Shown here: one piece after another, positions 1-34,306 of the stretch
How positions within the stretch are numbered: the stretch's first letter is position 1
Layout: every line of letters begins with the position of its first letter
Origin: Elusimicrobia bacterium GWB2_63_22
GTDB lineage: Bacteria > Elusimicrobiota > Elusimicrobia > Elusimicrobiales > UBA9959
Assembly: GCA_001799735.1 (NCBI GenBank)
Contig: MGUA01000012.1
Span: 181,873-216,178, forward strand
Direction of reading: 5' to 3'
DNA: 34,306 nucleotides
Translations under genes and position numbers: made by a program
The notes under the pieces: model-generated
What the model was told of the DNA's origin: nothing
Seen by the model: the letters and a program-made list of their open reading frames with translations, nothing else
Databases searched by the model: none

Positions 1-213
1 CGGTACTGCGGCCGCCAAGAACAGCGCGGCTCCGGGAAATGTTCCTTCTCCGGCGGAGCGCCCCAGTCTTACACCGGCGGCGGTCCACACCAGCCAGGCC
101 GCCAGGGCGGCGGCCAGCGACAGCTCTTGTCCGCCGAAGACCTGCGAGACCTCGCGCAGCAGTAAAGCCTGCGCGAGCAGCGAGTAAAAACCGAACAAAA
201 GGAACAACCCCAT
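1..213 (-). CDS. Membrane protein, fused MFS/spermidine synthase-like, N-terminal part only
   Basis: The reading frame opens at an ATG (211-213 on the reverse strand) and stays open for 71 codons to the left edge, so only the N-terminus is seen. It has a hydrophobic first segment and then the pattern LLREVSQVFGGQELSLA, followed by a second hydrophobic stretch and GVRLG. This arrangement (membrane helix, R-E-x-x-x-x-F-G, helix, G-x-x-L-G) is the usual opening of membrane proteins annotated as fused MFS/spermidine synthases. The aminopropyltransferase-like domain expected further in lies outside the window, so catalytic ability cannot be judged. The gene is divergent from the polyferredoxin gene with only 22 bp between start codons. 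There is no clear Shine-Dalgarno; TACAAT lies 12 bases before the ATG on this strand and could be a -10 box. Family assignment is moderate. Confidence 0.5.
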   Translation of the reverse strand, partial: MGLFLLFGFYSLLAQALLLREVSQVFGGQELSLAAALAAWLVWTAAGVRLGRSAGEGTFPGAALFLAAAVP

Positions 214-235
214 AATTTTGATATTATTGTACTAA

Positions 236-1381
236 ATGGACACCGCAGCAACGCCAAAGCAGAGAGGAGTCGCGGCCGGTATTTTTTCGGCCCTGGTCTT
301 TCTGCCGGTCCTTTTTCTTTCCTCGCTCATCGCCGGCCGCGAGATCAGCCGGTTTTACGCGCTGGCCTGGGCGCTGTTCGCCGCCGGGACGGCCTTCGCC
401 ATCTCCTATACCGGGCGCGTCTCTTTCTACCGCAGGATCTTTTTCTCGGTCTCCGCGCTGGCCTTCCTCCTGCATTTCAAGTTCGCGCTCTTTGGCGCGT
501 CCTTCGAGGCTTCCTCCTTTAAGGCCGCGCCGTTCTGCCATATAGCGATGGCGCCCTATTTTCTGGACTACCTCTACCAGCAGTACCTCGCCTTCATGAG
601 CGGGGGCTGGCGGCTCTGGGGGCCGCTGACGCTGGGCGCCGCCTGGCTTTTTATAACGCTGGCTATAGGCCGCGGCTGGTGCTCGTGGGCCTGCTTCTAC
701 GGCGGCATAGACGACGGCCTCAGCGCCCTGCCGGGGCGGCCCCTGCTTAAGATAGGGAACTGGGTCTTCAAGGTGCGCGACCTGCCGGCCGCCCTGCTGG
801 TCTTCCTGCTGCTGGCCTCGCTGGCGTATATGCTGCCGGTCTACTGCCTGTGGCTCTGCCCGTTCAAATTCGGGGAGTCTTTTTTCGACGGGGACCCCGG
901 CATCCGCAGGGTGCAGTACGGCCTTATGACCTTCGCCCTGGGGGCGCTGGTGCTCGGCCCGCTGCTCACCAAGAAGCGCATCTTCTGCTCTTTTCTCTGC
1001 CCGTTCGCGGCCTGGCAGGCTTTCTGGGGCAGGTTTAACCCGTTCCGGATCAGCGCCGAGGCCGAAAAGTGCAACGGCTGCCTGCGCTGCGCCGACAGTT
1101 GCCCGATGAGCGCCATAAAGTGCGTGCCCGGCGGCAAGGCGGAGATCCTGGCCTACTGCAACCTCTGCGGCCAGTGCCTGGACGCCTGCCCGCAGAGCGG
1201 CCTGCGCTACACGCTGTTCGGTTCCGTCCTGCCGGCCGCCGGAGGCGGCCTGGCCGCGCGGCTTTTTACGGCGGAGTCCTTTTTCGTTTTTTCGGCGCTG
1301 ACGCTCGGGGCTGTGTTCTCTTCGCTTTGGGCGCCGGCGGCGCTGCGGGACCTGATAAAACTGCTGACTTCCGGAGGCTGA
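236..1381 (+). CDS. Membrane-bound polyferredoxin, NapH/CcoG-like 4Fe-4S protein
   Basis: A 381-residue integral membrane iron-sulfur protein. Several hydrophobic segments fill residues 11-265, and they carry three paired CxxxC motifs at C149/C153, C204/C208 and C251/C255, each followed by aromatic or proline residues as in NapH/YccM-type proteins. Two ferredoxin-type clusters follow: C279-C282-C285-C289 and C308-C311-C314-C318, both CxxCxxCxxxC, so two [4Fe-4S] clusters are expected. One more hydrophobic segment closes the protein. The family moves electrons between the quinone pool or cytoplasmic carriers and a partner on or across the membrane; substrate and direction are not visible here. 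The stop codon abuts the ATG of the zinc-ribbon gene and a CcdA-like gene comes next, so the three form an operon and probably one redox function. CcoG-type copper roles are an alternative, but no cytochrome oxidase genes are nearby. Confidence 0.8.
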   Translation: MDTAATPKQRGVAAGIFSALVFLPVLFLSSLIAGREISRFYALAWALFAAGTAFAISYTGRVSFYRRIFFSVSALAFLLHFKFALFGASFEASSFKAAPFCHIAMAPYFLDYLYQQYLAFMSGGWRLWGPLTLGAAWLFITLAIGRGWCSWACFYGGIDDGLSALPGRPLLKIGNWVFKVRDLPAALLVFLLLASLAYMLPVYCLWLCPFKFGESFFDGDPGIRRVQYGLMTFALGALVLGPLLTKKRIFCSFLCPFAAWQAFWGRFNPFRISAEAEKCNGCLRCADSCPMSAIKCVPGGKAEILAYCNLCGQCLDACPQSGLRYTLFGSVLPAAGGGLAARLFTAESFFVFSALTLGAVFSSLWAPAALRDLIKLLTSGG

Positions 1382-1576
1382 ATGAAAGACGGTAAATGGC
1401 TGGAGCCGCGCTACACCAACAAGGAGATCTTCGAGAAGGACTATGTCCACCTGGACCTGTCCGGCATGGACGTTAAGTGTCCCGGCTGCAAGGACTCCGT
1501 GGCGCTCAACCGCAAGAACAACTTCGCCAAGAACGCCGGCTGGTGCAAGCGCTGCAACAGGGCCGTGAACATCTAG
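1382..1576 (+). CDS. Small zinc-ribbon protein (64 aa)
   Basis: A 64-residue soluble protein with two CxxC knuckles, C33-P-G-C36 and C55-K-R-C58, 18 residues apart, which is the geometry of a rubredoxin-like or zinc-ribbon metal site. The N-terminal half is charged and has no recognised motif. The start ATG directly follows the upstream stop (TGA/ATG with no gap), and a GGAGG sits just before it inside the end of the polyferredoxin gene, so translation is very likely coupled. It lies between a membrane polyferredoxin and a CcdA-like protein. It may be a small electron carrier (rubredoxin-like, iron) or a structural zinc protein; sequence alone does not decide. I do not recognise a named family. 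Confidence 0.7.
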   Translation: MKDGKWLEPRYTNKEIFEKDYVHLDLSGMDVKCPGCKDSVALNRKNNFAKNAGWCKRCNRAVNI

Positions 1577-1577
1577 G

Positions 1578-2192
1578 GTGCCCGCTCTTTTTTCCGAAGG
1601 CTTCCTGCTGGGCCTTTCGACGGGCTTTTACTGCCTCGTCTCCTGCCTGCCGCTGCTGGCCCCTTACCTGCTGGCCGAGGGCAGTACCGCGTGGCGGTTC
1701 AACTTCGGCATCTTCCTGGAATTCCTGGCCGGGCGTTTCCTGGCCTATATGCTGTTCGCCCTGCTGGCCTCCCTGGCGGGGCAGGCGGGCCGCGGCGCGC
1801 TGCCCGGCTGGCTGCTGCCGCTCTCTATGCTGCTTTGCGGCCTCTGGATGACGGGGCTCGCGGCTTTCAGGGTTTCGGCCGGATCCGGCCCCTGTCCGCT
1901 CAAAGGCGGGGTGAACCCGTTCTTTAAACGCCTGCCTCTCTTGCTGGGTTTTGTGACCGGCATAAATATCTGCCCGCCTTTCGCAGCCGGCTTTCTGCGG
2001 CTGCTCGAGCTTGCCGATATCCTTAAGGGCTTCGCCTACTTCGGCGGCTTTTTCGCGGCCACCTCTATTTTTATCTCTCCCGTAATGCTGGGCACCCCCT
2101 GGGTTGGGGCCAGGGTCAAGGAAATAGGCCGTCTTACCCTGCTGCTGGCCGGTCTCTGGTACACGGTGCTGGGGATAAGAGGCCTTCTTTAA
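1578..2192 (+). CDS. CcdA/DsbD_2-like membrane protein (TauE/SafE-type annotation)
   Basis: A 204-residue, almost wholly hydrophobic protein with roughly six membrane helices. It has two cysteine-proline signatures at matching places in the two halves: C19xxxC23-L-P in the first helix and G-I-N-I-C132-P-P in a later helix. CcdA and the DsbD membrane domain use one cysteine in helix 1 and one in helix 4, each beside proline, to pass electrons from cytoplasmic thioredoxin to the outside, so a thiol-disulfide relay is plausible. Proteins like this are often labelled sulfite exporter TauE/SafE. The chosen start is the GTG at 1578, one base after the zinc-ribbon stop; no strong ribosome site precedes it, consistent with coupled translation. 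The substrate is unknown. Last gene of the three-gene block. Confidence 0.65.
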   Translation: MPALFSEGFLLGLSTGFYCLVSCLPLLAPYLLAEGSTAWRFNFGIFLEFLAGRFLAYMLFALLASLAGQAGRGALPGWLLPLSMLLCGLWMTGLAAFRVSAGSGPCPLKGGVNPFFKRLPLLLGFVTGINICPPFAAGFLRLLELADILKGFAYFGGFFAATSIFISPVMLGTPWVGARVKEIGRLTLLLAGLWYTVLGIRGLL

Positions 2193-2217
2193 ACGCTATT
2201 TCCGATTAAATCCATAG

Positions 2218-2237
2218 GTTGACATTCGTCATAGGCC
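2218..2237. promoter_or_regulatory. Upstream copy of the TTGAC-N4-GTCA(A/T) dyad
   Basis: The sequence GTTGACATTCGTCATAGGCC is an imperfect inverted repeat (TTGAC, four bases, GTCAT). A close copy lies 90 bp downstream at 2308, so the two repeats flank the promoter of the carboxypeptidase gene. CATAGGT at 2213-2219 can also pair with ACCTATG at about 2243-2249. Paired dyads around a promoter are typical of repressor or loop-forming regulator sites; the regulator is not identified. Confidence 0.5.
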
Positions 2238-2269
2238 CTTGGACCTATGTTTGTCTGGGCCCTTTGGCC

Positions 2270-2299
2270 TTGCCGTTTTTTCCCTTTCGGGCCTATAAT
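2270..2299 (+). promoter_or_regulatory. Sigma-70-type promoter of the M14 carboxypeptidase gene
   Basis: TTGCCG at 2270-2275 and a perfect TATAAT at 2294-2299 are separated by 18 bp. Transcription would start near 2306, about 45 bp before the chosen ATG at 2351. The downstream dyad at 2308 would then lie just after the start site, a position where a bound protein blocks transcription. Confidence 0.6.
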
Positions 2300-2307
2300 G
2301 TAATATA

Positions 2308-2328
2308 GTTGACGTTAGTCAATAAGCC
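2308..2328. promoter_or_regulatory. Downstream dyad (TTGAC-GTTA-GTCAA), probable operator
   Basis: TTGAC (2309-2313), GTTA, GTCAA (2318-2322) is a perfect 5-4-5 inverted repeat, and the bases around it (GTT before, then AGCC after) repeat those of the copy at 2218. It sits immediately downstream of the predicted transcription start. The half-site spacing resembles sites of the CRP/FNR superfamily (TTGAT-N4-ATCAA in the known FNR case), but this is a similarity of geometry only. Confidence 0.5.
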
Positions 2329-2350
2329 GGACCGCAAAAGGATCTACAGC

Positions 2351-3640
2351 ATGAAGACCAGCCTGCTCTCCATCGTACTACTCGGCGCCGCCGCTCTCCC
2401 TCTTACCGCCGCGGAGAACATCTCCTACAGCCAGCTGCTGCGGGAGATAACCTCCGTTGAACAGGCGCCCGCCCCGGAGCCTTCCGTAGAGAAAATTTCC
2501 ATTCCCGGCGCTGACGCCGGCCGCTACTGGGTTACTGTGAAGGCCGCCGACAGCCGCGCCCGCACCCGCCTGCTGGAAGCCGGCCTGGACATCGTGGAGA
2601 TAGCCAAGGACAGCGTTTCCGGCTACGCCGGCCCCTATACCATGGGCCAGCTCTCCAATAAGTCCTTTGTCGTTACGAGCCAGGTGCCGCTGGCCGACTA
2701 CTTGGGCAAGATGAACAAGGACTTCCCGTCCCAGGACGCCGCCTACCACAATTTCAAGGAGACCACCGACCTGCTTAAGGAGATGGCCGCCAGGAATTCC
2801 GACATCGCTTCGCTCTTCTCCATCGGCAAGACGGTGGAAGGCCGCGATATCTGGTGCCTGCGCATCAACTCCGCCGCCAAGGGGGAAACCCCCAGCGCCA
2901 AGCCCGGCGCTCTCTATATCGGCAACCACCACGCCCGCGAGCACCTTTCCAACGAGGTGCCGCTGCTGTTCGCGGCTTACCTGCTGGACCATAAGAACGA
3001 CGCCGATATAAAGAAATATATCGCCACGCTCGACATCTATATCATCCCCATGCTCAACCCCGACGGCGCGGAGTATGACATCAAGAACGGCAGCTACCAG
3101 TATTACCGCAAGAACATGTCCGTGAACTCCGACAAGTCCCGGGGCGTGGACCTGAACCGCAACTACGACTCCTGGTGGTGCCAGGCCGGCGCCTCCAACT
3201 ATCCCGGCGCCGACACCTACTGCGGTCCCAGGGCCTTCTCGGAGCCGGAGAGCCAGGCCGTGAAGCGCTTCGTGGAAGCCCGCCGGAACCTCAAGACCCA
3301 TATCAGCTACCACACCTACGGCAGCGAGATCCTCTACCCCTGGGGCGGCACCGACGCGGAGATCTCCAACACCAGGGATAAGCAGGTCTTCATAAAGGCC
3401 GGCGACGAGATGGGCAAGCTTACGGGCTACCGCTCCTACAAGTCCAGCGAGATGTACGTGGCCACCGGCGACAGCTGCGACTGGGCCTACGCGGCCGGCG
3501 GCATCTTCGCCTTCACCTTCGAGCTGGAAGGGCGCGGCTTCTACCCCGGCGCGGCCATCATCACCAACGCCGTGACCAAGAACATAAAGGCGGCCGTCTA
3601 CCTGCTCAGCATCACCGACAACCCCTACAAGGTGATCTGA
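2351..3640 (+). CDS. Secreted zinc carboxypeptidase, M14 family
   Basis: A 429-residue exported metallopeptidase that removes C-terminal residues from peptides. The ATG at 2351 is chosen, not an upstream TTG at 2309, because it is preceded by AAGGA and gives a clean signal peptide (MKTSLL, hydrophobic core, cleavage near TAA/EN). A prodomain-like region (about 25-125) precedes the catalytic domain (about 130-425). Zinc ligands are visible as H194-A-R-E197 and H321 (YHTYGS), the substrate carboxylate-binding N269-R270 in GVDLNRNYD, and the catalytic glutamate E391 in FTFELEG. C277 and C291 could form a disulfide, as expected outside the cytoplasm. The gene stands alone between its own promoter and a strong terminator. 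Substrate class (A, B or T type) cannot be told reliably. Confidence 0.92.
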   Translation: MKTSLLSIVLLGAAALPLTAAENISYSQLLREITSVEQAPAPEPSVEKISIPGADAGRYWVTVKAADSRARTRLLEAGLDIVEIAKDSVSGYAGPYTMGQLSNKSFVVTSQVPLADYLGKMNKDFPSQDAAYHNFKETTDLLKEMAARNSDIASLFSIGKTVEGRDIWCLRINSAAKGETPSAKPGALYIGNHHAREHLSNEVPLLFAAYLLDHKNDADIKKYIATLDIYIIPMLNPDGAEYDIKNGSYQYYRKNMSVNSDKSRGVDLNRNYDSWWCQAGASNYPGADTYCGPRAFSEPESQAVKRFVEARRNLKTHISYHTYGSEILYPWGGTDAEISNTRDKQVFIKAGDEMGKLTGYRSYKSSEMYVATGDSCDWAYAAGGIFAFTFELEGRGFYPGAAIITNAVTKNIKAAVYLLSITDNPYKVI

Positions 3641-3661
3641 GCCAGGCAAGGCGCCAGCGAA

Positions 3662-3693
3662 GAAGCCCGGGACTCCCCGGGCTTCTTTATTTT
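3662..3693 (+). terminator. Intrinsic terminator of the carboxypeptidase gene
   Basis: A perfect 10-bp stem (GAAGCCCGGG against CCCGGGCTTC) with an ACTC loop is followed by TTTATTTT, 22 bp after the stop codon. Confidence 0.92.
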
Positions 3694-3700
3694 GCGGCAA

Positions 3701-3835
3701 GCACCCGCGGCGGGCCGGGGGGCTCCGCCCCCGCGACTTTGGGGAAGGGGGGCCCCGCTTCGGGGGGGAACCGCGCAACGGTTCCCTGCAGTACAGGAGC
3801 GGGGGAAAAGCCCCCCGGTCAGCCGCACATCTTGG
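3701..3835. repeat. Hairpin-rich G/C spacer
   Basis: Between two convergent genes lie at least four short hairpins in a row: GGGGGC-TCC-GCCCCC (3718-3732), CCCCG-CTT-CGGGG (3753-3765), GGGAACCG with CGGTTCCC (3766-3786), and GGGGG-AAAAG-CCCCC (3801-3815). The last could serve as a weak stop for the leftward gene, though it lacks a T-run. Such arrays resemble dispersed intergenic palindromes (REP-like), but copies elsewhere in the genome cannot be seen in this window. No coding signal was recognised. Confidence 0.5.
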
Positions 3836-4741
3836 TTACTTCAGCGTCAGGGTGTAGGACTTTATCTTGAAGGCGGGGTAGTAGGATTCTTTGGTCTTGG
3901 CCAGGCCGGGCTTGCAGAGGTCGCTCTCCTTGTTGATGAAGGAACAGCCCTGCGGCAGGCGGCGGGCCAGCTCGTTGTCGAGGAACTGGTAGAGGCCTTT
4001 TACGTTGTCCAGGGCTTTCTCGAAGTTTAGGACGAAAACCCCGTCGGACAGGCGCGAGCCGAAGGCGAAGCCGCAGATCTCGTCGTCTATCTTTACCAGC
4101 ACGCCCCTCAGCTCCAGCAGGTCGAAATGCTTGAGGCCGTTGATGATGGCCTTGCGCTCGCAGTTGAGCATGTCCAGGTGCGCCCCGGCCTCGGGATCCT
4201 TGGCCCAGCGGTCCAGCAGGTTCAGGCAGGCGCCGTTGTTGCGCCTGGTCAGCGCCTCCACCTTTACTTTTTTTACGGCCGCGGTCTGCTTGTTGAACTG
4301 GGCGATAAGGTTGCGCTTCTTGGCGTACTTGTGCCCGGCCAGGGCGGCCATGTCGCGGGTGTGGTAGAGATAATCCATGTAGCCGGGCTGCTCGGCGACG
4401 GTAAAGAATGTTTCCAGGCCTGCCTTGTGGCGCTCGTAGTAGTCCTGCGGCACGTAGTAGTAGCGGGTATGGCGGTGGCGGCGGAGGATGTCGGCAAGCT
4501 CGGCCGGAGGGATATCCCTGAACGGGTACGGGACCGGCATCAGCAGGCGCCTGGCCGCCGGCGGCTCCAGGTCGGTCTCGGCGACAAGCAGCAGGTCCCC
4601 GTCGAGCTTCCAGCTCACCTCGTAGAGGCAGCGGTTCCAGACTATGATGGTGGCGGGGGAATACTCGCACAGCGGGTAGCGGTGCTTGTCGAAAAACTTC
4701 TTTATGTGCGGGTAATCTTCGGGTTTCAGGCGGTTGAACAT
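3836..4741 (-). CDS. DUF2156 protein (phosphatidylglycerol lysyltransferase C-terminal-like)
   Basis: A 301-residue soluble protein that resembles the DUF2156/LPG_synthase_C family, a double GNAT fold related to aminoacyl-transferases such as MprF and FemX. Supporting features are the opening MFNRLKPEDYPHIKKFF, a central YKY-type basic patch (HKYAKKRNLIAQFNK, about 138-152), and the C-terminal block with GFAFG, NFEKA and FINKESDL. Members without the membrane part, like this one, are common and mostly uncharacterised; they may transfer an aminoacyl or acyl group, but the acceptor is unknown. It is the second gene of a leftward pair, four bases after the GNAT gene, so the two are probably co-transcribed. 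No signal peptide or membrane helix is visible. Confidence 0.75.
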   Translation of the reverse strand: MFNRLKPEDYPHIKKFFDKHRYPLCEYSPATIIVWNRCLYEVSWKLDGDLLLVAETDLEPPAARRLLMPVPYPFRDIPPAELADILRRHRHTRYYYVPQDYYERHKAGLETFFTVAEQPGYMDYLYHTRDMAALAGHKYAKKRNLIAQFNKQTAAVKKVKVEALTRRNNGACLNLLDRWAKDPEAGAHLDMLNCERKAIINGLKHFDLLELRGVLVKIDDEICGFAFGSRLSDGVFVLNFEKALDNVKGLYQFLDNELARRLPQGCSFINKESDLCKPGLAKTKESYYPAFKIKSYTLTLK

Positions 4742-4745
4742 GGTT

Positions 4746-5171
4746 TTATACCCGGGCGCCCTTTATCAGCATAGGCAGGGCGTTCTTGAGCGGCCTGAAG
4801 CCGAGTTTGGCGTAGAAAGGCCCCGAGCCGTCCTGGGCGATGAGGGCTATCCAGTTTATCCCGTCGTGCTTCAGGCGGCGGCACAGGGCGGCTACTATGG
4901 CTTTGCCGGCGCCGGCCCCGCGCTCGCCTTTCAGCACGGCCACGTCCTGCAGGTAGGCGTCGCCGGCCCCGTCGCTGATGGCCCGGCCCATGCCTATTAT
5001 GACGCCGTCCCGCTCCGCCACCAGGAAGCAATGGCTGCCTTTTATAAGGCGGTTGAGGGCGGCGCGTGAACCTTGCGGCCACCAGCCCTGGGCCCGGTAA
5101 ATTGTTATAATTCCGTTAGCTTCGGCCGGGGAGGCGTTAGCGATAAAGCGGTATTTTACTGCGCCTTTCAT
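4746..5171 (-). CDS. GNAT family N-acetyltransferase
   Basis: A 141-residue single-domain acetyltransferase. The acetyl-CoA pyrophosphate loop is seen as RGAGAGKAI (84-92, matching R/Q-x-x-G-x-G/A), preceded by the beta-4 strand DAYLQDVAVL, and followed by the C-terminal signature GPFYAKLGF (about 117-125). The length is normal for the family. The acceptor (small molecule, peptide or protein) is not predictable. It starts a leftward pair with the DUF2156 gene, which itself probably has GNAT-like folds. The 45-bp gap to the divergent pgeF-like gene must hold promoters for both sides. Confidence 0.85.
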   Translation of the reverse strand: MKGAVKYRFIANASPAEANGIITIYRAQGWWPQGSRAALNRLIKGSHCFLVAERDGVIIGMGRAISDGAGDAYLQDVAVLKGERGAGAGKAIVAALCRRLKHDGINWIALIAQDGSGPFYAKLGFRPLKNALPMLIKGARV

Positions 5172-5216
5172 CTGGTTATGATATCAATTTAGGGCCGGGC
5201 GGGTCAGGGGGGGAAC

Positions 5217-5999
5217 ATGTACACGGAAGAAAAGAACGGGCTTAAACTGTTGCGTTTCGACAGCTTCAGGAAACTGGGGGGGATCGCGTGCGCCGTGTCC
5301 ACCAGGGCGGGCGGCGTGAGCCAGGGGCCTTACGCCGGGCTCAACCTGGGCTCCGGCTCAGGGGACAAGATAGAGAGCGTAGAGGAGAACCTGGGACTGT
5401 TCTGCGCCGCGCTGGGCGCCGAGCCGGCCCGCCTGGAGCGCATGCGCCAGCGCCACACCGCCAACGTGGCGGTGGTGGAGAACGGCGGGAGTACGCCGCC
5501 CGACAATACGGACGCCCTGGTGACGGCCTCGCCGGGCGTGCCGCTGCTGGGCCTTTCCGCGGACTGCGCCCTTACCGTTTTCTACGACCAGAAGCGGGGC
5601 GTGCTGGCGGTGGCGCACAGCGGCTGGCGGGGCGCCCTGCTGGACGTGTACGGCGCGACGCTTAACGCCATGCGCCTGCGCTTCGGCTGCGAGCCGGGCG
5701 ACATTATCGCCGGGGTTTCGCCGATGATCTCCGCCGCGAATTACCCGGTGAAGGAAGATTTTCTCGAGAAGCTCAAGGCCTTTTATCCCGGCGGCGCGGA
5801 CAAGCGCTTCCTGACCCTCAAGGAGGGCAGGCATTTCTTCAACCTGCGGGAATTGCTGCGGCTGCGCCTGGAGGCGCTGGGGGTAAGGGAGCACGAGTTC
5901 ATGCACCTCTGCACTTTCTCAGAGAAGGAATTGTTCTACTCCTGGCGGCGGGACGGGGAAAAGACGGGGCGCTTCGGCCTGCTGGCCATGCTCACCTGA
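5217..5999 (+). CDS. pgeF: Purine nucleoside phosphorylase, YfiH/LACC1 family
   Basis: A 260-residue member of the family formerly called polyphenol oxidase or laccase domain protein. Characterised members cleave adenosine, guanosine or inosine with phosphate and deaminate adenosine. Zinc-site residues are present: H80 in RQRHTANV, C117 in SADCALTVFYD, H134 in AVAHSGWRGA. The C-terminal signature FYSWRRDGEKTGRFG is intact. GGGGGGA just upstream of the ATG is a good ribosome site. The name pgeF refers to a proposed proof-reading role in peptidoglycan; whether that applies here is unknown. With adenine deaminase 4 kb downstream it would make a purine salvage step (adenosine to adenine to hypoxanthine). 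It overlaps the convergent transporter gene by 8 bp. Confidence 0.88.
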   Translation: MYTEEKNGLKLLRFDSFRKLGGIACAVSTRAGGVSQGPYAGLNLGSGSGDKIESVEENLGLFCAALGAEPARLERMRQRHTANVAVVENGGSTPPDNTDALVTASPGVPLLGLSADCALTVFYDQKRGVLAVAHSGWRGALLDVYGATLNAMRLRFGCEPGDIIAGVSPMISAANYPVKEDFLEKLKAFYPGGADKRFLTLKEGRHFFNLRELLRLRLEALGVREHEFMHLCTFSEKELFYSWRRDGEKTGRFGLLAMLT

Positions 6000-6764
6000 G
6001 CATATCCCAGGCGATCTTGCACAGCAGCGCGGCCGAAACCGTAAAAAGCATGGGCCGTATTATCCAGGCGCCTTTCCTGAGCGCCATGTGCGAGCCGGCG
6101 TAGTTGCCGGCCATGCCGGCCAGTCCCATGGCCAGGCCCAGTTTGATATCCACCGTCCCGAGGTAAAGGAACGCGCCCAGCGCGGCCAGGTTGGAGACCA
6201 GGTTGAGCAGTTTGGCCAGCGCCGTGGCGCGCAGCAGGTCGTAGCCGCAGAGCCGCGCAAAGCCCACCGCCAGGAAAGTCCCCGTCCCGGGGCCGAGCAG
6301 CCCGTCGTAAAAACTAACGGACAAAGACAGCCCGCCGGCGCGACGCAGCAGCGCGCCCTCGGAAAAGCGCGCGCTGGTGTCGGCCAGGCCGAAACTTTTT
6401 TTCGCGGCCAGGAAGATAGCCACCGGGGGAAGCAGTATGATGAGCAGGTAGCGTATGGTTTCGGGGGGGACGAGCGAGATCAGCCTGGCGCCGAGGAAAG
6501 AGCCGCCGGCGGCCAGCACTACCAGGATGAAGAGGAAGTCCAGGCCGAACCTGGCTTCCCGGATCATCCTGGCCGCGGCTACCGCGGTACCCATGGAGGA
6601 CGAGAGTTTGTTGGTGCCCAGCAGCAGGGCGGGGCTGAGGCCGTGGGCCAGGTAGGCGGGCAGGGTGATAAGGCCGCCGCCCCCGGCGATAGCGTCCACA
6701 AAACCGGCCAGGAAGACCAGCAGGGTCAGCGGAAGGTAAGGCTGGGCTCCCTGCAGCAGTTCCA

Positions 6765-6765
<1 letters not shown>
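5992..6765 (-). CDS. YfcA-like TSUP (TauE/SafE) membrane transporter
   Basis: A 257-residue inner-membrane protein with about eight helices. Two inverted-repeat signatures of the TSUP family are visible: GFVDAIAGGGGLITLP (21-36) with GTNKLSS (50-56) in the first half, and FYDGLLGPGTGTFLAVGF in the second half. These closely follow the YfcA type. Family members export sulfite, sulfoacetate or other organosulfur or organic anions; YfcA itself has no firm substrate. The start codon overlaps the stop of the large hybrid kinase gene by one base (TGATG), so translation is coupled and the transporter may be the target or a partner of that kinase pathway. Confidence 0.85.
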
Positions 6766-10130
<3,365 letters not shown>

Positions 10131-10272
10131 AAATATACTTTAAAACGCGCGCGGAGCCAGGCCGCCCGCCCAAACCGCTATAATACAAAATAACGGCGGC
10201 CGTTTCGCTTTGCGGAGCCGGCGCATAATATGTAGAATTGAAAATCAAAATATAACAGGCGGTGACCGTTTT
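10131..10272. promoter_or_regulatory. Divergent promoter region between hybrid kinase and ade
   Basis: The 142-bp gap carries a perfect TATAAT (10179-10184) reading rightwards, about 89 bp before the ade ATG; the overlapping complement reads TATTAT for the leftward kinase gene. No convincing -35 box was found for either. The long ade leader was inspected for a purine riboswitch and none was seen. The ade start has only a weak ribosome site (AGGCGGTG). Confidence 0.35.
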
Positions 10273-12015
10273 ATGGAAAAAGATGCCAACCTCGAAAAAC
10301 TAAGGAATACCATAGAGATCTCAGGCGGGGGCAAGCGGGTGGACCTGCTGCTCAAGAACGCCCGGGTCATAAACACCTTCTCCGGGGACATCCACCGCAC
10401 GCACGTGGCCATACACGGCGGCAAAGTTGTGGGCTTCGGCGACTACAAGGCCAAGGCTACCATGGACCTGAAAGGGGCCTACCTGGCCCCCGGCTTTATA
10501 GACGGCCACGTGCACATAGAAAGCTCGATGGTGAAGGTCCCCGAGTTCGCCCGCACGGTGCTGCCCTGCGGCACCACCTCCGTGGTCATAGACCCGCACG
10601 AGATAGCCAACGTACTGGGCCTCGACGGCATCAAGTACATGCTCTCCTCCAGCCTCAACGCCGTGCTGGGCGTGTACGTGATGCTGCCCTCCTGCGTGCC
10701 CGCCACGCACCTGGAGACCGCCGGCGCGGAACTAGATGCGCACGATCTTTCCCTGCTGCTCGGCGACGAGCGCGTGCTGGGGATAGGCGAGATGATGAAC
10801 TACCCCGGCGTGCTGGCGCGCGACAAGGGCGTGCTGGAGAAGATCTCCATAGCCAAGAACAAGGTGATAGACGGCCACGCCCCGATGCTCAAGGGCAAAC
10901 AGCTTTACGCCTACGTGTCGGCCGGCATCACGTCCGACCACGAGTGCACCGACGTGGCCGAGGCCCGCGAGAAGCTGCGCGCCGGCATGTACATCATGAT
11001 CCGCGAGGGCACGGCCGCCAAGAACCTCAGAGGCCTGCTGCCGCTGGTGAATTCCGAGAACTCCCGCAAGTTCATCCTGGTCACCGACGACCGGCACCTG
11101 GAAGACATAGAGGGTCAGGGCCACATAGACTACCTGGTGCGCACCGCCATAAAACTGGGCGTGGACCCGATCCGCGCCATCCAGATGGCCACCATCAACA
11201 CCGCCGAGTACTTCGGCCTCAAGAACCTGGGCGCCATCGCCCCCGGCTACCAGGCCGACCTGGTGATATTGCAGGACCTCAAGGGCATGAAGATCTCCAA
11301 GGTCTTCAAGAACGGCAAGCTGGTGGCCGCCGACAGGCGGATAGTGCCCGGCGTGATAAAGGAATACGAGGGCAAAACCCGCGGCACCGTGAACGTTAAG
11401 TGGATAGAACACGAGGATTTCGCCCTGAAGGCGGAGGGCAGCCACGCCCGGATCATAAACGTCATTCCTGACCAGATCGTCACCAAGATGAGCGTGGAGA
11501 AGGTAAAGCAGGACGGCGGCTACGTCTCCTCCGACACGGAGAAGGACGTGCTCAAGATCGCCGTCATAGAGCGCCACATGGCCAGCGGGCGCATAGCGCT
11601 GGGACTGGTAAAGGGCTTCGGCCTGAAGAAAGGCGCCATCGCCTCCTCGGTCTCGCACGACTCCCATAATATAGTGGTGATCGGCACGCACGACGGGGAT
11701 ATGTACACCGCGGCCGTGCAGGTGGTGAAGATGCAGGGCGGCATAGTGGCCGCGCTCAACGGCCAGGTGCTCGAAGCCCTGCCGCTGCCGGTGGCCGGCC
11801 TGATGTCGGACCGCTCCTCCGAGTTCGTGCGGGAGAAGTTAAAGCGCCTTACCGAGGCGGCCAGGATGCTTGGCTCCAAGCTTTCCGACCCGTTCATGGC
11901 CATGGCTTTCCTGACCCTGCCGCCCATACCGGAGCTCAGGATAACCGACCGCGGCGTCATAGACGCGGTCAAGTTCAAGGTGACGCCGCTCTTCTGCGGG
12001 CCGTCGGGCAAATGA
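10273..12015 (+). CDS. ade: Adenine deaminase
   Basis: A 580-residue amidohydrolase that converts adenine to hypoxanthine and ammonia in purine salvage. The metal-binding strand motif is PGFIDGHVHIESSM with H79-V-H81, and the family markers VIDPHEIANVLG, GEMMNYPGV, DGHAP, GITSDHE and TDDRH follow in order. The C-terminal ade domain (HDSHN, GGIVA, LPLPVAGLMS, LPPIPELR) is complete. The ATG at 10273 (MEKDANLEK) is preferred over earlier in-frame starts because it matches the family length. The stop overlaps the ATG of the metallophosphatase gene by four bases (ATGA). Nearby purine phosphorylase and phosphatase genes support a scavenging role. Confidence 0.95.
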   Translation: MEKDANLEKLRNTIEISGGGKRVDLLLKNARVINTFSGDIHRTHVAIHGGKVVGFGDYKAKATMDLKGAYLAPGFIDGHVHIESSMVKVPEFARTVLPCGTTSVVIDPHEIANVLGLDGIKYMLSSSLNAVLGVYVMLPSCVPATHLETAGAELDAHDLSLLLGDERVLGIGEMMNYPGVLARDKGVLEKISIAKNKVIDGHAPMLKGKQLYAYVSAGITSDHECTDVAEAREKLRAGMYIMIREGTAAKNLRGLLPLVNSENSRKFILVTDDRHLEDIEGQGHIDYLVRTAIKLGVDPIRAIQMATINTAEYFGLKNLGAIAPGYQADLVILQDLKGMKISKVFKNGKLVAADRRIVPGVIKEYEGKTRGTVNVKWIEHEDFALKAEGSHARIINVIPDQIVTKMSVEKVKQDGGYVSSDTEKDVLKIAVIERHMASGRIALGLVKGFGLKKGAIASSVSHDSHNIVVIGTHDGDMYTAAVQVVKMQGGIVAALNGQVLEALPLPVAGLMSDRSSEFVREKLKRLTEAARMLGSKLSDPFMAMAFLTLPPIPELRITDRGVIDAVKFKVTPLFCGPSGK

Positions 12016-13184
12016 GGGCCCTGCTGGCCGCGGCCCTGGCCGCGCTCTGCTCCGCTCCGGCCGGCGCCGCCGTGCTGGAGCGCGGGCCCTATCTGGAAAA
12101 TATGACCCGTGAGATGGTCACCGTCCGCTTCCGTGTGGACGAGGCCACCCCGGCCTGGATCTCCTACGGCGCGGCGCCGGACTGCGAACGTTTCCTGACC
12201 ACCCTGCCCGAGCAGAAAGAACATAAATTGCCGCTCTTCGGCCTGCTGCCGGACACCACCCACTGCTACCGCATCTACCTGCCGGCCGTACAGAGCACCG
12301 GCGTGTACAAGGCTTTCGAGGGCCGTTTCGTCACCTTCCGGGAAGAGGAGAAGCCGTATTTTTCCTTCCTGGCTTTCGGCGATTCCGGGTCCGGTTCCGA
12401 GGAGCAGCTGGAGCTGGCTGGGCAGATGTCCAGGTTCGAGCCGGATTTCGCGCTGCACCTGGGGGACATGGTGGAATCCGGCCTGGACACCGACGCCGAC
12501 GACCAGTATTTCAGGCCCTATGCCGGGCTGCTGTCCCGGATGCCGTTCTTCCTGACCCTGGGCAATCACGACTACGGCAAGGACATGCGTTCCGACGCCG
12601 GCAAAGGGTTCCTCAAGGCGAACTACGTGCCGTACCACAGCGTGCCGCTCACCGGCCTGCCCCCGCACTATTATTTCTTCGACGTGGCCAACGCCCGTTT
12701 CTTCGTGCTCGACACGAATTCCTTCTACGGGGCCAAGTTCGCGCCGGACCTGAAGCCCGGCTCCAAGCAGTATAAATGGCTGGACTATTTCCTCTCCAAG
12801 ACCGACAAGACCTGGAAATTCGTGGTAGTGCACGAGCCGCTGTATTCCACCGGCGCCCACGCCATGCCGGAGGAGCAACTTAAAGCGCTCGAGCCGTTGC
12901 TGCTAAAGCACAAGGTGGACCTGGTGTTCCAGGGGCACGACCACGACTACGAACGGACCGCGCCGCTCAAAGAGGGCCTGCCGGATGAAGAGACGGGCAT
13001 AGTCTACGTCACTCTGGGCGGGGGGGGCTCTACCCTGTATATCCAGCGCCGCAACGAAGAGTGGTCGGAAAAATTCCTCCCCGTCTACCATTTCGCCATC
13101 CTGGACGTTAAAGACAGGCTCCTGAACATGTCGGTCTATAACAAGATGGGCGAAGTAATAGACACTTTTGAACTGCAGAAGTAG
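12012..13184 (+). CDS. Secreted purple acid phosphatase-like metallophosphoesterase
   Basis: A 390-residue exported phosphatase. A short signal peptide (residues 1-20, ending AGA/AV) is followed by an N-terminal fibronectin/Ig-like beta domain (about 22-108) as in purple acid phosphatases, then the calcineurin-like catalytic domain. Its dinuclear metal motifs are intact: D124 in FGDSG, D152 in LGDMVESG, N185-H186 in GNHDYG, H274 in VVVHEP, and H309/H311 in GHDHDYER. It probably removes phosphate from nucleotides or other phosphomonoesters in the periplasm. Because its start lies inside the end of ade, the two are translationally coupled; a nucleotide-degrading role would make sense. A strong terminator follows. 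Substrate is inferred, not shown. Confidence 0.88.
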   Translation: MRALLAAALAALCSAPAGAAVLERGPYLENMTREMVTVRFRVDEATPAWISYGAAPDCERFLTTLPEQKEHKLPLFGLLPDTTHCYRIYLPAVQSTGVYKAFEGRFVTFREEEKPYFSFLAFGDSGSGSEEQLELAGQMSRFEPDFALHLGDMVESGLDTDADDQYFRPYAGLLSRMPFFLTLGNHDYGKDMRSDAGKGFLKANYVPYHSVPLTGLPPHYYFFDVANARFFVLDTNSFYGAKFAPDLKPGSKQYKWLDYFLSKTDKTWKFVVVHEPLYSTGAHAMPEEQLKALEPLLLKHKVDLVFQGHDHDYERTAPLKEGLPDEETGIVYVTLGGGGSTLYIQRRNEEWSEKFLPVYHFAILDVKDRLLNMSVYNKMGEVIDTFELQK

Positions 13185-13220
13185 CCCGGCTCTTTTCACG
13201 TAACGGGCCTGAGGCATAAG

Positions 13221-13248
13221 AAAACACGACGAGAGTCGTGTTTTTTTA
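13221..13248 (+). terminator. Intrinsic terminator after the ade-phosphatase operon
   Basis: CACGAC and GTCGTG pair around a GAGA loop, with four A before the stem and seven T after it; 37 bp after the phosphatase stop codon. Confidence 0.9.
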
Positions 13249-13270
13249 TTCTCCAGGCCGGTGCGGCGCG

Positions 13271-13317
13271 GGAATCTTACTTATAACCCCCCGTATAACT
13301 CCTAATAACTTAATAGG
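13271..13317 (+). promoter_or_regulatory. Dyad and possible promoter upstream of the lmo0937-type gene
   Basis: CCTAATAACTTAATAGG at 13301-13317 is a 17-bp near-perfect palindrome (CCTA-n-TAA-n-TTA-n-TAGG), a likely protein-binding site. Just before it, GGAAT (13271-13275) and CGTA (13292-13295) are 16 bp apart, the spacing of extracytoplasmic-function sigma promoters; alternatively TATAGT at 13342-13347 may be a sigma-70 -10 box. The dyad is clear, the promoter reading is tentative. Confidence 0.4.
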
Positions 13318-13366
13318 CGCGTAAAGGGTATGGTGTATCTGTATAGTCCTGTGAAAGGAGAGCAAT

Positions 13367-13516
13367 ATGCTGGGAACGATCGCGGTAATACTGGTAGTCC
13401 TGTGGTTGTTGGGGTTGGTGAGCAGCTATACGCTGGGCGGGTTTATCCACATCCTGCTTGTGATAGCCATTGTCGTGGTGCTGCTAAGAGTTATCAAGGG
13501 GCGTAAAATACTATAG
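13367..13516 (+). CDS. lmo0937 family small membrane protein (DUF5670)
   Basis: A 49-residue protein, MLGTIAVILVVLWLLGLVSS and onward, with two hydrophobic helices (about 3-20 and 25-42) separated by SYTLGGFIH, and a basic end (RVIKGRKIL). Both the length and the motif SSYTLGGFIHILLVIA match the lmo0937/DUF5670 family almost residue for residue. The ATG follows GGAGAG at correct spacing. The family is often found with stress and envelope genes, but its molecular role is unknown. A 17-bp dyad lies 50 bp upstream, so it is probably regulated. The DUF6629 gene begins 52 bp later on the same strand and may share the transcript. Confidence 0.85.
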   Translation: MLGTIAVILVVLWLLGLVSSYTLGGFIHILLVIAIVVVLLRVIKGRKIL

Positions 13517-13568
13517 CCAAAACCGGATCAGCCTGCTGACTCTCAGCGTACGGCGAAGAGGAGACAAC

Positions 13569-14249
13569 ATGTGCTTTTCAGCAGGAGCGAGTTTTACGGC
13601 GGGGATCCTGCTCACCGCTGTGGGTGTGGCTACGCTTAAAAAAGTCAGCAAGCCTGCGCAGCTCGTATTCGCCAGCATTCCGATATTCTTCGCCTTACAG
13701 CAATTTGCTGAAGGCGTTTTATGGCTGACTCTGAGGAATCCGGGCTATCCCGGGCTGCAGGGGGTAACCACCCAGATGTTTATCGTTATGGCGCAGGTTA
13801 TCTGGCCCGCGATGATACCTGTTTCCGTTCTGCTGCTTGAGGAGAAAGGAACACGCAGGAAAGTACTGCTCGCGCTGTTCTTCGCCGGGCTCTACGTCGC
13901 ACTGTCAAATCTGTACGGCCTGGCCGTTTACCCGGTGCATGTGCTCATCAGCAGCCGGCACCTTGTCTATCAGAACGATCTGCACGCCGGGTTCGGCAAA
14001 ATCGGCCTGGCGCTGTACTTTGCCGTGACAGTGATCCCTCTCCTGGTTTCCGGTGTACGAAGGATGTATGTCCTGGGAATTATAATGGCTCTGTCTTTTA
14101 CGGTTTCGGCCGTGTTCTATATGGAGTGCCTGACTTCCGTGTGGTGCTTCTTCGCGGCGGTGATCAGTTTTATCATCTACTTCATCGTGAGGGATCTAAG
14201 CGAAAAGCGCCCGGGAAGACGGGCCATCAGCCCAGGACCTGCCAGATAA
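13569..14249 (+). CDS. DUF6629 family membrane protein
   Basis: A 226-residue protein with about seven membrane helices. The opening MCFSAGASFTAGILL and the segment ASIPIFFALQQFAEGVLWLTL are the typical beginning of DUF6629 proteins, whose function is unknown. A basic tail (SEKRPGRRAISPGPAR) is predicted to be cytoplasmic. GAAGAGGAG precedes the ATG. The end of the gene overlaps the convergent FAD oxidoreductase by 23 bp, so the last eight or so codons are also read on the other strand. It may be co-transcribed with the lmo0937-type gene just upstream. Confidence 0.8.
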   Translation: MCFSAGASFTAGILLTAVGVATLKKVSKPAQLVFASIPIFFALQQFAEGVLWLTLRNPGYPGLQGVTTQMFIVMAQVIWPAMIPVSVLLLEEKGTRRKVLLALFFAGLYVALSNLYGLAVYPVHVLISSRHLVYQNDLHAGFGKIGLALYFAVTVIPLLVSGVRRMYVLGIIMALSFTVSAVFYMECLTSVWCFFAAVISFIIYFIVRDLSEKRPGRRAISPGPAR

Positions 14250-15873
14250 AAATCAAAGCGGCGGCCAGCAAGGCTGAATCTATGAGCTGCGGCGCGTTGA
14301 CCAGGAACAGGAGATCGTCGATCCCGGCCAGGATCTTAAACCAGACGGGCAGATACTGGTCCAATACTTCCACCCGCCCGTCCACCGCCTTCGCGGCCCT
14401 CCTGCCGCTTTCCACCGCCCCTTCAATGCTCCAGACCCGGGCCTGTGTCCTGGTATGGGCGCCGGCCAGCAGCAGGTTCGGCACCGGCGTCCTCTGCGAG
14501 GGCAGGTAGGCCTCGGTCTCGGTAGAGTTAACCCATTTGGCCTGCGGGGAGCTGATGCCTTCGCTGGAGAATTTCCATTCATGCCAGACTTCTATCTTCA
14601 AGATGGGGAAGTCTTTCAGGCCTTTGCCGCCATTCGCCTCTTTAATTAATTCATCAAGCGCCCCGCAGCTCAGGATCTGCGCTTTAACTTCTTCTATAAA
14701 TTCTTCCTTGGTGCAGTTATTTACCGGCTTATGGAAGAGCCTTCCCGGGAAACTGCTGATGCAGGAGGTGCCGGTCCAAAGGGACCTTACGCCCTGTCCC
14801 AGGTCCACTTCTTCGTCCCAGACCTGCTCCTCGGCGAAAAGGGTCAGGTTGAATTCAGAATCGCAAACCACTACGGCGGTCCTCGCCCGTGGAAATTTGA
14901 TCGCTTCCGAAAACGCCACCCTGAAGGAGACTTGCACGTGAGGGCCGCCCGCGATCAAGGGTTTGAACAGCCTGAATTCTTCCTGCTTCTCAAGCGCCGG
15001 GGTTTTGGCTAAAATCTCCGCCGTAATAAAAGGGTTCAGGGCCAGGATATACATATCCCCCTGGACCTTTTCTCCGCCGCAAACGGCAGAGGTGATCCTG
15101 GTCCCGTCAAACTCCAGTTTTGTCAGGGCTTTATCCCAGAAGAAACTTACGCCTTTAGCTTTAAGGTATTTAACCCAGGGGTTAAACCAGTATTCGCTGC
15201 TCGGCCCTTTGAACAGCAGCCAGCCGGCGCCGGTCTTTTGGGTCCACCCGGGCCCGTCCCGGTCGGCTTTGTGGCGCTCTATGGCTTTTGTCGTCAGCTG
15301 TTTTCTGAAAAAGTCTCCGGCGGTGTGCAATGAAACTTTGGACCAATCCGAGCCTATCCACGGGCCAAAACAGGACCGCCATGTTTTGTAGGCTGTGTCG
15401 CTCAGCAAGGGCTTCCAGGCCCGCGCCGCGTTGAGTTTGTCGTATTTAACCCGGCTCCTTTTATCGGAAGTCCAGGTTTTAAGCATCAGGTAGGACCATT
15501 TAACGAAGTCCCAGCCGCCCATCCTGAACATAGAGGGAATGCTCCTGAGGCCGTGATCGTAGAACCGGGCTTTGCCGCCATCCGGGAAGATGCCGAAGTC
15601 TACGGGGCGGGAGAGGGCCAGGTCAAAGATGCTGCCTTTGTCGTTAAAGGGAATATGCCGCATCAGGTCGAAAGCGTTTATGTACCACGGCCCCAGGCCA
15701 TGCCAGGAATACTCTGTAGGCAGGTTGTCCTGCTTGTCCCGGTAGCTCCTGAAAAAGCCGCCCGGCTCGTCGGCGGTTTCATACACCGCCACGCTATAGC
15801 CCAACTGGGCCAATTCATGGGCGGCGCTTAGGCCGGAGATGCCGGCTCCGAAGATCACTATTTTATATGACAT
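14227..15873 (-). CDS. FAD-dependent oxidoreductase, phytoene desaturase/amine oxidase-like
   Basis: A 548-residue flavoprotein. The N-terminal Rossmann motif GAGISGLSAAHE (9-20) followed by an acidic residue at the end of the second strand (VYE) binds FAD, and the C-terminal part LLLAGAHTRTQARVWSIEGAVESGRRAA is the second FAD contact typical of the amine oxidase/phytoene desaturase superfamily. A marked motif EYSWHGLGPWYINAFDLM follows the FAD fold. A last hydrophobic helix (about 527-546) may tie it to the membrane. The substrate cannot be named; hydroxysqualene or carotenoid enzymes are only distant analogues and no isoprenoid gene lies nearby. AGAGAGG before the ATG is a good ribosome site. 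Its base composition appears lower in GC than the flanking core genes. Confidence 0.7.
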   Translation of the reverse strand: MSYKIVIFGAGISGLSAAHELAQLGYSVAVYETADEPGGFFRSYRDKQDNLPTEYSWHGLGPWYINAFDLMRHIPFNDKGSIFDLALSRPVDFGIFPDGGKARFYDHGLRSIPSMFRMGGWDFVKWSYLMLKTWTSDKRSRVKYDKLNAARAWKPLLSDTAYKTWRSCFGPWIGSDWSKVSLHTAGDFFRKQLTTKAIERHKADRDGPGWTQKTGAGWLLFKGPSSEYWFNPWVKYLKAKGVSFFWDKALTKLEFDGTRITSAVCGGEKVQGDMYILALNPFITAEILAKTPALEKQEEFRLFKPLIAGGPHVQVSFRVAFSEAIKFPRARTAVVVCDSEFNLTLFAEEQVWDEEVDLGQGVRSLWTGTSCISSFPGRLFHKPVNNCTKEEFIEEVKAQILSCGALDELIKEANGGKGLKDFPILKIEVWHEWKFSSEGISSPQAKWVNSTETEAYLPSQRTPVPNLLLAGAHTRTQARVWSIEGAVESGRRAAKAVDGRVEVLDQYLPVWFKILAGIDDLLFLVNAPQLIDSALLAAALIFIWQVLG

Positions 15874-16127
15874 ATGGCGCCTCTCTTACATCCTATCTAA
15901 CGCCAGCTGCCACCGGCAATCAGTAATACTCCCGCTATTGCGGGGAGAACTACCGATGTTTCCGGCTTAGAGTGAATATCTATACTTAGGGCTCAAGACT
16001 TAAGGATCCGCCGGCTGGTCTTTTAGAAAGGCTATGGAATTTTACCGATAATTGCGAGTAATCTTCCGCATTGCCGGCTGCGGCGGCGGGTGATAAAGTA
16101 TATCTGCACCTGAATCAGGAAATATTT
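15874..16127. promoter_or_regulatory. Divergent intergenic region with a weak promoter candidate
   Basis: 254 bp between the oxidoreductase and the PAS-GAF kinase. TATACT at 15981-15986 with TTTCCG 16 bp upstream could drive the kinase gene. A short hairpin (CTCCCGC, TATT, GCGGGGAG, about 15930-15948) is also present. No small gene was recognised. Confidence 0.25.
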
Positions 16128-18800
16128 ATGAAAGAAGGGAAAAAAAATAAAATTCATGGCGCGAAGGCTTCCGGGACAAATGCCCCGCAGGAAATTCTGG
16201 TAAAAGCCGCCGGGATCCAGCCAGGGGGTGTGGAACCCTCGTGTCCTGCGCTCGACAGTAAACTCACGGGCGCCGCTCTGCGCGACTCGGAGCTGCGCTA
16301 TCGGCGGCTGTTCGAGGCGGCACAGGACGGGATACTAATCCTTGAAGCCGAAACCGGCATTATTGTGGATGCAAATCCCTTTATCCTGAATCTGCTCGGC
16401 TTTTCTCTCGAACAGTTAACCGGTAAAAACCTCTGGGAGATCGGGGCCCTTAAAGACGTTTTCGAGAATAAGGAAAAGTTCAAAGAGCTTCAGAATACGG
16501 GGTACGCCCGCTATGAGGGGCTTCCCCTCGTGGCCTCCGACGGCCGCAAACTCTTTGTGGAGTTCGTCAGTAATACGTATGTGGTGGGTGACAGCAAGGT
16601 GATCCAGTGCAATATCCGGGATAACACGGATCTTACGCGGACGCGTGGGGAGTTGACGGAATCTAAAGCCATCCTCGATATGGTAGTGGAAAATGTTCCG
16701 CTTATGATCTTTCTAAAGGACGCGAAAGACCTGCGGTACGCCTTGTTTAACCGCGCGGGGGAGGAATTAACGGGCTATGCCCGCAACGATCTGCTGGGCA
16801 AGAGCGACCTGGACTTCTTTCCGCCCGAGCAAGCCGCCTACTTTATGGGCAGGGACCGGGAAGTGCTTGATGGAAAATCCGACTTTCTGGATATTCCGGA
16901 AGAACCGATCCTGACAGCCAAGAAAGGGACCCGCCTGCTGCATACCCGGAAGGTAAGTGTCAGGGATAAGGATGGCGTTACGAAGTACCTGCTGGGGATC
17001 TCGGAGGACATTACCGATCGCAAGCAGGTGGAACTTTACAGGGAAGTGTCGCGGGAAATACTGGTCATCCTTAACAAGTCCAGCAACCTTGAAGATTCAA
17101 TTAAGGATATCGTGGGCATATTGAAGACCCGCGGCGGGTTTGACGCGGTAGGACTGCGCCTGCAGGAGAAGGAGGACTTTCCGTATTTCTACCAAGACGG
17201 CTTTTCGGAGGATTTCCTGCTTACGGAGAATACGCTGGCGGCGCGCACGGCGGATGGCGGGGTCTGCCGCGACAAGGCGGGGAAAGTCTGTCTTGAATGC
17301 ACCTGCGGCCTGGTAATTTCAGGCAACCCCAACCCGGGCCTGACCAAGGGGGGCACTTTCTGGACCAACGATTCACTCCCGCTGCTGAACCTGCCCGCTG
17401 ACCAGGACCCCCGCCTGGATCCCCGCAACCTCTGTGTCCACAAGAACTACGCCTCGGTCGCGCTGACGCCCATACGCAGCAAGGAAGCCATCGTGGGCCT
17501 GCTGCAGCTGAACAGCCGCAGGAAAGGCTGCTTCAGCGAAGGGATAATAGCGCAACTGGAGAACATGGCGGCGTCCATCGGCGAGGCTTTGCTGCGCAAG
17601 CGGGCTGAGCAGGAGCGGGAGGCCATGCGCGGCGAGCTTATGCAATCCCGGAAAATGGAGTCCATCGGCCGCCTGGCCGGCGGCGTAGCGCACGATTTTA
17701 ATAACCTGCTCACCGCCATCATCGGGTATGGCGGGTTTTTAATGAAGGGATTGGCCGAGGGGGACGCTAAGAGGGAGGACGTTAAAGAGATCCTGACCGC
17801 CGCGGAGCGGGCCGCGGGGCTTACGCAGCAGCTTCTGGCCTTTAGCCGGAAACAGGTTTTAAAGACGGAGGTGGCGGACCTCAATTCGGTCGTATGGGGG
17901 ATAGAGAAATTGCTGAGGCGCCTCATGGGCGAAGAAATCAAGCTTGAAACCAAATACGCGAAGGCGCCCTGTCTGGTGCAGGTCGATATAGGGCAGATAG
18001 AGCAAGTGCTTGTAAATCTTGCGGTTAACGCCAAGGATGCCATGCCTAAGGGCGGAACACTGACTTTGGAGACCGCCCTGGTGGATCAGGGGGGAGACTT
18101 TTCATTAAAACATGCGGATTTCCCGCCGGGGCGCCTGGTGTGTTTAACCATTAAGGACACAGGCTGCGGGATGGCCGATAAGATAAAGGAACATATCTTC
18201 GAACCGTTCTTTACCACAAAAGAAACCGGGAAGGGTACGGGGTTGGGCCTCTCGACCGTTTTTGGAATAGTTAAACAGAGCGGGGGGGAGATCGAGGTGG
18301 AAAGCGCTCCGGATAGCGGCACAACTTTTCAGATCTATATCCCGTATTACGAAGAAGCGGTCGTGGCGAAGGACAAGGCTGCGGACAAGGAGAAGGAGAC
18401 TCTTCTTTCCGGCAGCGAAACGGTACTGCTTGTAGAAGATGAGGAAAGTCTGCGCCGTCTCGGCGAGCGGCTGCTGCGCGCGAGCGGGTATACGGTTCTT
18501 TCAGCCGCTAATGGCAAAGAGGCCCTGGAGGTTATGGGGCGCTATGGCAAAAGTGTGGACCTGCTGCTGACGGATGTGGTCATGCCCGGGATGAGCGGCC
18601 GGGAGCTGGCCACGGAATTGGGCAATAGAAAATTGATACACAGGACCCTGTTCATGTCCGGCTATACGGATGATGCCATAACAAAACACGGCGTGCTGGA
18701 GCCGGGGCTCGCCTTTATCTATAAGCCGTTCACGGTGGAGACGCTGTCGCGTAAACTGCGCGAAGTGCTGGACGGCCCCGCCGACAAAGCGAAGGCGTAA
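16128..18800 (+). CDS. PAS-PAS-GAF hybrid histidine kinase with C-terminal receiver
   Basis: An 890-residue kinase with no clear membrane helix, so probably cytoplasmic. Order: PAS (about 55-170), PAS (about 180-300), GAF-like domain (about 305-490), HisKA with H522 in GGVAHDFNNLLTAI, HATPase with N634, DTGCGM and GKGTGLGLST, and a receiver (about 765-885) with D816 in LLTDVVMPGMSG. The GAF carries a cysteine set (C380, C388, C391, C393, C436) around CLECTCGLVISG and FWTND, which recurs in GAF domains of other environmental kinases and might bind a metal or Fe-S cluster. The ATG at 16128, preceded by AGGAAA, is preferred to a TTG 57 bp earlier. A second kinase gene starts four bases after the stop. 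Signal unknown. Confidence 0.88.
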   Translation: MKEGKKNKIHGAKASGTNAPQEILVKAAGIQPGGVEPSCPALDSKLTGAALRDSELRYRRLFEAAQDGILILEAETGIIVDANPFILNLLGFSLEQLTGKNLWEIGALKDVFENKEKFKELQNTGYARYEGLPLVASDGRKLFVEFVSNTYVVGDSKVIQCNIRDNTDLTRTRGELTESKAILDMVVENVPLMIFLKDAKDLRYALFNRAGEELTGYARNDLLGKSDLDFFPPEQAAYFMGRDREVLDGKSDFLDIPEEPILTAKKGTRLLHTRKVSVRDKDGVTKYLLGISEDITDRKQVELYREVSREILVILNKSSNLEDSIKDIVGILKTRGGFDAVGLRLQEKEDFPYFYQDGFSEDFLLTENTLAARTADGGVCRDKAGKVCLECTCGLVISGNPNPGLTKGGTFWTNDSLPLLNLPADQDPRLDPRNLCVHKNYASVALTPIRSKEAIVGLLQLNSRRKGCFSEGIIAQLENMAASIGEALLRKRAEQEREAMRGELMQSRKMESIGRLAGGVAHDFNNLLTAIIGYGGFLMKGLAEGDAKREDVKEILTAAERAAGLTQQLLAFSRKQVLKTEVADLNSVVWGIEKLLRRLMGEEIKLETKYAKAPCLVQVDIGQIEQVLVNLAVNAKDAMPKGGTLTLETALVDQGGDFSLKHADFPPGRLVCLTIKDTGCGMADKIKEHIFEPFFTTKETGKGTGLGLSTVFGIVKQSGGEIEVESAPDSGTTFQIYIPYYEEAVVAKDKAADKEKETLLSGSETVLLVEDEESLRRLGERLLRASGYTVLSAANGKEALEVMGRYGKSVDLLLTDVVMPGMSGRELATELGNRKLIHRTLFMSGYTDDAITKHGVLEPGLAFIYKPFTVETLSRKLREVLDGPADKAKA

Positions 18801-18804
18801 TTCA

Positions 18805-19950
18805 ATGAATGTAAAAAGTGGCGATGAAACTCCCGAAGCCGCCAGGATCCTCGTTGTGGACGATGAGCCGCAGATGCGCGCGCTCTGCCTCCGGGCCCTT
18901 GCGGGCGCGGGGGTAACCGTAGAGACCGCAGCCGGCCCTGAAGAAGCGCTGGCACTGCTGCGGCGGAGCGCTTTTGACGTCGTTATCACCGACATGCAGA
19001 TGGGCAACCCGCTCGCGGGCGTGACTCTGGCCGAGGAGGTGCGCGGCCGCTGGCCCCGGACCGATATCCTCATCATGACCGGACAGCCCTCCCTGGAAAC
19101 CGCCGTCTCCACGCTTAAGACCGGCGCTGCCGACTATCTTATCAAGCCCTTCTCCATGCCGCAGCTTCAAAGCGTAGTGGGCAAGCTGCTGGGGCTGCGC
19201 CGGCTCAGGCGCGAACTGGAGCGCCAGAAACTTGTTTCCCGCAAGCTGGCCGAAGATTACGCGGTGCTTCAGAAACTCGAGCAGCTTAAATCCGGCCTTG
19301 TCGGGCGCGTAAGTCATGAACTGCGGACCCCGGTTACCATCGCTATCATGGCCGCGGAGAACATCAAGGACGAAGTTTCTCCTTCCGGCCTGATCAGCTA
19401 TTCCAAGCTGGATGGCGCCCTGCGCCGGATGCAGTCAACCGTGGACGACCTGCTGCTTTTTGCGAAAACACAGGACGACAGCTTTCAGATCTCCAGATCG
19501 GAGGTGGACCTTTGGCCTATGCTGGAGCGGCTTATCGCCGACTATCGGCCGCTTTGGGAGAAGCGGGGGCTGACTGTCGCGCTCAGTCTGAAAGGGGAAA
19601 GGCGCCCCCTGCCGGCCGATGCTGAACTTATGAGGGCGGCCTTCTCCCGGCTGCTGCTCAATGCCATAAATTTCAACCGCAAGGGCGGGTCTATCGGCAT
19701 CCTCGCCAGGTACGAACCGCAGCGGGTCTCCTTTGTCTTTACCGATACCGGGGAAGGCATCCCTGCCGGGGAACAACGCCTGATCTTTGACGGCTTGTAT
19801 CAGGTCGCCGACCACCTTACCCGCACGGTAGGCGGCCTGGGGGTCGGGCTTGCCATTGTGCGCCGCATCGTAGCGGCGCACGGCGGGGAACTCTCCGTGG
19901 AAAGCGTCCCCGGAACCGGCAGTATCTTTACGCTTCTCCTTCCGGAATGA
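18805..19950 (+). CDS. Receiver-histidine kinase hybrid (REC-HisKA-HATPase)
   Basis: A 381-residue protein with a receiver first (about 12-128; D19/D20 acidic pocket, phospho-acceptor D63 in ITDMQMG, K114 in IKPF), a coiled-coil linker rich in R, E and K (about 130-160), then HisKA with H171 in VSHELRTPVTIA and HATPase with N-box NAINFNRKGG, DTGEGIP and GGLGVGLAIV. No membrane segment. It directly follows the PAS-GAF kinase with a 4-bp gap, so the receiver may be phosphorylated by that kinase and then tune its own kinase domain. No output domain is present in either protein, so the final regulator must be encoded elsewhere. Confidence 0.88.
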   Translation: MNVKSGDETPEAARILVVDDEPQMRALCLRALAGAGVTVETAAGPEEALALLRRSAFDVVITDMQMGNPLAGVTLAEEVRGRWPRTDILIMTGQPSLETAVSTLKTGAADYLIKPFSMPQLQSVVGKLLGLRRLRRELERQKLVSRKLAEDYAVLQKLEQLKSGLVGRVSHELRTPVTIAIMAAENIKDEVSPSGLISYSKLDGALRRMQSTVDDLLLFAKTQDDSFQISRSEVDLWPMLERLIADYRPLWEKRGLTVALSLKGERRPLPADAELMRAAFSRLLLNAINFNRKGGSIGILARYEPQRVSFVFTDTGEGIPAGEQRLIFDGLYQVADHLTRTVGGLGVGLAIVRRIVAAHGGELSVESVPGTGSIFTLLLPE

Positions 19951-20077
19951 ACGGTGCGGGAAAGACCGCTGTTTTGAATACGTACAGTTGTGTTTTAAAA
20001 ATTGTTTTGCTAATCTGACCTTGGGGGAAATACTACATAACCAAGCAGGCAGGGCAGCGGTGCAGCCCCGTCTTGCC

Positions 20078-20291
20078 GTGCATTCTATGCGCGAACTTCT
20101 GGGAGTTGGCTTTTTGGCCGAAAGGTGCTTATCTCTACGCATTGATCGAAAACGTGGCCTGGGAAACCGCCGAAGTCTTTGTGGGCCTCACCCAGGCGGC
20201 GGTCCGGAACAGCCCTGAATTCTATCCGTCCCGGCCGGTCAGCGAGGATTATGAAAGCGTGCTCTCTGAACACTACGGGCGGCCAAGATAA
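20078..20291 (+). pseudogene. Frameshifted remnant of a PRC-barrel domain gene
   Basis: Three pieces of a PRC-barrel protein lie in order but in three different frames. VHSMRELLG (20078-20104) looks like the start of a barrel repeat. GSWLFGRKVLISTH (20101-20142) matches the conserved barrel strand. Then from 20145 comes IENVAWETAEVFVGLTQ with NSPEFYPSRPVSEDYE and the family's typical end EHYGRPR, closed by TAA at 20289-20291. The switch at 20143-20145 is explained by loss of one base: TGG-ATC (W-I) has become TGATC. The first junction needs an internal deletion of roughly one half-domain. The upstream part of the gene is not recognisable, so this is a decayed gene. The 380-bp gap between the receiver kinase and the Lpd-like gene holds nothing else recognised. 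Confidence 0.65.
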
Positions 20292-20329
20292 GAGCGTCAG
20301 GATAAGCACTAAGGGACGTTAAGGATAGC

Positions 20330-21781
20330 ATGGATGCTGCCGGGCGGGGTAATCATGGGAAAAATATAAAAGTAGATGTAGCGGTTATCGGGGCGGGTAC
20401 GGCGGGGCTGTCTGCGCGGCATTACGCGGCAAAGGCCGGCGCCAAAACGCTTATGATCGATCCCGGCCCGCTGGGCACCACCTGCGCGCGTGTGGGGTGC
20501 ATGCCCTCCAAGCTGTTGATCGCGGCGTCCGACGCGGCGCATGCGGCGCGGCACGCCGGGGTTTACGGAGTTAGAGCCCGGGTCAGCGTCGATACGGCGC
20601 AGGTGATGAAGGTTGTGCGCACGGGCCGGGACTATTTTGTGGGTTCCATGATGGTGGAATACCGGAAGCTGCTGAAGAACAAACTGCTCCTGCGCGAGCG
20701 GGCGCTCTTCACCGGCCCGCGCACCTTGAGGGCCGGGGAAAACACCGTCGAGTTCAAGGCCGCCGTGATCGCCACCGGCAGCGTGAACGTGGTGCCGGAG
20801 CCTTACAGGGCCTACCCCGGGTTCCTCCTTTCCCGGGAGAATATATTTGAGCTGAAAAGACTTCCGGCCAGCGTGCTGGTGGTCGGCGCCGGCCTTATAG
20901 GGCTGGAGCTGGGGCAGGCCCTGGCCCGCTTGGGCACGCGGGTGACCGTTCTGGGCCTGGACAGGCTGGCCGGCCCGCTGACCGACCCGGAGCTTAGGGA
21001 GGAGGCGATCAAGCTTTTCTCCGAGGAGTTCGAGTTCTGCCCGCAGCATTCGCTGACCGGGCTGAAGCGGGAGGGGAAGCTGCTGCGGGTCTCCTACCGG
21101 GACGCCGCCGGCAAGGCCCGCACAGGCACTTTTGAAAAAGTGCTGATGGCCGCCGGCCAGCGGCCGGCCCTGGACGGGCTGGGCCTGGAGGCGGCCGGCA
21201 TCCCGCCGGACGGCCGGGGGCGCCTGCTGGCCGACCCCGCCACCATGCGCGTGGGCCATAGCCGCATCTTCATCGCCGGCGACGCCGATCCTTTCAGGCC
21301 GGCCCTGCACGAGGCCGCGTTCGAGGGCGAACTGGCGGGCCGCAACGCGGCCTCCTGGCCGCGCGTAACCTCCGCTGCAAGATATCCGCAGATGGCGATA
21401 ACCTTCACCGACCCGCAGCTGGCCGTGGCGGGCGCGGCCCGCAAGGAGCTTAAGCCGGGAAGCTTCTGCTGCGGAGAACTGGAGTATAAATCCCAGGGGC
21501 GGGCCCGCATCATGAACGCCGGGCGCGGCAGGCTGCGGGTTTACGGCGAGAAGCGCTCCGGGAAGCTGCTGGGCGCAGAAATAGTGGGGCCCCGCGCGGA
21601 ACACGCCGCGCACCTGCTGGCCTGGTGCATCGGGCGCGGGCTGACGGTCGCGGACCTGCTGCGCCTGCCGGTTTACCACCCGGTACTGGAAGAGGGGCTT
21701 AGCGAAGCGCTGGAGGACCTCTCCGCGAAATTGCGCGGGCGCGGCGGCTGCGCCTGCGGAAAAAAAGCGCCGGGTGCCTGA
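20330..21781 (+). CDS. Dihydrolipoamide dehydrogenase-like flavoprotein disulfide reductase
   Basis: A 483-residue class I pyridine nucleotide-disulfide oxidoreductase. FAD motif GAGTAG (21-26), redox disulfide C52-A-R-V-G-C57 followed by MPSK, NAD(P) motif VGAGLIGLELGQAL (185-198), second FAD motif IFIAGDAD, and the interface catalytic pair in YHPVLEEGLSEAL (H450, E455) are all present. It resembles Lpd, but no 2-oxoacid dehydrogenase E1 or E2 gene is nearby; the only oxoacid enzyme here is ferredoxin-linked. The C-terminus carries an extra CAC (C474, C476) and a lysine tail, an odd feature that might be a second thiol pair. AAGGA lies before the ATG. It could equally reduce another disulfide or metal substrate. 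Confidence 0.8.
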   Translation: MDAAGRGNHGKNIKVDVAVIGAGTAGLSARHYAAKAGAKTLMIDPGPLGTTCARVGCMPSKLLIAASDAAHAARHAGVYGVRARVSVDTAQVMKVVRTGRDYFVGSMMVEYRKLLKNKLLLRERALFTGPRTLRAGENTVEFKAAVIATGSVNVVPEPYRAYPGFLLSRENIFELKRLPASVLVVGAGLIGLELGQALARLGTRVTVLGLDRLAGPLTDPELREEAIKLFSEEFEFCPQHSLTGLKREGKLLRVSYRDAAGKARTGTFEKVLMAAGQRPALDGLGLEAAGIPPDGRGRLLADPATMRVGHSRIFIAGDADPFRPALHEAAFEGELAGRNAASWPRVTSAARYPQMAITFTDPQLAVAGAARKELKPGSFCCGELEYKSQGRARIMNAGRGRLRVYGEKRSGKLLGAEIVGPRAEHAAHLLAWCIGRGLTVADLLRLPVYHPVLEEGLSEALEDLSAKLRGRGGCACGKKAPGA

Positions 21782-22008
21782 GCGGGCCGATGTGTAAGCG
21801 GCGCTTCGCAGACTCCGAAACCCCTCAGCCGTAATATTACTGAACAGGCCGGGAAGAACTACGAGTAGATGCCGGATCGGCTAAGGGATATACTTTAGCG
21901 GACGTATACACACAAGGACGAACTCAATGCCGATCTGCTGGCGTTCCTGAAGTCCTGAACTGCTGTACTTTGGCGTTAGTTTTACGTAAATATCCAAGGG
22001 GGAAAACC
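21782..22008. other. Intergenic region upstream of sodB, no gene recognised
   Basis: 227 bp without a recognised terminator or clear promoter. GATATACT at about 21889-21896 could be a -10 box. A short open stretch, [14 protein letters not shown] then stop, at 21917-21958 reads like the end of a protein, but it is preceded by a stop within six codons and may be chance or a small gene remnant. Confidence 0.3.
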
Positions 22009-22629
22009 ATGAAGAAAAAGAAAACGATAAGCGCGGCTCCGCATGTGCTGCAGGCCCTGCCCTACGCGCAAAGCGCGCTGGCTCCGGTGATCTCGGCGAA
22101 TACTATAGGCTTCCATTACGGAAAACATCACAAAGGATACGTGGAGAACCTCAACAAGCTGGCGGCGGGAACGAAGTTCGCGGGGTTGACGCTGGAAGAA
22201 ATAATCAGCGCGACGGCCGGCAAAGCGGACAAGGCCGCGATATTTAATAATGCCTCGCAGGCCTGGAACCATGCATTCTGCTGGCGCAGCCTTACGCCGA
22301 AGGGCGGGGGCGAACCGCCTGCCGCGCTGAAACTGAAGATACGCGCCGCTTTTGGAACCGTGAAGGGCTGCAAGATGGAACTGGCGACCGCGGCAACGAC
22401 CCAGTTCGGCAGCGGCTGGGCGTGGCTGGCGCTGGACGGCGGAAAACTCAAGGTGGTCAAGACCGGCAACGCGGATTCCCCGCTGACCAGGGGCATGAAG
22501 CCGTTATTGACCATAGACGTGTGGGAACACGCCTACTACCCGGACTATCAGAACCGCCGCGCTGACTATGTCGATGCCGTCCTTGAAAAATTGATCAATT
22601 GGGATTTCGCCGCCGGGAATCTAGGCTGA
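22009..22629 (+). CDS. sodB: Superoxide dismutase, Fe/Mn family, Fe type
   Basis: A 206-residue cytoplasmic enzyme converting superoxide to oxygen and hydrogen peroxide. Metal ligands are H36 ([11 protein letters not shown]), H88 (WNHAFCW), D170 and H174 ([15 protein letters not shown]). The active-site glutamine lies in the N-terminal position (Q84 in NNASQAWNH), the pattern of iron enzymes, and Y44 is the conserved gateway tyrosine. The ATG at 22009 follows AAGGGGGA at good spacing and gives a normal length plus a short lysine-rich lead (MKKKKTIS); no signal peptide. It stands just upstream of an oxygen-sensitive ferredoxin-dependent oxidoreductase, where protection from superoxide would be useful. 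Confidence 0.93.
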
Positions 22630-22677
22630 CGTCTGCCCGGGTTCGGCCCGCCGCAGGAACCGGGATAAGGGGAGAAC

Positions 22678-24372
22678 ATGAAAGAAGAACTTAATATCCG
22701 GATAACCGGTAAAGCCGGGCACGGCATCGTGTCAGCGGGGATGATGCTGGCCCGCGCGTATAAGGACAGCGGCTTGCACGTATTCGCCATACAGGACTAC
22801 ATGTCCCGCATACGCGGCGGCAATAATTTCTTCCAGGTGCGCGTCTCCGCCCGCCCGGTTTACGCGCCCAGGGAAAAAGCCGACATTATAGTGGCGCTGG
22901 ATAAGGAGGCCGTAGCCGCCAATAAGGGCGAGCTGGCCCCCGGCGGCCTGCTGGTGCTGGACGGAGAGAACTTCGGGATAAAGGAACTGGAGCAAGGCTG
23001 GGTCAGCGCGCCGCTCTACGCGCTGGCGCAGGAGGCCGGCGGGCCGAAAAGCTCCAACTCCGTCGCCGTGGGAATAATAGCCGCGCTGACCTGTGAGGAC
23101 TTCGATAAAGCCGCTAAAGCCGTGGGGCGGGAATTCTCCGGGAAGAGCGGCGAGGTAGCTGCCATGAACCGGCAGGCCGCCCTGAAGGGCTATGAGTACG
23201 CGGCGAAGAACATGAAGAGCAGCGAGTTCCGGCTTACCGGCGCGCCGCACGGCAGCAGCCTGCTGATAGCCGGCAACGAGGCGCTGGCCCTTGGCGTAAT
23301 AGCGGCCGGCTGCAAATTCTACACCGCCTATCCCATGTCGCCTTCTACCGGCATAATGAACACCGTGGCCGACTACGCGGGGCGGTACGGCATAATAGTG
23401 GAGCAGGCCGAGGACGAGATAGCGGCCGTGAACATGGCCGTGGGCGCGGCTTTCGCCGGGGTGAGGTCCATGACGGCCAGTTCCGGGGGCGGCTTCGCGC
23501 TGATGTGCGAGGGGGTGAGCCTGGCCGCTATGACGGAAACCCCGCTGGTGATAGCCGTGGTCATGCGGCCGGGACCCGCCACGGGTTTTCCCACGCGTAC
23601 GGCTCAGGAAGACCTGGACTTCGTGCTGCACGCCGGACACGGGGAATTCGCGCGCGCCGTCTACACTCCGGGCTCTCCGCAGGAATGCTTACTGTCCGCC
23701 AAGCGCGCGTTCAATACCGCGGAGCGCTTCCAGGTGCCGGCGCTGATACTTTCCGACCAGTACCTGGCGGAGTCATTTACGAACATAGAATCCCTCGACA
23801 CCTCCGCCGAACCGCCGGACAGGGGAAGTATCTCGGAACCCGGCGGGGACCCGGCACAGGACAGGTACGCCTATTCTCAGAACGGCGTGTCGCCCCGCGC
23901 TTTTCCCGGCAGGTCCGGAACGCTGGCGGTTGCCGACAGCGACGAGCACGGCACGCAAGGCCACATAACCGAATTGGGAGAAGTGCGCGTTAAGATGACC
24001 CAGAAGCGCCTGCACCTTAAGCTGGCGGGCCTGGCAAAAGAGATCCTGGCGCCCACGGTGGTAAACCCCGGAGCTAAAACCATGCTCTGCGGCTTCGGCT
24101 CTACGCTGGGCGTTATGCGGGAAACCTGCGCCGCCGCAAAAGACACCGGGTTTGTTCACTACCCGCAAGTCTGGCCTTTTCCCGAAGGTGCTACCCTGGC
24201 CGCGCTGGAAGGCGCGCTGCGCGTGCTGACCGTGGAGAACAACGCCTCGGGGCAACTGGCCCGCCTTATACGGCGCGAAACCGGCCTGAAGCCCGCCGGG
24301 TCCATCCTTAAATACGACGGACGACCGTTCACGCTGGAAGAAGTGGCTTTGGCGCTGGAAGGGGGAATCTGA
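22678..24372 (+). CDS. korA: 2-oxoacid:ferredoxin oxidoreductase, fused gamma-alpha subunit
   Basis: A 564-residue fusion. Residues 1-190 form the gamma domain (GKAGHGI at 11-17, SRIRGGNNFFQVR from 43). The alpha domain starts near 195 with YPMSPSTGI (218-226), the family's substrate-site motif, then EQAEDEIAAVNMAVGA, TASSGGGFALM, and ends with the C-terminal domain VVNPGAKTMLCGFGSTLG and VENNASGQLARLIR. With the beta subunit it oxidises a 2-oxoacid with CoA to acyl-CoA and CO2 and reduces ferredoxin, or runs the reverse. The 2-oxoglutarate type (KorAB) is the usual label, but the substrate is not provable. Good GGGGAGAA ribosome site. The beta gene starts one base after the stop. Confidence 0.88.
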   Translation: MKEELNIRITGKAGHGIVSAGMMLARAYKDSGLHVFAIQDYMSRIRGGNNFFQVRVSARPVYAPREKADIIVALDKEAVAANKGELAPGGLLVLDGENFGIKELEQGWVSAPLYALAQEAGGPKSSNSVAVGIIAALTCEDFDKAAKAVGREFSGKSGEVAAMNRQAALKGYEYAAKNMKSSEFRLTGAPHGSSLLIAGNEALALGVIAAGCKFYTAYPMSPSTGIMNTVADYAGRYGIIVEQAEDEIAAVNMAVGAAFAGVRSMTASSGGGFALMCEGVSLAAMTETPLVIAVVMRPGPATGFPTRTAQEDLDFVLHAGHGEFARAVYTPGSPQECLLSAKRAFNTAERFQVPALILSDQYLAESFTNIESLDTSAEPPDRGSISEPGGDPAQDRYAYSQNGVSPRAFPGRSGTLAVADSDEHGTQGHITELGEVRVKMTQKRLHLKLAGLAKEILAPTVVNPGAKTMLCGFGSTLGVMRETCAAAKDTGFVHYPQVWPFPEGATLAALEGALRVLTVENNASGQLARLIRRETGLKPAGSILKYDGRPFTLEEVALALEGGI

Positions 24373-24373
24373 T

Positions 24374-25222
24374 ATGGAGACGACCGACTTCGATTCTTCG
24401 GACCCGGTGGCCTGGTGCGGCGGCTGCGGGAATTTCGGCCTGCAGGCCGCGCTTAAAATGGCGCTGGCCAAGCTTGGCAAAAAACCGCAGGAACTGCTGC
24501 TGGTGTCCGGTATAGGCCAGGCGGCCAAAATGCCGCATTATATAAAGGCCAACTTCTTCAACGGCCTGCACGGCAGGGCTTTGCCCGCGGCCGCGGCGGC
24601 CAAGATAGCCAACCGCGCCCTGACGGTAATAGTGACCACGGGCGATGGAGACTGCTACGGGGAGGGCGGCAACCACTTGCTGCACAATATCCGGCGCAAC
24701 GTCGACATTACCGTTATCGTGCATGACAACCAGATCTACGGCCTGACCAAGGGGCAGGCCTCGCCCACCTCGGAGCCCGGCATGAAGACCAAGATACAGC
24801 CCGGCGGCGTGATACTGGCCCCGTTCCCGCCCTTGGAGACGGCGCTGGCGCTGGGCTGCGGCTTTGTGGCGCGCGGCTACGCGGGCGAGAAGGAACACCT
24901 GGCGGAGCTTATCCTGGCCGGCATAGCGCACAAGGGCTTTTCCCTGATAGACGTTTTTCAGCCCTGCCTCTCTTTCAATGAACTGAATACCTTCGACTGG
25001 TATTCAAAGAGGGTCTACAAGGTGGGGTTGGAGCATGACGCGGCCAACAAAGGCGCGGCCATGGCGCTGGCGGCCCGGCGCGAGCGCCTGCCCATAGGCG
25101 TGATCTACAGCAGCGCCGGGCCCTCCTACGAGGAGCTCAGCGGCCTGGACGGCATGCCGGCCCTTGTTGACGCGGATATAAGCAATGTGGACCTGCGGCA
25201 TGCCCTTGCGGATTTTAAGTAG
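24374..25222 (+). CDS. korB: 2-oxoacid:ferredoxin oxidoreductase, beta subunit (TPP-binding)
   Basis: A 282-residue subunit that holds thiamine diphosphate and the electron-transfer cluster. The TPP motif is [11 protein letters not shown] (90-100), followed by [22 protein letters not shown]. Cluster cysteines seen are C15 and C18 (WCGGCGNFG) and C198 (FQPCLSFN). The cysteine found at the start of the SGIG-C motif in many homologues is replaced by glutamine here ([12 protein letters not shown], residue 49); C94 within the TPP motif is a possible substitute or simply a subfamily trait. No separate ferredoxin-like delta subunit is encoded. One base separates it from the alpha gene, so it is one operon; phosphoketolase follows after 71 bp. 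Confidence 0.88.
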
Positions 25223-25293
25223 TTGCAAACAGAGCGCAGGCGCCAGGAATTCTGACAGCGGAAAACCGCGGCGGCTGCGAGGGGAATTTAACC

Positions 25294-27660
25294 ATGCAGG
25301 CACAAACGCTTACACCTGAACTGCTCGCTAAAATAGACGCCTACTGGCGCGCCGCCAATTACCTGTCTGTCGGCCAGCTTTATCTCTGCGATAATCCCCT
25401 GCTTCGCGCGCCGCTCAAGCCGGAGCACGTGAAGCCGCTGCTGCTCGGGCATTGGGGCACCACGCCCGGCCAGAACTTTATTTATGTGCATCTCAACCGG
25501 GTCATCAATAAGTATGACCTGGACATGTTCTACATCTCCGGGCCCGGCCACGGCGGGCCGGCGCTGGTGGGGAACACTTATCTCGAAGGCACCTACAGCG
25601 AAATTTATCCGGCTATCAGCCGGGATGAAGCCGGACTGAAGAAACTTTTCAAGCAATTCTCCTTCCCCGGCGGGATTTCCAGCCATGTTTCGCCCGAGTG
25701 TCCCGGGTCCATCCACGAGGGGGGAGAATTAGGCTACTCGCTGAGCCACGCTTTCGGGGCCGCCTTCGACAATCCCGGGCTGGTAGTCGCCTGCGTTATC
25801 GGCGACGGCGAGGCGGAAACCGGCCCTTTGGCGGCCGCGTGGCACTCCAATAAATTCCTTAACCCGGTCACCGACGGGGCCGTGCTCCCTATCCTGCATC
25901 TCAACGGCTATAAAATAGCCAACCCGGCCCTGCTGGCCCGCATTACTCACGAGGAATTAGATCAGCTGCTGCGCGGCTACGGGTGGATGCCTTACTATGT
26001 GGAAGGCCAGGAGCCGGAGAAAATGCACCAGGCCATGGCCGCCGGGCTGGACCGGGCCGTCGAGGAAATACAGCGGATCCAGAAGCACGCGCGTGCCAAA
26101 AACGACCCCGCCCGACCTCGCTGGCCGCTGCTGGTACTGAATTCACCAAAGGGCTGGACCGGGCCAAAAGTGGTGGATGGCCTGCAGGTCGAGGGCACCT
26201 TCAGATCCCACCAGATCCCGTTACAGACGGATCCCGGTCATCCCGGCCACTTGCAGTTGCTTGAAGACTGGATGAGGAGTTATAAACCGGAGGAGCTCTT
26301 CGACAAAGAGGGCCGGCTGATGCCGGAATTGGCGGAGCTGGCGCCCAGGGGCGACAGAAGGATGGGCGCCAATCCGCACGCCAACGGCGGGCTATTGCTG
26401 CGCGACCTGGTTATGCCTGATTTCAGGAAGTACGCGGTGGCGGTGCCCGCTCCGGGCTCGGTAGAGGCGTCGGACACGCATGCGTTGGGAGAATTCCTGC
26501 GCGACGTGGCCGAGCTCAACAAGGAACAAAGGAATTTCCGTATCTTCGGCCCCGACGAAACTCTTTCCAACCGGCTCAATTCAGTTTTCGAGGTTACCGG
26601 CCGGCAGTGGCTGGCCCGGACGGAAGGGAACGACGAATTTCTGGCTGCCGACGGACGGGTAATGGAAATCCTGAGCGAACACCAGTGCGAGGGCTGGCTG
26701 GAGGGCTATCTGCTCACCGGCCGGCACGGGCTGTTTAATTGCTACGAGGCGTTTATCCATATCATCGATTCGATGTTCAACCAGCACGCCAAGTGGCTGA
26801 AGGTCAGCGCCGAAATACCCTGGAGAAAAAAGATCGCGTCGCTCAACTACCTGCTCGCCTCGCACGTGTGGCAGCAGGCCCATAACGGGTTTACCCACCA
26901 GGATCCCGGCTTCATCGACCACGTGGCGAACAAAAAGTCCTCCATCGTGCGGGTCTACCTGCCGCCAGACGCCAACTGCCTGCTGTCCGTCTGGGACCAT
27001 TGCCTGCGCAGCCGCCACTACGTGAACGTGGTGATAGCGGGCAAGTACCAGGCGCCGCAGTGGCTGGATATGGCCGCCGCGGTGGACCATTGCACTAAAG
27101 GCATAGGCGTCTGGGACTGGGCCGGCACCTGCGGGGGCGCGCAGCCGGATGTGGTAATGGCCTGCTGCGGGGATGTGCCCACGCTGGAAACGCTCGCCGC
27201 CGTCTCCATTCTGCGCGGGCATCTGCCCGAGCTGAAGATCCGGGTGGTTAACGTGGTGGACCTGATGCGGCTGCAGCCGCAAAGTGAACATCCGCACGGG
27301 CTGGACGACCGGGAGTTCGACGAGCTGTTTACCGCGGACAGGCCCGTTATCTTCGCCTTCCACGGCTACCCTTCACAGGTGCATCAGTTGACCTACCGCC
27401 GCAACAACCACAAAAACATACACGTCCGCGGCTATAAGGAGGAAGGCACTATCACAACTAATTTCGACATGATCGTCCTCAACGAGCTCGACAGGTTCCA
27501 CCTGGTGCAGGATGTGCTCAACCGCCTGCCGCAGCCGGGCGCTGGCGGCGCCGCGCTAAAGCAGGTAGTGCAGGATAGACTAGTAGAGCACAAGCGCTAC
27601 ATCCGCGAACATGGCCGGGACATGCCGGAGATCCTGAATTGGAAGTGGACCCGGGCCTGA
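25294..27660 (+). CDS. xfp: Xylulose-5-phosphate/fructose-6-phosphate phosphoketolase
   Basis: A 788-residue, full-length TPP enzyme that splits xylulose 5-phosphate (and often fructose 6-phosphate) with phosphate into acetyl phosphate and glyceraldehyde 3-phosphate (or erythrose 4-phosphate). Family signatures are LGHWGTTPG (51-59), GPGHGGPA (83-90), [16 protein letters not shown] (141-156) and the TPP motif GDGEAETG (170-177), then [21 protein letters not shown] and the C-terminal [17 protein letters not shown]. It gives acetyl phosphate for ATP or acetyl-CoA without carbon loss. No acetate kinase or phosphotransacetylase lies in the window. It may be co-transcribed with korAB. GAGGGGAA precedes the ATG. 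Confidence 0.95.
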
Positions 27661-27705
27661 ACACCCGCGCCAGCGTCCTGAAACATTAATTTCTCCGACG
27701 AGGAC

Positions 27706-27734
27706 TTGCGTTTCCCGCATTGGTGTGGTATACT
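27706..27734 (+). promoter_or_regulatory. Promoter of the initiator tRNA gene
   Basis: TTGCGT at 27706-27711 and TATACT at 27729-27734 with an ideal 17-bp spacer. The -10 box ends only five bases before the mature tRNA 5' end, so the primary transcript would have almost no 5' leader. Confidence 0.65.
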
Positions 27735-27739
27735 ATGTC

Positions 27740-27845
<106 letters not shown>

Positions 27846-27858
27846 GCTTTGCAGGGGA

Positions 27859-28139
27859 GGGCGACATAAGCATGTCGCCCGTCAGGATTTGAAAGCCGGA
27901 GCCGCGAGGCTACCAAGCCGCAGCGGCGGGTGGAGCGAAGCGACACTTCCCTGCCGGGGTCGCAGGTCCCGAGGAGCGACGGCGACGAGGGAACCTGTGA
28001 CCAAATCCTGCCCCGTCACGGATAAGCCGCATAGCGGCTTTCTGCGACCCCACCTCGGCAATTTCTCGGAGTAAGAAATTGCCTCCGGTCTTGCGGCCCG
28101 GGCGCGAAGCATAATTATGCTTCGTTCTAAAGTCGGGCC
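27859..28139. repeat. Non-coding block of nested inverted repeats
   Basis: Nearly all of this block can pair. Hairpins: GGGCGACAT with ATGTCGCCC (27859-27880, loop AAGC); an outer pair CAGGATTTG (27883-27891) with CAAATCCTG (28002-28010) enclosing GTCGCAGGT (27959-27967) with ACCTGTGAC (27993-28001); AAGCCGC-ATA-GCGGCTT (28024-28040); GGCAATTTCT with AGAAATTGCC (28057-28083); the perfect 20-bp palindrome CGAAGCATAATTATGCTTCG (28105-28124) inside GGCCCG/CGGGCC (28095-28139). GGTCGCAGGT and CAAATCCTGCCCC match the T-arm region of the tRNA just upstream. Short open frames across it, in both directions, look spurious. It may be a structured RNA, a REP-like repeat, or debris of an element inserted at the tRNA end. 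Confidence 0.55.
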
Positions 28140-28147
28140 TCACAACC

Positions 28148-28180
28148 ATAAACCCTCGAATAATTTCGAGGGTTTATGCT
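28148..28180 (+). terminator. Second copy of the tRNA-end terminator unit
   Basis: ATAAACCCTCGAA pairs with TTCGAGGGTTTAT over 13 bp around the same TAAT loop, then GCTTTTA. It is preceded by CAACCA exactly as the first copy is by the tRNA CCA end. Compared with the copy at 27816, stem positions 2 and 5 differ and both changes are matched on the other strand, so pairing is preserved. Confidence 0.75.
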
Positions 28181-28182
28181 TT

Positions 28183-28213
28183 TATAATCCTGACAGGCAT
28201 AAAGTAATATAAT
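28183..28213 (+). promoter_or_regulatory. Promoter of pilB-receiver gene, possibly leaderless
   Basis: Two TATAAT boxes are present, at 28183-28188 and 28208-28213. The second ends six bases before the ATG at 28220, so transcription from it would begin at or next to the start codon. No ribosome-binding site is seen before the ATG (ATACCGCT). No good -35 box was found for either. Confidence 0.4.
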
Positions 28214-28219
28214 ACCGCT

Positions 28220-30379
28220 ATGACCGAAACCTGGCGTTTTCGCGACGAATGGATGCTGAAGGCGTTCGCGGGGGTTAAGGGCGTTACGCCCGAACTCCTG
28301 GAACAGTTCCGCGGCGAAAAGAAAAAATATCTTTCCCACGCACTCATGGATTCCGGCGTCATCAGCCAGGACCAGTTCATAAAAGCCGCCGAGATCGTCT
28401 TCAAGGCCAAGTACCTGCCGCTGGGCCCCGAAAAGGTGGACAAGTTCGCGCTGTCCCTGGTGCCGGAGAAGATCTGCCGCAAATACGACCTGGTCCCCGT
28501 CAAGCTGGCCGAAAGCGAGATCTGCGTGGCCATGCTAAACCCGGCGGACATGAACGCCCAGGCTGACGTGGAGGCCATTACCGGCCGCCGGGTCATGCCG
28601 ATGTTCTCCCTGCCGCGCGAGATAGACGCCTGCCTGGATCAGCTCTTCAGCGCGGACACCGTCATCTTCGACCTGCTCAGCAAGGTGGACGCCCCCGACG
28701 AAATAATGATCATGGGGGAAGTGAAGAACGACGAGTCCCAGGACAGCTCCGTCACCTCCCCGGTCATCAAGCTGGTCAACTCCATAATTTCCCAGGCCTA
28801 CCGCAAGCATTCCTCCGACATCCACATCGAGCACGAGGAGAAAGCCAGCCACGTGCGCATAAGGATCGACGGCGAGCTGAAGAACATCATGAAGCTGCCG
28901 CGCCATATAGCCATGGGGCCGGTGGTTTCGCGCATAAAGATCATGTCCGACCTGGACGTGGCCAACCATTTCAGGCCGCAGGACGGGCGCACCAAGATCC
29001 GCATCGGCACGGCGGAGGTGGGGCTGCGCGTCTCTACCCTGCCTACCTCCTACGGCGAGAAAGTGGTGATGCGCATCCTGGACCAGCGGGCGGCGGAAGT
29101 ACCGTTCGAGAAGCTGGGGTTCGCCCCCGAAGTGGTCGCCGGCCTGGACAAGTGCATGACCTCCACGCAGGGGATACTGCTGGTCACCGGCCCGACGGGC
29201 TCCGGCAAGACCACCACCCTTTACTCCATCCTCAACAAGGTCAAGCAGGAAACCACCAACGTGGTCACGGTGGAAGACCCGATAGAGTACAAGCTGGCCG
29301 GCATAAACCAGGTGCAGGTCAACGAGAAACAGGGGCTGAATTTCGCGGCGGTGCTGCGCTCGGTGCTCCGGCAGGACCCGGATATCATCATGGTCGGCGA
29401 GATCCGCGACCATGAGACGGCCGACATCGCCTTCCAGGCGGCCATGACGGGCCACCTGGTGCTTTCTACGCTGCATACCAACGATACCATCTCCACCATC
29501 TCGCGCCTTGTGGACATGGGCGTGGACCGGTTCAAGATCTCTCCCGGTCTGCTGGCCATTACGGCCCAGCGCCTTGTGCGCAAACTCTGCCCGCTCTGCA
29601 GGGAGCAGGTTCCCGCGGCGGAGGCGGACCCGGAGATCCTCCGTGCCCTCGCCGAGCACGGCTTTGAAAAAACTTACTACCGCGCCGTCGGCTGCAAGGG
29701 CTGCGAAAGCTCCGGCTACACCGGGCGCACCTCTATCGTGGAACTTCTGCTGATAGACCCCAAGATCAAGGAACTTATAAATTCCGGCGCCCTGGCCGAA
29801 GCCATCGCGGCGGCCGGCACGGAGAGCGGCGCGCTGCGCACCATAACCAAGGACGCGCTGTGGCACCTGGCTACCGGCCAGACCGACCTTAAAGAGGTGG
29901 AATCCTGCCTGCAGCTAAAGAAAGCCGCGGCGCAGCCCGCCGAGGCCCCGGCGCCGGCGGCCCCGGCCCCTGCCGCCACCGCGGCGCCGGCCGGCAAACC
30001 CAGGGTGATGATCGCCGACGACGACCAGATCATGCGCATGCTGCTGAAGAAGTTCATGGAGAACGCCGGCTACGAGTCCGTCGAGGCCGTGGACGGTGAG
30101 GACGCGCTGACGAAGATAGCCGAGGGGCCGGCGCCGGACCTGCTGGTCACCGACATCAATATGCCCCGCCTTAACGGCTACGACTTGGTAAAAGGCGTCA
30201 GGGGCACGCTGGGGCTGCTGGACCTGCCTGTTATCATGCTTACCACGGAGAATTCCGACAAGAGCCAGGAGCTGGCCTTCCAGCTGGGCGCCGACGACTA
30301 CGTGATAAAGCCTTTCAAAGGCCCGCTGGTGATGGCGCGCATAACCGCGGCCCTGCGCCGTGCCGGGCGGGTGAAGTAG
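28220..30379 (+). CDS. pilB: Type IV pilus/type II secretion ATPase PilB/GspE fused to a receiver domain
   Basis: A 719-residue fusion. Residues 1-150 are the GspE/MshE N-terminal domain; 175-570 the assembly ATPase with Walker A GPTGSGKT (324-331), Asp box VEDPIEY (351-357), Walker B DIIMVGEIRDHET and His box GHLVLSTLHTND, and a zinc knuckle from C457/C460 and C492/C495. A flexible Ala/Pro linker (about 570-593) leads to a CheY-like receiver (595-715) with acidic DDD (600-602), phospho-acceptor D645 in LVTDINMPRLNG, and K in VIKPF. ATP hydrolysis drives pilin polymerisation on the cytoplasmic side of the membrane; the receiver implies direct control by phosphorylation. Other pilus genes (pilC, pilT, pilins) are not in the window. 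GspE for secretion is an alternative to PilB. Confidence 0.88.
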   Translation: MTETWRFRDEWMLKAFAGVKGVTPELLEQFRGEKKKYLSHALMDSGVISQDQFIKAAEIVFKAKYLPLGPEKVDKFALSLVPEKICRKYDLVPVKLAESEICVAMLNPADMNAQADVEAITGRRVMPMFSLPREIDACLDQLFSADTVIFDLLSKVDAPDEIMIMGEVKNDESQDSSVTSPVIKLVNSIISQAYRKHSSDIHIEHEEKASHVRIRIDGELKNIMKLPRHIAMGPVVSRIKIMSDLDVANHFRPQDGRTKIRIGTAEVGLRVSTLPTSYGEKVVMRILDQRAAEVPFEKLGFAPEVVAGLDKCMTSTQGILLVTGPTGSGKTTTLYSILNKVKQETTNVVTVEDPIEYKLAGINQVQVNEKQGLNFAAVLRSVLRQDPDIIMVGEIRDHETADIAFQAAMTGHLVLSTLHTNDTISTISRLVDMGVDRFKISPGLLAITAQRLVRKLCPLCREQVPAAEADPEILRALAEHGFEKTYYRAVGCKGCESSGYTGRTSIVELLLIDPKIKELINSGALAEAIAAAGTESGALRTITKDALWHLATGQTDLKEVESCLQLKKAAAQPAEAPAPAAPAPAATAAPAGKPRVMIADDDQIMRMLLKKFMENAGYESVEAVDGEDALTKIAEGPAPDLLVTDINMPRLNGYDLVKGVRGTLGLLDLPVIMLTTENSDKSQELAFQLGADDYVIKPFKGPLVMARITAALRRAGRVK

Positions 30380-30428
30380 CTGCCGATTTTTTTGTAATAT
30401 ATATCTCGCAGATTTTAGGAGGATACAA

Positions 30429-31181
30429 ATGAAAAAGATACTTCTCGCTGTTTTCGCCTGCTTTATAGCCGGCTCCGCCATGGCCGCGGCCAAGGAGCTG
30501 ACCGAGGACCAGAAGACGCTTTACTTCCTGGGCAAGGCCGTAAGCTCCAAGATAAAGCAGTTCGACTTTACGCCCGAAGAGACCAAGTTCATAGTGCAGG
30601 GCTTTTCCGAAACCCTGGCCGGCAAAGAGCTGAAGCTGGAGGACACCTACGGGATGAAGCTCAACGAGTACCTGGCCAAGAAGCAGGAGGCCATGGTGAC
30701 CAAGGAGAAGGAGAAAGCCAAGCCCTTCCTCGAGAAAATGGCCAAAGAGGCCGGCGCCGTTAAGCTGCCCTCCGGCGTAGTCTACATCCCCGTCAAAGAA
30801 GGCGCCGGCGTTAACCCGACGGCCGCCGACATGGTGAAAGTGCATTACCACGGCACCTTCCCCGACGGCAAGGTTTTTGACTCTTCCGTGGACCGCGGCA
30901 CGCCCGCCGAGTTCCCGCTGGGCGGCGTGATCCCCTGCTGGACCGAGGGCGTGCAGAAAATAAAAGTCGGCGGCAAGGCCCGGCTGGTCTGCCCTTCCGA
31001 CACCGCCTATGGCGACCAGGGCGCCGGCGGGGCCATCCCCGGCGGAGCCACGCTGGTCTTCGAAGTGGAACTGCTCGAGATCCTCAAGCAGCCCGAAGCC
31101 CCCAAGCCTGCCGCTAAACCGGCGGCCAAGCCGGCCGCCAAGCCCGCTAAAAAAGCCGTGAAGGCCGAGCCCAAGAAATAA
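30429..31181 (+). CDS. Exported FKBP-type peptidyl-prolyl isomerase with basic tail
   Basis: A 250-residue folding helper for exported proteins. A signal peptide (MKKILLAVFACFIAGSAMA, cut after residue 19 or 20) precedes an FkpA/Mip-like helical dimerisation region (about 22-110), and the FKBP domain (about 112-220) with VKVHYHGTFPDGKVFDSS, GVIPCWTEGVQKIKVGGKARL and IPGGATLVFEVELL. Trp171 in the GVIPCWTEG motif and the aromatic Y140 fit the proline pocket. The end is a low-complexity tail of PAAK repeats rich in lysine (221-250), perhaps for contact with the envelope. A perfect AGGAGG lies before the ATG, and a strong terminator follows, so it is a single-gene unit. Confidence 0.9.
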   Translation: MKKILLAVFACFIAGSAMAAAKELTEDQKTLYFLGKAVSSKIKQFDFTPEETKFIVQGFSETLAGKELKLEDTYGMKLNEYLAKKQEAMVTKEKEKAKPFLEKMAKEAGAVKLPSGVVYIPVKEGAGVNPTAADMVKVHYHGTFPDGKVFDSSVDRGTPAEFPLGGVIPCWTEGVQKIKVGGKARLVCPSDTAYGDQGAGGAIPGGATLVFEVELLEILKQPEAPKPAAKPAAKPAAKPAKKAVKAEPKK

Positions 31182-31196
31182 CGGTTCAGCCCCAAT

Positions 31197-31228
31197 AAAA
31201 AAGCCCCGGACCTCCGGGGCTTTTTTTT
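31197..31228 (+). terminator. Terminator after the FKBP gene, probably two-way
   Basis: A 14-bp stem (six A, GCCCCGGA; then TCCGGGGC, six T) with a CC loop and further T residues. It lies between convergent genes and, being A-rich on one side and T-rich on the other, would also stop leftward transcription of the ATPase gene. Confidence 0.92.
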
Positions 31229-31240
31229 ATGCTCTGCCGC

Positions 31241-33874
31241 CTACAGCCAGCCGCGGCGGCGGGCCAGTTTTTCGGCTTCTACCGCCAGGAACACCACCGA
31301 GGAGAGGGCGAAGACGCCGGCCAGCTCCCAGGGCGAGAGCGGCTCGGTGCGGAAGAGCCCGTTGAGCCACGGCGTGTAGATGACGGCTCCCTGCAGGCCG
31401 ATGGTCAGGAGCACCGAATACAGCAGCGGCTTGTTGGACAAGAGCCCCATGGAGAACAGGGAGCGCCGCTCCGAGCGTATGGCCAGCGCGTGGCCGAGCT
31501 GGCTGAAGCAGAGCACCGAGAAAACGATGGTCTGCCAGTGCGCCCCGGTCCTGATAGCCCAGGCCTGCGTGCCCAGGCACAGGAAACCCATAAGCAGCCC
31601 CACCCATATCACATGCACGCCCAGCCCGCCGGCGAAAAGGCTTTCGCCGGGCGGCCGGGGGGGCCTTTGCATTACATCCGGTTCGGCGGCTTCGGCCGCC
31701 AGGGCCAGTCCCGGCAGACCGTCGGTGACCAGGTTTATCCACAGGATCTGGATGGGCAGCAGGGGAATGGGCAGGCCCAGGAAGGGCGCCAGGAAGATGG
31801 TCCAGATCTCGCCCGAATTACAGGTCAGCACATAGCGCACGAAGCGCCGGATATTGTCGAAGATCCTGCGGCCTTCGCCTACCGCCTTCACTATCGTGGC
31901 GAAGTTGTCGTCGAGGAGGATCATGTGGGCCGCTTCTTTTGAAACGTCCGTGCCCGTGATGCCCATGGCTATGCCGATATCCGCCCGCTTGAGCGCCGGG
32001 GCGTCGTTGACCCCGTCGCCGGTCATGGCGGCAAAATGCCCGCGCTCCTGCAGCGCTTTTACGATGCGCAGTTTCTGCTCGGGCGCTACCCGCGCGTAAA
32101 CCCTTATGGCCTCTACCCGCGGCGCGAAATCTTCGGGGGAGATCTTTTCCAGTTCCGCGCCGGTCAGCATGGCACCGGCGTCTCCGGGGTTTATTATCCC
32201 CAGGCGTTCGGCTATGTTGCGCGCCGTTACCGGGTGGTCGCCGGTGATCATGACCGGCACTATGCCCGCCGTACGGCATTGGGCCACCGCGGCCCTGGCT
32301 TCTTCCCGGGGCGGGTCGGCTATGCCCGCCAGGCCGATAAAGACCAGGTCCTTCTCGGCGTCGGCCAGGGCGCCCGGGACGGCGTCCCACTGCCTGGCCG
32401 CCAGCCCCAGCACGCGCAGGCCCCGGGCGGCCATCTCCTCGGCCGCGGCGCGGATCTTTTCCTTTCCGTCCTGGGTCAGTCCCGAGGCGGTCATTATCCG
32501 CGAGGAGTTTTCCAGCAGGCCTTCAGCCGCGCCCTTGGTGAGCGAGAAATGGGTCCCGCCCGCCCAGCCGCCCAGCTGCCCCTCGTGGAACGTAGTCATG
32601 CGCTTGCGCTCGGAATCGAAAGGCAGCTCGGCCTTCCTCGGGTGCCTGGCGTCCAGCGCCAGCTTGTCCTGGGCGCCGGCCGCCGCCAGCGCGCAAAGCG
32701 CGGTCTCGGTGGGGTCCCCGGCCCAGCCCCCGTCTTTTTGCAGCGAATCGTTGTTAAGCGCGAAGCCCGCCAGCAGCCGCGTGTAGAGCTCCGGCTGCGG
32801 GGGGGGCTGCCCGGCCGCCAGGAGCTTTCCGTCCAGGTAGACTTCCTCTACCGTCATCTTGTTCTGCGTGAGCGTGCCGGTCTTATCCGTGCAGATGTAG
32901 GTTACCGAGCCCAGGGTCTCCACGGCCAGCAGCTTGCGCACCAGCGCGTTCTGCTTGACCATCCTGCCCGCGCCCAGTGCCAGGGCGATGCTCATGACCG
33001 CGGGCAGCGCCTCGGGGATGGCCGCCACCGCCAGCGAGACGGCCGTCAGGAACATCAGCGCGGGCGCCTCGCCCCGCAGCAGGCCGGAAGCAAAGACCAC
33101 GGCGCAGACGGCCAGCACGGCCCAGGCCAGCTTCTTGCCAAAAACCGTCAGCCGCTTCTGCAGCGGGGTATCTACCTCTTCCTCGTCCTGCAGCATGCCG
33201 GCGATCTTGCCCAGTTCGGTAGCCATGCCGATGGCGGTAACCACGCCCTTGCCCCTGCCGTAGGAGACGGAGGTGCCGCTGTAGGCCATGTTCAGCCTGT
33301 CGCCCAGCGGCAGCGCCTCTCCGGCTATAGGCTCGGAACGCTTCTCCACGGAGAGCGATTCTCCCGTCAGCGCCGCCTCCTCGGCCTTGAGCGAAGCGGA
33401 CTCTAGAAGGCGCAGGTCCGCCGGCACCACACTGCCGGCCTCCAGCAGCACAATGTCGCCCGGCACCAGGGCGGCGGCGGGGATAGACTCGGGTTTTCCG
33501 TCCCGGATCACGGAGGCGGAAGGCGCGGCCATCTTTTTAAGGGCATCCATGGCCTTCTGGGCGCGGTATTCCTGCACGAAACCCATCACCGCGTTAAGGA
33601 TGACTATGGCCCCTATCACGGCGGCGTCCAGCCATTCGCCTATGGCGCCCGACACCAGCGCCGCGGCTATCAGCACGCCTATCATGAAGTCTTTGAACTG
33701 GGCGAGGAACATGGCCAGCGCGCCGCGTTTGGGTTTTTCTTTAAGCGAATTCGGGCCGTGCTTGGCCAGGCGCAGGGCCGCCTCCGCCGGGGACAGCCCG
33801 GACAGGGAGGTGCCCAGCTCTTCTAAAAGCGCCGGGATTTCCTTGTTGTACCAGTTAACGGGATCTGTGGTCAT
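31241..33874 (-). CDS. P2A-type cation-transporting ATPase (Ca2+-ATPase-like)
   Basis: An 877-residue P-type ATPase with the full set of domains: N-terminal cation ATPase domain, actuator with TGES (170-173), phosphorylation motif D330-KTGTLT, nucleotide-binding and hinge TGDGVNDAP, and ten expected membrane helices. Ion-site residues fit the calcium (SERCA-like) class: helix 4 AAIPEALP (284-291), helix 5 CNSGEIW (Asn and Glu positions kept) and helix 6 NLVTDGLPGLAL (Asn, Thr, Asp kept). It therefore probably exports Ca2+ from the cytoplasm; Mn2+ is an alternative. AGGGGG lies before the ATG. It is downstream of, and co-oriented with, a terC-like gene, but a terminator separates the two. Confidence 0.9.
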   Translation of the reverse strand: MTTDPVNWYNKEIPALLEELGTSLSGLSPAEAALRLAKHGPNSLKEKPKRGALAMFLAQFKDFMIGVLIAAALVSGAIGEWLDAAVIGAIVILNAVMGFVQEYRAQKAMDALKKMAAPSASVIRDGKPESIPAAALVPGDIVLLEAGSVVPADLRLLESASLKAEEAALTGESLSVEKRSEPIAGEALPLGDRLNMAYSGTSVSYGRGKGVVTAIGMATELGKIAGMLQDEEEVDTPLQKRLTVFGKKLAWAVLAVCAVVFASGLLRGEAPALMFLTAVSLAVAAIPEALPAVMSIALALGAGRMVKQNALVRKLLAVETLGSVTYICTDKTGTLTQNKMTVEEVYLDGKLLAAGQPPPQPELYTRLLAGFALNNDSLQKDGGWAGDPTETALCALAAAGAQDKLALDARHPRKAELPFDSERKRMTTFHEGQLGGWAGGTHFSLTKGAAEGLLENSSRIMTASGLTQDGKEKIRAAAEEMAARGLRVLGLAARQWDAVPGALADAEKDLVFIGLAGIADPPREEARAAVAQCRTAGIVPVMITGDHPVTARNIAERLGIINPGDAGAMLTGAELEKISPEDFAPRVEAIRVYARVAPEQKLRIVKALQERGHFAAMTGDGVNDAPALKRADIGIAMGITGTDVSKEAAHMILLDDNFATIVKAVGEGRRIFDNIRRFVRYVLTCNSGEIWTIFLAPFLGLPIPLLPIQILWINLVTDGLPGLALAAEAAEPDVMQRPPRPPGESLFAGGLGVHVIWVGLLMGFLCLGTQAWAIRTGAHWQTIVFSVLCFSQLGHALAIRSERRSLFSMGLLSNKPLLYSVLLTIGLQGAVIYTPWLNGLFRTEPLSPWELAGVFALSSVVFLAVEAEKLARRRGWL

Positions 33875-33903
33875 TTGATGTTGCCCCCTGGTGATAATAT
33901 AAC

Positions 33904-33928
33904 AAAAAAGCCCCGGACTCCCGGGGCT
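33904..33928 (-). terminator. Terminator of the terC-like gene
   Basis: GCCCCGG pairs with CCGGGGC (33910-33927) with a four-base loop; read leftwards it is followed by TTTTTTG. It lies 24 bp after the stop of the terC-like gene and only about 30 bp before the start of the ATPase gene. Confidence 0.85.
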
Positions 33929-33951
33929 TATCTGGCGGCTCTAGATTTGCC

Positions 33952-34306
33952 TTATTTCTGTTCAGGCAGGACCACGGGCGGATACTTTATGGCCACCGAC
34001 AGCAGCATGGAGGCCGCCAGGATGCCCAGCACCACGCCCAGCGAGATGAGGGGGTCTATCTTGTAGTAGCCGGAGATGCTCATCTTGACTCCGACGTAGA
34101 AGAGGATGATGGCGATGCCGTACTTGAGGAAGCGGAACAGGTCCATCACCGAGGCCAGCAGGAAATACAGCGAGCGCAGGCCCACCACGGCGAAGACGTT
34201 GGAGGTATAGACGATGAAGGGCTCGCGCGAGATGGCCAGCACGGCAGGGATGGAGTCCACCGCGAAGACCAGGTCGGTGGTCTCGATGACCACCAGGGTG
34301 GCGAAC
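33952..34306 (-). CDS. TerC family membrane protein, C-terminal part
   Basis: The frame is open to the right edge, so the N-terminal part is missing; about 118 residues are seen. The family signature VIETTDLVFAVDSIPAVLAI is followed by SREPFIVYTSNVFAVVGLRS and three further hydrophobic segments, as in the second half of TerC/Alx proteins. These membrane proteins export manganese or help load metals into exported proteins; tellurite resistance is the historical name and needs other ter genes, none of which are visible. The acidic residues of the metal site (E, D, D in the signature) are intact. The partner may be the P-type ATPase downstream, though a terminator intervenes. Confidence 0.88.
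   Translation of the reverse strand, partial: FATLVVIETTDLVFAVDSIPAVLAISREPFIVYTSNVFAVVGLRSLYFLLASVMDLFRFLKYGIAIILFYVGVKMSISGYYKIDPLISLGVVLGILAASMLLSVAIKYPPVVLPEQK

Follow-up and report, generated by a model that had tools for sequence, protein, structure and literature searches.

Extension of type IV pili is known to be controlled by separate response regulators, cAMP, c-di-GMP and inhibitor proteins (PMC11656802). The c-di-GMP motif of the MshEN domain consists of two RLG..Q motifs of 24 residues each, divided by a 5-residue spacer (PMC5013675). In the same paper, Wang et al. (2016) reported that Bd2402, an MshEN-containing response regulator, binds c-di-GMP tightly, and the occurrence of MshEN together with receivers was already remarked on in their main text. 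The protein described here, pilB-REC, is closest to the PilB/GspE extension ATPases T. thermophilus PilF, Geobacter PilB and Vibrio EpsE. It has the same MshEN/N1-N2-ATPase order, the catalytic boxes and the four zinc-type cysteines in common with them, and its ATPase core is 44-46% identical to theirs; unlike them, it has an extra C-terminal receiver. That receiver resembles in sequence the receivers of OmpR/PhoB-type proteins, whose output domain binds DNA, whereas in pilB-REC the receiver is C-terminal and the output is a pilus motor. A PilB-receiver motor was undescribed in the titles and abstract openings found by our literature search, with most subscription papers and all supplements outside its scope, and the exact T2SSE-REC architecture may be listed in the supplementary tables of Wang et al. 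(PMC5013675).

The window, the whole stretch of 34,306 nucleotides that was analysed, lies within contig C12 of an Elusimicrobiota MAG (3.06 Mb, 95% complete) whose nearest named relatives are Elusimicrobia MAGs, with 91% identity to GWA2_61_42. Its features are collected in Table 1. An earlier note on this DNA had described a PilB/GspE-type motor joined through an Ala/Pro linker to a receiver with an intact D645, and the layout was upheld: the relevant residues are intact and one ORF carries three Pfam domains, each matched above cut-off, namely MshEN (residues 64-146, 6e-15), T2SSE (residues 179-561, 3e-130, 434.5 bits vs a cut-off of 24.9) and Response_reg (residues 596-708, 2.7e-25). In the AlphaFold2 model, built from a 36-row alignment (mean pLDDT 83.8, pTM 0.57), the receiver is modelled confidently as alternating strands and helices, and residues 568-591 of the linker are predicted to be disordered. 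Chance and a chimeric contig or assembly artefact are ruled out, since many genomes encode the full-length fusion and the architecture is kept in relatives down to ~40% identity. pilB-REC belongs to a clade of MshEN-degenerate, PilB-type motors with a built-in receiver.

Table 1. Features of the pilB-REC locus (positions in the window; residues of pilB-REC)
Feature	Position	Strand	Description	Basis
Hybrid histidine kinase, CHASE3-PAS-PAS-HisKA-HATPase-REC-REC-Hpt	6765..10130	-	Candidate trans phosphodonor	Conserved synteny only
Terminator-like inverted repeat	28147..28178	.	Between phosphoketolase gene and pilB-REC	By-eye reading of sequence
pilB-REC	28220..30379	+	719-aa PilB/GspE-type ATPase with C-terminal receiver; single uninterrupted ORF from ATG to stop	ORF reading, Pfam, NCBIfam, predicted model, fold matches
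MshEN-like N-terminal domain	28232..28714	+	~Residues 5-165; without tandem c-di-GMP-binding motif	Pfam MshEN 64-146, motif score
T2SSE ATPase domain	28754..29902	+	Residues 179-561	Pfam, catalytic boxes, PilF/PilB/GspE fold match
Disordered Ala/Pro-rich linker	29915..29995	+	~Residues 566-592	Sequence, pLDDT <50 at 568-591
Receiver domain	29999..30355	+	~Residues 594-712; OmpR/PhoB-like	Best NCBIfam and PDB sequence matches
Phospho-acceptor D645 codon	30152..30154	+		Receiver alignment
FKBP-type peptidyl-prolyl isomerase	30429..31181	+	50 bp downstream of pilB-REC	

A T2SSE ATPase is recognized by Walker A, the Walker B glutamate, an Asp box, a His box and paired CxxC motifs, and all of these elements are present in pilB-REC. 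Walker A (residues 324-333), the VEDP box, Walker B with E394 and the His box with H419 are intact, and four zinc-type cysteines form two CxxC pairs (457/460/492/495). The score against the PilB equivalog TIGR02538 (529.4 bits) falls below the curated cut-off of 675.65, and we therefore use the name PilB-type and not PilB proper; the GspE equivalog TIGR02533 gave 526.1 bits, also below its cut-off of 630.25. The top 24 PDB fold matches of the model were all PilB, PilF, GspE or EpsE, with T. thermophilus PilF first. Among the 60 listed of 155 matched PDB sequences, none combined ATPase and receiver in one best stretch.

The near equality of the PilB and GspE scores (529 vs 526 bits), together with the lack of a pilin or platform gene beside the motor gene in the window, could mean that the motor powers a type II-like secretion system or a pseudopilus and not a type IV pilus. 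We regard this as distinctly improbable, given the identity of the top fold match and the gene order in Calditrichota, where the receiver-fused motor gene heads a pilus-type operon. With home-made profiles, a prepilin peptidase was the next gene in 15/15 loci of the Calditrichota-type branch, and a PilC-like gene then followed in the 14 loci whose contig continues. At one of these loci (L088), Pfam confirmed peptidase A24, T2SSF, PilO and the secretin; after the PilC-like gene come pilin-like genes (identified by eye), a large PilM/N-like protein (our own reading, with no Pfam match), PilO and the secretin. At another (L082), the stretch ends with a further T2SSE ATPase.

The six T2SSF matches in the window's genome fall at three sites, and a further T2SSE gene adjoins each of them (contig C30 with L001 and L011, C33 with L003, and C21 with L007), and the motor therefore probably shares its platform with another motor. 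A precedent is provided by A. baylyi, in which PilB and TfpB are two distinct extension motors of one pilus machine; the passages of that report that deal with TfpB mention no receiver, unlike the case of pilB-REC (PMC11656802).

The earlier note had called for an architecture search for T2SSE followed by Response_reg and for its taxonomic spread, and the fusion was found in several phyla, which rules out an isolated, lineage-specific event. Of 294 Elusimicrobiota genomes, at least 34 encode a receiver-fused motor, and these belong to 9 of the 28 families met; this count is a lower bound, with three candidates scored per genome. In 33 of the 34 the match runs through the receiver without a stop, and in the remaining one (G011) the gene is split across two contigs. 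A partial match in G283 and stop-crossing matches in G024 (its second one), G239 and G279 were left uncounted. In a scan of named genomes, taking the best 80 of 545 loci and additional copies, ATPase and receiver were found together in 63 rows (52 distinct). Their sources are Elusimicrobiota, Gemmatimonadota, Calditrichota and two MAGs that carry the title Deltaproteobacteria and are given as Myxococcota by treekit. Fusions in single MAGs labelled Bacteroidales, Caldisericaceae and Cloacimonetes may be misbinned.

Two trees were compared, both without many near-duplicates among 158 aligned rows. In the tree of 142 rows, built without the two receiver-bearing rows of L232, one side consisted of 46 receiver-less motors, with an SH-aLRT support of 97. 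The other side held the receiver-bearing rows and six rows without a detected receiver, namely the two Acidobacteriota rows of L111, the Gemmatimonadota rows L259 and L260, and L027 and L089, which are cut by contig ends. When L232 was put back and five long rows (L004, L005, L006, L208 and one of L060) were removed, the best branch of this kind held 42 of 43 with a support of 54, and L092 lay outside. By these topologies, most receiver-bearing motors likely belong to one main clade. A single clean origin of the fusion was not established, as the support was 97 in the first tree and 54 in the second.

MshE-type, c-di-GMP-gated motors share the MshEN domain with pilB-REC, and the earlier note had set the motor apart from PilB proteins controlled by c-di-GMP through an MshE-type N-terminus. 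We scored 22 key positions of the tandem c-di-GMP motif, as defined in PMC5013675. The MshEN fold is present in pilB-REC, and few of the c-di-GMP-binding residues are: the score of 8/22, near the shuffled mean of 6.7, does not mark it as an MshE-type receptor; for this genome's canonical PilB the score was 19/22. Among 95 distinct receiver-bearing motors the mean was 7.85 (shuffled 7.24), and a single one (L085, 16) reached 14/22 or more. The 84 receiver-less motors, a label that rests on detection and takes in rows ending at contig ends, had a mean of 15.1 (shuffled 7.6); 50 scored at least 14 and 34 fell below. Judged by these residues, the c-di-GMP motif is eroded in receiver-bearing motors, which makes the contrast with MshE-type control sharper than first claimed. 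Because the trait follows the tree, the loss of the motif may have been one event, not many. L085, which combines motif and receiver, and the 34 receiver-less motors with low scores speak against an exchange of one control for the other.

Wang et al. take the association of MshEN with receivers as c-di-GMP regulation, whereas the motif of pilB-REC is eroded; they also state that binding may not need perfect conservation of the motif, so that loss of c-di-GMP binding in these motors is only a prediction (PMC5013675). Six GGDEF matches were found in the window's genome, and c-di-GMP is therefore probably made in this organism.

In the alignment of the receiver, all phosphorylation residues are present (the acidic pair D600/D601, D645, T675 and K697), and residues 593-718 have OmpR/PhoB-type receivers among their top sequence matches in NCBIfam and the PDB. 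D645 and K697 are found in 55 of the 63 rows and T675 in 54; the exceptions are eight receiver-dead rows, plus one change of T to S. The receiver-dead group comprises eight Gemmatimonadota-type loci (L065-L070, L072 and L078; L067 comes from a record with no label beyond 'unidentified bacterium'). All eight lack the acidic pair, and G or T stands in place of D645, A in place of T675 and E in place of K697, so that these residues were lost together. Nonetheless, the receiver domain is kept in 8/8 of these loci, and ~150-180 extra residues lie behind it in all of them; in L078 a GAF_2 match was obtained behind the decayed receiver. The receiver-dead ATPases nest inside the Elusimicrobiota branch of the tree, which suggests transfer with later decay of the receiver.

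A domain that is kept after its active site has been lost would be able to serve without phosphate, and the receiver might thus be a docking or localisation module that puts the motor at a pole or on a partner, whether phosphorylated or not, with no gating of ATP hydrolysis. The added GAF domain in the one receiver-dead motor tested for it (L078) fits this reading, as does FimX, a known partner of PilB: its receiver lacks the aspartate, and deletion of that receiver is reported to mislocalise pili in the account given in PMC11656802. We consider this reading unlikely. Outside the receiver-dead subgroup the active site is intact, with D, T and K in 28/28 other Gemmatimonadota receivers examined, and the receiver was intact in all of the 27 best loci that follow the receiver-dead group in 150 Gemmatimonadota genomes. 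Receiver-bearing motors are, moreover, linked to kinases.

This linkage was assessed by scoring a histidine kinase or receiver gene no more than 2 genes away in the same co-directional run, with gaps of up to 250 bp; home-made scripts and profiles served for gene calling and labelling. In Elusimicrobiota, a two-component gene was in the run at 23/44 receiver-bearing and 5/37 receiver-less PilB loci (Fisher p 3.5e-4, only a guide, as the loci share ancestry and the value overstates their independence), and for histidine kinases alone the counts were 19/44 vs 3/37 (p 4e-4). A superseded count from a cruder gene caller gave 18/41 vs 4/29 (p 0.009). Four loci stand outside the 44: L043 (no two-component gene in the run), L050 (a kinase, on an odd contig), L071 (cut by a contig end, none seen downstream) and the split gene of G011 (kinase adjacent). 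Of the 40 control stretches, L239 was set aside, as it does not surround a PilB gene. No two-component gene was in the run at 21 of the 44 receiver-bearing loci, the window among them, and this, like the 5 controls that do have one, counts against a kinase switch.

A 377-aa histidine kinase is encoded directly downstream of the motor gene in L042, L044, L046, L049, L054, L056, L059, L062 and L171. Other linked genes encode a REC-HisKA-HATPase protein directly upstream (L177), a REC-kinase-REC protein (L079/L185), a CHASE-PAS kinase with a 4-nt overlap (L186), REC-kinase-REC-REC proteins (L187, L191), and a dCache kinase with a CheY-like protein (L194). The enrichment of two-component neighbours and the kinase directly downstream in relatives support the earlier proposal that a kinase is the likely direct switch of the motor. 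Several of the kinases encoded nearby are hybrids with more than one receiver, accompanied by additional CheY-like proteins, and the receiver of the motor could in principle be a phosphate sink, or a feedback sensor that tunes the kinase and leaves the motor unaffected. Such a role would require neither fusion to a motor nor conservation of that fusion across phyla, and we give it very little credence.

Members of the 377-aa family share a conserved H-box histidine (H172) and a HATPase domain, and cysteines C84, C94, C100 and C103 are invariant in 8/8 sequences. In the model of the linked kinase (mean pLDDT 72.8) the N-terminus appears PAS-like, and the model is too weak for naming the cysteine site. 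At L042:12195-13328 and in its relatives the cysteines lie in this PAS-like N-terminal region, where a metal or redox sensor is possible.

In L042 and similar relatives the 377-aa kinase sits between pilB-REC and the FKBP gene. It is absent from this position in the window, and a search of the window's genome gave as best match a generic kinase only (29% identity, E 4e-14). Some genomes without an adjacent 377-aa kinase, such as G018 and G024, carry its relatives elsewhere. On a tree of 23 rows, of which 9 are loci that have the 377-aa kinase next to the motor gene and 14 are loci that lack it there, at least 8 changes in its presence are required, and D645, T675 and K697 are kept in 23/23 of the same rows. 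The missing kinase would be expected if it had been lost in the window's genome and the receiver were a relic, out of use there. The chance of this seems minimal: the receiver residues are intact, and for the five pairs involving the window's motor dN/dS of the receiver was 0.044-0.129 (0.025-0.129 in ten pairs overall). By these ratios the receiver of the window's motor is under purifying selection although the adjacent kinase is missing. As an aside, many motor loci of the genus, though not all, have an FKBP-type gene next to the motor gene or close by.

The kinases encoded 8-18 kb upstream had been put forward in the earlier note as candidate phosphodonors. Taking more than 50% identity and coverage as the mark of an ortholog, the hybrid kinase at 6765-10130 has orthologs upstream of motors in four distinct loci (L045, L047, where it is a divergent neighbour, L051 and L062), which keeps it a candidate. 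For the kinases at 16071-18800 and 18805-19950 no ortholog was found in the motor loci examined, many of which have little upstream sequence, and they were dropped as conserved partners. The first interpretation thus named the right kind of system and drew its scope too narrowly, and for the partner kinases it largely failed to hold.

We think it rather probable that pilB-REC drives extension in a type IV pilus machine as a PilB-type motor, and that a histidine kinase switches it via its receiver. The motor would be hexameric by homology, with each subunit bearing one receiver on a flexible C-terminal linker. A histidine kinase, acting in trans in the window's genome, would phosphorylate D645, and the phosphorylated receiver would then switch motor activity or engagement with the machine, replacing the control to which c-di-GMP subjects MshE-type motors through the MshEN domain. 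With no platform gene beside it, the window's motor would probably be a separately controlled alternative on a machine shared with the canonical PilB. Phosphotransfer, the direction of the switch, physical coupling and the gating itself are points that we infer. We favour phosphorylation as the 'on' state. OmpR/PhoB-class receivers dimerise and, since this receiver is OmpR/PhoB-like, we also favour coupling through dimerisation of neighbouring receivers on the ring, by analogy. With the receiver on the motor itself, a post-translational switch could be studied using a single purified protein and a single kinase. A natural experiment on the role of the receiver is offered by the receiver-dead Gemmatimonadota relatives, and a second by the repeated gain or loss of the adjacent kinase.

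A wider evolutionary scenario can be put forward tentatively, and we hold it to be possible but somewhat doubtful. A clade spread over several phyla would have swapped control by c-di-GMP and MshEN for a built-in receiver, bacteria like that of the window would keep both kinds of motor, either of which could drive one machine, and in one Gemmatimonadota lineage a kinase-gated motor would have been taken up, its receiver disabled and a GAF domain appended.

Several other arrangements were seen around these motors. In the Gemmatimonadota loci L292-L303, a large co-directional gene (675-1021 aa) lies upstream of PilB-REC in 10/12 loci, and the five products inspected have, by eye, the look of outer-membrane beta-barrels. 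The PilB-type motor at L259:1378-3609, from Gemmatimonadota, has a NUDIX domain where its relatives have the receiver, and L260 is similar to it by sequence. A second kind of receiver-fused T2SSE protein in the genus, of 925-956 aa and with receivers at both ends (REC-MshEN-T2SSE-REC), is encoded at L006:949-3723 (G000:C22) and L208:4204-7074, and in L208 this gene comes directly after that of a kinase with two receivers.
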